This document shows, in pieces, positions 1 to 64,000 of a stretch of DNA of 64,000 nt. The notes beneath the pieces were generated by a model, which was given only the letters and a program-made list of their open reading frames with translations, did no database searches and was not told the origin of the DNA. Position numbers and translations under genes: made by a program. The stretch spans positions 372,001 through 436,000 of the forward strand of contig NZ_REFZ01000002.1 in the NCBI RefSeq assembly GCF_003841465.1, in the 5' to 3' direction. The stretch is from Natrarchaeobius oligotrophus (GTDB lineage Archaea; Halobacteriota; Halobacteria; Halobacteriales; Natrialbaceae). How positions within the stretch are numbered: position 1 is the stretch's first letter; every line of letters begins with the position of its first letter.

Positions 1-912
1 TCCGTCGACGAACTCCTCGTACAGCGACTCGTGAACGAGCGCGCGATCGGCGGCCGCACAGATCTGTCCGGCGTTCCAGAAGATGCCGACGTCGATCTCA
101 GAGATCGCGCGATCGAGATCGGCGTCCGCCATGACGATCGCGGAGTTCTTTCCTCCCAGCTCGAGCGTGACGGGTGTGACCGTCTCCGCGGCGGCCTCCA
201 TGACCGTCTGTCCCGTCGGAACGCTGCCGGTGAACGTGATGACGTCGACGGCTGCGTGCGACGAGAGGGCGGCCCCGGAGTCGCTTCTGCCGGTTACCAC
301 GTTGAAGACGCCGTCCGGAACGCCGGCCTCGTAACAGATTTCAGCGAAGAACGCCGTGGCGAGCGGCGTCGGCGACGCCGGTTTGACGACCACCGTGTTG
401 CCAGCCGCCAGCGCCGGCGCGGATCCGCGAGCCGCCAGGCTGACGGGAACGTTCCAGGGAGCGATCTGTGCGCTGACGCCGTAGGGAACTCGTTCGGTGA
501 AGTCGACGTTCGATCCGGAGAGCGGAACGCTCTTTCCCTCGAGTTTGTCCGCGATGCCGGCGTAGTACTCGAAGTACCGCGCCGTCGTTTCGACGTCGCT
601 TTTCGCCTGCGACAGCGGCTTCCCCTGATCAAGACTCTCGAGTTCGGCGAGTTGATCCGCACGATCTTTCACGGCGGTCGCGACGTCGCTGAGAATTCGA
701 CCTCGTTCGACGCCCGGCAGGTCGCGCCACGTTTCGAACGCATCGGCGGCAGTTCGGACGGCGCGGTCGACGTCCGACGGCGTTGCCCGCGCGACTTCCG
801 CGATCGTTTCCCCAGTCGCCGGATCGGTGCTTTCGAACCACTCGTCGGTCGATGCGGGCTGACTCTCGCCCCCGATAAAGAGGTGAAACCGGTCTCGTTG
901 CTGTGGATTCAT
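1..912 (-). CDS. Aldehyde dehydrogenase, C-terminus cut by window edge
   Basis: NAD(P)-dependent aldehyde dehydrogenase oxidising an aldehyde to its acid. The 304 visible codons start at an ATG (912) and read MNPQQRDRFHLFIGGE. They contain the cofactor-binding stretch IAPWNVPVSL, the general-base Glu in VTLELGGKNS and the nucleophilic Cys in FWNAGQICAA. The frame is open to base 1, so roughly 180 C-terminal residues lie outside the window. It is divergent from the SDR/MaoC gene set starting at 1157. The substrate cannot be told from sequence; the neighbours suggest an aldehyde feeding acyl-CoA metabolism. Confidence 0.93.
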   Translation of the reverse strand, partial: MNPQQRDRFHLFIGGESQPASTDEWFESTDPATGETIAEVARATPSDVDRAVRTAADAFETWRDLPGVERGRILSDVATAVKDRADQLAELESLDQGKPLSQAKSDVETTARYFEYYAGIADKLEGKSVPLSGSNVDFTERVPYGVSAQIAPWNVPVSLAARGSAPALAAGNTVVVKPASPTPLATAFFAEICYEAGVPDGVFNVVTGRSDSGAALSSHAAVDVITFTGSVPTGQTVMEAAAETVTPVTLELGGKNSAIVMADADLDRAISEIDVGIFWNAGQICAAADRALVHESLYEEFVDG

Positions 913-1156
913 GGTGATCAGTTGTCGGCGTTCGTTGACTACGCTCGGCTCGGACGGCCGAACGCTGGGTACGATTTCGAAAGCGGTCGGGATAAGGGCT
1001 TCGACAGGGGCGATTACTCCGCCGACGTAGCGGTGACTATCCTGCATCAGTCGGCCCCCGTGGAAACCCGACGAGCGTCGAACGCGGCGAGTCACGCATA
1101 ACGACCTCCCTCGAGTTCCAAATGTTTATGCGGGCGTGCTCTGAAGATCATTCAGA

Positions 1157-2062
1157 ATGCTGTCCAACAAAACGTGTATCGTCGCAGGAGCGGGAACTGG
1201 TATCGGTCGAGCGGTTGCAGTCGAGCTGGCGTCCGCCGGCGCGAACGTCGTCGTGAACGACCTCGGGACGTCGCTCGACGGCGAAGGGGAAACGGACGAG
1301 CCCCTCGAGGAGACCGTCGAAACGATCGAGGAAAACGGCGGAACCGCGCTCGCCCACTTCGGTGACATCAGCTCGTTCGACTACACGGAACGACTGGTCG
1401 ACGACACGCTCGAGGAGTTCGGGCGGATCGACGGCGCGGTGAACTTCGCGGGGATTCTCCGCGACTCCATTTCCTACAAGATGACGCCGGAGATGTGGGA
1501 CGACGTCGTTCGAGTTCACCTGCGTGGCCACTTCGCCCTGTTCCGGAACGTCGCCGCACACTGGCGAGAAGTGGCTCGAGAGGAGGACGATTACCTCGAC
1601 CAATCGCGGTCGTTCGTCAGCGTGAGCAGTCGGTCGGCACTCGGAAAGATCGGACAGATCAACTACTCCTCCGCCAAGGCCGGCATCCTCGGTATGACCC
1701 GTACCGGTGCCAGGGAGCTGGATCGGTACAACGTTCGCGTCAACGCGATCGTTCCGTCCGCGTACACGAGAATGCTCGAGACGGTTCCGGAGGAGAAACG
1801 CTCGTACACGCGCGAGGACATGCCACCGGAGCGGATCGGAGCGATCGTCACCTACCTCATGAGCGACGAGGCAGAAGGCATCACGGGCCAGACGTTCCGG
1901 GCTGGCGGTGACGGCGTCGGCATCATCAAAGATCCGGAGATCCACCGCCTCGGATTCAACGAAGGTGGCTGGACGGCGGAGGACATCGCCGAGCGGTTCT
2001 GGGACTCCGTCGGTGAGGACGTCGACAAGAAGAACCTCGAACGGGCGGGAGGCTCGCTGTAG
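1157..2062 (+). CDS. Short-chain dehydrogenase/reductase, hydroxyacyl-CoA dehydrogenase-like
   Basis: NAD(P)-dependent oxidoreductase of the classical SDR family, 301 aa. The Rossmann motif GAGTGIG is at residues 11-17. The catalytic set is S157, Y170 and K174 (YSSAK), with NFAG near residue 96. The N-terminal stretch VVVNDLG followed by an acidic insertion resembles SDRs of the multifunctional peroxisomal type that oxidise 3-hydroxyacyl-CoA. The gene ends directly at the start of a MaoC-type gene, and two MaoC-like genes follow, so a beta-oxidation-like hydration and dehydrogenation module is inferred. A TATA-like stretch (atgtttatg) about 30 nt upstream fits a leaderless start. Confidence 0.9.
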   Translation: MLSNKTCIVAGAGTGIGRAVAVELASAGANVVVNDLGTSLDGEGETDEPLEETVETIEENGGTALAHFGDISSFDYTERLVDDTLEEFGRIDGAVNFAGILRDSISYKMTPEMWDDVVRVHLRGHFALFRNVAAHWREVAREEDDYLDQSRSFVSVSSRSALGKIGQINYSSAKAGILGMTRTGARELDRYNVRVNAIVPSAYTRMLETVPEEKRSYTREDMPPERIGAIVTYLMSDEAEGITGQTFRAGGDGVGIIKDPEIHRLGFNEGGWTAEDIAERFWDSVGEDVDKKNLERAGGSL

Positions 2063-2569
2063 ATGCCCGAAAAGTCCCTCGAAGAACTCCGCGAGATGGT
2101 CGGAACGTCGAAGGTGACGGTCGAGGACTTGCACGTCGAGGCGGGAAAAGTCGAGGAGTTCGCCCGCTCCATCCGGGACGACTCGGAACTCTACCGGTCC
2201 GAGGAGGCGGCGGCCGAACGCGGATTCGACGGTATTCCTGCACCCCTCACGTTCACGCGGGTTCACATGTTCCCCCGGTACTGTCCGCCCGAACGCCGCG
2301 ACGAGAAGCGCCGTGGGTTCGACCTCGGCTTCGACCGGGGCCGAACCGTCCACGGCGAGCAGGAGTACGAGTACGAACGGCCGGTAACCGTCGGGGATAC
2401 GCTGACCGGCACCCAGACCCTCGTCGACGTCTACCAGAAAGAAGGCGGCCGCGGCGGGCAGATGACGTTCGCCGAACTCGAGATCGAGTACCGAAACCAG
2501 GACGACGAGCTGGTCCTGACCGAACGACGGACCCGCATCGAAACCGCCGAATCGGAGGAGGACGACTGA
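2063..2569 (+). CDS. MaoC N-terminal-type hot-dog dehydratase subunit
   Basis: 168 aa protein resembling the FAS1/MaoC N-terminal hot-dog domain that pairs with a catalytic MaoC domain to hydrate enoyl-CoA. Visible features are FDGIPAPLTFTRVHMFPRY in the middle and GRTVHGEQEYEYERPVTVGD, typical of this non-catalytic half. No D-x4-H catalytic motif is seen. It starts immediately after the SDR stop codon and is followed one base after its own stop by the next hot-dog gene. The two products probably form a heteromeric hydratase. Exact substrate unknown. Confidence 0.8.
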   Translation: MPEKSLEELREMVGTSKVTVEDLHVEAGKVEEFARSIRDDSELYRSEEAAAERGFDGIPAPLTFTRVHMFPRYCPPERRDEKRRGFDLGFDRGRTVHGEQEYEYERPVTVGDTLTGTQTLVDVYQKEGGRGGQMTFAELEIEYRNQDDELVLTERRTRIETAESEEDD

Positions 2570-2570
2570 G

Positions 2571-2999
2571 ATGACGAGCGAACACCTCGAGTCGCTGTCC
2601 GTCGGCGACTCCGCGCCGCCGCTTGTCGTCTCGGACGTCGACCGGATCGACTTCGTCAAGTACGCGGGAGCCAGCGGTGACTTCAACCCGATGCACGTGG
2701 TCGAACCAGCCGCGATCGACGCCGGACGCGAGAGCGTGTTCGGACCCGGAATGCTCACCGCGGCGTTCGTCTCCTCGTACGTCGCCGACTGGTTCGGACT
2801 CGAGAACGTCGCGCGGCTGCGGACGCGATTCGAGGCCCTGTTGTGGCCGGGCGACACCGTACGGGTGTCCGGCGAGATCGTCGAGCGGTCGGTCGAAGAC
2901 GACCGTACGTCCTACGAGGTCGACCTCGTCGCGGAAAACGGGGACGGCGACGTGTTGATCTCCGGCGACGCGACGATCGAAATCGACGATCGGCCCTGA
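2571..2999 (+). CDS. MaoC family (R)-enoyl-CoA hydratase
   Basis: 142 aa hot-dog hydratase. The active-site motif ASGDFNPMH contains D37 and H42, the catalytic pair of (R)-specific enoyl-CoA hydratases, followed by FGPGMLTAAF. It adds water across the double bond of an enoyl-CoA. It is translationally adjacent to the non-catalytic MaoC-like gene and to the SDR, so the three genes are read as one operon doing hydration and oxidation of an acyl-CoA intermediate. No acyl-CoA dehydrogenase is present in the window, although ETF subunits are. Confidence 0.88.
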   Translation: MTSEHLESLSVGDSAPPLVVSDVDRIDFVKYAGASGDFNPMHVVEPAAIDAGRESVFGPGMLTAAFVSSYVADWFGLENVARLRTRFEALLWPGDTVRVSGEIVERSVEDDRTSYEVDLVAENGDGDVLISGDATIEIDDRP

Positions 3000-3448
3000 A
3001 CGCGTTCCGCGGTCGAGAGAACGTTCCGCCGACCAGCGGTCTCTGACGGGCGGCTCGCGGCCGAAGGCATCCGAACGGACATCTATTTTGAAGCAAACGC
3101 CGTCCACGACCGATGACTGAGACCGCCTGCTGTCGGTCGGTATCGACGCAACCGCGAGACGTCCGCGATTTGCCGGTGTCTCGGTACAACAGTCCGTCCG
3201 AGGCGAGTGCTCGACGAACGGTCGCCCGTCGGCGATCGTGAGTACGCTTCGTAACGGGGGATCACGGCCGGACGGCCGGTGGCCGTCGGCTCGAGCGTGG
3301 GATCAGTTGGACGGATCGAACCGGTTCGGAGCGATGCGGAGAGGAGAGGTGCGGAGAGGAGAGGTGCGGAGAGGAGAGGTGCGGAGAGGAGAGGTGCGGA
3401 GAGGAGAGGTGCGGAGTGGGTGTCGTTCGCCGGCGCAGTCGACGACGA
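3000..3448. other. Intergenic region with tandem repeat and possible tiny ORF
   Basis: About 450 bases between the MaoC gene and the convergent acyl-CoA synthetase. It contains the 15-base tandem repeat listed separately. There is also a 42-codon frame from ATG 3113 to TGA 3241 with a TATA-like ctattttg about 30 nt before it. Its predicted product is Arg-rich (ending RRTVARRRS), unlike the acidic proteins around it, so I do not call it a gene. Nothing else was recognised. Confidence 0.6.
3336..3416. repeat. 15-bp tandem repeat, five copies plus partial
   Basis: Five perfect head-to-tail copies of gcggagaggagaggt occupy 3336-3410, and a six-base partial copy follows. One strand is purely G/A except for one C and one T per unit. 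The array lies just downstream of the stop codon of the minus-strand acyl-CoA synthetase, so it would fall in that transcript's 3' untranslated part. Perfect identity suggests recent slippage expansion. Confidence 0.97.
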
Positions 3449-5578
3449 CTACTTCGCGAGGAAGTCGACGACGACGGCGTCGTCCGCGCGCACCTTGACG
3501 GGATTGAGGTCGAGTTCGTCGAGATCGTAGTCCTCGTAGAGCCGGCTTGCGTTCACCATGAGATCGATCAGTGCGTCCGTGGCGTACTCCTGGCCGCGGT
3601 GGCCCGCAAGGATGTCCCCGGCCGCAGTCTCCTCGAGCAACGCCTCGGCTTTCTCTGGCGTGATCGGAAGCGTGCGGTAGGCGACGTCGTCGAGCACCTC
3701 GACGAGCGTTCCGCCCGTGCCGAACATCATGACCGGCCCGAGATCCGTTCGCGTGATGCCGATGATCACCTCGTGGCCGTCGTCGACTGTCTCCTGGACG
3801 AGGACGCCGTCCAGGTCGATCGACGGATCGTACGCGCGAACGGAGTCGCGGAGTTCGCCCACCGTTTCGGTGACCTCCTCGACGGACGAAACCCCGAGGT
3901 GGATTCCGCCCGCTTCGGTCTTGTGCTCGAGGTCGGGAGCCGAGGCCTTCATGACGACGGGATACCCGACCTCGTCGGCGACCGAGACCGCGTCTTCCGT
4001 CGAATCCACGATCCGACCGTCCGCGTGCGAGATGCCGTACGCATCGAGCAGCGACGCGGCGTGTTCCCAGTTCCACCGCCCCGGATCGGCGGGCACGTCG
4101 ACCGAACCGGAAGCCTCCTCGAGCGCAGGCGTGGAGGCGGAGTCGGAGTCGATGGCGCTGCCGAACCGGCCGAGCAGCCGGATCGTCCGCACGGCGCGAA
4201 CCGGATCGGTGAACGTCGGAATGCCCGACGATCGGTAGCTCTCGACGATCTCGTCGCTCGGTTTCCCGCCCGTGAACACGGCGATGACGATCTTGTCGGT
4301 CGCCTCGGCCTCTCGTTTGATCAGGTCCTCGTAGGCTTTCGCCTGTTTCGGGCCGGTGTTTGCGAACTGGAGGAGCAAGACGTCCACGTTCTCGTCCTCG
4401 AGGAGGGTCGTGAACGCGTCCTCGTAGAGGGCGTACTCGCTGATGACGTTCGCGGTCGTGTCGACGGGGTTCATCACCGACCCGTACTCGGGGACGATCT
4501 CCGAGAGCACGTCCGTCGTCTCGTCTTCGAACGTCGCGAGTTCCATCCCCTCGCGGTCGATCGCGTCGGCGATGAGCGCCCCCGCGCCGCCGGAGGGAGT
4601 CAACACCGCCCACCGATCGTCACGCCGGGGAACGGTATCGAGCGTCGAAACGGTGGCCATCACGTCCGTGAGAGACGTGACGTCGTCGATCTCCACGATA
4701 CCGTACTCCTCGAAGACGGATTCGTAGACGGCGTAGTCGCCGGCCATCTTGCCGGTGTGCGAGGAAACCGCTTCCTGGCCGCGATCGGACTGGCCGACTT
4801 TCATCAACAACAGCGGCACCTCGCGCTCGCGAGCGGTCGCGGCCACGTCGGCCAACCGCTCGCCGTCTGCCAGCGACTCGATGTAACCGACGATCATCGA
4901 GACCGACGGATCCTCGAGCATGAACGACATCAACTCGAGCGCGTCGACGTCGATCTCGTTCCCCGTCGTGGCCCAGTATCGGGTGCCGATTCCCGCTCGC
5001 TGGGTGATCTGAAAGAGCATGCCGGCGAACGATCCGCTCTGGGAGACGAAGCCGACCTCTCCGCCGGGCACCAGTTCGTCCTGCTCGTCGAGCATCGACG
5101 AGAACGAGAGCGCGAGGTTTCGATCGGATCCGAGGACGCCGAGCGTGTTCGGCCCGACGACCCGGACGTCGTACTCGGCGGCGACCTCGATCAGTTCGTC
5201 CTCGAGCGCTTCGCCCGCTTCGCCGGTCTCGCCGAACCCGGAGCCGATGACGAGGTTGTACTGAATGCCTTTTTCACCGCACTCCCGGAGAACGTCGGGA
5301 ACGTGGGGGGCAGAAAGCAGGATCAACGCGACGTCGACGTCGTCCGGAACGTCGAGCACCGAGTCGTAGCACGTGAGACCGCGAATGCTGTCGTACTTCG
5401 GGTTGATCGGATACACGTCGCCCTCGTATCCGTGTTTCTCGAGAAAGTACTGCGGACGGCCGGTGATCGTTTCGGGATCGGTCGACGCACCGATGAGCGC
5501 GACGGACTCCGCGTCGAAGAGGTCGTGGAAGGATCGACGGCCGTCGCTGGAAGCCGGTTCGGTTGTCTCGTTCGTCAT
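3449..5578 (-). CDS. ADP-forming acyl-CoA synthetase, fused alpha-beta
   Basis: 709 aa acetate-CoA ligase (ADP-forming) family enzyme interconverting an acyl-CoA, ADP and Pi with the free acid, CoA and ATP. The N-terminal CoA-binding Rossmann domain has VALIGAS and GPNTLG. A Succinyl-CoA ligase-like domain carries the phosphorylated His in SSHTGKMAG. The C-terminal ATP-grasp part begins near YGISHADG and includes PVVMKASAPDLEHKTEAGG. I chose ATG 5578 (MTNETTEPASS) because the longer frame to 5644 would overlap the HalOD1 gene end and its extra residues look unlike coding. The acyl substrate may be an organic or aromatic acid; undetermined. Confidence 0.92.
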   Translation of the reverse strand: MTNETTEPASSDGRRSFHDLFDAESVALIGASTDPETITGRPQYFLEKHGYEGDVYPINPKYDSIRGLTCYDSVLDVPDDVDVALILLSAPHVPDVLRECGEKGIQYNLVIGSGFGETGEAGEALEDELIEVAAEYDVRVVGPNTLGVLGSDRNLALSFSSMLDEQDELVPGGEVGFVSQSGSFAGMLFQITQRAGIGTRYWATTGNEIDVDALELMSFMLEDPSVSMIVGYIESLADGERLADVAATAREREVPLLLMKVGQSDRGQEAVSSHTGKMAGDYAVYESVFEEYGIVEIDDVTSLTDVMATVSTLDTVPRRDDRWAVLTPSGGAGALIADAIDREGMELATFEDETTDVLSEIVPEYGSVMNPVDTTANVISEYALYEDAFTTLLEDENVDVLLLQFANTGPKQAKAYEDLIKREAEATDKIVIAVFTGGKPSDEIVESYRSSGIPTFTDPVRAVRTIRLLGRFGSAIDSDSASTPALEEASGSVDVPADPGRWNWEHAASLLDAYGISHADGRIVDSTEDAVSVADEVGYPVVMKASAPDLEHKTEAGGIHLGVSSVEEVTETVGELRDSVRAYDPSIDLDGVLVQETVDDGHEVIIGITRTDLGPVMMFGTGGTLVEVLDDVAYRTLPITPEKAEALLEETAAGDILAGHRGQEYATDALIDLMVNASRLYEDYDLDELDLNPVKVRADDAVVVDFLAK

Positions 5579-5613
5579 TCGGTATCGGCTTGGAGTGGGC
5601 GTTACACACACTT

Positions 5614-5901
5614 TTAGCTTTGGTTTCGCCCGGTAGAGATGCACAGGACGGAGCCGTCGATCCGAACGAAGTAGTCGTCGATCGGAAACGCGATCGAAAC
5701 GTTCCCATCGGCGGTAACGAGCGTGTCGAGGGATTCGGGGTCGACGTGGTCGAACAGCGTCGTTCCGAACGCCGTCGAGAGGTCGACCGGATCGACGCCC
5801 TCGAGTCCGGCGATCGTATCGACGACTGCGAAACTCGGCGTCGTTCGAGACCAGTCGTATCGGGATTCGTATACGACGGCGCCCGTGCTACTGTCACTCA
5901 T
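5614..5901 (-). CDS. HalOD1 output domain protein
   Basis: 95 aa protein matching the halobacterial output domain 1 pattern: VVYESRYDWS near the N-terminus, a central DTIAGLEGVDPVDLS helix, LFDHVDPESLDTL, and the closing strand FPIDDYFVRIDGSVLCI. The family is confined to haloarchaea and occurs alone or on response-regulator proteins; its biochemical role is unknown. It ends 36 bases upstream of the acyl-CoA synthetase start on the same strand, so co-transcription is possible. Confidence 0.87.
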   Translation of the reverse strand: MSDSSTGAVVYESRYDWSRTTPSFAVVDTIAGLEGVDPVDLSTAFGTTLFDHVDPESLDTLVTADGNVSIAFPIDDYFVRIDGSVLCISTGRNQS

Positions 5902-5985
5902 AGACGTTGGGTTGCGTAGTATCGGTATTAAACGTTCGGTCGAATTCGACGGAACGTCGGAAGATAACGAGTCGGCTCGTGGCGG

Positions 5986-6843
5986 TCAGTAGAGATACCC
6001 CGCCTCTGCGAGCGCCGCTTCGATCCGCATGTCGTCCGCCTCGAGATCCAAGTAGATCGGTCGACGGTCGGTACACTCGGCCAGTTCCGACTCGCTAAAC
6101 TGCGTGTCGGCGGCCACGGACGTGATCGATTCGCCGTCGTCGATCCGAGAGAGCGCGTTCTGGACCGCCTCGAACTCGTCGTCGTCGACTTTCAACGTCA
6201 ACGACGTCTCGTCGACGCGAAAGCCGGTCGGGGCGGACTCCTTCCAGGGGCCGAACTTCGACTGTTCGACGTCGAGAAAGCGCAATCCGGTGTAGTGAGG
6301 ACCGCCGAGGCGTCCGACGGAGTCGACCCGATTCATATCGACCTTGCCGTCCGTCGTCAGCCGTTCGTCCGCGGAGATGTGCTGGACTTCGCCGAAGACG
6401 AGCACGTTATCGTACACCTCGAGCGTGTCGATGACCGTACACTCGAGTTTCGCGGCGGCGTCGGCGACGCGCGGAGGAGTGACGGTCTCGCTCGGCTCAC
6501 GGTCGAGTCCGACGACGTCGAACTCGCTGACGCCGTCCAGCGGCGCGCTCGTGGCGTCCATCTCTTCGACGAGGTCCTCGGTAACGAGGTTCGCGACGAA
6601 CTCGCCGGACTCCATGGCGAACCGAACCGAATCCTTGCGGCGGCCGTTTCGACGACGGCCGGAGAACATCACCACCGGCGGGTACGACGACACCGCGTTG
6701 AAGTAGCTAAACGGCGCGAGGTTGTCGCGTCCGTTCCACTCGGTGCTAATCCATCCGATGGGGCGAGGGGTAACGATGCTCATCAGGATGCGGCTCATCG
6801 AGTCTTTGTACTCCTCGGGGTCGAGCTCAAGCGCCATACTCAT
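5986..6843 (-). CDS. Flavin reductase-like FMN-binding split-barrel protein
   Basis: 285 aa protein. The N-terminal ~200 residues match the flavin reductase-like family: MSIVTPRPIGWIST, NLAPFSYFNAVSSYPPVVMFS and a later GGPHYTGL. Such proteins bind FMN and either reduce flavin for a monooxygenase or act as uncharacterised oxidoreductases. The C-terminal ~85 residues (from about VDETSLTLKVDDDEF) form an extra region that I do not recognise, with a helix-rich pattern. It is on the same strand as the HalOD1 gene, 84 bases before it. No two-component monooxygenase partner is present in the window. Confidence 0.82.
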   Translation of the reverse strand: MSMALELDPEEYKDSMSRILMSIVTPRPIGWISTEWNGRDNLAPFSYFNAVSSYPPVVMFSGRRRNGRRKDSVRFAMESGEFVANLVTEDLVEEMDATSAPLDGVSEFDVVGLDREPSETVTPPRVADAAAKLECTVIDTLEVYDNVLVFGEVQHISADERLTTDGKVDMNRVDSVGRLGGPHYTGLRFLDVEQSKFGPWKESAPTGFRVDETSLTLKVDDDEFEAVQNALSRIDDGESITSVAADTQFSESELAECTDRRPIYLDLEADDMRIEAALAEAGYLY

Positions 6844-7016
6844 GGATAGATGGACCGATACATAAGGCTGACTGTCTCACCGAGGACGGCGGAGGTTCGC
6901 CGGGCAGGGACGCTGACCGGTGTGGATCCAGGTCGCACAGTCAGAGCACGGCCGACCGGTGCAGTCGGAGTGAAAACGAGCGAGGGACGGAACTCGAGGG
7001 CTCGAGTCGGCGCGGA

Positions 7017-7430
7017 CTACGCCGACGAGACGGGTTCGAACACCGGAACGGCGACGTCGGGATTCTCGGTTTCGACGAACGTTACCCGGACGCGGTCGCC
7101 GATTCCGACGTCGGCCGGCTCCGCGCCGACGACGTTGGTGAGCAGGCGGGGTCCCTCGTCGAGTTCGACGTAGGCGACGATCACGGGCACGTGTTCCTCG
7201 GGCCACCCCGAGATCTGGTGGACGACGGAGTAGGTGTATATCTCTCCGGTACCGTCGCTTTCGATCCACTCCGCCTCCGCAAAGCAGTCGGGACACAGCG
7301 CGCGCGGATGGAAGTAGGTCAGTCCGCAATCGGGACAGTCGTTCAGCAGCAATCGGCCCTCCGCCGCCGCACGCCAGAACCGTCGGGTTTCGGGCGTGAC
7401 GTCCGGAACCGGTCTCGGCTCCCACGTCAT
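7017..7430 (-). CDS. DUF35 Zn-ribbon/OB-fold protein, partner of thiolase-like gene
   Basis: 137 aa acyl-CoA-associated OB-fold protein. An N-terminal helix (ETRRFWRAAAEGRL) is followed by a rubredoxin-like zinc ribbon with C32, C35, C46 and C49 (CPDCG and CPDCF) and an OB-fold ending VPVFEPVSSA. DUF35 proteins form complexes with thiolase-fold enzymes and help bind the CoA substrate. The start ATG at 7430 overlaps the stop of the thiolase-like gene by four bases (ATGA), showing tight coupling; the long upstream extension of the frame is a shadow of that gene. Confidence 0.92.
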   Translation of the reverse strand: MTWEPRPVPDVTPETRRFWRAAAEGRLLLNDCPDCGLTYFHPRALCPDCFAEAEWIESDGTGEIYTYSVVHQISGWPEEHVPVIVAYVELDEGPRLLTNVVGAEPADVGIGDRVRVTFVETENPDVAVPVFEPVSSA

Positions 7431-8605
7431 CGGTCTTCCCTCCCCAGGATGAGCGTTCCACAGCCGTGGCGCGTCGAAATTCGTCCGCCGGTGCCGTGTG
7501 CGAGCGCCAACGTCGCGTCCTCGACTTGCACCTCGTCGTTCGCCTCGCCGCGAAGCTGTCGAACCGCCTCGATGATCTTCGTCATCCCGCCGCGATTTCC
7601 GGGATGGTTCGACGAGAGCCCGCCGCCGTCGGTGTTGAACGGCAACTCCCCGTCGGGAGCTTTGAGCGTGTCGCCCTCGACGAACGATCCGCCCTCGCCC
7701 TTCTCGCAGAAGCCGAGGTCCTCGAGGGCCATGAGCACGGTTATGGTAAACGAGTCGTAGAGCGAGACGTAGTCGATCTCGTCGCGAGAGACGCCGGCGT
7801 CGGCGAACGCCCGCTCGCCCGACAGGCGTGCCGCCGATTCCGTCACGTCGACCCGGCCGGCGCGCGTGCCGCCGATCGCCTCCCCGTATCCGAGCACGGA
7901 GACGCACTCGCGGTCTAGCTCCTCTCGAACGTCCTCGGAGACGACGACGACTGCGCCGCCGCCGTCGGAGATGACACAGCAGTCGAGGAGGTGGAGCGGA
8001 TCGGCGATGGGACGAGACTCGAGGACGTCCTCGACGGTCACCGGGTCCCGGTACAGGGCGTGTTCGTTGTACTGGGCGTGGTAGGAGGCGGCCTCACGAA
8101 TCGCGGCCAGCTGTTCGCTCGTCGTTCCGTACTCGTGCATGTGCCGACGAGCCGCCATGGCGTAGTTCGTGACGCCCATCTCCCCGTAGATGCGCTCGAA
8201 ACTGTCCTGGACGGTGATCATCTCGCGCACGCCGGTTCCGGTGTCCTGACTTCGCGACCGGGGTCGGCCAGCAAGCGTCACCAGAACGACGTCGCAGACG
8301 CCGTTTCGGATCGCGTTCGCCGCGTGGCCGACGTGTGCCAGATACGACGAGCCGCCGAACTCGGTCGAATCGGCGAACGCGACGTCGAGACCCAGGTAAT
8401 CCGCCATGACGAGGGGCGTCTTCGCGTAGCTGTACTCGGGGACGCCGGCCGTACAGTAACCGTCCACGGCGTCCTTCGGGAGGCCGGCGTCTCGCAGCGC
8501 GCCGGCCGCCACCTCCGCGTGGAGCTGCATGGTCGACGTATCCGGTGCCTCCCGCGTCGGATGTTCGTACGCGCCAGCAACGTACACTGGCTCGGTGCGT
8601 GCCAT
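7427..8605 (-). CDS. Thiolase-fold protein lacking the N-terminal nucleophilic Cys
   Basis: 392 aa thiolase-superfamily protein, starting MARTEPVYVAGAYEHPTRE. The C-terminal half keeps the family pattern: LPFNTDGGGLSSNHPGN (His of the GHP motif) and RHGCGTLILG (the second Cys). Where thiolases have the acylated Cys (usually C-A-S-G) this protein reads TEFGGSSYLA, residues 81-90, with no Cys. Loss of that residue together with a DUF35 partner is known for the Ltp2-type retro-aldolases of steroid side-chain degradation. A C-C cleaving aldolase rather than a thiolase is therefore an attractive inference, not a proof. Confidence 0.85.
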   Translation of the reverse strand: MARTEPVYVAGAYEHPTREAPDTSTMQLHAEVAAGALRDAGLPKDAVDGYCTAGVPEYSYAKTPLVMADYLGLDVAFADSTEFGGSSYLAHVGHAANAIRNGVCDVVLVTLAGRPRSRSQDTGTGVREMITVQDSFERIYGEMGVTNYAMAARRHMHEYGTTSEQLAAIREAASYHAQYNEHALYRDPVTVEDVLESRPIADPLHLLDCCVISDGGGAVVVVSEDVREELDRECVSVLGYGEAIGGTRAGRVDVTESAARLSGERAFADAGVSRDEIDYVSLYDSFTITVLMALEDLGFCEKGEGGSFVEGDTLKAPDGELPFNTDGGGLSSNHPGNRGGMTKIIEAVRQLRGEANDEVQVEDATLALAHGTGGRISTRHGCGTLILGREDR

Positions 8606-8773
8606 ACGTCGATAGCTGCAGTCGATCAACATAACAGTGGCGACAACGGCCGATACATCGTCGCACTCTCTGCATTCGCGACTCGAGGTCGACGGAGACT
8701 CGAGACGGGCCGTTTCGTCGTCTGCCACCGCTCCGTGGAAAAAGGTTAAGAGCGGACGTGACAACTGTTGACT

Positions 8774-9196
8774 ATGGTAATCGTCGCAGCGGTAGACCGA
8801 TCGGATCGAGCGACGGACGTCTGCGAGCAGGCCGAAATACTGGCGCAGGCGTTCGACGATCGAGTCCACGTCGTTCACGTGTTGACGCGGTCTGATTTTT
8901 TCGATCTGGGGCGAACGTCGGCGGAGGCGGAGGAGTCGATCAGCATGGACGACGTTCGCGGCGTCGCGGCGGACGTCGCGGCGGAAGCTGCCGCGAACGT
9001 CGACGTCGAGTGGGAGGCCGTCGGGCTCGTCGGCGATCCGGCTGATCGGGTCGTCGATTACGCCGACGAGCACGACGCGAGATACGTCGTCGTCGCGGGT
9101 CGAAAACGATCTCCCGCGGGGAAGATGATCTTCGGAAGCGTCGCACAGACGGTTCTCCTGACCGCCGACTGCCCCGTCGTTAGCTCCATCGAGTAG
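8774..9196 (+). CDS. Universal stress protein, UspA family
   Basis: 140 aa single-domain USP: MVIVAAVDRSDRA at the start and the nucleotide-binding pattern AGRKRSPAGKMIFGSV near the C-terminus, followed by LLTADCPVV. The ATG at 8774 is preferred over an upstream TTG. Divergent from the thiolase-like gene. USPs bind ATP or act as stress-related scaffolds; the specific role here is unknown. A second USP lies at 52240. Confidence 0.92.
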   Translation: MVIVAAVDRSDRATDVCEQAEILAQAFDDRVHVVHVLTRSDFFDLGRTSAEAEESISMDDVRGVAADVAAEAAANVDVEWEAVGLVGDPADRVVDYADEHDARYVVVAGRKRSPAGKMIFGSVAQTVLLTADCPVVSSIE

Positions 9197-9288
9197 CGGA
9201 CGTCTTTCGTCCGCTGCCGGTCGAACGGTGTACGTCGTCGGACCAGCCGAGTAGCAGACGTCGCCTCCGGTGCGTCTCGTACCACATG

Positions 9289-9298
9289 ATATATATCG
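9289..9298 (+). promoter_or_regulatory. TATA-like promoter element of enoyl-CoA hydratase gene
   Basis: gatatatatc lies 30-39 nt before the ATG at 9328 in otherwise GC-rich DNA, the spacing expected for a haloarchaeal core promoter with a short leader. Confidence 0.55.
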
Positions 9299-9327
9299 CG
9301 GTGCGACCGATTGCAGGGTGATTCGAC

Positions 9328-10131
9328 ATGTCCGACGACTGCGTTTCGTTCGAAACAGACGACGGTGTCACGACGATTACGTTCGACGATCCCGACCGCC
9401 GCAATCCGCTGTCACACGACGTGAAAACGGAGCTGCTATCGGTGCTGCCGACGCTCCCCGACGACGAGGACGTCCGGTGCGTCGTCTTTCAGGGCGCCGG
9501 CTCGGCGTTTTCCTCGGGCGGCGACATCGACGCGATGAAAGAGCGACGACGGCTCCAGGACGAAGGCGGCTTCGAGGAGGTTCTCCGGGAGGAGCTTCGG
9601 CTTGCGAATCGTATGGTTCGAACCGTCCACACGCTTCCGATCCCGACGATCGCAAAGCTCGACGGACCCGCCGTCGGAAGCGGCGCGGCGCTCGCGCTCG
9701 CCTGCGACGTCAGACTCGCCAGCGAGAGCGGCCGTATCGGCTTCGGATTCAGACACGTCGGCTTGAGCGTGGATTCGGGCGTCTCGTATCTCCTTCCGCG
9801 ACTCGTCGGGCTCTCGAAGGCGAAAGATCTCGCGCTCACCGGCGAGATCGTCGACGCAGAAACGGCCCGCGAACTCGGACTCGTCGACCGACTGTACGAC
9901 GACGACGAGTTCGAGACGGAAGCATCGGAGTACGTCGAGACGCTCGCGACGGGACCCAGCGTCGCCCTGGAGCACATCAAGCTCCTGATGAACGGATCGT
10001 TCGACACCGATCTCCAGTCCGCACTCGAGCGCGAGAAAGCCGCCCAGGAGGTCGTCGCACACACCGACGACCACGTCGAAGGCGTCGACGCGTTCCTCGA
10101 GAAGCGATCGCCCGAGTTCACCGGCCAGTGA
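9328..10131 (+). CDS. Enoyl-CoA hydratase/isomerase family protein
   Basis: 267 aa crotonase-superfamily enzyme acting on an acyl-CoA thioester. It has FDDPDRRNPLS near the N-terminus, the oxyanion-hole segments GAGSAFSSGGDI and DGPAVGSGAALALACDVRLA, and the helix LPRLVGLSKAKDLALTGEIVD. It probably hydrates or isomerises an enoyl-CoA in the same pathway as the nearby ETF, thiolase-like and MaoC genes. Which crotonase subfamily it belongs to cannot be fixed by eye. Confidence 0.9.
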   Translation: MSDDCVSFETDDGVTTITFDDPDRRNPLSHDVKTELLSVLPTLPDDEDVRCVVFQGAGSAFSSGGDIDAMKERRRLQDEGGFEEVLREELRLANRMVRTVHTLPIPTIAKLDGPAVGSGAALALACDVRLASESGRIGFGFRHVGLSVDSGVSYLLPRLVGLSKAKDLALTGEIVDAETARELGLVDRLYDDDEFETEASEYVETLATGPSVALEHIKLLMNGSFDTDLQSALEREKAAQEVVAHTDDHVEGVDAFLEKRSPEFTGQ

Positions 10132-10388
10132 CGGCCCGTTTCGAGGGAGCGACGGAGACACCGGTCGTCGCGATCGATCCGGATCGTCGACCGCCGTGAA
10201 TACGGACGCTCGGCCGGGCTACGGACGAATCGATCGCGCCGGAAACGACGGAGACGCTCCGCCGGTGAAGTGATCGACTGACGAGAGCGGTAATCCGTCC
10301 CCGAACACGCACGAACCGATCGATCCGATCGGAAACTGTTCGATTCCGTCCCGGTTACTCGTAGCAAAAACTCGAGAAGACGCCGCGT

Positions 10389-11342
10389 TCACTCGAACTG
10401 CTCGATGAGCGCCGGCACCACGTCGAAGAGGTCGTCGTGAATCGCGTAGTCCGCGATGTCCATGATCGGCGCGTCGGGATCGGTGTTGATCGCGACGATC
10501 GTGTCCGATCCCTTCATACCGGCAACGTGTTGAACCGCACCGGAGATACCGATCGCGACGTAGACGTCGGGCGTCACGACCTTGCCGGACTGGCCGACCT
10601 GGCGGTTCGGCGGCAGCCAGCCGTTGTCGACGATCGGACGCGACGACGACAGCGTGGCCTCGAGCGCGTCGGCGAGGTCGCGGACGAGATCCAGGTTCTC
10701 CTCGTCCTCGATTCCGCGACCGATCGAGACGAGGACGTCGGCCTCGGTGATGTCGACGTCGCCGCCCGTCACCTCCTCGAACCCGGTGACCGTCGATCCC
10801 ACGGCGTCTTCGTCGATGGTGACGTCGAACGGCTCGATCGACGCGTCGCCGGGTTCGGTCGCGGCCGGCCACTCGCCCTCGCGAACGCTCACGACCGCTT
10901 CGCCCTCGAGTTCGATCGTCGTCTCGACTTTGCCGCCGTAACACTCCCGGGTGAGTTCCAGGCGGTCGCCGTCCGTCTCGAGGTCGATCGCGTCGGTGAC
11001 CAGCGGGCGACCGAGGCGGTTCGCGACCGCGGGCAGGTAGTCGAGTCCGTTGACGCTGTTCGGGCCGAGGACGTAGGTCGGCTCGATCGACTCGACGAGT
11101 TGCTCGGTCGATTCGACGTACACGTCGTGGTTGAACTCCTCGCCGCGGGCGATCGTGTGAATCGCGTCGACGCCGGCGAGATCGAGTTCGTCGGCGAATC
11201 GGTCGACGTCGCCGCCGACGACTGCCAGGTGCAGGTCGCCACCGCTCTGTTCGGCGAGCCCATCGCCGGCCGAAACGAGTTCGTAACTCACGTCGCGGAG
11301 CTCGCCCTGACGGTGGTCCGCGACGACGAGGACGGCGCTCAT
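10389..11342 (-). CDS. etfA: Electron transfer flavoprotein alpha subunit
   Basis: 317 aa ETF alpha subunit, which holds FAD with the beta subunit and passes electrons from acyl-CoA dehydrogenases toward the respiratory chain. The conserved C-terminal FAD domain is evident: SRPIVDNGWLPPNRQVGQSG, then VAIGISGAVQH and IVAINTDPDAPI. It follows etfB with a four-base start/stop overlap. Its presence implies an acyl-CoA dehydrogenase elsewhere, since none is encoded in this window. Confidence 0.95.
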   Translation of the reverse strand: MSAVLVVADHRQGELRDVSYELVSAGDGLAEQSGGDLHLAVVGGDVDRFADELDLAGVDAIHTIARGEEFNHDVYVESTEQLVESIEPTYVLGPNSVNGLDYLPAVANRLGRPLVTDAIDLETDGDRLELTRECYGGKVETTIELEGEAVVSVREGEWPAATEPGDASIEPFDVTIDEDAVGSTVTGFEEVTGGDVDITEADVLVSIGRGIEDEENLDLVRDLADALEATLSSSRPIVDNGWLPPNRQVGQSGKVVTPDVYVAIGISGAVQHVAGMKGSDTIVAINTDPDAPIMDIADYAIHDDLFDVVPALIEQFE

Positions 11343-12130
11343 GGGGCCACCCCCTTCTCGCGGAGCAGATCCGCGAGCGCACCTGCGGTCTCGTCGGAAC
11401 TTCCCTCCCAGACGGCGACGTCGCTTTCGCTCTCGGGTTCGTACATGGCCGTTCGTTCGAGCGAGCCCTCGACGGCGGACGGATCGAGTCCGAGCGCGGA
11501 GAAGTCTTTCACCGCCAGTTCCTTTCGCTGGGCCTGGCGAATTCCACGCATGCTCGCGTACCGCGGTTGATTGATCCCGGTCTGGACGGTGAGTACGGCA
11601 GGGAGCTCCACGTCGGTGAGTTCCTCGACGCCGCCCTCGAGTTCTCGGCGAACGGACGCCGTCCCGTCCGCGAGATCGTGCTCGAGGTCGTTGACGACCG
11701 CGGCCCACTGATATCCGACCTCGTCGGCCAGCGCTACGCCGGTCGCTCCCCAGCTGTCGTCGCCGGACTGGACGCCCGTCAGGACCAGGTCAGGCTCTTC
11801 TTCCTCGACGACGGCCCGCAGAACGTCGGTTTTGGCTCGAACGTCGAGGAGGTCCGCGTCCGCGAGCGCATCGTCCCAGACGCGGACGGCCCGGTCTGCA
11901 CCCTTCGCGAGCGCTTTGCGAATCGACTGTTCGTGTTCTTCGGGACCGACGGTCACGGTGACGACCTCGTCGGCAACGCCTGCCTCGCGGAGCTGGACGG
12001 CTTCCTCGAGGGCGTACTCGTCCCACTCGTTGAGGCGTGCGCCGAGATACCGATCGTCGATTTCGGTTCCGTCTACCTCGAAGGAATCTTCGACAGTAGC
12101 CACTTCTTTGACCGCTACGAGTAGCTTCAT
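11339..12130 (-). CDS. etfB: Electron transfer flavoprotein beta subunit
   Basis: 263 aa ETF beta subunit: MKLLVAVKEVATVED, the conserved LNEWDEYALEEAVQL, the AMP/adenine-binding LTGVQSGDDSWGATG, and the signature region VLTVQTGINQPRYAS. First gene of the etfBA pair. Upstream on its strand is a TATA-like cctatattc about 25-30 nt from the ATG, with the perfect 10-base palindrome GTTGTACAAC (12163-12172) next to it, which may be an operator. Confidence 0.95.
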   Translation of the reverse strand: MKLLVAVKEVATVEDSFEVDGTEIDDRYLGARLNEWDEYALEEAVQLREAGVADEVVTVTVGPEEHEQSIRKALAKGADRAVRVWDDALADADLLDVRAKTDVLRAVVEEEEPDLVLTGVQSGDDSWGATGVALADEVGYQWAAVVNDLEHDLADGTASVRRELEGGVEELTDVELPAVLTVQTGINQPRYASMRGIRQAQRKELAVKDFSALGLDPSAVEGSLERTAMYEPESESDVAVWEGSSDETAGALADLLREKGVAP

Positions 12131-12720
12131 CGTGTCCCCTGTACCGACGCGTCGAATATAGGGTTGTACAACACGGCAACATTGTCATCGACGGTCGCGG
12201 GACGCTGGGACGTCCGGCCGTCCGATAATAAGTATGAATACTGTCATACATGTTATTTCGAGAGTTACTATATTTATTGTCTCGGTGTTATATCCTGGAG
12301 TGGGTCGGAAATTCGTCGGTTCTCATCTAAAATCGAGTGAACGGACAGCATCGGCGGATATAGACGTCTGAGCAGATCCAGGCCATAGACATCGACCCGG
12401 CCCCGCGAGAGTTTATCACAATTATTAGGGCAGATATGGCCATATAGACTATGATATTCGGGTATATGCAGTACAAACGTCGAGCAGAGAAACACTTCGA
12501 TAGACGAAAAATGAAATACATCCCGATATCCGGAGTGATAATTTGATAATACACTATACAAGTAGGAGAATATATACTACTGATCTATTATAACTATTCT
12601 GTCTTTTGAGCCGCCGAATCGTATCGATACCTACGGAGGGATCGAACGATGCGTGATCGACGACAGCGTCGAAACGGGAAGCGATCGAACCACGCGTTCG
12701 ACCGCTGCGAGTGAAAAGCG
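12131..12720. other. AT-rich intergenic region without a supported gene
   Basis: About 590 bases, far richer in A/T than the rest of the window, between etfB and the first extradiol dioxygenase. It holds the etfB promoter, a perfect inverted repeat GTATGA-N6-TCATAC at 12232-12249 and many runs of TATA-like sequence. Overlapping minus-strand frames around 12274-12561 lack haloarchaeal composition (few acidic residues, many Ser, Tyr, Ile, Cys), so I read them as non-coding. It could be a decayed insertion or a horizontally acquired remnant. Confidence 0.6.
12232..12249. promoter_or_regulatory. Inverted repeat GTATGA-N6-TCATAC
   Basis: Perfect six-base arms around ATACTG, about 100 bases upstream of the etfB start. 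It could be a protein-binding site or a chance palindrome in AT-rich DNA. Confidence 0.35.
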
Positions 12721-13692
12721 TTAGACGTAGTCGATACCGTCCCAGGTGGGCCCGCCGCCGTGCCACTGGTGGCTCGTCGCGCCGCCGATCTCGCCTTCGG
12801 TCCACTCGATCGGCTCCCAGTCGGGTTCGAAGTTCAGGTAACCCGGTCCGGCGAACAGCTCGAGACGAACGCCGCTCGCCGGATCTTTGACGTACATGCA
12901 GTCCGCACGCGTGATGGCGTGCATCGCCGGTCCGTCGCTTCGATTGTTGATCTCGAGGCCGTGTTCGCTGCAGATGTCGCCGGCCGTCCAGAGGTCCTGG
13001 AGGCTATCGAGGTGGAACGCGACGTGGTGGAACTGCGTCGGCGCGTCGGCCGGCTCGCGGTGGATCGCGATGTCGTGGGGGAGCGCAGTGACCGCGTACC
13101 ACCAGCCCCAGTACTCGCCCTCCTCGGTACGGTAGCGTTCGTTCAACTGGAAGCCGAGCGTCTCGCGCAGCCACTCGTCGTGAGCGTCAGCGTTGTCGCC
13201 GGGATCGTTGACGTGGACGTGATCGATCCGCCGCGGTGCGATGCGGTTGGCGATCGACTCGCTGTAGACGCGGTTTTTGAGCCCCGATCGCTGTCCCTCG
13301 GGCGCGTCGGGTTTCTCGACGTCCCAGTAGAACTCGTAGCTGTGGCCGAACTTCTCGACCCGAATGGCCTCTCCAAGTCCCGTCTCCTCGCCCGCATCGA
13401 CGCGGGAGACCGATTCGCCTTCCTCCTCCACGAGGGTTTCCTCGAGGTCGGCGAGCGCCTGCGCACTCGTCGTCCGGAACGCCATGTGATCTACCCCCCG
13501 CTCGCCGCTCTCGATGAGGATCAGCGAGTGGTGTTCCCAGTCGCGCATTCCGCGAAGGTAAGCGACGTGGCCGTCTCGTTCGGTAACCTGCAACCCCATC
13601 ACGTCGCTGAAAAACCACAGCGACTCGTCCAGATCGGGGGTCTGTACTGCAACGTGTCCGAGCTTCGCTATCGGTGTGCGTCGTCGTGTCAT
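12721..13692 (-). CDS. Extradiol ring-cleavage dioxygenase, VOC fold (first paralog)
   Basis: 323 aa two-domain vicinal-oxygen-chelate protein, very similar to the one at 53945. The Fe(II) ligands expected for type I extradiol dioxygenases are present: His in RRIDHVHV, His in QFHHVAFHLDS and Glu in SGVRLELFAG. The second-shell catalytic His is in MHAITRAD. Such enzymes cut a catechol ring next to the hydroxyls using O2. The layout (AYLRGMRDWEHH, IRVEKFGHSYEFYWD) resembles homoprotocatechuate or catechol 2,3-dioxygenases. Substrate undetermined. ATG 13692 fits the paralog's start. Confidence 0.9.
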   Translation of the reverse strand: MTRRRTPIAKLGHVAVQTPDLDESLWFFSDVMGLQVTERDGHVAYLRGMRDWEHHSLILIESGERGVDHMAFRTTSAQALADLEETLVEEEGESVSRVDAGEETGLGEAIRVEKFGHSYEFYWDVEKPDAPEGQRSGLKNRVYSESIANRIAPRRIDHVHVNDPGDNADAHDEWLRETLGFQLNERYRTEEGEYWGWWYAVTALPHDIAIHREPADAPTQFHHVAFHLDSLQDLWTAGDICSEHGLEINNRSDGPAMHAITRADCMYVKDPASGVRLELFAGPGYLNFEPDWEPIEWTEGEIGGATSHQWHGGGPTWDGIDYV

Positions 13693-14123
13693 AGCTTGTG
13701 AATCGTGGTCGATCTCCCCGTGCGGGGCCGACCAGTCGTGGTTCGCTGCCACCGGGTAATCGGTTCGGAAGAAAACCGCATATACGAACACCCCATTCTT
13801 CGAGGGTGCTTTTATACTAGCGAGATTGCGACCGTCGGCGGGTCTCGTACGGTCTGTGGTACGTCAGTACAGGTGGAATCGCGAGACGTCTGTGACCTTA
13901 CCTCTACATCGTCACGCCAATCCATATCACACACCACACGCGGGATTTCGAATTCGAGCCGTAGCAACCGCCTCGCCCCAGAAGCACGAAACGACGGATA
14001 GATCATCGACAGCGGTGAAACCGGTGACGATTCGGCTGCCGGTATTACACACCGGCTTCGAGTCAACTCACCGATCGTGCGCGCTACCGGGGCGTGGTAC
14101 GTGAAATGTCAGGTAAAATTCTC
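13693..14123. other. Intergenic region, no gene recognised
   Basis: About 430 bases between the first extradiol dioxygenase start and the stop of the DUF59 gene. A short GC hairpin CCCCGTGCGGGG at 13716-13727 lies in the leader region of the dioxygenase gene. The rest shows no convincing coding signal. Confidence 0.6.
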
Positions 14124-14855
14124 TCAGTCTCCGTACCGGGCCTCGAGCAGCAAACTACACTCGTGGGCTTGCCCGTCCATGTTGACGCTCGAGAGTCGCG
14201 TGAGCCGGCGGACGGATTCGAACTCGGTCGGCGGGATGGCTTCTTCCTCCGGCGTGACGAAAAACGGAGCGTCCGGCGACGCATCGATGCCCAGGACGTC
14301 GACTTTCTCGAGATAGGAGTCGATCGGTTCCGCCGGGACGGAAACCGAGCGATCGTCGACCGAAACCGTCGCCACCCCGTCGTTCAGCCGAACGTCACCG
14401 TGCGTGATCGCGACGAGTTCGTGCGGATCGACCCCCTCCTCGAGCAGGACGGTCATCGCGTCGTGCTGGCGTCCAAGCCGCGCCTTGTGGTCGAACGTCC
14501 AGCGGAGTTCCTCGAGATCGGCCTCCGCGTCCTCGAAGACGTCCTGGAACGACGCACCGTCGTTGACGCCGCGGGTGATCTCCTCGTCGTGAACGTGATC
14601 GCGCAACGAAACCGTCACGTCGTCGACATCCGGAAGGTCCAAGACCGCGTCCCTGACGTCGGCCGCCATCATCCAGGCGAACGACGGCGAACAGAGGCCG
14701 GTTGGCAGCCGAAGCGAGACGGACACCGACCGTCCGGTGATCTCGATGTCGTCGACGAACTCGAGTTCGGTCACCGAGCGATCGAGTTCGGGATCGTACA
14801 CGTCGTCTAGGGCCGTCCGCACCTCGTCCGGGCTCGTGCGCGTTTCGGCGCTCAT
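14124..14855 (-). CDS. DUF59/MIP18-type metal-sulfur assembly protein with C-terminal extension
   Basis: 243 aa. Residues 1-95 match DUF59: VYDPELDRSVTELEFVDDIE, then LRLPTGLCSPSFAWMMAADV and VSLRDH. The remaining ~145 residues are an extra region ending in a segment with SVNMDGQAHECSLLLEARYGD. DUF59 proteins help build Fe-S or other metal centres. The start overlaps the amidohydrolase stop by four bases. In actinobacterial propane (prm/mim) diiron monooxygenase clusters an amidohydrolase, a DUF59 protein and an alcohol dehydrogenase accompany the hydroxylase; the same trio occurs here without it. Confidence 0.82.
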   Translation of the reverse strand: MSAETRTSPDEVRTALDDVYDPELDRSVTELEFVDDIEITGRSVSVSLRLPTGLCSPSFAWMMAADVRDAVLDLPDVDDVTVSLRDHVHDEEITRGVNDGASFQDVFEDAEADLEELRWTFDHKARLGRQHDAMTVLLEEGVDPHELVAITHGDVRLNDGVATVSVDDRSVSVPAEPIDSYLEKVDVLGIDASPDAPFFVTPEEEAIPPTEFESVRRLTRLSSVNMDGQAHECSLLLEARYGD

Positions 14856-15922
14856 GATCCCGCTTTGACCCAGTCGAACTCCGCGTCTTCGTACGTCTGT
14901 TCCAGGCCGTGGGTTCGACTCACCTCGTCGTTCTGGACCGCCTTCGCCCGCTTCTCGAGGTCGATGTCGTACAGCTCCGCGAGGTTTTCGCCGAGGAACT
15001 TCTTTTTCGCCTCGAGATCGAACTGCGCGTCGTACTCCGCGATCTCCTCTTCGGTAAACTCGGTATCGAGGGTGGTTTCGATGATGTTCTTCGGGTGACA
15101 GATGGCGTAATCGGAGCCGTAGATGATCCGATCCTCGCCCAGCCAGAACAGCAGTTCGCCGAAGATTTCCTTCCACTTCTTCGGCCGCTTGTAGGCGAAG
15201 CCGGCGATGAGCGCGACGTTCGCGTAGACGTTTTCCTCTTGCGAGGCGAACCAGACGAAGTCGTCGAGGCGGGGAACGCCGCTGTGTTCGACGATGAAGT
15301 TGAGGTCGGGGTACAGCGTCGCCGCCTCGTCGACGTCGGTGACGTCGAAGGCGTCCAGGTTCAGCGGTTTGATCGTCGGCCCCTTGTGCGGGTGGATGTT
15401 CTTGATGCCGAGTTCCTCGCACTTATCGAGGAACCGATAAGACATCTCCGAATCGAGGCGGTAGCCCTTCGAGTCGCCGTTCCACGCCGCGGTGTAGAGC
15501 TTGACGCCCTGGATGTCGAACGTCTCTTTTTGCCACTCGAGGTACTCGAGTCCCTCCTCGCCGTCTCGCGGGTCCATCCAGCCGTTGAGGACGAACCGCT
15601 CGGGGTAGGTTTCGGCGAGTTCGGAACAGCGCTCGACCGTGTTGAAGCCGTTCTCGTAGAACGCCTTCAGGTACGTCGGCTGAAACATTCCCACGTCGAC
15701 GTAGCCGTCGACGAACACGTCCTGAACGAACCGCTCTTTCGTGTACCGGCGGAACGTCCGTTCGTCCATTCGCAACTCCTCCGGCGTGAACATCTCGTGA
15801 CCGTTGAAGAACTCCTCGATGAACTGGTCGCCGCCGCGGTGGATGACGTTCTCCTCGCGGGCGTTCCAGAAGTGAACGTGCCCGTCGAGGACGAAAATAT
15901 CCTCTCCGTCGTGGGTGTACAT
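14852..15922 (-). CDS. Amidohydrolase family protein (amidohydrolase 2)
   Basis: 356 aa TIM-barrel metal-dependent hydrolase or decarboxylase. The first two metal ligands are H15 and H17 (LDGHVHFW). Further conserved points are IHPHKGP, FIVEHSGVPRLDD and the late Asp in IIYGSDYAICHP. The lysine- and phenylalanine-rich C-terminus is unusual among the very acidic proteins here. It is the first gene of the pair with DUF59, with the Zn alcohol dehydrogenase 128 bases upstream on the same strand. The closest context parallel is the amidohydrolase of propane monooxygenase clusters, whose job is thought to be in maturation. Confidence 0.88.
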   Translation of the reverse strand: MYTHDGEDIFVLDGHVHFWNAREENVIHRGGDQFIEEFFNGHEMFTPEELRMDERTFRRYTKERFVQDVFVDGYVDVGMFQPTYLKAFYENGFNTVERCSELAETYPERFVLNGWMDPRDGEEGLEYLEWQKETFDIQGVKLYTAAWNGDSKGYRLDSEMSYRFLDKCEELGIKNIHPHKGPTIKPLNLDAFDVTDVDEAATLYPDLNFIVEHSGVPRLDDFVWFASQEENVYANVALIAGFAYKRPKKWKEIFGELLFWLGEDRIIYGSDYAICHPKNIIETTLDTEFTEEEIAEYDAQFDLEAKKKFLGENLAELYDIDLEKRAKAVQNDEVSRTHGLEQTYEDAEFDWVKAGS

Positions 15923-16050
15923 ATTCCAACGAGACGATGGGGAGTATCCTCAATAAAGGTTTTGTATATTCCCACTTTCAGCCGCCACAGGCGCCGCTAA
16001 CGGCCGTGGGCTGTTTCGAGATTCGGTTGACAGCCAGAACCGGGCGAGCG

Positions 16051-17088
16051 CTATGGAGTGAAGATCGCCCGGCCCTCGATCTCGCCATCGTGCAGTCGTC
16101 GCGCGATTCCGTTAATCTCCTCGAGGTCGTGCGTCGAGGTCTCGACCGTGATCAGTCCCTCCTCGGCGAGCGTGATCAGCTCCTGCAGTTCGGTGTAGCT
16201 TCCCACGAGCGTCCCACGGAAGTCGATCTCCATGCCCACCAGCGCTTGCGCCGGCACGGTGAGTTCGCCGGCGTAGCCGACGACGTGGTGATCGCCGCCG
16301 GTTCGAAGCATCGCGGGAGCGTACTGCAGCGTCTCGTCGGAGCCGACGAAGTCGACGACCTTCCGCGCGCCGACGCCGTCCGTGAGATCGTCGACCACGG
16401 CGACGGCGTCCTCGTCGGCGGCGTTTACCGTGTGAGTCGCGCCGACCGACTCCGCGAGCGACAACGCCTCGTCTTTGACGTCGACGGCGATCGTCTTCGC
16501 CGGACTGATCGCGTGAAGCGCCTGCAGCCCGATATGGCCCAGCCCGCCGATCCCGACCAGGACGGCGTAGTCGCCGGCGACCAGATCGCCCGCCGCGTTC
16601 TTGATCGCTCGGTAGGCGGTCAGGCCCGCGTCCGCGTGGGGCGCGGCCTGTACGGGGTCGAGCGACTCGAGTTTGATGACCGACCGTTCCTTGGTCTTCA
16701 GTTCCTCGGCGAACCCACCGTCCCTGTCGAGGCCGACGAACTGGTGGTCGGGACAGTGCATGTCCTCGCCCAGGCGACACGCCCGACAGGTTCCACAGGA
16801 GATCGGCGGATGGACGATGACCGCGTCACCGGGCACGACCTCGGTGACCTCGCTTCCGGTCGCCGCGACGACGCCGGCGTTTTCGTGACCCGGCGTGTAC
16901 GGAAGCGAAACGGACGTGACGTCGGCCATCTCTCCCTCGACGATGTGGTTGTCGGTGTGACACCAGCCGGCCGCTTCGACGTCGACGACGACGTCGTCCG
17001 GGGCGGTGATTTCCGGCGAATCGATCTCCTCGATCGTAAAGGCGGACTCGAGGTCGGACGTATACTCATGTAATCGCGCGGCTCTCAT
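16051..17088 (-). CDS. Zn-dependent alcohol dehydrogenase, MDR family
   Basis: 345 aa medium-chain NAD(P)-dependent alcohol dehydrogenase. Catalytic zinc ligands C43 (GWCHTDNH) and H68 (GHEN) are present, as is the structural zinc quartet C98, C101, C104 and C112. The Rossmann motif is VGIGGLGHIGLQ. It oxidises a primary or secondary alcohol to aldehyde or ketone. Its position upstream of the amidohydrolase/DUF59 pair resembles propane-oxidation clusters, where the dehydrogenase uses the monooxygenase product. Confidence 0.93.
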   Translation of the reverse strand: MRAARLHEYTSDLESAFTIEEIDSPEITAPDDVVVDVEAAGWCHTDNHIVEGEMADVTSVSLPYTPGHENAGVVAATGSEVTEVVPGDAVIVHPPISCGTCRACRLGEDMHCPDHQFVGLDRDGGFAEELKTKERSVIKLESLDPVQAAPHADAGLTAYRAIKNAAGDLVAGDYAVLVGIGGLGHIGLQALHAISPAKTIAVDVKDEALSLAESVGATHTVNAADEDAVAVVDDLTDGVGARKVVDFVGSDETLQYAPAMLRTGGDHHVVGYAGELTVPAQALVGMEIDFRGTLVGSYTELQELITLAEEGLITVETSTHDLEEINGIARRLHDGEIEGRAIFTP

Positions 17089-17315
17089 AGGCTACGGTAG
17101 CAGAATTCGAACCAGCAAAGTTAACAGTTGCCATCCACCGGAAAGCGAGCGTTCGCGGTGCTACCCTGTGGCATACTGTAGAGTGGACAACCTCGACTGA
17201 ATCCGAAGTGCGGCGGCCTCGACACCGGATTGCGTCCCCGAACCGTCCAAACTCGACGGTACGGACGAACATATATGTGCGATACCACACAACACGGTAT
17301 CGCTGAACGGCTACC

Positions 17316-18374
17316 ATGAGTGACACACGTCAGCCGGTAACGGTCGCAGCAGCGCACGTCGCGTCGGACTACCTCGATCGCGACGGAACGACGGAAAAAG
17401 CACGCAAGACGATCGCTGAGGCGGGAGAAAACGGCGCGGATCTCGTCGTATTTCCGGAATCGTACGTTCCGGGGTATCCACATTGGATCTGGACGCACAC
17501 GCCGACCGAGGGTGCGCCACTGTTCCGGGAGTTTTCGGCGAACGCCGTCGAGATACCGGGACCTACGATCGACGAACTCGGAGCGGCCGCAGCGAACGCC
17601 GGTACCCACGTCGTCTGTGGCGTCACCGAACGCGACGGAGGGACGCTGTACAACACCCTGGTCTACATCGACGATGAAGGCGACCTGCTCGGGACACACC
17701 GGAAACTCCAGCCGACCCACGCAGAGCGAACGGTCTGGGGGCAGGGTGACGGCAGCGACCTGCAGACGTTCGAGACGGCCATCGGAACGATCGGCGGGCT
17801 CATCTGCTGGGAGCACACGATGGATCTGGTCAGGTACGCGATGACCAGCCTGGGCGAACAGATCCACGTCGCCGCCTGGCCCGCCGTCTCCGCGATCACG
17901 CACAATCCGCACTCGGAGATATTCGACGACGTCACGGAGGCCGCGGCCCGCCACCACGCGCTTGCGGGCCAGACGTTCGTCGTCAACGTGCAGGCCTGCG
18001 TCGACGAAACCGCCGTCGAAACGCTCGGATTCGAAGACCAGCCGGAGATGTTCCGGGAGGGCGGCGGGTGGTCGGCGATTATCGATCCCGAGGGACGGAT
18101 CCTCGCAGGTCCGAACACGGACGACGAGACGATACTCTACGCGGACATCGATCTCGAGGACATCCGAATGGCAAATCAGGCCTGCGACTCCGTCGGTCAC
18201 TACGCCCGACCGGACGTCGTCCGACTGCTGATGGATCGGTCACCCCAGCCGATCGTCGAGGAGTTCGACTCGTTCGTCGGTCAGGCCAGGGCGACTCCGC
18301 CGGGTGAATCCGAGACGTCGGACTCGGTCGAAGAACCGGCTGCCAACCGATACCGGACGAGTGAGAGCCCCTAA
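17316..18374 (+). CDS. Nitrilase (carbon-nitrogen hydrolase)
   Basis: 352 aa nitrilase-superfamily enzyme converting a nitrile to acid and ammonia. The catalytic triad is E48 (FPESYVPGYP), K130 (HRKLQPTHAERTVWGQGDGSD) and C164 (LICWEHTMDLVRYAM). The spacing and the HRKLQPTHAER segment are those of true nitrilases (branch 1) rather than amidases. Length is normal for the family. Divergent from the alcohol dehydrogenase. The sequence catatatgtg, about 40 nt before the ATG, is a possible TATA box. Confidence 0.92.
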   Translation: MSDTRQPVTVAAAHVASDYLDRDGTTEKARKTIAEAGENGADLVVFPESYVPGYPHWIWTHTPTEGAPLFREFSANAVEIPGPTIDELGAAAANAGTHVVCGVTERDGGTLYNTLVYIDDEGDLLGTHRKLQPTHAERTVWGQGDGSDLQTFETAIGTIGGLICWEHTMDLVRYAMTSLGEQIHVAAWPAVSAITHNPHSEIFDDVTEAAARHHALAGQTFVVNVQACVDETAVETLGFEDQPEMFREGGGWSAIIDPEGRILAGPNTDDETILYADIDLEDIRMANQACDSVGHYARPDVVRLLMDRSPQPIVEEFDSFVGQARATPPGESETSDSVEEPAANRYRTSESP

Positions 18375-18403
18375 ACGGCGAACGAGCGCGAATCGAGAGG
18401 ACG

Positions 18404-19747
18404 TCAGTCCGACGGCGTCGGGTCGGTCGCCGGCTGTGCGTCGGTAACGTAGAACCGCTCGAAGAACAGCAGTGAGGCGAAACCCGCCGCGACGACGGTG
18501 CCGGCGGTCAACACGAGGAATCCCTCGCGCATTCCCATCGTTTCCATGACGTAGCCCACGAGCGGCGGCATCGCGGCGCCGCTGAGCATGATCGCCGTCC
18601 AGATGTAGCCGAACGTGCGTCCCTCGAGTTCGGGCGGCGAGATGTCGCTGATCAGCGCGTCCCGGGCGGGGGCCAGCCCGTAGATACCCACGCCGGCGAG
18701 ACAGAGCGCGAGCATGAGGGTGATCGGGCCCAGCTCGAGCAACGCGAGGGAGAGAAAGCCGACGGTGGCGAGCGAGATTCCGCCAAGCAACACGACTCGC
18801 GTGTCGACGCGATCGATCACGCCGCCGACGCCGAGCTGGAGGACGCCGGAGAAGACGAGCAACGCCGCGAAGTAGAAGTTCGCGACGGACTCGGGTGCGA
18901 GATAAACGTCCATCAGTTCGAACGAATAGGCGTAGACCGCGACGATGAACGCCGGCAGGAACGTCTTGATCCCCTCGCCGGAGAACATCTTGGAGACGAA
19001 AAACAGGTAGACGATCGCCAGCGGGTACATGTACGTCCGCCGGTCGGCCTGCCAGATCGTCTCCGAGGGGGATTCGTCGTCGCCATCTCCGTCGTCGACT
19101 CGCTGGGCCGCGGGAACGGTGTCGAACTCGTCGCCGCGCAGGATCAGAAACAGCAGGATTCCGAGGACGACGCCGACGACGCCCAGTATCAACAGGACCT
19201 GGTTCCAGACGAGCACGAGGATCATGACGCCGACGATCGCCGGTGCGGCGGCGTCGCCGAACTTCGCCGAACTGCCGAACGCGCCCAGAACTTTCCCCTT
19301 GTTGTCCGGATCGACGTTGTCGGTGATCATCGGATAGCCGGCCGGGTGGACGACGGCGGCACCGATACCGGAGATCAGCATCGCCAGTCCCATCACGAGG
19401 AATCCGCCCTCGAAGGTGTACCCGGCCACCGTGAGCGCGGGAACGACCGCGCCGACGGACGACGCGGCGGCGAACAGCACGTACCCCGCGCCGGCGAGTG
19501 CGATCCCGGTCGGCAGGACGTACAGTCGATCGTACCGATCCGAGACGACGCCGAGCGGAGCCTGTGCGAGGCCCGATCCGAACGAAAAGAGGCTCACGAG
19601 CAGTCCGAGCTGCCAGAGCGGATACTCGAGAGCGACCGCCAGCACGGGAATCAGCGGCGGAATGAGCCGCATCAGAAAGTGCTGGCTGAGGTGTGCCCCG
19701 CTGATCACGAGGGCGAACCGAACTTCGCGCGTCGAGAGGCCGAACAT
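18404..19747 (-). CDS. MFS transporter
   Basis: 447 aa membrane protein with about 12 hydrophobic segments, an MFS motif A-like loop (GVVSDRYDRLYVLPTG) after helix 2 and a central acidic cytoplasmic loop (VDDGDGDDESPSE). A second motif-A-like repeat, GGVIDRVDTRVVLLGG, starts the second half. It is convergent with the nitrilase. Probably takes up or exports a small organic molecule; substrate not deducible. Confidence 0.9.
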   Translation of the reverse strand: MFGLSTREVRFALVISGAHLSQHFLMRLIPPLIPVLAVALEYPLWQLGLLVSLFSFGSGLAQAPLGVVSDRYDRLYVLPTGIALAGAGYVLFAAASSVGAVVPALTVAGYTFEGGFLVMGLAMLISGIGAAVVHPAGYPMITDNVDPDNKGKVLGAFGSSAKFGDAAAPAIVGVMILVLVWNQVLLILGVVGVVLGILLFLILRGDEFDTVPAAQRVDDGDGDDESPSETIWQADRRTYMYPLAIVYLFFVSKMFSGEGIKTFLPAFIVAVYAYSFELMDVYLAPESVANFYFAALLVFSGVLQLGVGGVIDRVDTRVVLLGGISLATVGFLSLALLELGPITLMLALCLAGVGIYGLAPARDALISDISPPELEGRTFGYIWTAIMLSGAAMPPLVGYVMETMGMREGFLVLTAGTVVAAGFASLLFFERFYVTDAQPATDPTPSD

Positions 19748-19951
19748 GTGTTTGGGGGCGATTCGGTGTCGGTGGTGTTAATAGCTTCTACGTGTGCTCG
19801 CGGAGTCACGCACGCGGTCGCCGAGTTGATCGACACGTTCCAGGACGTCCGGGACGACGTCTACGAACGCGAGCGTCCGGCCCGAGCGCGAGCTGAGTGG
19901 TGATCGACCGTCGATCGAGCCGGTCGAGCGTGGGCGCGGCCACAACGATAA

Positions 19952-19967
19952 TATTCGGTACCGAATA
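19952..19967. promoter_or_regulatory. 16-bp perfect palindrome overlapping the transducer promoter
   Basis: TATTCGGTACCGAATA reads identically on both strands and ends 15 nt before the ATG at 19983. It overlaps the AT-rich stretch (gataatatt) that would be the TATA box. A dimeric repressor bound here would block initiation; this is inference. Confidence 0.5.
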
Positions 19968-19982
19968 ACACGGAGTAGTTAG

Positions 19983-21353
19983 ATGACCGAACCGACCGAT
20001 TCGACTCGAGCGAGCGCACCCGTACTGTACGAGCCACCGGCGGACGCAGACGAGGTCGACCGCCTCCGCGACGAACGGGACTTCTGGAAGCACCTGTTCG
20101 AAGATCTGGTCGAGTCGTTTCCCGAACCGGTGGTGACGATCGACGACGAGGGTCGGATCGTCCACTGGAACGAAGCCCACGAAGAACACATCGGACTCGA
20201 CCGCACGGAGGTCGTCGGTCGCCGGGCGAGCGACGTCATCGGAACCGAAAACGTCGACGAGATTCTGGCCGACGAGATCGTCCGAACGGATCGAACGATT
20301 CGGGAAGACGAGGTTCGTTCGACGGTCACCGCCGACGGGGAACGCTGGCACGTCCGCGCCGCCGGACAGCCGCTTCGCGCGCCCGACGGAACCGTCGTCG
20401 GCGCGTTCGAGTACGTCACCCGCGTAACGGACCTGGTCGAAAAACAACAGCAGGTCGAACGCGTCCAGTCGCGGATCAGCGACGAGGTAGAAACGAGCGT
20501 CAGCGAGTTGCTCGAGACGTCCGAACGCGTCGCCCGGAGTAGCCAACTGATCGGGGAGACGACCGACGATCAGGTCGCGCGGCTGTCCGAGGTCAGCGAC
20601 GAGGTAACCAAGTTGAGCGCGACGATCGAACAGGTCGCGGCGAGTGCGGAACAGGCCGACGGGGACAGCGAGCGGATGGAAAAACTGGCGGTCGAATCCA
20701 AAGGGGACGTCGCGAAGAGCCTCGAGCGAATGGAGGACGTCTCGAGCGCCGCGAACGAGTTGACCGAGAACGCGACCGCGCTCGAGTCGCAGTTTTCGGA
20801 CATCGAGAACGTGATCGAAGTCATCAACGACATCGCGGGCCAGATCAACCTCCTCGCGCTGAACGCGAGCATCGAGGCGGCCCGAAGCGGCGAAGCCGGC
20901 TCCGGGTTCGCGGTCGTCGCCGACGAGATCAAATCGCTCGCCGAGCAGACGAGCGACGAGGTCGAAACGATCGAGGACGTGATCGACGAGATGGCGACGG
21001 TAGCCGACGCGACGACCGAGAGCGTCCGCGAGACGACCGCTCAGATCGACGACGCGATGGCGGCGATCCGGGCCGTCGACGAGAAACAGGACACGATTCG
21101 GGCGGCCATCGAGAACTCGAGGCAGGGGATCGGAGAGATCGCGACGGCGACCGACGAACAGGCGGCGTCCGCGGCGGAGGTCTCCTCGATGGTCGAAACC
21201 GCCGTCGACGAACTCGAGGGCGTCGCCGGCGAGATCGGCGAGCTCGCGGCGGCGAACGAAACCGTCACCGAGGAAGTTCGAACCGTCCAGCGACGAGTTC
21301 GCGCGGTCGAATCGGAACTGGACGCGAAGCCGGGCCGCTCGAGCCGGCAGTAG
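19983..21353 (+). CDS. Soluble PAS-domain methyl-accepting transducer
   Basis: 456 aa cytoplasmic chemotaxis-type transducer. An N-terminal segment ([35 protein letters not shown] begins it) is a PAS domain, about residues 25-140. A coiled-coil signalling domain follows, with the hairpin tip [16 protein letters not shown] and [20 protein letters not shown]. No membrane span is present, so it senses an internal signal or redox cofactor and signals to CheA. The methylation helices are Glu/Gln-rich and acidic. Its placement between catabolic genes suggests metabolism-dependent taxis. Confidence 0.93.
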
Positions 21354-21434
21354 CGCCGTCGGTGGACGACCGAACGTGGGACGACGAACGTGTGACCATA
21401 CTATTATGACATCCGAGTTGAATGGATACGCTGC

Positions 21435-21836
21435 ATGCCGATAGAGCGCATCAACCCCGACGGAATGTACGATCCGCCGAACGACGTGTTGTCACAGGTC
21501 GTGACGGCGACCGGTGATCGCCAGATCCACGTCGCCGGAACGATCTCGGAGGACGAAGACGGCGAGATCGTCGGGGAGACGATCGAAGAACAGACGCGCA
21601 AGACCCTCGAGAACGTCGAAACGTCGCTCGAGGCGGCGGGGGCCACCCCGGAAGACGTGGTCAGACTGACGATCTACACCGTGGACGCGGAGACCTTCGT
21701 CGCGGACGGCGATCCGCACCTGCGGTCGTTTTTCGGCGAGGAGACGCTGCCGGCGGCGACGCTCATCGGCGTCGATCACCTCGCGAGGCCGGAGTTTCTG
21801 GTCGAACTGGAAGTTACCGCGGTCGTCGACGAATAA
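21435..21836 (+). CDS. RidA family protein (YjgF/YER057c/UK114)
   Basis: 133 aa RidA-fold protein: starts MPIERINPDGMYDPPNDVLSQ and has the conserved TRKTLENVETSLEAAGATPEDVVR and VELEVTAVV at the end. RidA deaminases hydrolyse reactive imines and enamines to ketones and ammonia. The convergent neighbour is a copper amine oxidase, whose chemistry passes through imines, so a protective or coupling role is plausible. The Arg in DHLARPEF is near the usual active-site position. Confidence 0.88.
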   Translation: MPIERINPDGMYDPPNDVLSQVVTATGDRQIHVAGTISEDEDGEIVGETIEEQTRKTLENVETSLEAAGATPEDVVRLTIYTVDAETFVADGDPHLRSFFGEETLPAATLIGVDHLARPEFLVELEVTAVVDE

Positions 21837-21926
21837 CGCTCGCGGACGTGCGTTCGACGGTGGTCGTCGAGAGAGACGAACAGCCAACAGGGGCGTACGA
21901 ACCGACGACAACGGCGGACCACTATC

Positions 21927-21936
21927 CGTTTTTTCG
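21927..21936 (+). terminator. T-tract, possible transcription terminator
   Basis: Six consecutive T (21929-21934) after GC-rich sequence, about 90 nt past the RidA stop and just before the convergent amine oxidase end; archaeal termination often uses such T-tracts. Confidence 0.35.
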
Positions 21937-21967
21937 AGCGGCCGTCGGGAGGAGACCCGTCTCGATC

Positions 21968-24043
21968 TCAGTGTGAGGAACAATCGTCGTCGTGGGACGA
22001 GCAATCGTCCTCGTGAAGCATCGATCGCTGGTTCTCCGTCTTCCACTTCTCGACGTCCTTGATCGCGTGCTCTGGCGGAACGTCTATCGCCGGATTCTCT
22101 TCGAAGAAGTGGACGGGCTCGAGTTTGAACGACAGCATCTTCGCCGGGAGGATCGGCCAGTCTTCCGGAGCACAGACGTGGGTCCCGATCATGTTGTACC
22201 AGACGACGACGTCCTCGTTTCTGACGTCGCGATCCTGTTCGACCCACGCGGGAAGTCCCTCGCCGCCGGGGTTCTGGTTGGGATAGTCGCCCGCGGGAAG
22301 AATTTCGTCGTCGTCGTGCTGTGTCACCCACAGGTGTTTCTCCGCCAATCCGAGCCGTTTCGCGGCGGACGACCCGGGCTGGGGAGCGAAGACGGTGTTG
22401 TCCCCGGACTTCTGGCGAAGCCGGTAGCCGACGGGTTGATCGGTCTTTGCGTTTCGGACGTTCTCGTTGACGATTTCCCAGTAGCGGCCCGTCTGGGAGT
22501 TGGTGTTCGCCCCGGCCGCCGATTCGGTCTCGTACGTCTGCCGATTCGCGTACGCGGCGTTGCCGTACCGATTCGGTCGCTGGCGGTCCGGCTCCTGATG
22601 GGGGTCGGCGTCGTACCCTTCGGGACCGTACGGCACCGTCTCGAGGTCGACCTGTCGGACCGAGTTCTCGTTCCCGTCGACGGCGAAGTCGAGTCGGCAC
22701 GTGAAGACGTGCTGGTGGAGCATCGACTTGTGATCCGGGCCGATCATCTCGGCGAAGCCGCTTTCGGTCTCGCCCGGCGGCATGACACCGGTCGCGTTAC
22801 AGCCGGTCAGCCGAACCTCCGCCTCGACGCTGCCGTCCTGGTAGAAATACCAGTAGAAGCCGAAGTCGTAGTTGCCGATCGTCGGGATGAACGAGACGAC
22901 GAGCCGGCGGTTCCGTCGCACCTCGTCGTCGCCCTCCCGCCAGTCGTGGTGCTTCCAGAGCAGTCCGTGGTCCTCCTCGTGGAGACAGATCGCGTTCTCG
23001 ATGACCGCGGGTTCGCCGTCGGGGTCGTTGACGATGCCGTCGAAGTAGTGCATGTACCCGAGACAGTCACAGCCCTCGGTCAGCGAGTTCGCGAGCCGTC
23101 CGAGCCCGAACTCGCCGACGTCGAACGGCATCCGCCAGTAGTGGTCCGGGTCGGGATCCGTGTACGGCGTGGCGACCTCCGGGAACGACGCGCGGTCGAT
23201 GATGCTTCGGATCGTTCCGTCTTCGTCCTCGTAGCCGATGTCGTGTAACACCAGTCCCTCGCGGTGGTTGAATCCGACGCGCATCCGCCACTTCTGCCAT
23301 CGAATCTCCCGCCCGTCGACCTCCCAGCTCGGACCCTCGGGCTGGACGACGTTGTACGGCTTGAGGTCGTCGCGAAGCTCCCTGTTTTCGGCCCGATAGT
23401 GGTAGGTGTCCATGTTGTCGACCACGTTCGGATTCGTCACGCCCGTGTCGACGACCTCGAGGACGACCATGTCGTCCATATCGACCCAGACGTGGATGCC
23501 GGAAAGCGGCCTGTTGTAGCCGTTTGCCCCGCGTTCGCTCTCGTCCGCTTTCGCCCAGGCGATTCCGTGGACGAGCCGTCGACTCGAATCGATTCCATCC
23601 GGCACGAAATCCGCGCCCGCGGACCAGCCGGAGACGATGGTGAGATCGGGATCCGCGCCGCGTTTCTCGACGGCCGCGCGGAACTCGTCGTGGTTCTTGA
23701 CGACCGCCTCGACCTGATCGAACTCCTCGCCGATCATCCGCGGCTGTGCGTCCGGCAGATACTGCCAGGAGACGACGGCGTCGTCGGTCAACGAAACGAT
23801 GCCCTCGTACGTCGCGCGGTTTTCCTTGTCGCGGACGACGACGCGCGCACGACGGTCGGGATCGTCGCCGTCGGTCTCGTATCGACGGAGTTCTGCTTTC
23901 GGCGGCTCGTCGAGTGCGATCTCGACGTACCGGGTGCGCTCGGAGAACTCGGTGCGTCCCTCGAGGATCTCCCGAACCGCCTCGATCTCCGACGGTGCGA
24001 GCGGGTCCAGCGGGTGATCGACGGGATACGTGGTTGATGCCAT
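21968..24043 (-). CDS. Copper amine oxidase (TPQ-dependent)
   Basis: 691 aa quinoprotein oxidising a primary amine to aldehyde, ammonia and H2O2. The self-processed TPQ tyrosine is Y392 in TIGNYD. The copper ligands are H443 and H445 (HQH) and H622 (THVCAPEDWP), and the catalytic base is D308 (PFDVGEFG). The spacing matches Arthrobacter globiformis amine oxidase. No signal peptide is seen, so it is probably cytoplasmic. The C-terminus ends in a duplicated Cys/His/Asp motif (DDCSSH twice). ATG 24043 starts MASTTYPVDHPLDPL; the longer open frame upstream is a shadow of the divergent VOC gene. Aldehyde dehydrogenases in the window could use its product. Confidence 0.95.
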   Translation of the reverse strand: MASTTYPVDHPLDPLAPSEIEAVREILEGRTEFSERTRYVEIALDEPPKAELRRYETDGDDPDRRARVVVRDKENRATYEGIVSLTDDAVVSWQYLPDAQPRMIGEEFDQVEAVVKNHDEFRAAVEKRGADPDLTIVSGWSAGADFVPDGIDSSRRLVHGIAWAKADESERGANGYNRPLSGIHVWVDMDDMVVLEVVDTGVTNPNVVDNMDTYHYRAENRELRDDLKPYNVVQPEGPSWEVDGREIRWQKWRMRVGFNHREGLVLHDIGYEDEDGTIRSIIDRASFPEVATPYTDPDPDHYWRMPFDVGEFGLGRLANSLTEGCDCLGYMHYFDGIVNDPDGEPAVIENAICLHEEDHGLLWKHHDWREGDDEVRRNRRLVVSFIPTIGNYDFGFYWYFYQDGSVEAEVRLTGCNATGVMPPGETESGFAEMIGPDHKSMLHQHVFTCRLDFAVDGNENSVRQVDLETVPYGPEGYDADPHQEPDRQRPNRYGNAAYANRQTYETESAAGANTNSQTGRYWEIVNENVRNAKTDQPVGYRLRQKSGDNTVFAPQPGSSAAKRLGLAEKHLWVTQHDDDEILPAGDYPNQNPGGEGLPAWVEQDRDVRNEDVVVWYNMIGTHVCAPEDWPILPAKMLSFKLEPVHFFEENPAIDVPPEHAIKDVEKWKTENQRSMLHEDDCSSHDDDCSSH

Positions 24044-24196
24044 TCCCACTGGTATCCACTGGCATCGTTGTTCATAAATATTTGTATTAGACCCTGTGCG
24101 GCGACGGTTCCGGTAGGGACGCCTCCGACTGCGAACCGGGTAGGACGTCCGATCGGAGCGGTAGCTTTTTTTGACGGTCTGACGTATCACTCGGAC

Positions 24197-24952
24197 ATGC
24201 ATCTGCCGATAGATCATACTATGATGCGCGTCGAGGACCTGGACGAATCGCTCGAGTTCTACACGAACCACTTCGGCTACGAGGAGAAGGGGCGCTGGGA
24301 AGCCGAGACGTTCACCAACGTCTACCTCGGTCCCGAAGACGCCCACGAGGCCGGCGCGATGCTCGAGTTGACGTACAACCACGACGGCCGATCCTACGAG
24401 TTGGGCGACTCGTGGGGACACGTCGCGATGCGCGTTCGGGACGCACACGCCGCCTACGAGGAGCTGATGGAGTCCGGCGTCGAAGACTATCGCGATCCCG
24501 ACTCCTGTGGCGGAAACTACGCCTTCGTCAAAGATCCGGATGGCCACGAGATCGAACTGCTCGAGCGCGACCACGGGCCCCGCTGGAGTCTCGATCACAC
24601 GATGGTCCGCGTGGAGGACATCGACGGCGCCATCGGCTGGTACGCTCGGAAGCTGGATTACGAACTCCACCACCGCAAGGAGATGGACACGTTCGCGCTG
24701 TACTTCATGGCGCCGCGGGACGCCCCGCCCGAGGCGATGTCCGTCGAGTTGACGTACAACTACGACGGGAGCACCTACGAGATGGGCGACGCGTGGGGAC
24801 ACCTCGCGATCAGGACGGACGACCTCCACGAGACGTGGGACCGGTTGACCGAGCGCGACGCGGAAGACTACCGCGATCCGGAGTCCTGCGGCGACAGGTA
24901 CGCGTTCACCAAAGACGCCGACGGACACGAAATCGAGATCATCCCGAACTGA
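24197..24952 (+). CDS. Two-domain VOC (glyoxalase-fold) protein
   Basis: 251 aa built from two homologous glyoxalase-like halves. Residues 1-125 begin LPIDHTMMRVEDLDESLEFY, and 130-251 begin SLDHTMVRVEDIDGAIGWY. Each half has an ELTYN.DG.(S/T)YE(L/M)GD(S/A)WGH segment and a final DGHEIE. The metal-ligand pattern (His in DHT, Glu in ELTYN, His in WGH, Glu in HEIE) matches lactoylglutathione lyase. Haloarchaea lack glutathione, so the true substrate is uncertain; another thiol adduct is possible. Divergent from the amine oxidase. Confidence 0.88.
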   Translation: MHLPIDHTMMRVEDLDESLEFYTNHFGYEEKGRWEAETFTNVYLGPEDAHEAGAMLELTYNHDGRSYELGDSWGHVAMRVRDAHAAYEELMESGVEDYRDPDSCGGNYAFVKDPDGHEIELLERDHGPRWSLDHTMVRVEDIDGAIGWYARKLDYELHHRKEMDTFALYFMAPRDAPPEAMSVELTYNYDGSTYEMGDAWGHLAIRTDDLHETWDRLTERDAEDYRDPESCGDRYAFTKDADGHEIEIIPN

Positions 24953-24959
24953 GGATACC

Positions 24960-24968
24960 CAATTTTTC
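24960..24968 (+). terminator. T-tract after VOC gene
   Basis: Five T at 24963-24967 shortly after the stop at 24952, followed by GC-rich sequence; a weak candidate terminator. Confidence 0.3.
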
Positions 24969-25060
24969 GCGCCGGCGAGGAGACGCGACGTCCCATCGAC
25001 ACCGAGCGAGTCCGAGCATTGCAAAAGTATTTGATGGTTACCGCACAGGTATCTACCGCC

Positions 25061-26533
25061 ATGGGAGATGAGTTAGCACTAACCTCAGCAGCCGCGCTTG
25101 CCCGGGAGATACGCGCCGGCGAGCGATCTCCGGTCGACGTCGTCGACTACTTCCTCGAGCGAATCGAACGCCACGACGACGTGAACGCGTTCACGGCGAC
25201 GCGGGCGAACGAGGCGCGGGCGGAGGCGCGACGGGCGGAGAAAGCGGTCGAAGCCGGTGAGAACCTCGGGCCGCTTCACGGCGTTCCGGTGGCGCTGAAG
25301 GACCTGTTCGTCTGGAAGGACGGACTCGGAAACACGTTCGGCTCGACGCCGTTCACCGATTTCGTCCCCGACGAGTCGGCGATCGTCACCGAGCGTCTCG
25401 AGCGAGCCGGTGCGATCGTAATCGGGACGACGAACACCTGCGAGTTCGGCCACAAGGGACTCACCGACAACCGCGTGTTCGGCCCAACGAGCACGCCGTT
25501 CGACCTCGATCGGAACGCGGGCGGATCGACGGGCGGGTCGACCGCTGCGGTCGGCGCAGGGCTCGTTCCGCTGGCCGTCGGCGAAGACGGGGGTGGTTCG
25601 ATCCGGATCCCGGCCGCCTGGTCCGGCGTCTACGGGCTCAAGCCGACGTTCGGACGCGTGCCCATCCGGGCGCGACCGAACGGCTTCCAGCTGCACACGC
25701 CGTTCGTCCACCACGGACCGCAGACCAGAACGGTCGAAGACGCGGCGCTCATGCTCGACGTGGTCGCCGGCCCTCATCCGGACGATCCGTTCAGTCTGCC
25801 GGCGGAAGCCGACGACAGCTATCTCGCGGCGATGCGACGATCGATCGCGGACTTCGACGTGGCGTACAGCCCCCACTTCGGCGACTTTCCCGTCGATCAG
25901 CGAGTGCTGGACGTCGTTGGGAACGCGGTTCGGGCGTTCGAGACGGCGGGGGCGACCGTCGATCGACTCGACTTCGAGTTTCCCTACTCCCACGAGACGA
26001 TCACCGAACTGTGGGTCGATTCGTTCGCCGTCTTCTACCGGGAGCTTGCACACCACCTCGGCGAGGAGGGGCTCCCGAATCTGCTCGAGCGAACGAACGA
26101 ACTGTGCCCGCAGTTCGCGGCGAAACTCGAGCGAGGCCGGGGCGTCGACGCCGTCGACTACAAGCGAAACGACGTCGTCCGGACCGGTATCTTCGATGCG
26201 ATACAGGAAGTGCTCACGGAGTACGACCTCCTGGTCACGCCGACGGTTGCCGTTCCACCGGTCGAAAACGCCGCGAACGGCCAGACGCTCGGACCGTCCG
26301 AAATCGACGGTGAGGCCGTAGAGCGGACGATCGGGTTCTGTCTCACCCACCCGTTGAACTTCACCGGCCATCCGGCGGCGTCGGTCCCGGCCGGCGTCAC
26401 GGACGATGGACTCCCGATCGGCATGCAACTCATCGGGAGCCGATTCGACGAGGCGTCGATTCTGGCCGCCAGCGGGGCCGTCGAACGGGTCAGACCCTGG
26501 GACCACCACTACGAAGAAATTCTGCCCAACTGA
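25061..26533 (+). CDS. Amidase (amidase signature family)
   Basis: 490 aa Ser-cisSer-Lys hydrolase that cleaves an amide to acid and ammonia. Catalytic residues are inferred as K80 (VALKD), S156 (AGGSTGGS) and S180 (EDGGGSIRIPA). The 24-residue Ser-Ser and about 75-residue Lys-Ser spacing match FAAH. ATG 25061 (MGDELALTSAAALA) is preferred to the upstream frame. The sequence aaaagtattt about 30 nt upstream may be the TATA box. Followed by a small ORF and a ketopantoate reductase-like gene on the same strand. Confidence 0.92.
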   Translation: MGDELALTSAAALAREIRAGERSPVDVVDYFLERIERHDDVNAFTATRANEARAEARRAEKAVEAGENLGPLHGVPVALKDLFVWKDGLGNTFGSTPFTDFVPDESAIVTERLERAGAIVIGTTNTCEFGHKGLTDNRVFGPTSTPFDLDRNAGGSTGGSTAAVGAGLVPLAVGEDGGGSIRIPAAWSGVYGLKPTFGRVPIRARPNGFQLHTPFVHHGPQTRTVEDAALMLDVVAGPHPDDPFSLPAEADDSYLAAMRRSIADFDVAYSPHFGDFPVDQRVLDVVGNAVRAFETAGATVDRLDFEFPYSHETITELWVDSFAVFYRELAHHLGEEGLPNLLERTNELCPQFAAKLERGRGVDAVDYKRNDVVRTGIFDAIQEVLTEYDLLVTPTVAVPPVENAANGQTLGPSEIDGEAVERTIGFCLTHPLNFTGHPAASVPAGVTDDGLPIGMQLIGSRFDEASILAASGAVERVRPWDHHYEEILPN

Positions 26534-26581
26534 ACCGATGAACGCCGAAATGCAAACCAGCGGATACGACGACAGGCGACA

Positions 26582-26710
26582 ATGACCGATCTATCGACGA
26601 AACCCGACGGCGGGCGGAGTACAGCGACGGACGAAACGCGAACGCCGGTATCGCATCCGGAAGCGTCGAAACGAACCAGCGGAACGCGAAAACGGGAGGT
26701 GATAGCGTGA
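26582..26710 (+). CDS. Possible small protein coupled to the downstream reductase
   Basis: 42-codon frame starting ATG 26582 (MTDLSTKPDGG...) and ending in a TGA that overlaps the GTG start of the next gene by four bases (GTGA, 26707-26710). The product is hydrophilic, rich in Thr, Arg, Ser and Lys, with no domain I recognise. The exact start/stop overlap is the main argument that it is translated; composition is not strongly haloarchaeal. It may only be a leader that couples ribosomes to the reductase start. Confidence 0.35.
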   Translation: MTDLSTKPDGGRSTATDETRTPVSHPEASKRTSGTRKREVIA

Positions 26711-27612
26711 GAATCGTCGTCGTCGGCAGCGGGTCGATGGGATCGCTGTTCGGTGCGCACCTCTCGCGGACGGACGCGGAGGTCGTCTGCTACGACGTCG
26801 ATCAGGACCACGTCGACGCCATGAACCGGGATGGGCTCGTCATCGAGTCGAACGGCGGACCGGACGAACGCGTGCCGGTGACGGCGACGACGGATCCGAC
26901 AACGATCGACTCCGCGGATCTGGTGATCCTGTTCGTCAAGAGCATCCACACGGTCGACGCACTCGAGTCGGCGACCGCATTTCTCACCGAAGAGACCGAC
27001 GTTCTCACGCTACAGAACGGGTTCAGGAATCCACACGTGATCGCGGAGTACGTCCCGGAGTCGAACGTCATCGTCGGGACGACGACGGCGTCGGCGGAAC
27101 TGGTCGGGCCGGGAACGCTCGCGAACACCGATCCCGACGTCGTGACCATCGGCAGGTACTTCGACGAAAACGACGCGTTCGTCGAGGACGTCTCGGCGCT
27201 GCTCGAGCGAGCGGGCTTCGACGTGAGCGTCTCGGCGTCGATCCGCGACGACGTCTGGGAGAAGCTGTTGATCAACCTCACGCTGAATCCGATCACCGCG
27301 CTCACCGGAATGCGCGTCGGCGAAGCCGTGACGGATCCCGAGAGCCGGGAACTCATCGAGGCGCTCGTCGAGGAGACGGTCCGGGTCGGGCGGGCGCGCG
27401 GAGTGACCTTCCGCGACGATCCCGTCGAGTACGTCGTGACCGTCGCGAAGCGAAACCCCGAACACAAGACGTCGATGCGACACGACGTCGAGGCCGGCAA
27501 CCCGACGGAGATCGACCACCTCAGTGGCGCGCTCGTGGAGTACGCTCGCGACGAGGGGATCGCGGTACCACACCAGCGAACGATATCGACGCTCGTCTCC
27601 CTTCGCGAGTGA
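26707..27612 (+). CDS. Ketopantoate reductase family (PanE/ApbA-like)
   Basis: 301 aa NADPH-dependent 2-dehydropantoate 2-reductase family protein. The N-terminal dinucleotide motif GSGSMG is at residues 7-12, the conserved Lys is in LFVKSIHT, and the C-terminal domain has DDVWEKLLINLTLNPITALTG, PEHKTSMRHDVEAGNPTEID and GALVEYA. The start is GTG 26707, the only one giving the usual MRIVVVG beginning. Flanked by an amidase and an acetamidase, it may act on a catabolic 2-keto acid rather than in pantothenate synthesis. Confidence 0.9.
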   Translation: MRIVVVGSGSMGSLFGAHLSRTDAEVVCYDVDQDHVDAMNRDGLVIESNGGPDERVPVTATTDPTTIDSADLVILFVKSIHTVDALESATAFLTEETDVLTLQNGFRNPHVIAEYVPESNVIVGTTTASAELVGPGTLANTDPDVVTIGRYFDENDAFVEDVSALLERAGFDVSVSASIRDDVWEKLLINLTLNPITALTGMRVGEAVTDPESRELIEALVEETVRVGRARGVTFRDDPVEYVVTVAKRNPEHKTSMRHDVEAGNPTEIDHLSGALVEYARDEGIAVPHQRTISTLVSLRE

Positions 27613-27651
27613 AACGGACCGCCGTCTCGAATTACCGGTCCTCGGCCGAAC

Positions 27652-27661
27652 GATTATATAC
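27652..27661 (+). promoter_or_regulatory. TATA-like element of acetamidase gene
   Basis: gattatatac lies 22-31 nt before ATG 27683, spacing for a leaderless transcript; it marks an independent promoter within the plus-strand gene run. Confidence 0.55.
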
Positions 27662-27682
27662 TTCGGCGGATCTGTAGCGAGT

Positions 27683-28621
27683 ATGACCCGACGCGAGAGC
27701 CGAGCAGATCACCGGCTTGGAGCACACGAGGAACACGTCCACCGCGAGTGGAATCGAGAACTCGAGCCCGTACTGCCGATCCGGTCCGGCGACGTGGTTC
27801 GCTTCGAGTGTCCCGAGGCCAGCTACGGTAACGTCACGCCGGAGACGACGGTCGCGGAGATACCGAACCTCGGCCTCGGTCCCGGCCACGCGCTCGTCGG
27901 TCCGGTTGCGATCGAGGACGCATCGCCCGGCGACGTTCTCGAAGTCGAACTCCTCGAGGTCGACCACGGCGAGTGGGGGTGGACCGCCTACTGGCCCGAC
28001 AAGGGACTGCTCGCCGATCACGCAAACGACCACGGACTGCACGTCTGGGACCTGGGCGACGACAGCGCTCCGTTCGTGGACGGAATCGAGGTTCCGCTCG
28101 AGCCGTTCCCGGGGACGATCGGCGTGGCACCCGCCGCGGTCGGATCGCACTCGACGATTCCGCCTCGAGCGGTCGGCGGCAACCTCGACGTCAAGTACCT
28201 GACCGAGGGAGCGACGCTGCAGTTGCCCGTGGCGGTCGACGACGCGCTGTTCAGCGTGGGCGACGGACACGCAGCCCAGGGCGACGGCGAGGTGTGTCTC
28301 ACGGGGATCGAAGCGCCGATCTCCGTCACCGCCCGGTTTACCGTTCGATCCGACCTGGAGATCGACCAGCCGAGATACGACTCGAGCGTTCGAGAAATCG
28401 GAGGAGAGGTTCTCGCGGCGACCGGCGTGGGGGACGACCTCGAGGCGGCGAGCGAGCGGGCGATCCTCGAGTTGATCGACCGACTGACCACCGAGCGGGG
28501 GCTCTCGTGGTCGTCGGCCTACATCCTCTGTTCGGTCGCGGCGGATCTGAAGATCAACCAGCTCGTCAACGCGCCGAACTGGACGGTGTCAGCGCACCTT
28601 CCGAAGTCGATATTCGACTGA
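27683..28621 (+). CDS. Acetamidase/formamidase family protein
   Basis: 312 aa member of the FmdA/AmdA family, which hydrolyses short amides (formamide, acetamide) to acid and ammonia. Family marks: GDVVRFECPEA, GPVAIEDASPGDVLEVELLEV, GTIGVAPA, PPRAVGGNLDVKYLTEGATLQLPV, FSVGDGHAAQGDGEVCLTGIE. The ATG at 27683 sits behind a good TATA box; upstream residues of the longer frame overlap the reductase gene and are rejected. Its 3' end overlaps the convergent MFS gene by 33 bases. Substrate could be a larger amide. Confidence 0.92.
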   Translation: MTRRESRADHRLGAHEEHVHREWNRELEPVLPIRSGDVVRFECPEASYGNVTPETTVAEIPNLGLGPGHALVGPVAIEDASPGDVLEVELLEVDHGEWGWTAYWPDKGLLADHANDHGLHVWDLGDDSAPFVDGIEVPLEPFPGTIGVAPAAVGSHSTIPPRAVGGNLDVKYLTEGATLQLPVAVDDALFSVGDGHAAQGDGEVCLTGIEAPISVTARFTVRSDLEIDQPRYDSSVREIGGEVLAATGVGDDLEAASERAILELIDRLTTERGLSWSSAYILCSVAADLKINQLVNAPNWTVSAHLPKSIFD

Positions 28622-29830
28622 GTTTCTGCGAGCGAGCGCGAGCGTGATCGCGCCGACGCCCAGGGCCGCAGCGAGCGTTGCAGCACCGAAGACGCCCCGG
28701 ACGCCGAACGCGGTGACGATCGGCCCGAAAACGATCGGCGAGAGGAACTGCCCGACGTAGCCGAACGTCGCGAGGTACGACCCGAACTGTCCCTGTCGGC
28801 TCGTCGGTGCGAGCGACTCGATCCAGGCGAACGACGACGGGAAGACGAGTCCGAGACCCAGACCGAACAGGACGACCGGCGGCAACGCAGAGAGCGGCGA
28901 TCCGGCACGCGTCGCGAGAGCGAACGCCGCCGTCCAGAACGCGAACGCGACGAGAACGAGCAGGTGCCTTCCGAATCGTCGGTTGAGCCGGTCGTACAAC
29001 ACTCCCGAGACGCCGCCGGCGATTCCGTTCGCCGCGAGGTACAGGCCGATGTACGACGAGGAGGTGACGCCGATCGTCGCGAGCAGCTGCGGGTAGAACA
29101 CGACGATGGCGAACAGCAGCGCATTGGCGCCGAAGTACAACAGGTAGACGAACGGTAGCGCCGGTCGGCGTCGAACGATCGAGACGACGCTGGCGGACCC
29201 GTCGAGCGAGCGAGCCGAGTCCGTCCGTTTCGCTTCGCCGGCTGAGCGGCCGTGTGCGGCCGATCCGCGCCCGGTCGGCGGCACCGTCGCGATCGCGAGG
29301 AGTGCAAGCGGTATCGCGACGAGATAGACGCCGAACGGTAACTGCCAGGAGATCGTTCCCAGCAGGCCGCCGACGACCGGCCAGGTGGCGCCGCCGAAGC
29401 TGTTTGCGCCGCTTCGGAGCCCGAGCGCTCGATCCATGCGCTGGCCCTCGTAGAGATCGAAGATGAGCACCGTGATTCCCGTGTAAACGAAGGCGACGCC
29501 GACGCCGAGAACCGCCCGGGAGAGCAACAGGGGGACGAACGCATCGATGAACAACCCCGCACTCCCGCCGACGGCGTACAGAAACAGGCCGAATACGTAC
29601 GGCCGGCGCGGGCCGAACCGATCGACGAGCGCGCCCGCGATCGGACTCGTGAGGACGATAAACGCCGCGTGTGTCGTGATGATGAGCCCTGCAAGCGACT
29701 CCGAAACGCCGAGGCCGGACTGTATCTGCGGGACGACCGGGCCCAGTATCGCGCCGGCCATGATCGTCAATGTCGCCGACGCGACGATGACCCAGAGCGT
29801 CGCCTTCGTCGGCGTCTGCGTTTCACTCAT
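28589..29830 (-). CDS. MFS transporter
   Basis: 413 aa protein with 12 predicted hydrophobic helices and the MFS motif A loop GALVDRFGPRRPYVFG. A basic/hydrophilic central loop (GRGSAAHGRSAGEAKRTDSARS) separates the halves, and a second loop motif YDRLNRRFGRH opens the second half. A short hydrophilic C-terminus follows. Same strand as the ABC permease gene 103 bases upstream. Substrate unknown; position suggests solute uptake linked to this catabolic region. Confidence 0.9.
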   Translation of the reverse strand: MSETQTPTKATLWVIVASATLTIMAGAILGPVVPQIQSGLGVSESLAGLIITTHAAFIVLTSPIAGALVDRFGPRRPYVFGLFLYAVGGSAGLFIDAFVPLLLSRAVLGVGVAFVYTGITVLIFDLYEGQRMDRALGLRSGANSFGGATWPVVGGLLGTISWQLPFGVYLVAIPLALLAIATVPPTGRGSAAHGRSAGEAKRTDSARSLDGSASVVSIVRRRPALPFVYLLYFGANALLFAIVVFYPQLLATIGVTSSSYIGLYLAANGIAGGVSGVLYDRLNRRFGRHLLVLVAFAFWTAAFALATRAGSPLSALPPVVLFGLGLGLVFPSSFAWIESLAPTSRQGQFGSYLATFGYVGQFLSPIVFGPIVTAFGVRGVFGAATLAAALGVGAITLALARRNSVEYRLRKVR

Positions 29831-29933
29831 CGGCTCGAGTCGGTCGCGGTAGTCCGCCGGTTAGTTCGGTTGGGATCACTGTAAATCGCTAGTGGGAACT
29901 CGAGTCCGTTCGAAATCGACGGGATGGCCCCGA

Positions 29934-31628
29934 TTACAGCTTCCCGCCGGATGCGGGAATGCGGTGAATCAGGACCGTGACGATCGCGAGGAAGACCGTG
30001 ATCGCCACGCCGATCGCGGAGATGCGCGGGAAGTTCGCCTGCACGCCGAGTTCGAAGATGTACGGCGCGAGCAGCGGGAAGTCGGACGGTTCGAGCAGGA
30101 TCGAGATCGGGAACTCCTTGTAGAGGATCGCGAACCGCCAGGCGCCGATCGCGTGGATCGTCGTGATGATCAGCGGAACCAGGATCGTCCGGAGTCGCGT
30201 GAGTTTCGATGCTCCGGAGATGACGCCCGCTTCGAACAGTTCGTTCTGGAGCTGCTGGACGGACGGTGCGACGACACGGATCGTCGTCGGCAGCGACCTG
30301 GTCAGGTACGCGAGGATGATGATCCACAGCGTGCCGTAGATGCCGATCGGGAAGATACCGAGGAAGATCGCGATGAATCCGAGCGACAGCGAGACCGCCG
30401 TCAGCGCGATCGGCAGGAACGAGATGTAGTCGATCGCTTCCCGGAACGCGAGGTCGGACTTGTAGATGATCCACGAGATCGTGATCGCCCCGCCGACGGT
30501 GAGGATCGTCGCTGATCCGGCCGCGATGAGACTGTTGAGCGCAGCCTCGTGGAGACTGCTATCGGTGACCAGTGCGCGGTACTGATCGAGCGCGAGCGGC
30601 GCTTCGAGCGTGAATACGCGGTGGAACGGGATCAGATACGGCGAGAGCGAGCCGTGAACCATCACGAGGACCGGCGTGATGACGATCGCGAGCAGCGTGA
30701 AACCGATCACGCCCGAGAGTCCGTACCGGTAGCGGCGCTCGAGTTCGATCGGCGTCTGTTTGAACGCCTCGCCGCCGACGGTTTCGTACCGCGACGTCTG
30801 ACCCAGCACTCGCTTGTAGAGGTAGAACACCGGGAACGCAAACAGGATCAACAGCGTCGCGTTGACGAACGCCGAACCGAACTGGATCGGGGCATTGATC
30901 GCGTCCTGGTAGATGACCGTCGGCAGGACGTAGATGTTCCCGGGCTGGCCGATCAACAGCGGAACCCGAAGACTGCCGAGACTCAGTACCAACACGAGCA
31001 GGAATGCAGCCAGAATGCCGGGTTTCATCAGCGGTAGCGTCACGGACCACGTGGTCTGCAAGACGCCGCCGCCGTTGATCCGACTCGCCTCCTCGAGCGA
31101 GTTGTCGATGTTTTTATACATCGGCATGAGGACGATCAGCGTCAGCGGAAGCATGAAGATACCCTGGACGAGGATCATCCCCGGGAGGCTGTAGATGTGG
31201 AAATCGAACGGGAGGAGGATCTGGTAGAATCCGTTCGTGCTCAGGAGACGGATCCAGACCGCCTCCCAGACGACCGGCGGCAAAAAGAGCATTCCGAAGA
31301 CGACGTAGTAGTACGTTCGTCGCAGCGGGATGTTCGTTCTGGCGATGGCCCAGGCGAGGAACACGCCGAGCGTCGTCGTCAACGTGGCTGCGCCGAACGC
31401 GTAGACGACGGTAGTGCCGAGTACCGCTCGGTTCTCGGCCAGGACCTGCTCCCAGTTGGCGAGTGAGAATCCGGAGATCAGCGACGTGCCGTCTGCGTAC
31501 ACGCTGAGCGCGAACGTCGCTAGCAGGGGGAAGATGGTGACGATCGAGAGACAGAGTATCACCAGCCCACCCAGTATCTGCGGTCGATACGAGTTTGCAG
31601 CCTCAAATGTTTTCGTCTTAACTGACAT
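29934..31628 (-). CDS. ABC transporter permease, fused double domain (pair 1)
   Basis: 564 aa membrane protein with two fused BPD-type permease halves, about 12 spans, as in FbpB/ThiP transporters. EAA-loop segments are LEEASRINGGG (first half) and LFEAGVISGASK (second half). Shares GMLFLPPVVWEAVWIRLL with the permeases at 33075 and 38018. Downstream of its solute-binding lipoprotein on the same strand; no ATPase gene is adjacent. Starts MSVKTKTFEAAN at 31628. Confidence 0.92.
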   Translation of the reverse strand: MSVKTKTFEAANSYRPQILGGLVILCLSIVTIFPLLATFALSVYADGTSLISGFSLANWEQVLAENRAVLGTTVVYAFGAATLTTTLGVFLAWAIARTNIPLRRTYYYVVFGMLFLPPVVWEAVWIRLLSTNGFYQILLPFDFHIYSLPGMILVQGIFMLPLTLIVLMPMYKNIDNSLEEASRINGGGVLQTTWSVTLPLMKPGILAAFLLVLVLSLGSLRVPLLIGQPGNIYVLPTVIYQDAINAPIQFGSAFVNATLLILFAFPVFYLYKRVLGQTSRYETVGGEAFKQTPIELERRYRYGLSGVIGFTLLAIVITPVLVMVHGSLSPYLIPFHRVFTLEAPLALDQYRALVTDSSLHEAALNSLIAAGSATILTVGGAITISWIIYKSDLAFREAIDYISFLPIALTAVSLSLGFIAIFLGIFPIGIYGTLWIIILAYLTRSLPTTIRVVAPSVQQLQNELFEAGVISGASKLTRLRTILVPLIITTIHAIGAWRFAILYKEFPISILLEPSDFPLLAPYIFELGVQANFPRISAIGVAITVFLAIVTVLIHRIPASGGKL

Positions 31629-31813
31629 GTAGTGGATTGATTATCGGCAGATCGTATTGCTGTGATCGAACGTTGCAGGTGGAATGCACGAATCGAACGA
31701 GCGCGTTGACGTGCCGACCTCGGACGAGCCGCTTCGGTGACGAGGTCCGGAACCGAGTCCAGCGAACGGAACCACGGTAGTGTGCGAGTTCGGCATCGTC
31801 ACGTATCGATCGT

Positions 31814-32947
31814 TCAGAGGATTTCGACGTCGATCAGTTCTTCGGTTCGATTTGCGTACTCCCAGAACTCGTCCGGGTCCTGAATGCTCGGGTAGAGCGG
31901 CGTATCTGGGTAGGCCTCCATTCGCTCGTCGAGTCGCTGCTGGACCTGATCGTTTCCGTAGTCGAGGTCCTCGTGAGCGGGAAGCGATCCGCCGTTCAAC
32001 GTCTGGATAACTTCCTGGCCCTCTCTGCTCAGTAGCCACTCGATAAAGTCGTCCGCACCTTCGGGATTCGGAGCGTTTACCGGTTTGGTCAGCGTCTGGG
32101 TCGCGTAGTACGTTTCACGCGGGAAGACCACGTCGATCGGCGCCCCGTTGTTGATCGGTTCCGACGCGTAGAATCCGTTAGTGTAGGGAGCGAGCATGTT
32201 CTCCTCGCCGAGCAACGACTCGATGAGCGTTCCCCCGCCGGCGAGATAGTCGATCCCCTGTGCGTCGTAGTCGATCAGCCACTGTTCGGCCGTTTCGGTG
32301 CCGTGGTAGTGCTCCATCGCCTGCAACACGACGTCCTGAATGTACGGCTGCGTGGTGATGTTGTTCTCGAACTGCTCGTTCAGGAAGTCCGTGTACTCGA
32401 CCGGCGGATCGGACACCAAATCGGTGTTGTAGTGTGTTCCGTTGATGAGCAACTGTGCCGGCGGCGTTCGTCGACCGACGTCGTCACCGAGTGCATCCTC
32501 CCAGGCGTCTCGCATCCCCTCGAGGCTGAACACCGATTCGATGGTGTCCTCGTCGACGTTGAGTTCGCCCGGAATGTCGTTGTCGTGTAACTGCCACGTC
32601 ACGCCGGAGTTGTTACAGATGACGTCGACGCCGTACTGCTCCTGGTCGGCTTCAGCCACGTATCGCGTGACGGGCTGTGGTCCGCCGAGGATGTTGTAAT
32701 TCACCGAAACGCCTGCCGCCTCTTCGTAGGCGTTTGCAATGTCTTCGAACGGGATGTTCGTGTAGACGGTAATCTCGTCGTCGTCACCGTTTCCACCGGT
32801 CGTCCCACCGTTACCGTTTCCGTTACCGTTTCCGTTCCCATCCCCCCCGACACATCCTGCGAGGCCGGTCGCTCCGGCGACGCCCGCAGCTGTAAGGAAA
32901 GACCGTCGATTCACTACCGTTTTCCGTGAGTTGCTGTCACTCCTCAT
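31814..32947 (-). CDS. ABC solute-binding lipoprotein (pair 1)
   Basis: Extracellular family 1 solute-binding protein of the iron/thiamine/putrescine type. The start MRSDSNSRKTVVNRRSFLT gives a twin-Arg signal followed by lipobox GLAGC, then a Gly-Asn linker. The mature domain begins ITVYTNIPFEDIANAYEEAAG and includes VTRYVAEADQEQYGVDVICN. I prefer ATG 32947 over 32962 because a TATA-like catataaatg at 32977-32986 would place transcription start just upstream of it. It is closely related to the lipoproteins at 34862 and 39785, which share the YTNIPF opening. Ligand unknown. Confidence 0.9.
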   Translation of the reverse strand: MRSDSNSRKTVVNRRSFLTAAGVAGATGLAGCVGGDGNGNGNGNGNGGTTGGNGDDDEITVYTNIPFEDIANAYEEAAGVSVNYNILGGPQPVTRYVAEADQEQYGVDVICNNSGVTWQLHDNDIPGELNVDEDTIESVFSLEGMRDAWEDALGDDVGRRTPPAQLLINGTHYNTDLVSDPPVEYTDFLNEQFENNITTQPYIQDVVLQAMEHYHGTETAEQWLIDYDAQGIDYLAGGGTLIESLLGEENMLAPYTNGFYASEPINNGAPIDVVFPRETYYATQTLTKPVNAPNPEGADDFIEWLLSREGQEVIQTLNGGSLPAHEDLDYGNDQVQQRLDERMEAYPDTPLYPSIQDPDEFWEYANRTEELIDVEIL

Positions 32948-32974
32948 GTGAGCAGGTGTCATATTCCCAAGGAG

Positions 32975-32986
32975 CCCATATAAATG
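32975..32986 (-). promoter_or_regulatory. TATA-like element of solute-binding gene (pair 1)
   Basis: On the minus strand the stretch reads as tttatatggg and lies about 34 nt before ATG 32947, suggesting that each transporter pair has its own promoter. Confidence 0.5.
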
Positions 32987-33074
32987 TTGTTAATTATCTT
33001 TGATGGTGTACGCGGGAAAGTGACTCGAACGACACCGACAGAATTTCGATCGAGACCGAGGAGAGTGGACCCGA

Positions 33075-34781
33075 TCAGGTGTCGTCGGACGAGCCGAGGC
33101 GGTGGATCACGACCGTCGCAACGACGAGGAACGCGGTCACGCAGACGCCGATCGCCGCGAGGCGCGGATAGTTACCCTGGACGCTGAGCTCGTACAGGTA
33201 CGGAGCCAGCAGCGGAAGGTTCGCTGGCTGCAACAGCAGCGAGACCGGCAGTTCGTGAAAGAGGATCGCGAACCGGAGCGCACCGACCGCGTGAACCGTC
33301 GAGAGGATCAACGGGAACACGATCGTCCGAATGCGAGTTACCTTGTTGGCACCGGACATCACACCGGCTTCGAGAAGAACGTCCTGGATCTGCTGAACCG
33401 ACGGCGTCACGACCCGGATCGTCGTCGCAAGCGACCGCGTGACGTACGCGAGGACGATGATCCAGATCGTCCCGTAGATGCCGATTGGGAAGATACGAAG
33501 GAAGATGACGATGAACCCGAGCGCGAGCGAAACGGACGTGAGCGCGATCGGAAGAAACGACATGTAGTCGATGACCTTCCGGTAGGCGATGTCGGACTTG
33601 TAGACGACCCACGACAGAAAGACCGAGCCGAAAATCGTCAACAGCGTCGCGATCGTCGCCGCGATGAAACTGTTCCGAACGGCGCGCTGTGCGGTGAGGT
33701 CGTCAAGCAACACCGTGTACGGCTGGAGCGTGAACGACGGGTGCGATCCCGTAAACAGGTCCTGGAACGGAACGATGTAGGGGGAAAACGAACCGTGGAT
33801 CATGACGAGTACCGGCACGACCGTCACGACCACCAGCAGAAGCCCGATGACCGACGAGAGAAGATATCGACCCCGGCGCGAGAGTTCGACCGGCGCTTGC
33901 GAAAACGCCTCGCCGCCGATCGTCTCGTACCGGCCGGTGTCACCCAGTGCTTTCCGGTAGAAGTAGAAGATCGGAAGCGCGAAGAGTATCAACAGCGTCC
34001 CGTCGACGAACGCCGCCCCGTACTGCGTCGGCGCCTGAACGGCATCCTCGTATATCTTGCTCGGTAACACGTAGATGTCCGCGGGAAGTCCGATCATCAA
34101 CGGGACGCGCAGGTTGCCGAGGCTGATCACGAGGACGAGCAGGAACGACGCCAGGATTCCAGGCATCACGAGCGGTAACGTGACCGATCGGATCGTTCGC
34201 AAGACGCCGCCGCCGCTCATCCGGCTCGCCTCCTCGAGCGAATTGTCCACGTTCGCGAACACCGGGATGAGAACGATGAGACTGAGCGGCAGCATGAAGA
34301 TTCCCTGAACGAGAATCATTCCGTACAAGCTGAAGACGTCCAAGTGGAACGGGAGTAGCGCGTTGTAGAAGCCATTTGGGCCGAGCAATCGGATCCAGAC
34401 CGCCTCCCAGACGATCGGCGGAATGAAGATCATCCCGAACAGAAGGTAGTACCAGATCCGACCGAACGGCACGTTCGTCCGAGCGATCGACCAGCTGATG
34501 AAGACGCTCAACGCGGTAGTCAACAGCGCCGATCCGAACGCGAAGACGAGCGTGTTCAAAATGACGTCCGGATAGCCGAATATCGCGTCGATCCAGTTCG
34601 CAGTCGAGAACTCGTCGAGAAGCGATGCGCCGTCGGCGTAGAAGCTGATGACGAACGTCGTGACGAGCGGGAGGATCGTTATGAGCGCCAGCCCGAGGAC
34701 GATCAGTCCGCCGTAGATCTGTGGACGGCGAGCGCTCATCATCCCCTTCAGCTGGGAACGGTAGTATCCATCCGCCGTCAT
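33075..34781 (-). CDS. ABC transporter permease, fused double domain (pair 2)
   Basis: 568 aa permease with two BPD domains; motifs LEEASRMSGGG and LLEAGVMSGANK are the EAA loops, and GMIFIPPIVWEAVWIRLLGP is shared with the other two permeases. About 12 membrane spans. It begins 80 bases after the stop of its solute-binding partner, so the two are probably one transcript. Needs a cytoplasmic ATPase that is not adjacent. Confidence 0.92.
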   Translation of the reverse strand: MTADGYYRSQLKGMMSARRPQIYGGLIVLGLALITILPLVTTFVISFYADGASLLDEFSTANWIDAIFGYPDVILNTLVFAFGSALLTTALSVFISWSIARTNVPFGRIWYYLLFGMIFIPPIVWEAVWIRLLGPNGFYNALLPFHLDVFSLYGMILVQGIFMLPLSLIVLIPVFANVDNSLEEASRMSGGGVLRTIRSVTLPLVMPGILASFLLVLVISLGNLRVPLMIGLPADIYVLPSKIYEDAVQAPTQYGAAFVDGTLLILFALPIFYFYRKALGDTGRYETIGGEAFSQAPVELSRRGRYLLSSVIGLLLVVVTVVPVLVMIHGSFSPYIVPFQDLFTGSHPSFTLQPYTVLLDDLTAQRAVRNSFIAATIATLLTIFGSVFLSWVVYKSDIAYRKVIDYMSFLPIALTSVSLALGFIVIFLRIFPIGIYGTIWIIVLAYVTRSLATTIRVVTPSVQQIQDVLLEAGVMSGANKVTRIRTIVFPLILSTVHAVGALRFAILFHELPVSLLLQPANLPLLAPYLYELSVQGNYPRLAAIGVCVTAFLVVATVVIHRLGSSDDT

Positions 34782-34861
34782 ACGTTCGGCCAGGTCCCCG
34801 TCACAGTCGTTGATCGTCGTCCGTTCGAATTCATGAGTAGGGTATCAACGATGGCGTCGTG

Positions 34862-35959
34862 TTATAGCCCGATGAGTTCGTCGATGCGATCGGCGTACTC
34901 CTGGGCGCTCTCGGGGCTCTGGACGGTCGGGAACGGATCGGTGTCGGGATGGGCATCCTGCCACTCCTCCCAGCGCTGCTGGACGTGATCGTGACCGTAC
35001 TCCATTCCCTCTCGAGCCGGGATCGATCCGCCGGCGAGCGACTGAACGATCTCCTGGCCGGACTCGCTGATCGTCCACTCGATGAACTCCTCTGCGGCCT
35101 CCGGGTTCGGCGCATTTTCGGGCCGGATCATGACCTGCGTCGAGAACGAGAGTTCGTCGACGAACGTCAGATCGATCGGAGCACCGTCGGAGATCTCCTG
35201 AGACGAGTAGAATCCCCAGATGTACTTCGCCAGATCGTTGTCGCCGCCAAGAACCGACTGAACGTTGCTGCCGCCGCCGCCGATGTACTGCGGATCGAGA
35301 TCGTGGTAGTCGAGGATGTACTCCTCGGCTTCCTCCGTACCGAGGTGTTCCTCGAGAGCCTGGAGCACGTACATCATCGTAAACGGCTGCGTGCAGGTCT
35401 CACCCTCCCACCGATCGTCGAGGAGGTCCAGGTAGCTCGTCGGCGGATCCGAGACCGACTCCGTGTGGTAGTGGAACGCGCCGATCTGCAGCAAGATCGG
35501 CGGCGCACGCTGTAGCACGTCGTCGCCGAGTCGGTCCTGATAGGTCTCGGCCATGCCCGAGAGGCTGAACTGGCGATCGATCTGCTCGTCGGAGAGATCG
35601 AGCGTCGCCGGAATGTCGTCTTCGAACAGCTGCCACATCCCCGTCGAGTTACAACAGATGGCGTCGACGTCGTACTGCTCCTGGTCGGCTTCGGCCACGT
35701 ATCGAGTAATCGGTTCCTGGCCCTGCAGCGTGACGTAGTTGACGCCGACGCCGGTTTCCTCTTCGTAGCCGTCGGCGATCTCCTCGAACGGAATGTTCGT
35801 ATACACGGTCAGCTCCTCGGATTCCTCTTCGCCGTTCCCGAGACAGCCGGCCAACCCGGTGAGCGCGGCCGCCGAGAGCCCGCCGGTGGCTCCGAGAACC
35901 GATCGACGAGTCGTTTCCCCACACCGATAGCTACACCCTCGCGTACGGTCGTCCGTCAT
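34862..35959 (-). CDS. ABC solute-binding lipoprotein (pair 2)
   Basis: 365 aa. A twin-Arg-type signal (TTRRSVLGATGG) leads to lipobox GLAGC and an acidic linker (NGEEESEE) in place of the Gly-Asn linker of its paralogs. The mature domain begins LTVYTNIPFEEIADGYEEETG and keeps PITRYVAEADQEQYDVDAICC. C-terminal GGSIPAREGMEYGHDHVQQRW is nearly the same as in the paralog at 39785. First gene of pair 2, downstream of the TPP enzyme. Ligand unknown. Confidence 0.9.
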   Translation of the reverse strand: MTDDRTRGCSYRCGETTRRSVLGATGGLSAAALTGLAGCLGNGEEESEELTVYTNIPFEEIADGYEEETGVGVNYVTLQGQEPITRYVAEADQEQYDVDAICCNSTGMWQLFEDDIPATLDLSDEQIDRQFSLSGMAETYQDRLGDDVLQRAPPILLQIGAFHYHTESVSDPPTSYLDLLDDRWEGETCTQPFTMMYVLQALEEHLGTEEAEEYILDYHDLDPQYIGGGGSNVQSVLGGDNDLAKYIWGFYSSQEISDGAPIDLTFVDELSFSTQVMIRPENAPNPEAAEEFIEWTISESGQEIVQSLAGGSIPAREGMEYGHDHVQQRWEEWQDAHPDTDPFPTVQSPESAQEYADRIDELIGL

Positions 35960-35971
35960 ACCATTTGTGTA

Positions 35972-35985
35972 GGATATTTGTATCC
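35972..35985. promoter_or_regulatory. Inverted repeat in the promoter of pair 2
   Basis: GGATA-TTTG-TATCC, perfect five-base arms, lies between the candidate TATA element (ttaaaattat, 35989-35998) and the ATG at 35959. It could be an operator; the arms are short. Confidence 0.3.
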
Positions 35986-36041
35986 CCTTAAAATTATTGT
36001 TCTCACGGCCCAGACTGGCGCGGAACGGACCTAAAACGGCG

Positions 36042-37754
36042 TCAGTTTTCGACTCGAACGTCGAGGACGGCGTTCGTGCCGTTGTCGACGGCGTCGATGG
36101 CTTCGGCCACCGTTTCCTCGAGCGAGTCGAACGCCTCGATCCTTCGGCTGAACGTGTCGGTGACCTCGGAGATACACGAGAGGTCGGCGGCGTCGCCGTA
36201 TCTCCCCTCGGGAACGCCCTGGGCGACCGCAGTTCCGGAGCCGTGCTGACTGCGGGTCGCAGCTCTGACGGATTCCCAGCTCTCGTTGTTGTAGACGACG
36301 GTGAGCGTCGCGGTTCCGGCGTTCTCGGCAGCGAGTGCGCTCGCGGCCGGATTCGAGAACAGATAGCCGCCGTCGCCGATGAGCGAGATGACGCGGCTCT
36401 CGGGCGAGGCGAGTTTCACGCCGATGCCCGCGGGAACGCCCCAACCGAGTCCAGCGCCGCCGCGCCAGTAGTAGGAGCCGGGTTCGCTGAGCGTAATCTG
36501 ATCGAGCGCCGCCGGACGGTTCGTCAGCGCACCCTGGAGAACGACCGTCTCTTCGTCGACGTGGTTGCTGATCTCGTCGGAGAGGACGGTCGCGGTCAGT
36601 CGCTCGTTCGCACGGTGGTCGGCCGCCCGCCGTTGTGCCGCTTCGGCACTGTCGCGGTGCATTTCGCGCCACACCGAGCCGTCGCCGCCCGACTCGAGTT
36701 GGGCCGTGATCGTTCGAAGCGTCGACGCCGGATCTGCCATCACGGTCACGTCGGCGTCGAACGGCCAGCTTCGAAACTCCGGTTTCGTGGGGTTGGTGTC
36801 GATCTGGATCGTGGTGAGATCGTCCGGAACGTCCGTCTTGGACGGAACCCACGGCACGTCCGTCTCGAGGAGAACGAGCAGATCGGTCTCCGAAAGCGGT
36901 TCGCCCGGATCGAAGCCGACGTGTAGTTCGTGGTCGCGAGGGAAACAGAGTTCCGTGGGATAGTGTTCGACGACGCCGGCCCCGGCGGCTTCCGCGAACG
37001 AAACCAGCGCGTCGACCTGCCAGTCACCGAGGGGGCCGGGTGCCGAACTCGTGATGACGAGCGGGTTCTCCGCGGCCTCCAGGCGGTCGACGACCGCCGC
37101 GACCGACTCGTCGTCAGCGCCGGCCGGTCGCGTTCGCCTGATCGATCCGAGCTCACCCGGCGAGGCTGGCGTCGGCGCCTCGAGGGCTTCCCGCGAAAAC
37201 GAGAGGTAGGTCGGTCCCGGTGGCGTCGCGCTCGTTCGCTCGAGTCCGCGTCGGATCGCTTCGGTCGGGTCGGCCGGCGTCCGATACTCGTTCGTCCATC
37301 GGCAGTACTCCTCGACGATGCCGGTCTGGTCGAAGACGTCCTGGTAGTAGTGGATCGGATTGTCCCGCGAACCCAGGTATCCCTCGTCGGATACCGGGGC
37401 GAGTCCAGCCATAATCAACACCGGTGCGTTAGCACGGTGTGCGTTGTGCATCGCCGCGCCGAGGTTTTGCGTCCCGACGTCGACGTGGACGAGCACGGCC
37501 TGTGGATCGCCCGACGCCTGTGCGTAGCCGTGAGCGGCCGAGAGGGCGACGAACTCGTGGGGACAGGGAACGAGTTCCGGGAAGGCGTCCGCCTCCCCCG
37601 CCTCGCGCAACTGCGCCGCGGCTTCGATGATGGGGGTGTGATCTGTGCCGAAGTTGGAGAAGACGTAATCGACGTCGTACTCGGCGAGCGATCGAAGCAT
37701 CGACTCGGCTACGGTGCGATCCGCTGGGTCGGAAGAGTCACTCGGTGGATGCAT
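36042..37754 (-). CDS. TPP-dependent enzyme, acetolactate synthase/benzoylformate decarboxylase-like
   Basis: 570 aa three-domain thiamine diphosphate enzyme. The activating Glu is E67 (PCPHEFVALSAAHGYAQ). The central domain runs from about 200 to 340. The Mg-TPP motif is GDGG (460-463), ending YNN at 488-490. Family members decarboxylate a 2-keto acid, with or without carboligation. It sits alone between ABC pairs 2 and 3 on the same strand and may process the imported solute. Which reaction is catalysed is open; a benzoylformate-like substrate would suit the neighbouring aldehyde dehydrogenases. Confidence 0.88.
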   Translation of the reverse strand: MHPPSDSSDPADRTVAESMLRSLAEYDVDYVFSNFGTDHTPIIEAAAQLREAGEADAFPELVPCPHEFVALSAAHGYAQASGDPQAVLVHVDVGTQNLGAAMHNAHRANAPVLIMAGLAPVSDEGYLGSRDNPIHYYQDVFDQTGIVEEYCRWTNEYRTPADPTEAIRRGLERTSATPPGPTYLSFSREALEAPTPASPGELGSIRRTRPAGADDESVAAVVDRLEAAENPLVITSSAPGPLGDWQVDALVSFAEAAGAGVVEHYPTELCFPRDHELHVGFDPGEPLSETDLLVLLETDVPWVPSKTDVPDDLTTIQIDTNPTKPEFRSWPFDADVTVMADPASTLRTITAQLESGGDGSVWREMHRDSAEAAQRRAADHRANERLTATVLSDEISNHVDEETVVLQGALTNRPAALDQITLSEPGSYYWRGGAGLGWGVPAGIGVKLASPESRVISLIGDGGYLFSNPAASALAAENAGTATLTVVYNNESWESVRAATRSQHGSGTAVAQGVPEGRYGDAADLSCISEVTDTFSRRIEAFDSLEETVAEAIDAVDNGTNAVLDVRVEN

Positions 37755-38017
37755 GATTGACGGTAACGTCGTTCTCGCGTGAACTATCTCAGAGGTGAGT
37801 TCGTGCCCACATAACCATTTCGGTCGTCGAAATCGAGAGCGGAGTTCTGATAGCTCGAGCGGGCGAATTCGTTCGATTTTACGAGACGATTCGATCGAAA
37901 CCAGGTACTCGACGATCGGCCGGCGAAAACGTGGAGGAACGAAACTGGAGGTCGAAGCAAGACGATCAATTTTGGAGGACGAAACGAGAGGGCGGTCGAA
38001 CGAGGAATGCGATCAGA

Positions 38018-39709
38018 CTAACTCAGGTTCGACGAACCGATCTGGTGGATCGCGATCGTGACCACGAGCAGGAAGCCAGCGATCAGGATTCCCATCGCCG
38101 ACAGCTGCGGGTAGTTACCCTGCACGCCGAGTTCGAAGAGGAAGGGAGCCAGTAGCGGCACGTTCGCCGACTGGAGCAACAGCGAGATGGGGAGTTCCTT
38201 GAACAGGAACGCGAATCGGTAGGTCGCGATGGCGTGGATGGTCGCGATGATCAACGGCATCAGGATCGTTCGAACGCGACGGACGCGGCCGGCCCCCGAG
38301 ATGGTCGCCGCCTCGAGCAGTTCGTTCTGAATCTGCTGGACCGAGGGGGCGACGACGCGGATCGTTGCGGGGAGGAACCGGGTAATGTACGCGAGGATGA
38401 CGATCGCGATCGTGCCGTAGATGCCGATCGGGAAGATGACGAGGAACAGAACGATGAATCCGAGCGCGAGCGAGACGGACGTCATCGCAAGCGGCAGGAA
38501 CGAGAGGTAGTCGATGGTGCGCTTGTACGCGAGGTCGGACTTGTTCACGATCCAGCTGATACCCACGGCGGCTGCGACGACGACGACCGACGCGATGCCG
38601 GCGGCGAGAAGGCTGTTCCAGGCCGCCGACCACGTGGACCTATTGTAGAGAACGTCGAGGTACGGCTGAGCGGTGAATCCCGGGTGTTCGCCGTTGAACA
38701 GCGCGGGGATCGTGATCGGGTACGGAGAGATCGAGCCGTAGAACATCGTTACGACCGGGATAATGGCCATGATCGTGAGCAAAAACGCGATGAACCCGGA
38801 GAGGGCGTATCGCGGCCCGCGGCTGAGTTCGATCGGCGCTTGCTTGAACGCGCTTCCGCTCACGGTTTCGAACTTGCCGGTTTTCCCCAGTTCGCGCTTG
38901 TAGAGATAGAAGACGGGGAGCGCGACGAGAATGAGAATCGTTCCGTCGACGAACGCTGCGCCGTACTCGATCGGGAACTCGTTGACGCCGTTGTAGATCT
39001 GCAGTGCCAGCACGGAGATTCCCTCGGGCTGGCCGATCATCAGCGGCACGCGCAGACTGCCGAGGGTGATGACGAGCGTCAACAGGTACGCCGCCAGGAT
39101 ACCCGGCTTGAGCAACGGCAGCGTGATCTTTCGCGTCGTGTAGAGGATTTTACCGCCACTGACGCGACTCGCCTCCTCGAGCGAGTTGTCCACGTTCGCG
39201 AACATCGGCATCAGAATGATAAGACAGAGCGGCACGAGAAACACACCCTGGACGACCATCATTCCGGGGAGGCTGTAGACGTCGAAGTTAAACGGAAGGA
39301 GTGCCGTGTACAACCCGTTCCGGCCGAGGAGACGGATCCAGACGCTCTCCCAGACGATCGGCGGCAAGAAGATCATACTGAAGATCGAATAGTAGTAGAC
39401 GCGACCGAACGGAATGTTCGTCCGGGCGATCGCCCACGCGATGAAGACGGCGATCACGGTCGTGAGCGTCGCAGAACCGATCGCGAAAACGACGGTGTTG
39501 AAGATGATCTCCGAACTGGCGCCGGCCTCGAGCCAGTTGTTGAGCGTGAACTCGGAGACGAGATCGATTCCGTCGGCGAAGAAGCTGATACCGATCGTCA
39601 CGAGTATCGGAAGAATCGTGAAAAACGAAAGGACGAACAGTATCAGCCCCCCGTAAATTTTCGATCGGTTCGATCTGAACTGGTCTTTTATCGAAGTATT
39701 TACACTCAT
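38018..39709 (-). CDS. ABC transporter permease, fused double domain (pair 3)
   Basis: 563 aa permease with two BPD halves; EAA loops LEEASRVSGGK and LLEAATISGAGR, and SMIFLPPIVWESVWIRLLGR shared with pairs 1 and 2. About 12 spans. It begins 75 bases after its solute-binding partner. The three permeases look like products of successive duplication with divergence. Confidence 0.92.
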   Translation of the reverse strand: MSVNTSIKDQFRSNRSKIYGGLILFVLSFFTILPILVTIGISFFADGIDLVSEFTLNNWLEAGASSEIIFNTVVFAIGSATLTTVIAVFIAWAIARTNIPFGRVYYYSIFSMIFLPPIVWESVWIRLLGRNGLYTALLPFNFDVYSLPGMMVVQGVFLVPLCLIILMPMFANVDNSLEEASRVSGGKILYTTRKITLPLLKPGILAAYLLTLVITLGSLRVPLMIGQPEGISVLALQIYNGVNEFPIEYGAAFVDGTILILVALPVFYLYKRELGKTGKFETVSGSAFKQAPIELSRGPRYALSGFIAFLLTIMAIIPVVTMFYGSISPYPITIPALFNGEHPGFTAQPYLDVLYNRSTWSAAWNSLLAAGIASVVVVAAAVGISWIVNKSDLAYKRTIDYLSFLPLAMTSVSLALGFIVLFLVIFPIGIYGTIAIVILAYITRFLPATIRVVAPSVQQIQNELLEAATISGAGRVRRVRTILMPLIIATIHAIATYRFAFLFKELPISLLLQSANVPLLAPFLFELGVQGNYPQLSAMGILIAGFLLVVTIAIHQIGSSNLS

Positions 39710-39784
39710 TTGGACTAGGGCTCTGTTCGTAGACAGTGAGGAGTTCGTATATCTATTTTACGGGATAGAAGCGAACCGAGTCGA

Positions 39785-40915
39785 TTACGAGGTGAGGTCC
39801 AGACCGATCAGATCCTCGACCCGCTCGTTGTACTCGTCCGCGTCCTCGCGTCCGATCGTGATGGTGATCGGCGTCTGATCGGATTCGTCCCAGCGCTGCT
39901 GGACGTGATCGTGACCGTATCCGAATCCTTCGCGTGCGGGGAGCGCACCGCCGTTGATCGCCTGGCTGGCCTCCTGACCCTCCGCGCTCCCGACCCACCG
40001 GGCGAAGTGCTTCGCCGTCTCGAGGTTCGGTGCCTCCTGCGGGACGTTGATAACCTGGGAGTGCATTCCGGTCGGTTCCGGGAAGTGGAGGTCGAGGGGC
40101 GCACCCTCGTCGATCGGACCGGAGGCGTACATGCCCCAGATGTACGCCGAGAGGTCGTTCTCGCCGGAAAGGACGGAGTCGACCATCGTTCCGCCGCCGG
40201 AGAGGTACTGCGGACTGTTATCGTCGAAGTCGACAATCCACTGTTCGGCCTCCTCCACGGTGTCGAAGTGCGCTTCCATCAGCCGCAGGACGTAGTCCAT
40301 CGTAAACGGCTGGGTGCAGATGCGACTCTCCCAGTCGGAACCGGTAATGTCGTCCCACGTCGTCGGCGTCTCCGAAACGGCGTTCGTGTTGTAGATGAAC
40401 GATCCGATCTGGTTGATGTGGGGAACCGACACCTCCCTAATGTCGTGACCGATCGCGTCTTCCCACGCCTCGGCCATCCCGTCGTGATGCCACAGCTCGT
40501 CGATGTCCTCCTGGTCGAGTTCGACTTCTGCGGGAATGTCGCGCTCGTGGAGCACCCAGGTCGAGGTGTCCAAGGAGGCGATGACGTCGACGTCGTACTG
40601 CTCCTGTTCCCACTCGGAGACGTACTGGAGGTTCGGCTGCGGACCGCCGAGCGTCACGACGTTCAGGTCGACGCCGGAGGACGACTCGTAGGCTTCCTGG
40701 ACCGAATCGAACGGAATGTTCGTGTACACGGTGAGTTCGTCGGCGAGTTCGTCACCCGCGGATCCGGTCGTCCCACCGTTCCCGTTTCCGTTCCCGTTCC
40801 CGTTCCCGTTTCCGTTCCCGTTCCCGTTCCCGTCTCCCGTACAACCGGCGAGGCCGGTCGACAGGAGTGCTCCACCAACAATGCCACTGTTTCGAAGGTA
40901 CTGTCTGCGCTTCAT
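39785..40915 (-). CDS. ABC solute-binding lipoprotein (pair 3)
   Basis: 376 aa. The signal MKRRQYLRNSGIVGGALLS with lipobox GLAGC is followed by a long Gly-Asn repeat linker encoded by a hexanucleotide array. The mature domain begins LTVYTNIPFDSVQEAYESSSG. Like its paralogs it has an ISGGGTMVDSVLSGENDL-type pocket segment and GGALPAREGFGYGHDHVQQRW. It lies at the head of the minus-strand block; a TATA-like ttatatttatg is about 45 nt upstream of the start. Confidence 0.9.
   Translation of the reverse strand: MKRRQYLRNSGIVGGALLSTGLAGCTGDGNGNGNGNGNGNGNGNGNGGTTGSAGDELADELTVYTNIPFDSVQEAYESSSGVDLNVVTLGGPQPNLQYVSEWEQEQYDVDVIASLDTSTWVLHERDIPAEVELDQEDIDELWHHDGMAEAWEDAIGHDIREVSVPHINQIGSFIYNTNAVSETPTTWDDITGSDWESRICTQPFTMDYVLRLMEAHFDTVEEAEQWIVDFDDNSPQYLSGGGTMVDSVLSGENDLSAYIWGMYASGPIDEGAPLDLHFPEPTGMHSQVINVPQEAPNLETAKHFARWVGSAEGQEASQAINGGALPAREGFGYGHDHVQQRWDESDQTPITITIGREDADEYNERVEDLIGLDLTS
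40781..40834. repeat. Hexanucleotide array encoding Gly-Asn linker
   Basis: Nine tandem hexamers of the form (c/t)ccgtt inside the lipoprotein gene, giving a poly(Asn-Gly) linker after the lipobox. A shorter version is in the pair 1 lipoprotein (about 32808-32838). Length variation by slippage would only change tether length. Confidence 0.9.
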
Positions 40916-41108
40916 GGTATAGCGCTCTACCTCTCACAGAGAAAGGACACTCACATAAATATAATGGTTAATATGCGACAGATGACCGATGAAGATGATA
41001 CCGTTCCCCACAGTATGGCGGGGAAGACGAGAGTTCAGAGAGCGACCGAGCAACCAGTACGCGTAAACGTACGGAGCGAAGTGACTCAACGCGAGGTCGT
41101 ACAAACGC

Positions 41109-42506
41109 GTGTCAGTCACAATAGGCAGACAGCTCCCAAGTCTGCCGGTACTGTCGGTTCCGCTCGCGGTGATCGGCGGTCTAGCGATTCGATTCGGCGC
41201 GCCGCTCGAGCCCGCCGGCGCGACGATGCTCGCCATCACCGCCTTCTGTATCGTCCTCTGGATCGGGAACCTGGTTCCGCCCGCGTACACGGGAATACTC
41301 TGTCTCGGAATCGTCGGGATCGCGTTCTCGATGGATCTCGCGCTCGTGGGGTTTCAGTCACCCGCCACGTGGCTCATCGCGTTCGGGCTTGTGATGGGCG
41401 AAGCGACCCGACGAAGCGGACTCGCCGAGTGGACGAACCAGTGGATCGTCGACCGGTGTATGCCGGTTTCACCGGCGGCCAACCCACATCAGACGTATCG
41501 TCGCCTCCTCGTCGGCCTGTCGATCGGCGCATTTCTCCTCACGCTGATCGTTCCCGTCGCGATCGTTCGGGTGCTCGTCCTCGCGCCCATCCTGCTCGAA
41601 GCGGGAGAGCGGTTCGACTCGAAGCGAGCCGGACTCGGGCTCTTTCTGGGGCCGCTGTTCGTGACCCACTACGGAACCGCCGCAGTCCTCACGGGCGGAT
41701 CGCCCAACATCGTCGTCGTCGGCATCCTCGAGTCGATCACCGGGGTGACGATCACCTGGACGGAGTGGTTCGCGTTGATGTTCCCGGTGATGGGAGTCGG
41801 ACGGCTCCTCGTGATCGTCGCCGTCGCGTCTCTCCTGTATCGGCCGGAGCCCGACCTCCAAATCTCAAACGTCGAAAACGAGGTGCGCGCGATGACCGGA
41901 ACCGAACGACGGATGCTCGTGTTCTTGCTCGCCGGCGTGGCCGTGTGGGCGAGCGACTTCCTCCACGGACTTCACCCGGTATACGGTGCGCTTTTCGTGG
42001 TCGTGCTCTCGTTTCTGCCCGGAATCGGGGTCGTCGAGTTCGAAGGGACCCTCGAGGACGTGGACTTCTCGATCCTCTTTTTCATCGCCGCCGTCTTCGC
42101 GATCGGCGACGGACTCGCCAGGACCGGCGTCGCGGACCGGCTGGCCGAGGGGCTGTTGACGATCGTTCCCGAAAACGCGCCCCTCGTCGTCGTCCTCGGA
42201 ATCGTCCTGCTGATCATGATCGGGCTCATGTTCGTCGTGGAAGAACTCGCCGCCGCCAGCGTCGTTACGCCGATTTTCGTCTCGTTCGCCACGGATGCGG
42301 GGATTCCGGTGACGCCGATCGTGCTGACGGAGGCGATGGCGTTCGGATTGCACGTGTTTCCCTACCAGTCGGCCGTCCTCGTCGTCATGCTCGCCTACAG
42401 CATCGCCGAGCCGAGAGAGCTTATCCGAATGGCGGCCGCCTGCACGCTCGCAATCGTCCTCCTCCTCGTTCCGATACAGCTCGCGATCTTCGGCTGGATT
42501 TTCTGA
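41109..42506 (+). CDS. SLC13-type anion/dicarboxylate permease
   Basis: 465 aa polytopic protein with about 11-12 hydrophobic spans. It resembles the DASS/CitT group: LWIGNLVPPAYTGILCL, FGLVMGEATRRSGLAEW, GTAAVLTGGSPNIVVVG (the SNT-like motif position), and FFIAAVFAIGDGLARTGVADRLAEGL in the second half. Such carriers take up di- or tricarboxylates or sulfate with a cation. The start is GTG 41109. Divergent from the lipoprotein of pair 3. Likely uptake of an organic acid. Confidence 0.85.
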   Translation: MSVTIGRQLPSLPVLSVPLAVIGGLAIRFGAPLEPAGATMLAITAFCIVLWIGNLVPPAYTGILCLGIVGIAFSMDLALVGFQSPATWLIAFGLVMGEATRRSGLAEWTNQWIVDRCMPVSPAANPHQTYRRLLVGLSIGAFLLTLIVPVAIVRVLVLAPILLEAGERFDSKRAGLGLFLGPLFVTHYGTAAVLTGGSPNIVVVGILESITGVTITWTEWFALMFPVMGVGRLLVIVAVASLLYRPEPDLQISNVENEVRAMTGTERRMLVFLLAGVAVWASDFLHGLHPVYGALFVVVLSFLPGIGVVEFEGTLEDVDFSILFFIAAVFAIGDGLARTGVADRLAEGLLTIVPENAPLVVVLGIVLLIMIGLMFVVEELAAASVVTPIFVSFATDAGIPVTPIVLTEAMAFGLHVFPYQSAVLVVMLAYSIAEPRELIRMAAACTLAIVLLLVPIQLAIFGWIF

Positions 42507-42559
42507 TCGATCGGCTCCGACTTGCTTCGCGCGTGGCTGTAACGCCGTCAGCCACCGAC

Positions 42560-42569
42560 AACTATATCC
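42560..42569 (+). promoter_or_regulatory. TATA-like element of second amidase gene
   Basis: aactatatcc lies 25-34 nt before ATG 42594, fitting a leaderless transcript. Confidence 0.5.
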
Positions 42570-42593
42570 GAAGCCGATCGATCGTACTCACCG

Positions 42594-44150
42594 ATGCGAA
42601 CGAGTAGCAATCACCGTTTCGGACGGCCGACACTCGACCACGTCGAGTCGATCGCTGACGACCTCGGGTTCGCGCTTTCGGCGGACGAACGGGCGGCCTA
42701 TCGGGAACTCGCGGTCGGAGCGATCGAGGGTCTCGAGCCGGTCGCGCGGACCCCGTCGTTCGATCCCGGTCTCGAGCCCGACCGACTCGACGGTCGTGAA
42801 CGCGGCTATCGACCGAGGAACGACGACCCGCTAAACGCGTGGATCACGAGGTGTCGCGTCGAGGGTGCAAAGAGCGGACCGCTCGCTGGCGTCACCGTCG
42901 GCGTCAAGGACTCGATCGCCGTCGCCGGCTACGAGATGACCGCCGGCTCGCGGGTGCTCGAGGGCTTCGTCCCGAAGATCGACGCGACCGTCGTCTCGCG
43001 GCTTCTCGACGACGGTGCGACGATCGCGGGCAAGCTCAACATGGAGAGTTTCGCCTGCTCCGGCCGCGGCGACCTCTCGGATTTCGGCGCGGTCGCGAAC
43101 CCGCACGACCACGATCGGCTTCCGGGAGGATCCTCGAGCGGGTCGGGTGCGGCACCCGCCAACGGCGACTGCGACGCGGCGCTCGGCACCGATCAGGCGG
43201 GCTCGGTCAGAATTCCGAGTTCGTGGTGCGGAATCGTCGGGCTGAAGCCGACGTACGGTCTCGTCCCCGCGACCGGCGTCCTCCCGTTGGAACTGAGCCT
43301 CGACCACGTCGGTCCGATGGCACCGTCCGTGGAACGCGTCGCCCGACTCCTCGAGTCGATCGCCGGCCTCGACGCCGTCGACGGCATCCCGCTCGATCAG
43401 CGACAGTCGCCGTCGATCGGGGCCGACTCGTACGTCGACGCGATCGGATCCGACGTCGACGGGCTGTCGATCGCCGTCCTCGAGGAGGGGTTCGGCTGGG
43501 AGAGCTCCGAACCAGCGGTCGACGACGCGGTTCGCGACGCGGCGGCGACGTTCGAGGAGTTCGGCGTCGACTGTGAATCGGTCTCCGTCCCGCTGCACCG
43601 CGACGGCGTGAGCGCGTGGGCGGCGATCGCGACGCAGGGGATGAGCCGGCTGCTGGACGACGGAGGTGTCGGAACGAACCACACCGGCTGGGCCTGGACC
43701 CGCCTCGCTCGACGGCTGCAATCCGTCCTCGAGTCGCGAACGGACGAGCTTCCCCCGGCGATGAAACGGACCCGGATCGTCGCCGCGTTCCTCGAGGAGG
43801 CGTACGGAGCGGAACCGTACGCGATGGGGCGAAACGTCGGGCTGGCGCTCCGGCGGGCGTACGACGAGGTTCTCCGCGAGTACGACGCGTTGCTCCTCCC
43901 GACGACGATCACGCGCGCGTTCGAACGCACGGAAACGTTCGACCTGGTCGAAGCGCTCACCCGAGAAGTCACGACGATCCACAACACGTGCCCGTTCAAC
44001 GTGACCGGCCATCCGGCTCTGTCGGTCCCGTGTGCGAAGCCCGACGGACTGCCGGTCGGTGCGATGCTCGTCGGATCCCAGTTCGAGGAATCGACCCTGC
44101 TCTCGCTGGCGGCCGCATTCGAGCGGGAAACGACCTGGGAAGACAGGTAG
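42594..44150 (+). CDS. Amidase (amidase signature family), second copy
   Basis: 518 aa Ser-cisSer-Lys amidase. Inferred triad: K105 (VGVKDS), S180 (PGGSSSGSG) and S204 (DQAGSVRIPSSW), with the same 75 and 24 residue spacing as in the amidase at 25061, though sequence identity is low. An N-terminal alpha-helical segment of about 60 residues (ADDLGFALSADERAAYRELA) precedes the core, as in some aryl-amide amidases. The C-terminal part contains CPFNVTGHPALSVPC. Probably releases an acid for the aldehyde/aromatic pathway downstream. Confidence 0.92.
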   Translation: MRTSSNHRFGRPTLDHVESIADDLGFALSADERAAYRELAVGAIEGLEPVARTPSFDPGLEPDRLDGRERGYRPRNDDPLNAWITRCRVEGAKSGPLAGVTVGVKDSIAVAGYEMTAGSRVLEGFVPKIDATVVSRLLDDGATIAGKLNMESFACSGRGDLSDFGAVANPHDHDRLPGGSSSGSGAAPANGDCDAALGTDQAGSVRIPSSWCGIVGLKPTYGLVPATGVLPLELSLDHVGPMAPSVERVARLLESIAGLDAVDGIPLDQRQSPSIGADSYVDAIGSDVDGLSIAVLEEGFGWESSEPAVDDAVRDAAATFEEFGVDCESVSVPLHRDGVSAWAAIATQGMSRLLDDGGVGTNHTGWAWTRLARRLQSVLESRTDELPPAMKRTRIVAAFLEEAYGAEPYAMGRNVGLALRRAYDEVLREYDALLLPTTITRAFERTETFDLVEALTREVTTIHNTCPFNVTGHPALSVPCAKPDGLPVGAMLVGSQFEESTLLSLAAAFERETTWEDR

Positions 44151-44217
44151 CCGACGCGCCGTCCATCGGGTGACGATCGACGCGTCTCCACCGCCGTGAC
44201 GGGGTCCGAAACAAAGA

Positions 44218-44228
44218 TTTATTATAAT
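44218..44228 (+). promoter_or_regulatory. TATA-like element of first tandem aldehyde dehydrogenase
   Basis: tttattataat lies 25-35 nt before ATG 44253; strong AT island in GC-rich DNA. Confidence 0.55.
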
Positions 44229-44252
44229 CATAGGGAGACGTCTTACGTAGGC

Positions 44253-45716
44253 ATGGTATCAGTTGACATCGAAAAGGATTGGAACCACCTGTACATCGAC
44301 GGGGAGCGGCGAACGCCCGACCGCGAGACGATCGAAGTCGAAAATCCGGCGACCCGAGAGGTGATCGCGGAGGTGCCGGCCGGAACTGCTGGCGACGTCG
44401 ACGACGCGTTCGCCGCGGCGGTCGAGGCCCAGCGAGAGTGGCGGAACCGTCCGCCCCAGGAGCGCGCGGAAGTCATTCAGTCCGTGCTGCACGAACTCCA
44501 CGAGTGCGAAGACGAGTTCGCCGAGCTGCTCGTCAGGGAAGCAGGTAGCACGCAGCTGAAAGCCCACGTCGAACTCGAGGTCCTCGCGTCGGGAATGCTG
44601 GCCGAAACCGCGAGCTTCCCGACCCGCTCTCAGGGGACGAAACCGGAGTCCGTCATCCCGGGCAAAGAAAACGAAGTTCGGCGCGAGCCGGCCGGCGTCG
44701 TCGGCATCATCTCGCCCTGGAACGTGCCGTTTCACCTCTCGATGCGCGCGGTCGCACCCGCGATCGCGCTCGGAAACGCGGTCGTACTGAAGCCGGCCGA
44801 GGAGACGTCGATCAGCGGCGGGCTGGCGATCGCGGAGCTGTTCGAAGCCGCCGGGCTGCCGGAGGGTCTTCTGAACGTCGTCCCCGGGTGGGGTCACGAG
44901 GCGGGCGACGCGCTCGCGTCCCACCCCGACGTCGACGTAGTTTCGTTCACCGGCTCGACGGCCGTCGGCAGAGAGGTCGCGAAAAACGCCGTCGACAACC
45001 TCGCGCTGCCGGCGCTGGAACTCGGCGGCAACAACGCACACGTCGTCCTCGAGGACGCGGACCTCGACCGGGCCGTCGACGCGGGCGTCTTCGGCTCGTT
45101 CATGCACCAGGGACAGATCTGCATCTCGATCAACCGTCACCTCGTCCACGAGTCGCTGTACGACGAGTACGTCGAGCGGATGGTCGAGCGCGCGGCCGCC
45201 CTGGAGGTCGGCAACCCCGTCGATCCGGAGGTCGACATCGGGCCGGTGATCAAAGAAGAACAGCGCGACAAGATGCTCGAGTTCGTCCGCGAGAGCGCCA
45301 ACAGCGGAGCGACGGTCGAGATTGGCGGAACCGCCGACGGACTGTTCGTCGAGCCGACGGTGCTGTCGGGCGTCTCGAACGAGATGCCCGCCGCCTGCAA
45401 CGAACACTTCGGACCGATCGTCCCCGTGATCCCCTTCGAGAGCACCGAGGAGGCGATCGAACTCGCGAACGACACCGAGATGGGGCTGTCGGGATCGGTC
45501 CACGGCGAACTCGAGCACGCTCGGTCGGTCGCCGAGCGGATCGAAACGGGAATGATCCACGTCAACGACCAACCGATCAACGACGAACCGCACGTCCCGT
45601 TCGGCGGCGACAAGGCCTCCGGCATCGGTCGGTACAACGGCGAGGAGATCATCCGCGAGTTTACGAAACAGAAGTGGATCTCCGTCCAGCACGACGAACG
45701 CGAGTATCCGCTGTAA
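44253..45716 (+). CDS. Aldehyde dehydrogenase, benzaldehyde/vanillin-type (tandem copy 1)
   Basis: 487 aa NAD(P)-dependent aldehyde dehydrogenase. General base Glu in ALELGGNNAHVVLED, nucleophilic Cys in HQGQICISINRHLVH, and C-terminal FGGDKASGIGRYNGEEIIREFT.QKWISVQ. The GGNN and GRYNGE patterns are shared with benzaldehyde and vanillin dehydrogenases. ATG 44253 (MVSVDIEKDWNHLY) follows a clear TATA box. Possible substrates are aromatic aldehydes or 2-hydroxymuconate semialdehyde from ring cleavage. Tandem with a close paralog 117 bases downstream. Confidence 0.93.
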   Translation: MVSVDIEKDWNHLYIDGERRTPDRETIEVENPATREVIAEVPAGTAGDVDDAFAAAVEAQREWRNRPPQERAEVIQSVLHELHECEDEFAELLVREAGSTQLKAHVELEVLASGMLAETASFPTRSQGTKPESVIPGKENEVRREPAGVVGIISPWNVPFHLSMRAVAPAIALGNAVVLKPAEETSISGGLAIAELFEAAGLPEGLLNVVPGWGHEAGDALASHPDVDVVSFTGSTAVGREVAKNAVDNLALPALELGGNNAHVVLEDADLDRAVDAGVFGSFMHQGQICISINRHLVHESLYDEYVERMVERAAALEVGNPVDPEVDIGPVIKEEQRDKMLEFVRESANSGATVEIGGTADGLFVEPTVLSGVSNEMPAACNEHFGPIVPVIPFESTEEAIELANDTEMGLSGSVHGELEHARSVAERIETGMIHVNDQPINDEPHVPFGGDKASGIGRYNGEEIIREFTKQKWISVQHDEREYPL

Positions 45717-45739
45717 TCGGCCCGCTGGATTCCGCTCAG

Positions 45740-45752
45740 ACGTCTTTTTTCG
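45740..45752 (+). terminator. T-tract between tandem aldehyde dehydrogenases
   Basis: Six T (45745-45750) about 30 nt after the first dehydrogenase stop; may separate the transcripts of the two copies. Confidence 0.35.
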
Positions 45753-45833
45753 CGAACCGAATGCGATCGCCCGAGCCGACGAGCCAGCCGGTATCCATAA
45801 CAGTAAAGCCGGAGGGCGGACGATACACTGTCG

Positions 45834-47321
45834 ATGAGCGAGCAAGTGTCGAAAGAGAGAGCTGTATCGATCGACGGCGACTGGGACGCGATTTTCGTCG
45901 ACGGCGAGTGGCGAACGGTTCCGGATCGCGACCGGATCGACGTCGAAAACCCCGCGACGAGGGAGGCGATCACGCAGATTCCGAACGGGTCGAGCGAAGA
46001 CGTCGACGACGCCTACGAAGCGGCCGTCGACGCCCAAACGGAGTGGGCACGGACGTCGCCGGCCGAGCGAGCGAAGGTCGTCAGACGAGTTGCGGAACTG
46101 CTTGACGAGTACGAAGCGGAAGTTCGCGAAATTCTCGCGGTCGAAGCGGGTAGTGCACCGCCGAAACTCGACATCGAACACGGCGGCGCCGTGACGTTCG
46201 TCCACGACACGGCCTCGTTCCCGTTCCGGATGTCGGGGCGACACAACCAGTCGAAGATCCCTGGCAAAGAGAACATCGTCCAGCGCGATCCCGCGGGCGT
46301 CGTCGGCGTCATCAGCCCGTGGAACGTGCCGCTGAAGCTCGCGATCCGGGCCGTCGCGCCCGCGATCGCCCTCGGGAACAGCGTCGTTCTCAAGCCGCCG
46401 ACCGAGACGCCGATCTCGGGCGGGCTCGTGATTGCACGCCTGTTCGAGATGGCCGGCCTCCCCGACGGCGTCCTCAACGTCGTCACCGGCCACGGTTCGA
46501 CGACCGGCGATCGGGTCGCATCCCACCCCGACAGCGACGTGATCGCCTTTACGGGTTCGACCGGCGCGGGACGACACGTCGGAGAGAACGCGATCAACCA
46601 CTTCGCGCTTCCTGCGCTGGAACTCGGCGGCAACAACGCACACGTCGTTCTCGATGACGCCGACCTCGACGACGCCGTCGCCGCCGGAACGTTCGGTTCG
46701 TTCTGGCACCAGGGGCAGGTCTGCATCTCGATCAACCGCCACCTCGTCCACGAGTCGGTCTACGACGAGTACGCAAAACGGCTGACCGAGCGCGCGGCCG
46801 AACTACCGATTGGCGATCCGCGCGACGAGGAGACGGTGATCGGTCCGATCATCAACGAGTCCCAGCGCGACGAAATCGTCGACTACATCGATCGGACGGT
46901 CGAGGAAGGGGCGACGCTCGAAACCGGCGGCGACTACGACGACCTGTTCGTCGAGCCAACGGTGCTCACGGGCGTCACCAACGACATGGCGGCGGCGTGC
47001 AACGAACACTTCGGACCCGTCGCACCCATCATCCCGTTCAGTTCCGACGAGGAAGCGATCGAACTCGCGAACGACACCGAGTACGGACTGGCCGGCTCGG
47101 TTCACTCGGCCGACCGCGGTCGCGCCCGCGACGTCGCCGATCGGATCGACGTGGGAATGATGCACGTCAACGATCAGCCGGTCAACGCCGAACCGCACGT
47201 GCCCTTCGGCGGGAAGAAAGCCTCCGGCGTCGGCCGCTACAACGGCGACTGGATCATCGACGAGTTCACGGAAGTGAAGTGGACGTCGATCCAGCGGGAA
47301 TCGCGCGACTACCTCTTCTGA
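45834..47321 (+). CDS. Aldehyde dehydrogenase, benzaldehyde/vanillin-type (tandem copy 2)
   Basis: 495 aa paralog of the preceding gene, with long nearly identical blocks: PALELGGNNAHVVL, HQGQ(I/V)CISINRHLVHES and the GRYNG C-terminus. Glu and Cys active-site residues are conserved. The first ~15 residues (SEQVSKERAVSID) are an N-terminal addition. Divergence between the copies is enough to suggest different aldehydes. Followed by an aldehyde ferredoxin oxidoreductase. Confidence 0.93.
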   Translation: MSEQVSKERAVSIDGDWDAIFVDGEWRTVPDRDRIDVENPATREAITQIPNGSSEDVDDAYEAAVDAQTEWARTSPAERAKVVRRVAELLDEYEAEVREILAVEAGSAPPKLDIEHGGAVTFVHDTASFPFRMSGRHNQSKIPGKENIVQRDPAGVVGVISPWNVPLKLAIRAVAPAIALGNSVVLKPPTETPISGGLVIARLFEMAGLPDGVLNVVTGHGSTTGDRVASHPDSDVIAFTGSTGAGRHVGENAINHFALPALELGGNNAHVVLDDADLDDAVAAGTFGSFWHQGQVCISINRHLVHESVYDEYAKRLTERAAELPIGDPRDEETVIGPIINESQRDEIVDYIDRTVEEGATLETGGDYDDLFVEPTVLTGVTNDMAAACNEHFGPVAPIIPFSSDEEAIELANDTEYGLAGSVHSADRGRARDVADRIDVGMMHVNDQPVNAEPHVPFGGKKASGVGRYNGDWIIDEFTEVKWTSIQRESRDYLF

Positions 47322-47434
47322 TCGGCTCGACCCGCGTCTCGCCTTTTCGAGCGCGACCGGCTGCCACCGCGTTCGATACGGAGTTTGACAGTATCCGGTG
47401 AGACTTTGAGGGATCTCTTCGTAGCTACGGCGTG

Positions 47435-49105
47435 ATGTTACACGCAACCGGATCACTGTTGACGATCGACGTCGGCGACCGATCCGTCACGACGACCGAC
47501 ATCGACGACGAACTCGCCGCGTTCATCGGCGGACGGGGCGTCGCGACCAAGCTGGCACACGACCGCATTCCGTTCGACGCCGATCCGCTCGGCGCGGACA
47601 ACCGGCTCTATTTCGCTTCGGGGCCGCTTCAACAGTCCAACATGAGTTTTACCGGCCGAATGAGCCTCACGGGCCTTTCGCCGCTGACCGACGGACTACT
47701 GTCGTCGAACGCCGGCGGCTACCTCTCGCGGAACTTCGTCGCGACCGGTCACAGCGTCGTCGAGATCGTCGGCGAGAGCGACGAGCTGCTCGCGATCCAC
47801 GTGACCGACGAGGGCGTCGAGTTCGAACCCGTTCCCGAACTCGAGGACGCGGGTGTGCCTGCCGTCACCGACGCGATGAACGACCGCCACGGTCTCGAGA
47901 GCGAGCACCTCGTGACGATCGGACCCGCCGGCGAACGCGTGGTGCGGTTCGCGTCGGTGATGACCTACGACGAACGCGCGTTCGGCCGCGGCGGACTCGG
48001 CGCCGTGATGGGAGCGAAAAGCGTCAAGTGCATCTCCTTCGACGGCGACTCCGCGCCCGCCCTCGAGTTGCCCAACGAGGACCTCCACATGGAGGTCCAC
48101 CGCGAGGCGGCGACCAGCGACGACATCATGCGTCGCCAGGGGACGACGAACCTGACCGAGTTTCTGAACGACGAGTTCTCCCTGCCGACGCGGTACTACT
48201 CGGAACTCGAGTTCGAGGGCGCTGCCGACATCGGCGGCAACGCCGTCGAGGAGAAAAAATACGAGAAAGCAGCGTGTTCGGTCTGTGCATTCGCGTGTAA
48301 GCTGCCGACTCGGGACGAAGAGACGGGCCTCGAAACCGAAGGCCCGGAATTCGAGACGGTGTTCTCGTTCGGTTCGAACTGCGGCGTCGACGACGTCGTC
48401 GACGTGATGAAGTCCAACGAACTGTGTGACCGGTACGGGATGGACACGATCTCGTGTGGCGTCACCGTCGCCGCCTATCTCGCGGCCAACGACGAGTTCG
48501 GCAACGCCGAGCTCGTCCACGATCTGGTCGAGCAGATCGCCTTCCGCGAGGGTGACGGCGACCTGCTCGCCGAGGGCGTCGCCCGCATCCACGACGAGCT
48601 CGGGGTCGAAAACTGGGCGATCAAAGGGCTCGAGCACGCCGCCCACGACGGCCGCGTCGTGCAGGGACAGGGGCTGTCCTACGCCGTGGCGAATCGCGGC
48701 GGCGACCACATGTACTCGACGACGATGATCCCCGAGTACCACGGAAAGATAGATCCCGAGGGGACCGCCGGCAAGGCCGAGCACGTGATCCGAAACGAGA
48801 ATCTGAACGCGTTGCGCGACAGCGGGATCATCTGTCAGTTCGGCGTCGGCCGTGCGGTGGAGGACGATCGGTTCGAACGGCTGTTCGACGCCGACTTCCA
48901 GGACCTCCTTTCGGTCGGCTCGCGGGTGGTCGAACTCGAGCGTCACTTCAACAATCAGCGCGGCTTCGACGGGGAAGACGACTGGGTTCCCTACGACCTC
49001 CCCGACCTCGAATCGTCGCTGCAGGAGTACTACGACGAACGGGGGTGGAACGACGACGGAACCGTGCCGGCCGACCGCGTCGACGCCATCGCGGGATCGG
49101 ACTGA
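47435..49105 (+). CDS. Aldehyde ferredoxin oxidoreductase family, tungstopterin enzyme
   Basis: 556 aa AOR-family enzyme, which uses a tungsten bis-pterin and a 4Fe-4S cluster to oxidise aldehydes to acids with ferredoxin (or reduce acids). Cluster ligands C281, C284, C288 and C467 correspond to those of Pyrococcus furiosus AOR. N-terminal FIGGRGVATKLAHD, NMSFTGRMSLTGLSPLT and FGRGGLGAVMGAKSVK are the pterin-binding segments. It is about 50 residues shorter than P. furiosus AOR. ATG 47435 is preferred to the adjoining GTG. A MoaD-like gene converges from downstream. Confidence 0.93.
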   Translation: MLHATGSLLTIDVGDRSVTTTDIDDELAAFIGGRGVATKLAHDRIPFDADPLGADNRLYFASGPLQQSNMSFTGRMSLTGLSPLTDGLLSSNAGGYLSRNFVATGHSVVEIVGESDELLAIHVTDEGVEFEPVPELEDAGVPAVTDAMNDRHGLESEHLVTIGPAGERVVRFASVMTYDERAFGRGGLGAVMGAKSVKCISFDGDSAPALELPNEDLHMEVHREAATSDDIMRRQGTTNLTEFLNDEFSLPTRYYSELEFEGAADIGGNAVEEKKYEKAACSVCAFACKLPTRDEETGLETEGPEFETVFSFGSNCGVDDVVDVMKSNELCDRYGMDTISCGVTVAAYLAANDEFGNAELVHDLVEQIAFREGDGDLLAEGVARIHDELGVENWAIKGLEHAAHDGRVVQGQGLSYAVANRGGDHMYSTTMIPEYHGKIDPEGTAGKAEHVIRNENLNALRDSGIICQFGVGRAVEDDRFERLFDADFQDLLSVGSRVVELERHFNNQRGFDGEDDWVPYDLPDLESSLQEYYDERGWNDDGTVPADRVDAIAGSD

Positions 49106-49141
49106 GTTCCGTCGAGCGGTTCGCTCGACCAGACGCTCTTT

Positions 49142-49426
49142 TCAGGTGCTCCCGCCTTCCGCGGGCGGGTACGCGCGGACCGTATCGCCGTCTTCGACCG
49201 GGGTCTCGAGTCCGTCCTGGAGCCTGACGTGTCTCGAATTCACCGAGACGTTCATCGTCTCACGAAGGTCGCCGTCCGAAAACAACAGTTCGCCCAACTC
49301 GGGATGATCCACCGCGATCGACTCGAGGACGTCGCCGACGGTAGCGTCCGTCGAGACGTCGTGGGTGATCGTCTTTCGACCGACCGCCTCGCGAAGCGGT
49401 CCGTAAAAATCGCACGTGATAGCCAT
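49142..49426 (-). CDS. MoaD-like / ubiquitin-like small modifier protein
   Basis: 94 aa beta-grasp protein: [16 protein letters not shown] at the start, a central [17 protein letters not shown] helix, NVSVNSRHV and a final [14 protein letters not shown]. MoaD carries sulfur on a C-terminal Gly-Gly for molybdopterin/tungstopterin synthesis; haloarchaeal SAMPs are related and tag proteins. Here two residues (Ser-Thr) follow the Gly-Gly, so trimming would be needed before adenylation. MoaD-like genes beside AOR genes are common, linking it to the cofactor of the preceding enzyme. Start ATG 49426. Confidence 0.88.
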
Positions 49427-49546
49427 GATCGGTGGTTGCCGTCCCACAGTCTTATACTGTTCGTCCACTCGAGCAACTGCAGCACCACCCAGTCGAACTG
49501 GTGAAACCGGCGGTGAGGGAACCGGAACGGCTTGCGTGTCTTCAAT

Positions 49547-49559
49547 AGTATTAAATACT
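49547..49559. promoter_or_regulatory. Promoter with palindrome before acetaldehyde dehydrogenase
   Basis: AGTATT-A-AATACT is a perfect 13-base palindrome containing the TATA-like tattaaata, 22-34 nt before ATG 49581. The palindrome may simply be a symmetric TATA box or an operator on it. Confidence 0.5.
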
Positions 49560-49580
49560 GTTACTCCGATTAATACCCAC

Positions 49581-50522
49581 ATGCCGGTTGATGCAGCAAT
49601 AGTGGGTCCTGGCAATATCGGGACCGACTTAATGTATAAGATACTCGATAGAAGTGACTCGATTAATCTCCAGCGGATGATCGGTATCTTTCCGGTCGAG
49701 GAGTCGGAGGGACTCCAGGCGGCCGTCGACGAGGGTATCGACGTCGGAACGGACGGGATCGACAGCGTTCGAGAGTACGCAGACGAGTTCGACGTGGTCT
49801 TCGAGGCGACGAGCGCGAAAGTCCACGAACAGCAAGCGCCGGTGTACCAGGAACTCGGACTGTTCGCGATCGACCTCACGCCCGCGGCGGTTGGACCGTA
49901 CACCGTCCCGGCCGTCAACCTGGACGACGTGATCGACACCGAGGACAACATCAATATGGTCACCTGCGGCGGACAGGCGACGATTCCGCTCGTCCACGCG
50001 GTCGACCGCGTCGCGGACGTCGAGTACGCCGAGATGATCTCGACGATCGCCTCGAAAAGCGCCGGACCGGGGACCCGCAAGAACATCGACGAGTTCACCC
50101 AGACCACCGCCGCCGGCCTCGAGGACGTCGGCGGCGCCGACGAAGGGAAGGCGATTATCGTTCTCAATCCCGCTGAACCACCGATCATGATGCGCAACAC
50201 GGTCTACACGAAAGTTCCCGACACGACGGACATCGAGGACGTACGCGACTCGGTCGACGACATGGAAGCGGAGATCCAGTCGTACGTCCCCGGATACGAA
50301 GTGACACTCGACCCGGTCGTCAAGGACCAGGACGACGTCGGCTTCGACCTGGGAGACTCGATCGTCGTCACGACGATGCTCGAAGTCGAAGGAGAGGGGC
50401 AGTACCTGCCGTCGTACGCCGGAAATCTGGACATCATGACCAGCGCAGCCCTCGGCGCCGCCGAACGCATCGCAACGCAACCGGCCGAAGCGAACCCGAT
50501 CGGGGGTGGTATCGATGACTGA
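49581..50522 (+). CDS. Acetaldehyde dehydrogenase (acylating), meta-cleavage pathway
   Basis: 313 aa enzyme converting acetaldehyde, CoA and NAD to acetyl-CoA. Rossmann motif GPGNIG at 9-14, catalytic C129 in [13 protein letters not shown], and the C-terminal [15 protein letters not shown] are those of DmpF/MhpF. Length equals the family's. Its stop overlaps the aldolase start by eight bases, the usual pairing, because acetaldehyde is channelled from the aldolase through a tunnel in the complex. Final step of catechol-type meta-cleavage. Confidence 0.95.
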
Positions 50523-51561
50523 CGCCGACGTTCGCCTGGTCGACATGACGCTTCGGGACGGAATGCACGCCGTCGACCACCAGTTCACGCCCGAGGAGAT
50601 GGCCGAAATCGCGAGCGCGCTCGACGACGCCGAGATGGACGTCGTCGAGATGTCCCACGGCGATGGCATGGGCGGCTCGTCGATCAACTACGGATTCGCG
50701 GCCGCAGACACCGGCGAGTACCTCGACGCGGTCGTCCCCGAACTCACGAACACGAAGCTATCGGTCCTGCTGTTGCCCGGCATCGGAACCGTCGAGGAAC
50801 TCGACCTCGCGGTCGATCGCGGCGCCGACATGTGTCGGATCGCGACCCACGTCACGGAGGCCGACGTTTCGGCCGAGCACTTCGAGTTCGTCACCGACCG
50901 CGGACTCGAGGCGAACGGATTGCTGATGCTCTCGCACATGGCTTCGCCCGAGACCGTCCTCGAGCAGGCACAGCTCATGGAGGAGTACGGCGCCGATGCC
51001 GTCTACGTGATGGACTCCGCGGGCGCGATGTTACCCGACGACGTCCGCGAACGCGTCGGTCTGCTCGCCGACGAACTGTCGATCGAGGTCGGCTTTCACG
51101 CACACAACAACCTCGGGCTCGGCATCGGTAACACGCTCGCCGGTATCGAAGCCGGCGCGACCACGGTCGACGGCTGTCTCCGCGGGCTCGGCGCAGGCTC
51201 GGGCAACGCGCAGATGGAAGTGCTCGTTGGCGTCCTGAAGAAGGCGGGCTACGACGTCAATCCGGACTTCTTCGGCGTCATGGACGCCGCGGAGGACGTG
51301 CTCGTTCCGATGCTCACCGAGGACACGATGCCCGAACTCGACAACGACTCGCTGGTGCTCGGCTACGCGGGCGTCTACTCGTCGTTCCTTCGTCACACCC
51401 GCCGCGTCGGCGAGCGCTTCGACCTCGACCCTCGAGAGATCCTCGTCGAGCTTGGCGACATCGGCGTCGTCGGCGGCCAGGAGGACATGATCACTGACGT
51501 CGCCGCACGGATGGCCGACGACGACGAACCGACGGCCGCCGAATCCGAATCGGACGACTGA
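50515..51561 (+). CDS. 4-hydroxy-2-oxovalerate aldolase
   Basis: 348 aa DRE-TIM aldolase splitting 4-hydroxy-2-oxovalerate into pyruvate and acetaldehyde. The motif [12 protein letters not shown] (R14, D15) and metal-binding [15 protein letters not shown] are typical of DmpG/MhpE, as is the C-terminal [27 protein letters not shown] 50515 overlaps the preceding gene; a GTG nine bases earlier is less likely. Forms a complex with the acetaldehyde dehydrogenase. A Ser/Glu/Asp-rich tail is a haloarchaeal addition. Confidence 0.95.
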
Positions 51562-51825
51562 CCCGGTTTCCATCGTCGCCGGACGGTACTCGTTTTCTCG
51601 ATTTCCACCGACCGGACAGCGACGGCGCTAGAGGTGCCACCCGAAGTGACTGGAGACGACGATGCGTCTCCCGTCGTGTGGCCCGTCGTTCGATCTCGAA
51701 GGTGCCAAAATATCCGCGTGGAAGCGACGTAGGGTCCCGTCGTACGATCTGTTGTAACGTCGAACGGGTGCAACCGCGACGCCCCGTCCGGCGGATCTAC
51801 CGAAACCGACGGACAGCAGTCCGCG

Positions 51826-52200
51826 TCACTCGAACTCCTGGACCAGTTCGATCCCGTAGCCGTCGGGACCCTCGAGGAACGCGACCCGGGCGTTCGCCCC
51901 GTCGGAGTCCAGCGGACCGCGCTCGAGGGTGCAATCGGTTTCCGCGACGAGCCGTTCGACTTCGGCGTCGGTGTCGTCGACCGCGATGGCGATGTGGTCG
52001 ATGCCGGTCGGCTCCGGCACCCCCCGTTCCGGATCGTGCTTCAGTTGCAGTTCGACGCCGTTGTCGCCCGCGACGTACACGTTGCGGGCACCCTCCCCGC
52101 TGACGAACTCTCGCGTCTTCTCGAGACCGAGATCGTCGACGTAGAACGAGAGCGTTTCCTCGATGTCCGATACCCAAATCGCACTGTGGATGACGTCCAT
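51826..52200 (-). CDS. Single-domain VOC (glyoxalase-like) protein
   Basis: 124 aa VOC-fold protein: MDVIHSAIWVSDIEETLSFY, a central VELQLKHDP, GIDHIAIAVDD and a final DGYGIELVQEFE. Ligand positions His5 (VIHS), Glu in VELQL, His in IDHI and Glu in IELVQ match glyoxalase I. Function unknown; may detoxify a ketoaldehyde or bind a ring-cleavage product. Same strand as, and downstream of, the UspA gene by 39 bases. Confidence 0.85.
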   Translation of the reverse strand: MDVIHSAIWVSDIEETLSFYVDDLGLEKTREFVSGEGARNVYVAGDNGVELQLKHDPERGVPEPTGIDHIAIAVDDTDAEVERLVAETDCTLERGPLDSDGANARVAFLEGPDGYGIELVQEFE

Positions 52201-52239
52201 ACGCTCCGATTCCGGCACAACGCAATAAAATAACCGGAT

Positions 52240-52668
52240 CTACTCGTCGTCGATCATCGTCGTCACGACGGGACAGTCGGCCGAAAGCAACACGGACTGA
52301 GTCACGCTTCCGAACAGCGCCTTGCCGACCGGAGTCCGTTTTCGGCCGCCGATGACGAGGTAGTCCGCCTCGAGTTTCTCGACTTGCTCGACGATGACCT
52401 CCGCGGGGTTTCCGACCGTTCCGATCGGCTCGATCGAAAAGCGATCCTCTACGACGTCGTTCGCGACGCGGGAGGCGATCCGTTCTGCACCCGAGACGGC
52501 GTCGTCGAGATAGTAATCGTCCTGTTCGTCCATCAACTCGCGCGCCCTGTCTTCGGTTACGACGTAGAGGACGGCCAGCTCCGTTTCGTACGCCTGGGCC
52601 AAGTCGTAGCCGACTTCGACCACGCGTCGGGAGTCTTCGCTGCCGTCTACCGCTGCAAGTATTCCCAT
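52240..52668 (-). CDS. Universal stress protein, UspA family
   Basis: 142 aa USP domain: MGILAAVDGSEDSRRVVEVGY, the GRKRTPVGKALFGSV nucleotide-binding motif and LLSADCPVVTTM. The C-terminal block is nearly the same as in the USP at 8774, so the two are paralogs. Divergent from the amidohydrolase at 52814. Confidence 0.92.
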   Translation of the reverse strand: MGILAAVDGSEDSRRVVEVGYDLAQAYETELAVLYVVTEDRARELMDEQDDYYLDDAVSGAERIASRVANDVVEDRFSIEPIGTVGNPAEVIVEQVEKLEADYLVIGGRKRTPVGKALFGSVTQSVLLSADCPVVTTMIDDE

Positions 52669-52813
52669 ACGATGACGTCTCGGGCGGCCATAATAAAACA
52701 ACCGCCGAACCCGTTCTCGACGCTACGGGTTCACGGCCGCGTCGGTGGATCGGTCGAGCGTCGAGGACGTGAGCTTTATGTGATGGCTGTCCGTTGCTGT
52801 GGATGGTCGACCG

Positions 52814-53773
52814 ATGAAAATCGACGCATTCACGCACGTACTGACGGAGCGGTTCTACGAAACGTTGCTCGACGAACACGGCTTCCAGGGGCTCAGCGGC
52901 TCACCGTCGTTTCTCTGGGACCTCGACCGGCGACTCGAAGACATGGACGAGTTCGGCATCGACAAGCAGGTGCTCACGATCGCACTGCCGCCGATCTGGC
53001 AGGGTATGGACGACGAGACGGCGCTGGAACTGACGAAACTCGCGAACGACGAGATCCGACGCATCACCGACGAACACCCGGAACGGTTCGTCCCCGTCGG
53101 AACGATTCCCAAGGTCAACGACGAGTTCATCGACGAGTTCGACCGGTGTGTGAACGACCTCGACATGGTGGGGATCCAGATTTTCTCGAACATCGACGGC
53201 GAGCCGCTCGACAGACCGCAGTTCGATCCGCTGTTCGCGAAAGCCGACGCCGAAGACGCGCCGCTGTGGCTGCACCCGCAACTCCACGAGTGGTACGAGT
53301 GGGCGAGCGAGTACATGGATCACCGACTGTTCGGCTGGCCGTTCGACACGACGCTCGCGCTGTCTCGGCTCGTCTTCGGCGGCGTCACCCAGAAACACGA
53401 CTTCGACGTCGTCGCACACCACGGTGCCGGTATGATCCCGTACTTCAGCGGCCGGATCGACGGTTTTTACGAGACTCGCCAGCAGTACCCCGACAACTAC
53501 GCCGACACCGATCTCCCCGACCTCGAACAGCCCGTCAGCGACCACTTCGCGGAGTTCTACACCGACGCCTGTCTCGGCAGCAGCGTCGCCGCTCACGAGT
53601 GTGCGTACGACTTCTTCGGCGACACGCTCGTCTACGGCACCGACTATCCGTTCGGACCGGGCCGAGGACGGGCCGGAATCGAAAACGGGATCGCCGCCGT
53701 CGAAGCGATGGACGTCGACGACGCGGATCGCGAGGGAATTTACGCGGACAACCTCCTCGAGTTGATCGACTGA
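52814..53773 (+). CDS. Amidohydrolase family protein, ACMSD-like decarboxylase candidate
   Basis: 319 aa amidohydrolase-2 protein resembling aminocarboxymuconate-semialdehyde decarboxylase and other aromatic decarboxylases. Motifs: IDAFTHVLTERF, PLWLHPQLHEWYEW, VVAHHGAGMIPYFSGRID and the Asp in VYGTDYPFGPG. The usual D-x-H-x-H opening is D4-A-F6-T-H8, so the first His ligand is Phe. It sits directly before the second extradiol dioxygenase, suggesting decarboxylation or hydrolysis of a ring or ring-cleavage intermediate. ATG 52814 chosen over a GTG-type upstream start. Confidence 0.85.
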   Translation: MKIDAFTHVLTERFYETLLDEHGFQGLSGSPSFLWDLDRRLEDMDEFGIDKQVLTIALPPIWQGMDDETALELTKLANDEIRRITDEHPERFVPVGTIPKVNDEFIDEFDRCVNDLDMVGIQIFSNIDGEPLDRPQFDPLFAKADAEDAPLWLHPQLHEWYEWASEYMDHRLFGWPFDTTLALSRLVFGGVTQKHDFDVVAHHGAGMIPYFSGRIDGFYETRQQYPDNYADTDLPDLEQPVSDHFAEFYTDACLGSSVAAHECAYDFFGDTLVYGTDYPFGPGRGRAGIENGIAAVEAMDVDDADREGIYADNLLELID

Positions 53774-53944
53774 CCGGTTCGTCGAACCGAGCCGTCCACG
53801 ACGGTCCACCGTCGGTTCGGCGAGACGTCGTCGCGAATCGGCCAGGAAAACAACTAAATAACATACCTACAAATAGCTCCGTCAAGCCGCTATCGAGGGT
53901 CTGTACCCGGAGAAATCAAGTATGCGGCTGCCATCGACTCTACC

Positions 53945-54907
53945 ATGAACACGAACCAACCGATCGCCAAACTCGGTCACGTTGCGATTCATACGCCCGA
54001 TCTCGACGAATCACTCTGGTTCTTCGACGAAGTACTCGGACTTCACGTCGTCGAGCGAGACGACGACACCGCGTATCTACGCGGACAGCGCGACTGGGAG
54101 CATCACACGCTGAGCGTCACCGAGTCCGGAAAGAAAGGCGTCGACCACATCGCGTTGCGAACGACGAGCTCGGAGGCGCTCGACCACCTCGCCGAGCGGT
54201 TCGAATCCGAAGGGACGGACGTCACCTACGTCGACGCCGGCGAGGAACCAGGGCAGGGTGAAGCGATCCGCGTCGAGAAGTTCGGTCATCCGTACGAGTT
54301 CTACTACGACGTCGATAAGCCGGACGCACCCGAGGGACAACGATCGGGACTCAAAAACCGCGTCTACAGCGAGGCGGTCGCAAACCGGATCGCACCGCGG
54401 CGAATCGATCACGTCCACGTCCAGGATCCCGGCGGTACTGCGAAAGAACACGCCGCCTGGCTCCAGGAGGCACTCGGTTTCCAGCTGAACGAGTGTTACC
54501 GTGGAACCGACGACGAACTCTGGGGCTGGTGGTTCGCCGTGACCGCGCTCCCACACGACCTCGCGATCCACCGCGAACCCGCCGACTCGTCGCCCGGGTT
54601 CCACCACCTCTCGTACCACCTCGACAGCTTCGACGACCTCTGGAACGCCGCCGACATCCTGAGCGAAGTCGGTATCGAACCCGACGGCGGTCCCGGCCGC
54701 CACGCGATCACTCGAGCGGACTTTCTGTACGTCTCCGATCCGGCCAGCGGGTTCCGCATCGAACTGTTCGCTGGACCGGGCTATCTCAACTTCGAACCAG
54801 ACTGGGAGCCGATCGAGTGGACCGAATCGGACATCGGCGGCGAAAACAACCACCAGTGGGTCGGGGAAGGTCCGTCCTGGGAAGGGACGAGCTACCCCGA
54901 CGCGTAA
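53945..54907 (+). CDS. Extradiol ring-cleavage dioxygenase, VOC fold (second paralog)
   Basis: 320 aa Fe(II)-dependent extradiol dioxygenase. Ligand set: H156 (RIDHVHV), a His of FHHLSYHLDS (220/221) and E273 (GFRIELFAG). H253 in GRHAITR corresponds to the acid/base His of the family. Features such as GLHVVERDDDTAYLRG and FGHPYEFYYD resemble homoprotocatechuate 2,3-dioxygenase as well as catechol 2,3-dioxygenase. It would open a catechol ring to a muconate semialdehyde. Sits among hydratase, amidohydrolase and, 2.4 kb upstream, aldolase genes of the same pathway. Confidence 0.92.
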   Translation: MNTNQPIAKLGHVAIHTPDLDESLWFFDEVLGLHVVERDDDTAYLRGQRDWEHHTLSVTESGKKGVDHIALRTTSSEALDHLAERFESEGTDVTYVDAGEEPGQGEAIRVEKFGHPYEFYYDVDKPDAPEGQRSGLKNRVYSEAVANRIAPRRIDHVHVQDPGGTAKEHAAWLQEALGFQLNECYRGTDDELWGWWFAVTALPHDLAIHREPADSSPGFHHLSYHLDSFDDLWNAADILSEVGIEPDGGPGRHAITRADFLYVSDPASGFRIELFAGPGYLNFEPDWEPIEWTESDIGGENNHQWVGEGPSWEGTSYPDA

Positions 54908-55024
54908 CCGGCGTTCGACTGGATCGTCGAACGGGACGACGACTGATCGCGAAACTTTTTCCAGAGCTCCGACCATGGCGTCACGGCGGTCAGCGGAATT
55001 CATCCGGTGCCGGAAAGGCGGTAC

Positions 55025-55035
55025 CATTAAATAAA
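55025..55035 (+). promoter_or_regulatory. TATA-like element of first hydratase gene
   Basis: cattaaataaa lies 24-34 nt before ATG 55059, in keeping with a leaderless transcript. Confidence 0.5.
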
Positions 55036-55058
55036 CCGTCGCTAATATCGAGACACAG

Positions 55059-55841
55059 ATGAGCCTCAGTGAGGACAAACTGGACGAATTCGCAGAATCG
55101 CTGTACGACGCACAGGAGAGCGGATCGCCGATCCCGCCGCTGACCGACGACGAGGAGTTCTCCGTCGCCGAGTCCTACGAGATTCAATCCCGCGTCGTCG
55201 ACCGCCTCCGCGGTGACGACGGCGGGATCGTCGGGCACAAACTCGGTCTCGTCAGCGAGGCGAAACAGGAACAACTCGGCATTCAGGAGCCGATCTTCGG
55301 CTACGTTACGGACGATACCGTCCTCGAGGGACCGACGATCCCGAGCGAGTCGATGATCTCGCCGCGGCTGGAAGCGGAGATCGGTCTCGTCCTCGGCGAG
55401 GACGTTCCCGCACCGGCCACCGCGACGGACGTCCTTTCGGCGACGGAAGCCGTCGTGCCGGTCGTCGAAATTCTCGAGAGCAGGTTCCAGGGCTGGTCTA
55501 TTCCCTCCGCACAGGACGTGATCGCTGACAACACGTCGGCCGGTCGCATCTTCGTCGGCGAGCGTCTCCGTGACGTCACCGACGTCGATCTGGCGATGGA
55601 GAGCGTCGTCATCTCGGTCAACGGCGAGGTCGAAGCCACCGGCGTCGGTGCCGACATCATGGGCCACCCCGCCCGAGCCGTCTCGTGGCTCGCGAATCGT
55701 CTCCCGGACGTCGACGACGGACTCGAGGCGGGCGAGTTGATCCTGACCGGTGGTATCAACGCCGCGATCGACATCGAGCCCGGCGACGTCTACAACGTCC
55801 AGTTCGCGACCATCGGAGACATCGAGCTTCGGGCCGAATAG
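55059..55841 (+). CDS. 2-keto-4-pentenoate hydratase / 4-oxalocrotonate decarboxylase family (copy 1)
   Basis: 260 aa fumarylacetoacetase-fold enzyme. Family marks: SYEIQSRVVDRLRGDDGGIVGHKLGL, ISPRLEAEIGLVL (metal-binding Glu pair), a lysine in GHKLGL and the C-terminal GELILTGGINAAIDIEPGD. Members hydrate 2-hydroxypenta-2,4-dienoate (DmpE/MhpD) or decarboxylate 4-oxalocrotonate (DmpH); the two are hard to tell apart. A paralog is at 58304, so the window may encode both steps. Located between the extradiol dioxygenase and the ABC ATPase. Confidence 0.9.
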   Translation: MSLSEDKLDEFAESLYDAQESGSPIPPLTDDEEFSVAESYEIQSRVVDRLRGDDGGIVGHKLGLVSEAKQEQLGIQEPIFGYVTDDTVLEGPTIPSESMISPRLEAEIGLVLGEDVPAPATATDVLSATEAVVPVVEILESRFQGWSIPSAQDVIADNTSAGRIFVGERLRDVTDVDLAMESVVISVNGEVEATGVGADIMGHPARAVSWLANRLPDVDDGLEAGELILTGGINAAIDIEPGDVYNVQFATIGDIELRAE

Positions 55842-55930
55842 CTCCGTTTTCGCGGACGGTATGCGATTTTCGAACGATCTACTGGAGAGTCGGGTTTGTT
55901 CTCGTCCATCGGTACCAATGGCTGTGGGAA

Positions 55931-55940
55931 CATTTATATT
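55931..55940 (+). promoter_or_regulatory. TATA-like element of the ABC ATPase gene
   Basis: catttatatt is centred about 27 nt before ATG 55963, typical of leaderless haloarchaeal transcripts and supporting that start over longer upstream frames. Confidence 0.6.
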
Positions 55941-55962
55941 ACTCCACATCCGTTTCGTGCGT

Positions 55963-57138
55963 ATGGCGGACACGAAACTCCGATTAAAGAATATACGAAA
56001 GACGTACGGTGAGACAGTTGCTGTCGATGATCTCTCCCTCTCGGTGGAAGCCGGCAAGATCAAAACGTTGCTAGGTCCCTCGGGCTGTGGAAAGTCGACG
56101 ACGCTTCGCAGCGTCGCCGGGCTCGAGACGCCGGACAGCGGTGAGATCTACATCGATGGCGAGCTGGTGTTTTCCGATGAGGTGAACGTCGCGCCCGAGA
56201 ACCGCGGCATCGGGATGGTGTTTCAGTCCTACGCCGTCTGGCCGCACATGACCGTCGAGGAGAACGTCATGTACCCGCTCAACGTCCAGAAGATCGGAAC
56301 TAAAGAGGAACGTCGCGAGCGGACCCACAAACTGCTCGAGTCGATCGGAATGGGCGATCACACGAATCACCTGGCGTCGAACCTGAGTGGCGGCCAACAA
56401 CAGCGCGTCGCCGTCGCGCGCGCGATGATCCTTGAACCGGAGATCATCCTCTTCGACGAGCCGCTCTCGAATCTCGACGCTAAACTTCGGCGAACGATGC
56501 GCGCGGAGATCAAGAATATCTGCGAGGAGTTCGACATCACGATGCTGTACGTGACCCACGCACAGGACGAAGCGATGTACCTCTCCGACGAGATCGCGAT
56601 CATGAACCAGGGCGAGATCGTCGAAGAGAACGATCCCCTCAACATCTACAACAACCCGAAAAAGCACTTTACGATGGATTTCATGGGATTCTCGAACAGC
56701 ATTCACGGTCGGGTAACAAACGCCGGCGGGTCGACGACGATCGACGTCGGTGCCAGAGAGTACGCGTTTGGCGATCTGAACGGAAAAGTGGAGACGGGCG
56801 ACGACCTCACGGTCTGTTTCCGACCCAAACACTGTCAGGTCGCCGCCTCGCCGGAGAACATCGGAGACGACGAACTCGTCTTCCGCGGAACGATCAGCTC
56901 CGAATCGCTCACGCGGGACTACATCGAGTACAACATCGACTGCGGCGAGTTCGACGTTCTCTCCCGGTCGATCGACACGGCCGTTCACGGCGTTCTCGCC
57001 GACGTCGGTGACGAGGTCGTCGCAACCGTCGACAAGAGCCGCGTCAGAGTCTACGACGAGCGGGGCGACCAGGTCGCCCGAACGGAAGGGATAGCGGAAG
57101 AAGCCGAGACGGCCGACGTTTCCGACTCCGTCGCGTAA
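55963..57138 (+). CDS. ABC transporter ATP-binding protein, only one in the window
   Basis: 391 aa importer ATPase of the PotA/FbpC/MalK type. Walker A GPSGCGKST (38-46), Q-loop FQSY (87-90), signature LSGGQQQ (141-147), Walker B ILFDEP (162-167), H-loop VTHAQDEAM. A C-terminal TOBE-like region (about 240-370) with RGTISSESLTRDYIEYNI is followed by an acidic tail. No permease or binding protein adjoins it. The three permease pairs at 29934-40915 lack an ATPase and are of the class this ATPase normally serves, so it may energise all three. Confidence 0.94.
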   Translation: MADTKLRLKNIRKTYGETVAVDDLSLSVEAGKIKTLLGPSGCGKSTTLRSVAGLETPDSGEIYIDGELVFSDEVNVAPENRGIGMVFQSYAVWPHMTVEENVMYPLNVQKIGTKEERRERTHKLLESIGMGDHTNHLASNLSGGQQQRVAVARAMILEPEIILFDEPLSNLDAKLRRTMRAEIKNICEEFDITMLYVTHAQDEAMYLSDEIAIMNQGEIVEENDPLNIYNNPKKHFTMDFMGFSNSIHGRVTNAGGSTTIDVGAREYAFGDLNGKVETGDDLTVCFRPKHCQVAASPENIGDDELVFRGTISSESLTRDYIEYNIDCGEFDVLSRSIDTAVHGVLADVGDEVVATVDKSRVRVYDERGDQVARTEGIAEEAETADVSDSVA

Positions 57139-57289
57139 TCGTCGTCGGCTTCGGCGGCCGAACGAGACCGGTACTCAGCTTTTCCGATACGCCACGCGAT
57201 CAGTCGACGTTCCGGGTACTCGCGTTCACCGTCCGATAGACGAACTCGACCGATCCAACGCGGTGATCGAATCTGTGTACGACCCACTC

Positions 57290-57306
57290 GTTTTCATCCT
57301 GAAAAC
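57290..57306. promoter_or_regulatory. Palindrome GTTTTC-N5-GAAAAC, copy A
   Basis: GTTTTCATCCTGAAAAC, perfect arms with five-base spacer, in the convergent gap between the ABC ATPase and the IclR gene. Same arms and spacer as the copies at 58217 and 59150. A degenerate copy (GTTTAG-CTATA-GAAAAC) follows at 57365-57381. Odd place for an operator; a hairpin role is possible. Confidence 0.6.
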
Positions 57307-57423
57307 ACAACGGGGCGGTACGGGGAGCTATCGTCGCTAGTTCACGGGTGATCTGCGGATTATTGTTTAGCTATAGAAAACCGAGATAGAGGTGACAGGA
57401 GTCGACGGGCTAAACGGCGCCGC

Positions 57424-58185
57424 CTACACGTACTTGATATCCAGTGCGATCTCGTTCGCCGTACTCTTGACCTGGCCGACGAGCTCGTCGTCGAAACCCT
57501 GATTGCCGAGCCTACTGGTCGGTGCAGAGATGCTGATCGCACCCAGAATCTCGTTGTCGGGTCGAATCGGTGCGGCGATACAGCAAAGCCCTTCCGTCCG
57601 TTCTTCCAGGTCGGTTGCAAACTCCTGCTCGCGGACGGACTCCAGTTCCTCGAACAGCGTCTCCCGGTCGGTGATCGTGTTCTCCGTCTCCTTCGGGAGC
57701 CCCCACTGGTCGACGATCGCCTCGACCCGCTCGGCCGGCAGATACGCGAGGATGGCCTTGCCGATCGCGATGTTGTGGAGTCTGAGGCGATGTCCAACCT
57801 GCGTATCGAGATTGACGGCGTACTCGCCGCGAGCCTGATAGAGATAGACGCTCTGGCCGTTTTCTTCGGTTGCGAGGTTGACCAGCATCCCGGTGTCCGA
57901 GGCGAGCTTGTTCGCTTTCGGACGACCGAACTGGTAGATCGAGTAGTTGCTTCGAACGTAGCCACCGAGGGTCAACACCTTCAGGCTCAACCGGTACTCG
58001 TTGTCCTCTTTCACCACGTATCCGTGCGTTCGGAGCGTGCTCAGGTGATTGTGAATCGCTCCCTTCGTCATCTCGAGTTCGTCCTCGAGTTCGTGAATAC
58101 GTGCGCCGTCCAGTTCCCGAAGTTTCTCGATCAGATGCAACGATTTCTCCGTCGTCCGCACCGGGTGATTTGCTTCCGTCGTCAT
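57424..58185 (-). CDS. IclR family transcriptional regulator (first)
   Basis: 253 aa regulator: winged helix at residues 10-75 (ARIHELEDELEMTKGAIHNHLSTLRTHGYV) and IclR ligand-binding domain (VGHRLRLHNIAIGKAILAYLP, RTEGLCCIAAPI, GAISISAPTSRL). It binds a small effector, probably an aromatic or its product, and controls catabolic promoters. ATG 58185 (MTTEANHPVRTTEKSL) is used. A palindrome of the GTTTTC-N5-GAAAAC type lies 32-48 nt upstream and probably mediates autoregulation. Same strand as the second hydratase, whose end is 119 bases upstream of this start. Confidence 0.93.
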   Translation of the reverse strand: MTTEANHPVRTTEKSLHLIEKLRELDGARIHELEDELEMTKGAIHNHLSTLRTHGYVVKEDNEYRLSLKVLTLGGYVRSNYSIYQFGRPKANKLASDTGMLVNLATEENGQSVYLYQARGEYAVNLDTQVGHRLRLHNIAIGKAILAYLPAERVEAIVDQWGLPKETENTITDRETLFEELESVREQEFATDLEERTEGLCCIAAPIRPDNEILGAISISAPTSRLGNQGFDDELVGQVKSTANEIALDIKYV

Positions 58186-58216
58186 ACACAACCCCATGGT
58201 ATCCAGGCACATAACA

Positions 58217-58233
58217 GTTTTCAATTCGAAAAC
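58217..58233. promoter_or_regulatory. Palindrome GTTTTC-N5-GAAAAC, copy B (iclR promoter)
   Basis: GTTTTCAATTCGAAAAC, perfect six-base arms, 32-48 nt upstream of the IclR start, where a regulator would cover or flank the TATA box. Confidence 0.7.
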
Positions 58234-58303
58234 GTAGAATGAGAGTTCGTACCGTGTGAGGAGGGTACAACGAGCACGTTCGTTTACAAACGCTGAACGC
58301 CGA

Positions 58304-59083
58304 CTATTCGACCCGAGTCGTCAGCGTTCCGATCGAGGCGAACTCAACCGTAAGGACGTCACCGGAGTCGACGTCGACGGCCGGCGTGAGCGATCCGCTG
58401 AGGATGAATTGTCCCGCCTCGAGCGTTTCGTCGAGATCCGCGAGCGTGTTGGCGAGCCACGCAACGGACCGTGCGGGATGTTCGAGCACCGCAGCACCGA
58501 CTCCCGACGCCTCGAGCGTCCCGTTTCGGTAGAGTTTGACACCTTCGAGCGAGAGATCGACGTCGTCGACGTCGCGTCTCGTCTCGCCCGTGAGATACAA
58601 CGCGGAGGAGGCGTTGTCCGCGATCGTATCCTGAATGCGAATGTCCCAGTCACGAACGCGGCTGTCGATGACCTCGAGAACCGGAACGACGAACTCGGTC
58701 GCCGCCAGCACGTCGAGGTACGACACCGGCGGCTCGAGGTCGTTACCGATGAAAAATCCGACTTCCGGCTCGATCCGGGGGGCGATGAGGTCCTCGCTCG
58801 GGATCGTGCGTCCGTCGACGAACATGGTGTCGAGTAACCTGCCGAAGTCGGGCTCCGACACACCGAGTTGGTCCTGAATACCCTCGCTAGTGAGTCCGAT
58901 CTTGTGTCCGACGACGGTGGCGCCGTCCTCGAGCCGTCGGTCGATAAACGACGACTGGATCGCGTAGGCGTCCTCGATCGTGAGATCGTGCGTTTCGGTC
59001 GGGCGGGCGATGGGATTGCCCGTCTGCAACGCGTCGTACAGCGACGCGGCGAGTCGATCGCGCGTCTCGTCATCCACTGACAT
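58304..59083 (-). CDS. 2-keto-4-pentenoate hydratase / 4-oxalocrotonate decarboxylase family (copy 2)
   Basis: 259 aa paralog of the enzyme at 55059: DAYAIQSSFIDRRLEDGATVVGHKIGLTS, LIAPRIEPEVGFFI with the metal-binding acids, and GQFILSGSLTPAVDVDSGD. Either hydratase or decarboxylase of the meta-cleavage pathway. It lies just upstream of the first IclR gene on the same strand, and two GTTTTC-type palindromes lie 67-109 nt before its ATG, so it is the likeliest IclR target. ATG 59083 (MSVDDETRDRLAAS) chosen. Confidence 0.9.
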   Translation of the reverse strand: MSVDDETRDRLAASLYDALQTGNPIARPTETHDLTIEDAYAIQSSFIDRRLEDGATVVGHKIGLTSEGIQDQLGVSEPDFGRLLDTMFVDGRTIPSEDLIAPRIEPEVGFFIGNDLEPPVSYLDVLAATEFVVPVLEVIDSRVRDWDIRIQDTIADNASSALYLTGETRRDVDDVDLSLEGVKLYRNGTLEASGVGAAVLEHPARSVAWLANTLADLDETLEAGQFILSGSLTPAVDVDSGDVLTVEFASIGTLTTRVE

Positions 59084-59149
59084 ACGTACGGGGACCGGTC
59101 GGACCGACAAATAAGTTTGGAATAGAGTGGACGGAAATCAGTAATACGT

Positions 59150-59166
59150 GTTTTCTATGTGAAAAC
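59150..59166. promoter_or_regulatory. Palindrome GTTTTC-N5-GAAAAC, copy C (hydratase promoter)
   Basis: GTTTTCTATGTGAAAAC, perfect arms, 67 nt upstream of the second hydratase ATG. Confidence 0.7.
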
Positions 59167-59175
59167 GAACATTCG

Positions 59176-59192
59176 GTTTTCAATGGCAAAAC
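59176..59192. promoter_or_regulatory. Palindrome GTTTTC-N5-cAAAAC, copy D
   Basis: GTTTTCAATGGCAAAAC, one arm mismatch, centred 26 bases from copy C, so two regulator dimers could sit close together on this promoter. Confidence 0.6.
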
Positions 59193-59257
59193 GATCGGAC
59201 CGAATCAAACGCGACAGAACACACGAGAAAGATCGTTCCCGAACAAAATTACGAAGG

Positions 59258-59288
59258 TACGGCTGTAAACGTCGAGTGAACAGTCGAC
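59258..59288. repeat. 31-bp direct repeat, copy 1
   Basis: Copy 1 of a 31-base repeat that contains tgtaaacgtcgagtgaac and ends agtcgac. Copy 2 starts 53 bases further on with one mismatch. Each copy contains the interrupted palindrome GTCGA-N8-TCGAC. Confidence 0.9.
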
Positions 59289-59310
59289 TGGACCCGGAGA
59301 ATGACGAGAG

Positions 59311-59341
59311 TACGGTTGTAAACGTCGAGTGAACAGTCGAC
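59311..59341. repeat. 31-bp direct repeat, copy 2
   Basis: Copy 2 of the repeat at 59258, 30/31 identical. Location between two regulated divergent genes makes a regulatory role or a mobile-repeat relic equally possible. Confidence 0.9.
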
Positions 59342-59758
59342 CGCACTCAAAGGGTTACAAATGCACCAGTGTAAATGCGAGGGCGGAGCGGGCAGATCCG
59401 GAAGAATAACAGAAGTCCGATGGAACACCGCAGCGAAACACCGAGCGACGAGCAGCTCGGGCGGCGGAATACTACTCAAGATCGAATCTCGAACGCCCGC
59501 GAGGTCACGGCGGTGAGGTAACGGAACGTACAAAATGCAGGGGTAGGATCAGCAACTGGCGCCAGTAGCCGGCGAACGACCCCGTGGTCGGCAGACGCGA
59601 CGATTCGGTTCCAGCCTAAGTTCAGCTCACGGCATCAATCCACTATTTGTGGACGTATTGGTCACTTATCGTAATATCAATTGCTGTGATCTCGAAACAA
59701 TCACGATCGCAGCGTGTATCCAATGGAAGTGGAAAGCTCCCCCCGAAAACCGATATCC

Positions 59759-59776
59759 TTTTCACAATAGGTGAAA
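59759..59776. promoter_or_regulatory. Palindrome TTTCAC-N6-GTGAAA-like site before second iclR
   Basis: tttcac and gtgaaa arms around aatag, ending 11 nt before ATG 59788. Arms differ from the GTTTTC family, suggesting a separate site for the second IclR protein, perhaps autoregulatory. Confidence 0.45.
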
Positions 59777-59787
59777 GTGAGTATGGT

Positions 59788-60561
59788 ATGCACACACAAA
59801 CGGATGATGCGGACGGTCGACGGGTTCAGGCCCTCGAGAAAGGACTGACGATAATCGAGGCTCTGAAAGAACACGAAAGTGCAGGCGTATCGGAACTGGC
59901 GACGGCACTGGATATGCCCACGAGTACGGTCCACGTGTATCTACAAACGCTGAAAGCGCTAGGATACGTAATCGCCGAGGACGGTACGTATCGACTCAGT
60001 TTGCGATTTCTCGAGATCGGGAGCAGCGTTCGCGAACAACAGAAGGTGTTCTCAGCTGCGCGCCAGGAGATGATCGATATCTGTCACAACACCGGTGAAA
60101 CTGTCGGTCTCGGCGTACTCGAGTCAGAAAAACGGGTTCAACTGTGGCAAATCGAAGGGAAAAATGCGATCAACGACAACATCAATATCGGGGAGTATAC
60201 GCACTTGCACTGGACCTCACTCGGAAAGACGTTACTGGCGAGTCAGGACGACGACCGCATCCAAGCGATCGTCGAACGTCACGGTCTTCCGAAGGCAACC
60301 GAGAACACGATCACGAACGCAGAAGAGTTGTTCGCCGAAGTCGAAGCGATCCGACGACGGGGATATACGCTCGAGGACGAGGAGCGGAAAGTTGGAATTC
60401 GAAGTATTTCCGTTCCGATTACGGACTCGAACAACGAGACGGTGGCGGCTCTCGGAATTACAGCCCCGAAAAACAAAATGACGTCGTCGACGTGTAGCAA
60501 GTACATTCACCAGCTCGAAGAGAAGGCCAACGTAATTTCGATAAAATACGCGTATCAGTAG
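59788..60561 (+). CDS. IclR family transcriptional regulator (second)
   Basis: 257 aa. The winged helix is at residues 10-70 (GLTIIEALKEHESAGVSELATALDMPTSTVHVYLQTLKALGYV). The ligand domain has GEYTHLHWTSLGKTLLAS, RHGLPKATENTIT and GIRSISVPITDSNNETVAALGI. ATG 59788 (MHTQTDDADGRRVQALEKGL) is chosen; the upstream in-frame residues look non-coding. Likely controls the convergent creatininase/enolase-superfamily genes or the solute-binding gene at 62920. It and the first IclR share only family-level similarity. Confidence 0.93.
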   Translation: MHTQTDDADGRRVQALEKGLTIIEALKEHESAGVSELATALDMPTSTVHVYLQTLKALGYVIAEDGTYRLSLRFLEIGSSVREQQKVFSAARQEMIDICHNTGETVGLGVLESEKRVQLWQIEGKNAINDNINIGEYTHLHWTSLGKTLLASQDDDRIQAIVERHGLPKATENTITNAEELFAEVEAIRRRGYTLEDEERKVGIRSISVPITDSNNETVAALGITAPKNKMTSSTCSKYIHQLEEKANVISIKYAYQ

Positions 60562-60619
60562 CAAGCATGGTGTTCGTACTCGAGTCGAACAGAGATTCGT
60601 TCGAATCGCGGACTCCGTG

Positions 60620-61420
60620 TTATGCGTTCCGTCGGTGGACGGATCGAAGGAATCGTTCGAGTTCGTCTCCGAGCAATTCGTAAATTTGCTCTCCTTTCTC
60701 GGCGGTGGCCAATCCGGGATCGCCGATCGCCCCGGTCTCGGAGTACTCGTCGAAATCGCGATAGACCGCGAGCGGTCCGCCCACGAGGAGGTCCTCGTCT
60801 CCGAGATCGTAGGGCTCATCGAGGTACGTTCCGTTGAGTTCGTCACGCCGAACGAGCTGTTCGTAAAGATAGAGCATGAGTGAAGTTTCGAACTCCCCAC
60901 CGTGACCCATTCCGCCGAGTTCGCTGTCCCGGACGTCGTCGATGAACGAGCGGGCAAGCTGGAAGTACGTGACGCCGAGAACTTCGACGTCGTCGTGGTC
61001 GGTTCCGATGGTGCTGACCGCACCGTCGATCGCCGACTGGTTTCCTCCGTGGCCGTTTACCAGAACCACCGCGTCGAATCCGTTCTCGAGTGCGGTTGCG
61101 ACGACGTCCTCGAGAACCGCAAGCAGGTGATCGAACTCGAGAGAGACAGTGCCGCCAAACGTCAGGTGGTGCGGAGAGTATCCGCTCCAGAGAGGAGGTA
61201 ACAGAAGTACCGGAATTTCGTCGACTACTCGCTCTACGCCGAGCGCCGAGATCTCGTGAGCGAGGATCGTATCGGTGGCAACCGGGAGGTGGTTACCGTG
61301 CTGTTCGATGCTCCCGACGGGAAGCACGAGAACGGATCCGTCTTCCCGGGCGGTCGAAACGATTTCACCGGACGTACGCGTCGCCCACATGGCTCTGTCA
61401 TCTGCTTTCGCGTCGAACAT
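60620..61420 (-). CDS. Creatininase family hydrolase
   Basis: 266 aa metal-dependent amidohydrolase of the creatininase fold. Metal ligands E39, H41 and D50 are in GSIEQHGNHLPVATD; NGHGGN and the Glu in GHGGEFETSL complete the pattern. Members hydrolyse cyclic amides such as creatinine, or formamide intermediates (ArfB-type). It is 76 bases downstream of the enolase-superfamily gene, probably in one transcript. Start ATG 61420 (MFDAKADDRAMWATRTSG); MWATRTSG at 61390 is an alternative. Confidence 0.9.
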   Translation of the reverse strand: MFDAKADDRAMWATRTSGEIVSTAREDGSVLVLPVGSIEQHGNHLPVATDTILAHEISALGVERVVDEIPVLLLPPLWSGYSPHHLTFGGTVSLEFDHLLAVLEDVVATALENGFDAVVLVNGHGGNQSAIDGAVSTIGTDHDDVEVLGVTYFQLARSFIDDVRDSELGGMGHGGEFETSLMLYLYEQLVRRDELNGTYLDEPYDLGDEDLLVGGPLAVYRDFDEYSETGAIGDPGLATAEKGEQIYELLGDELERFLRSVHRRNA

Positions 61421-61496
61421 ACAACCATCCGAAGAGTGGTATCCTCAAAAGTGTTTCTAGCCTCGAGCGAACACGCACTTCGGAACGGCGAGACGT

Positions 61497-62651
61497 TCAA
61501 CGGATTCGGTACTCCGCAAGCTTCGCTTCGTCGACGGTAACGCCGAGTCCGGGTGCATCCGGCACTGGAATCGAACCGTCGACGACCTCGAGCGGTTCCT
61601 CGATCACGTCGTCTTCCCACGCGTAGTAGACCGAGTCGGGCGGTAGCGAAAATCCGGGAACGCCGAGGACGGTGTGCATAATCGCCGCGGTGCGGACACC
61701 GAGGTCGAACGCGCAGTGGTGGGCAACGGGAACGCCGGCGTCCTCTGCGATCGCAGCAAGTTGCCGAACGCCGGAGATACCGCCAGCGGGGGTCATATCC
61801 AGGACGGCGACGTCGAGCGCAGCGTTCTCGATGAGCGACTGGAGGTTGTGAGCGATGTAGGTATCCTCGTTCGGCCCGATCGGCTGGCACGTCCGTTCGC
61901 GCAGCCGGGCGAGTGATCCGTGAGAGTCGACGCGAATCGGTTGCTCGAGATACTGAAGGTAGACGCCGGCGTCGGAAAGCGCCGCTCCAACGCGCACCGC
62001 CTCGTCGAGACGCCATCCCTGATTCGGATCCAGTCGGAAGTCGAGCCGTCCGTCGACCTCGTCGTGCATCGCGAGAATTCGATCGACGTCCTCGCGCCAG
62101 TCGCGGCCGGCTTTCGTCTTCAACACGTCGTGGCCTCGTTCCAGGGCGCGCCGGGCGTGAACCCTCGATTCCTCGGGTGAAAGGATACCCACGCAGTACG
62201 CGACGTCGACAGCCCGGTCGTACTCGTAATCCTGTTCGATCTGTCGCGTCGTGACTCCCGGCGCAGTCCATCCGCCAAGCAGTTCGTATATCGGTTTTCC
62301 GAGCGCTTTGCCGACGATATCCCAGCAGGCGATCTCTACGGCGGAAAAGAACATATCGACGTTCGTATACTCGATAAACAGTAATCTGCGGAGACTCTCG
62401 ACTTCGAACGGTGAGTGACCTTCGACGATCGGAGCGATGCCGTCCTCGAGGATAGCAATGGTCGTTTCTGGAGAGAGAAAGACGCGCATCTCTCCCCAGC
62501 CCGAAATCCCCTCGTCGGTATCGACCCGCACGAGAATTCGATCCATGTCCTCGACGGCACCGTGGTTGGTTACGTACGGCGAGATGCCGCCGTCCTCGAT
62601 GTCGATGACGTTGACGTTAACCGCATACGCTTCTACACCAGTGATTTCCAT
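61497..62651 (-). CDS. Mandelate racemase/muconate lactonizing enzyme family protein
   Basis: 384 aa enolase-superfamily enzyme with capping domain (1-130) and barrel. KxK catalytic pair K178/K180 (LKTKAG), metal ligands D208 (DPN), E236 (LEQP) and E262 (NED). A D285 and H311/H312 pair stands in the place of the His-Asp dyad of the mandelate racemase subgroup rather than the Lys of the MLE subgroup. The reaction may be racemisation or acid-sugar/aromatic-acid dehydration. ATG 62651 (MEITGVEAYAVNV). Adjacent to a creatininase gene and divergent from a solute-binding protein gene. Confidence 0.9.
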   Translation of the reverse strand: MEITGVEAYAVNVNVIDIEDGGISPYVTNHGAVEDMDRILVRVDTDEGISGWGEMRVFLSPETTIAILEDGIAPIVEGHSPFEVESLRRLLFIEYTNVDMFFSAVEIACWDIVGKALGKPIYELLGGWTAPGVTTRQIEQDYEYDRAVDVAYCVGILSPEESRVHARRALERGHDVLKTKAGRDWREDVDRILAMHDEVDGRLDFRLDPNQGWRLDEAVRVGAALSDAGVYLQYLEQPIRVDSHGSLARLRERTCQPIGPNEDTYIAHNLQSLIENAALDVAVLDMTPAGGISGVRQLAAIAEDAGVPVAHHCAFDLGVRTAAIMHTVLGVPGFSLPPDSVYYAWEDDVIEEPLEVVDGSIPVPDAPGLGVTVDEAKLAEYRIR

Positions 62652-62883
62652 GCAACCCCCTCGCAAGAGTATAGTAATAAAGATACTGGTACCAGAAATA
62701 CGAAACAGGTTCGAAATCGTCCGATACGAAACTGGAAAGAGCGTACCAGTCGGTGGCCGAATGGTTCGACTGCATTCGCTTCGGGCGAGTGATGGACCGC
62801 ATCGACAATTGTCTCTATCCGACGAACCGACGTCGGACGGTCGCTTCCAGTCCCACGCGAGCCAGCGTGTTCCGATACCGATA

Positions 62884-62895
62884 GTTATATATACC
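62884..62895 (+). promoter_or_regulatory. TATA-like element of the terminal solute-binding gene
   Basis: gttatatatacc lies 25-36 nt before ATG 62920, a strong leaderless-type promoter. Confidence 0.6.
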
Positions 62896-62919
62896 CCTGA
62901 TTTTAACCTATGGGATGCA

Positions 62920-64000
62920 ATGTCAAGCAATTACAATGGTGTGAACAGACGCGAATTTATCGTCGGGACGGCCGCGTCGGGTGCGGTTGTAGGGCTTGCA
63001 GGCTGTACTGGTGGAGGAAACGGAGAAGCTCCCGGAACCATCGCCGACGACGAAGACGAGTACGAACCGCTTCCGGAGATGGAGTTCGCGTCAGTGGCAC
63101 AGGACGAGGACGCCCTTCGATACGAGGTCGGGAATCTGGCTCAACGCCAGATAGAGGCGCTCGGAATCCGAACGAATCGTGAAGTCGTCGACGTCGGGAC
63201 GTATTCGGACAAACTGAACGACAGGGAGTTCGATTTCATGATCGCCGCCTGGACCGGCGGAACGGAACGGCTGTTCCCGTACTACAACCTATTTTACAGC
63301 TTTCACTCACAGTTCGCCAACCTTCAGGGCGGCAACTACACGATGTTCGAAAGCGACGAGTACGACGAGATGGTCGAGAACTTCCGGGACGAGCCGAACG
63401 AACAACGACGTATCGAGTACGCCCAGAACTGTCAAGAAATTCTGGCGGAGAACGTCCCCATCATCTTCACCGTCCACCCCGACGCGTTGGTCGCCGCGAA
63501 CACCGACCAATTCACGAACTGGCAGGAGATGGTCGGGCTGTACGCATACAACAATATTCCGTCGCTTACGGAAATCGAAAGCGTCGACGGCGAAGACCAG
63601 GTCGTGTTCGGGACGACCGAGGCGCTCGAAACGTATCCGAACTTCTTCAACGTTACCGGGCCGGATGCACTTCGGCTGCACGCCTTCACGTACGATCCGC
63701 TCGTTCGGCTGAACCTCGAAGGAGGCCCTACACCGGCCGCAGCTGAGGACTGGGAGTGGGTCGACGAGACCACGCTCGACGTCACGCTCCGGGCGGACAT
63801 GACGTTCCACGACGGGGAACCGGTGACCGCCGAAGACGTGCAGTTCACGTTCGACGCGATACAGGAACAGGGAATTCCGTACCTGGGAAGCGACATCGAC
63901 CCGTACGGAAGCTCCGAGATCCTCGACGATCGGACGGTTCGGTTCAGCCTCGACAACCCATTCTCCGGCTTCGTCCAGATCAGTCTCTACCGAATTCCCA
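62920..64000 (+). CDS. Peptide/nickel-type ABC solute-binding lipoprotein, rearranged domain order, partial
   Basis: Frame open to the window end (360 codons seen). Signal NRREFIVGTAASGAVVG with lipobox LAGC (C29), then an acidic linker. Residues about 50-220 resemble the C-terminal part of SBP_bac_5 proteins: DFDFMIAAWTGG at 104-115, a GGNYTMFESDEYDEMVENF stretch, and QEILAENVPIIFTVHP. From about 225 (VVFGTTEALETYP) the normal N-terminal part begins: FTYDPLVRLN, FHDGEPVTAEDVQFTFDA. The order is thus C-part then N-part, which looks like a circular permutation or fusion. The ligand might be an oligopeptide or other amide. The ATG 62920 is preceded by a TATA box. Confidence 0.88.
   Translation, partial: MSSNYNGVNRREFIVGTAASGAVVGLAGCTGGGNGEAPGTIADDEDEYEPLPEMEFASVAQDEDALRYEVGNLAQRQIEALGIRTNREVVDVGTYSDKLNDREFDFMIAAWTGGTERLFPYYNLFYSFHSQFANLQGGNYTMFESDEYDEMVENFRDEPNEQRRIEYAQNCQEILAENVPIIFTVHPDALVAANTDQFTNWQEMVGLYAYNNIPSLTEIESVDGEDQVVFGTTEALETYPNFFNVTGPDALRLHAFTYDPLVRLNLEGGPTPAAAEDWEWVDETTLDVTLRADMTFHDGEPVTAEDVQFTFDAIQEQGIPYLGSDIDPYGSSEILDDRTVRFSLDNPFSGFVQISLYRIP

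Follow-up and report, generated by a model that had tools for sequence, protein, structure and literature searches.

Binding proteins of family 5 (SBP_bac_5, cluster C), among them DppA, OppA, AppA, and NikA, have two lobes that close on a solute and pass it to the permeases (PMC12136057). In Escherichia coli DppA, which works with DppBCDF, the N-lobe and C-lobe close on a dipeptide and contact the scoop motif of DppB (PMC12136057). The nearest precedent for a rearranged binding protein, TpMglB-2 (Tp0684) of Treponema pallidum, is of a different fold class; it is a natural circular permutant with measured ligand binding, and its authors proposed the class 'Type Ic / Cluster Bc' (PMC4990184). 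The literature that we searched, which excluded subscription journals and preprints, contained no description of family-5 binding proteins in permuted order. We describe here a haloarchaeal gene that we read, with a probability of roughly 0.93, as encoding a family-5 (cluster C) substrate-binding lipoprotein that is a natural circular permutant. The order and boundaries of its segments, its family, its operon, the separate origins of the permuted order, and purifying selection in Archaeoglobus are shown below, and we infer the fold, ligand binding, transport, and a route by duplication.

Segment order in the window protein

The window, the whole stretch of 64,000 nucleotides that was analyzed (G000:C2:372001-436000), comes from a haloarchaeal draft genome of 69 contigs. 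An open reading frame starts at 62920 on the forward strand and runs off the window end at 64000. Read beyond the window, it encodes a permuted lipoprotein of 571 amino acids (L005:921-2639), of which 360 residues lie inside the window and the remainder at G000:C2:436001-436638 (L005 to base 2639). The parts within the window are as follows.

62920..64000, + strand: permuted substrate-binding lipoprotein gene, 5' portion (sequence, ORF)
62920..63006, + strand: twin-arginine signal peptide with lipobox LAGC, lipidated Cys at residue 29 (sequence)
63007..63072, + strand: acidic linker from the lipid anchor to the displaced C-terminal segment (sequence)
63073..63573, + strand: displaced C-terminal segment, residues 52-218 (PF00496, PDB alignments, segment HMM)
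63574..63582, + strand: new joint between the former C-terminus and the former N-terminus
63583..64000, + strand: former N-terminal segment, residues 222 on (SBP_bac_5 positions 2-287)

The frame opens with the twin-arginine lipobox signal that had been predicted, with NRREFIV as the Tat motif and LAGC as the lipobox; its match to the Pfam family TAT_signal is weak (E=0.0098) and below the family cut-off. The only other Pfam family to match is PF00496, a profile of 368 positions. In a profile search of the genome, the gene matches positions 287-362 first (window 63064-63300; 27.4 bits, under the cut-off alone) and then positions 2-287 (from window 63727; 198.9 bits), and the whole protein scores 223.2 bits against a curated cut-off of 32.4. 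By homology, the protein is a member of SBP_bac_5 (PF00496) in permuted order, with the whole domain present and its canonical order along the chain absent. Residues 52-218 hold positions 287-362 together with the remaining C-terminal end of the family. The former N-terminal segment, which comprises the standard N-terminal and middle part, extends past the window to residue 556, and a 15-residue tail then closes the protein shortly after an 'EDAGF-x-W' helix. Third-position G+C is the same in both segments (0.771 and 0.774), so neither looks recently foreign.

These boundaries bear out most of what the original prediction had drawn from the letters. It held that a C-terminal-like stretch comes first, and the three motifs that it quoted lie near residues 112-115, 145-149, and 172-183, in a segment that the profile places inside the SBP_bac_5 C-terminal region. 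It let the standard N-terminal part begin near residue 225, close to the actual start near residue 222 (DQVVFGTTEALETYPNFF), but the motif that it gave for this start, FHDGEPVTAEDV, is at residue 296, some 70 residues farther along. Solved family-5 proteins show the same exchange, since 5u4o, 1xoc, and 4pft in the PDB align to the window protein in two swapped blocks; for 5u4o, window residues 240-548 correspond to chain residues 59-359, and residues 63-181 to the C-terminal part, 371-486. When the PDB was searched with a six-member profile of the permuted family, the best stretch started at about position 223 in all 60 best of 100 matches and none of these 60 was a collinear chain, and we therefore saw no solved structure of the permuted arrangement. 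An AlphaFold2 model of the relative L007, computed from a 6-row alignment, was of low quality (mean pLDDT 45, pTM 0.44). The fold therefore rests on homology, by which the window protein most likely takes the usual two-lobed cluster C form.

The original prediction had left the choice between a circular permutant and a fusion, in which the middle of an upstream binding-protein gene was deleted and its remaining C-terminal end became attached to the complete gene that follows. A fusion also predicts an N-terminal segment resembling the C-terminal end of the same family, yet the chain, read to its stop codon, has no second C-terminal segment after residue 556, and the relatives all terminate at a similar point. 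Trees of the two halves, built separately, agree in outline (the C-segment tree being poorly resolved), which argues against different parents for the halves. The protein, which ends at residue 571, is thus a permutant; the end of the reading frame and the collinear relatives led us to reject fusion, which we hold to be extremely improbable.

Relatives and separate origins of the permuted order

Five relatives in a genome collection, from Nitriliruptoria, Halorubrum, and Haloarcula MAGs and from two Rhodobacterales-type bacteria, follow the window protein collinearly along nearly the full length at 25-34% identity and have a similar end point. Genome surveys were run with an alignment of the window protein and these five. 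At a strict cut-off (E<=1e-60), matches were found in 131 of 292 Halobacteria genomes, spanning 52 of 77 genera, and all but one of the Halobacteria matches listed are in permuted order. Permuted matches also occur in 10 of 240 Alphaproteobacteria genomes, in 2 of 246 Actinomycetota genomes, and in a few genomes taken for Archaeoglobaceae. A sample of 349 Pseudomonadota held no permuted match except the center genome itself, and outside Alphaproteobacteria the class seems rare in this phylum; the viral contigs scanned held no relative. Plasmid records with permuted proteins come from Nitratireductor, Microvirga, Ketogulonicigenium, Neorhizobium, Roseomonas, Maritalea, and many haloarchaea. Where these plasmid-borne proteins are annotated at all, the entry reads 'ABC transporter substrate-binding protein'; annotation tools report the larger piece only, and the class thereby passes as ordinary.

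A segment-order HMM test was two-valued, with 71 permuted against 103 standard ORFs, counts that mirror how the loci were fetched and are not frequencies. In permuted ORFs the C segment comes first and 2-59 residues follow the N segment, whereas in standard ORFs the C segment comes last, as a rule with 150-240 residues after the N segment. The genome of the window itself has 13 family-5 binding proteins, 7 permuted and 6 standard. A longer permuted subgroup of about 640-690 amino acids, whose N-terminal region is extended and whose C-terminal tail has about 30 residues, is widespread in Halobacteria (L140, L141, L142, and like loci).

Recurrence on this scale bears on whether the order could be an assembly or sequencing artefact, as the draft state of the genome, in 69 contigs, might suggest. 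The 131 Halobacteria genomes share the same order, as do plasmid-borne proteins from many genera and an Archaeoglobaceae genome that consists of one contig. Chance is excluded because independent genomes show the same full-length order, and assembly error was rejected on the same ground; we assign it a practically negligible probability.

To place the permuted proteins, we rotated their sequences into standard order and built a maximum-likelihood tree. The haloarchaeal, alphaproteobacterial, and actinobacterial proteins form one clade (support 97/94), the main clade, and a haloarchaeal group, g3 (L143, L076, L171, L172), is placed elsewhere, among standard proteins. The loci of this second haloarchaeal group are L143, L076, L144, L171, L172, and L174. 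In g3 the cut lies one helix earlier in lobe II, which moves the 'LLEEGF' helix to the N-terminus, whereas in the main clade the corresponding helix closes the C-terminus and the cut falls after it. The Archaeoglobaceae proteins are cut at nearly the same place as the main clade. In AU tests, a constraint joining the main clade and g3 was 32.9 log units worse (p-AU 0.021), a moderate rejection in a tree with long branches, and a constraint joining the main clade and Archaeoglobaceae was rejected outright (p 7e-6). Judged by tree and cut point, g3 apparently represents a separate permutation event. A further permuted protein, L136 (G1262:C2:103000-106500), branches separately from the A. fulgidus type; it has a signal-like N-terminus and a C-terminal PGF...LLRRRR tail with a transmembrane stretch, like an archaeal C-terminal anchor, and is apparently another separate permutation.

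At least three independent permutations are thus counted, in the main clade, g3, and Archaeoglobus, and all three cuts fall within one stretch of lobe II; in this count g3 rests on one alignment and model, and Archaeoglobus on very strong evidence. With L136 included, we think it likely that natural permutation of cluster C proteins has occurred at least three times, and probably four, in each case through an opening of lobe II next to one particular helix. The permuted proteins would form a sub-class, 'cluster Cc', that is the majority form in some haloarchaea and in which lobe II carries the membrane anchor. One alternative is that the permuted order arose only once in family 5 and that some lineages later reverted to standard order, which would agree with the nearly identical cuts of the main clade and Archaeoglobaceae. 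Against it stand the two AU tests, the g3 cut before the helix where other groups are cut after it, and the standard Archaeoglobus proteins, which show the ordinary order of the whole family; we regard a single origin as very unlikely. Natural circular permutations are usually old and are known from pairs of distant proteins. Here, a single fold family has undergone permutation several times at one site. The original prediction did not anticipate so large a family or its multiple independent origins.

The recent permutation in Archaeoglobus

Three Archaeoglobaceae genomes of one genus carry a permuted binding protein beside dppBCDF. One Archaeoglobaceae genome with the permuted protein is a single contig of 2,178,400 bp, presumably that of A. 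fulgidus DSM 4304; the other two represent sister species. The literature that we searched on the A. fulgidus dpp gene gave nothing about segment order. The three genes are as follows.

L175:7824-9386, - strand: permuted Archaeoglobus dpp-operon binding protein
L209:7139-8710, + strand: permuted Archaeoglobus dpp-operon binding protein
L210:8592-10157, + strand: permuted Archaeoglobus dpp-operon binding protein

Standard-order proteins of the same genus align to the permuted ones as two exchanged blocks with 83-87% identity; the signal peptides of the two forms match without displacement. In related genera (G1246 and G1262), the binding protein has standard order and lies inside a dppABCDF operon; the permuted gene is turned round and divergent to dppB. 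Its mature chain is complete, with the cut between AGYSE and (DN)KLKIELWW and the new joint at YLVYSEEQKDTITIGV. A short 'EE-x-K' linker occurs at two sites, one following the signal peptide and the other at the new joint. Such a doubled linker is the expected remnant of a tandem duplication followed by deletions, although for so short and acidic a stretch the likeness is suggestive only. The DNA between permuted dppA and dppB holds no recognizable remnant of lost gene parts. Several Archaeoglobus genomes (L206, L207, L211, L213) have a standard-order binding protein without dppBCDF, which there precedes a gene for a multi-spanning membrane protein.

Among the three permuted genes, dN is 0.03-0.06 and dS 0.4-1.2 (dN/dS about 0.05), which indicates strong purifying selection, and by this measure the permuted Archaeoglobus proteins are very likely functional. 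Such selection also weighs against the idea that the window gene encodes a broken or degenerating binding protein without transport function. The poor AlphaFold model of relative L007 would be in keeping with decay, as would the Asp that binds the peptide amine in DppA and OppA, which seems unconserved in the window protein. The reading frames, however, are intact across many taxa, the genes stand in operons with permeases and ATPases, motifs are conserved, and the recent Archaeoglobus case is under strong purifying selection. We consider degeneration quite unlikely. Because the permuted and unpermuted Archaeoglobus forms are about 85% identical, this pair would allow the effect of permutation on folding, ligand binding, and docking to the permeases to be measured almost alone.

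The importer operon and comparison with known systems

The TAG stop codon of the window gene lies 1 bp before the ATG of the first permease gene, and the genes 3' of it encode a permease (BPD_transp_1), an OppC-type permease (OppC_N), and two oligo_HPY ATPases, the gene set of an Opp/Dpp-type ABC importer. Given this Opp-type permease pair and the two ATPases, the window protein is most likely the solute receptor of such an importer. Upstream, at window 57424-62657, are genes for two IclR regulators, an FAA-hydrolase-type protein, a creatininase-family amidohydrolase, and a mandelate-racemase/enolase-superfamily enzyme. Judged by their predicted products, these genes may form a catabolic cluster acting on a small organic acid or amide, which may be a clue to the solute of the importer.

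We propose that lobe II was cut behind the 'AxxLLEDAGF' helix, at about position 287 of PF00496, and that a short linker came to connect the original C-terminus with the original N-terminus while the signal peptide remained in front, most likely by gene duplication and deletion. The permuted protein would most likely fold into two lobes, close like a Venus flytrap on its solute, and deliver it to the permeases encoded directly downstream. Both lobes are complete, and permutation should for this reason leave closing and hand-over intact. The lipid anchor would lead into lobe II instead of lobe I, which suggests that either lobe of a family-5 binding protein may carry it.

Set against the described systems, the window protein is homologous to the cluster C proteins over the whole mature chain and shares with them export and an Opp/Dpp-type operon, but its segments are swapped and its anchor is on lobe II. 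TpMglB-2 is likewise a binding lipoprotein of ABC-importer type that is a natural circular permutant, has a family of its own, and still binds its ligand (PMC4990184), as the window protein presumably would. TpMglB-2 has a sugar-binding fold of cluster B with its cut in the N lobe, in contrast to a cluster C fold cut in lobe II. The window protein shares circular permutation with the proposed cluster Bc, but has no Pfam match to a type I/cluster B sugar-binding family. The permuted part of TpMglB-2 shows poor similarity, whereas the permuted cluster C proteins have several origins and, in Archaeoglobus, near-identical unpermuted counterparts. E. coli DppA, with DppBCDF, represents the same operon type and the same binding-protein family (PMC12136057); it has standard order and is no lipoprotein, whereas the window protein is a permuted lipoprotein, and the dipeptide specificity is that described for DppA.
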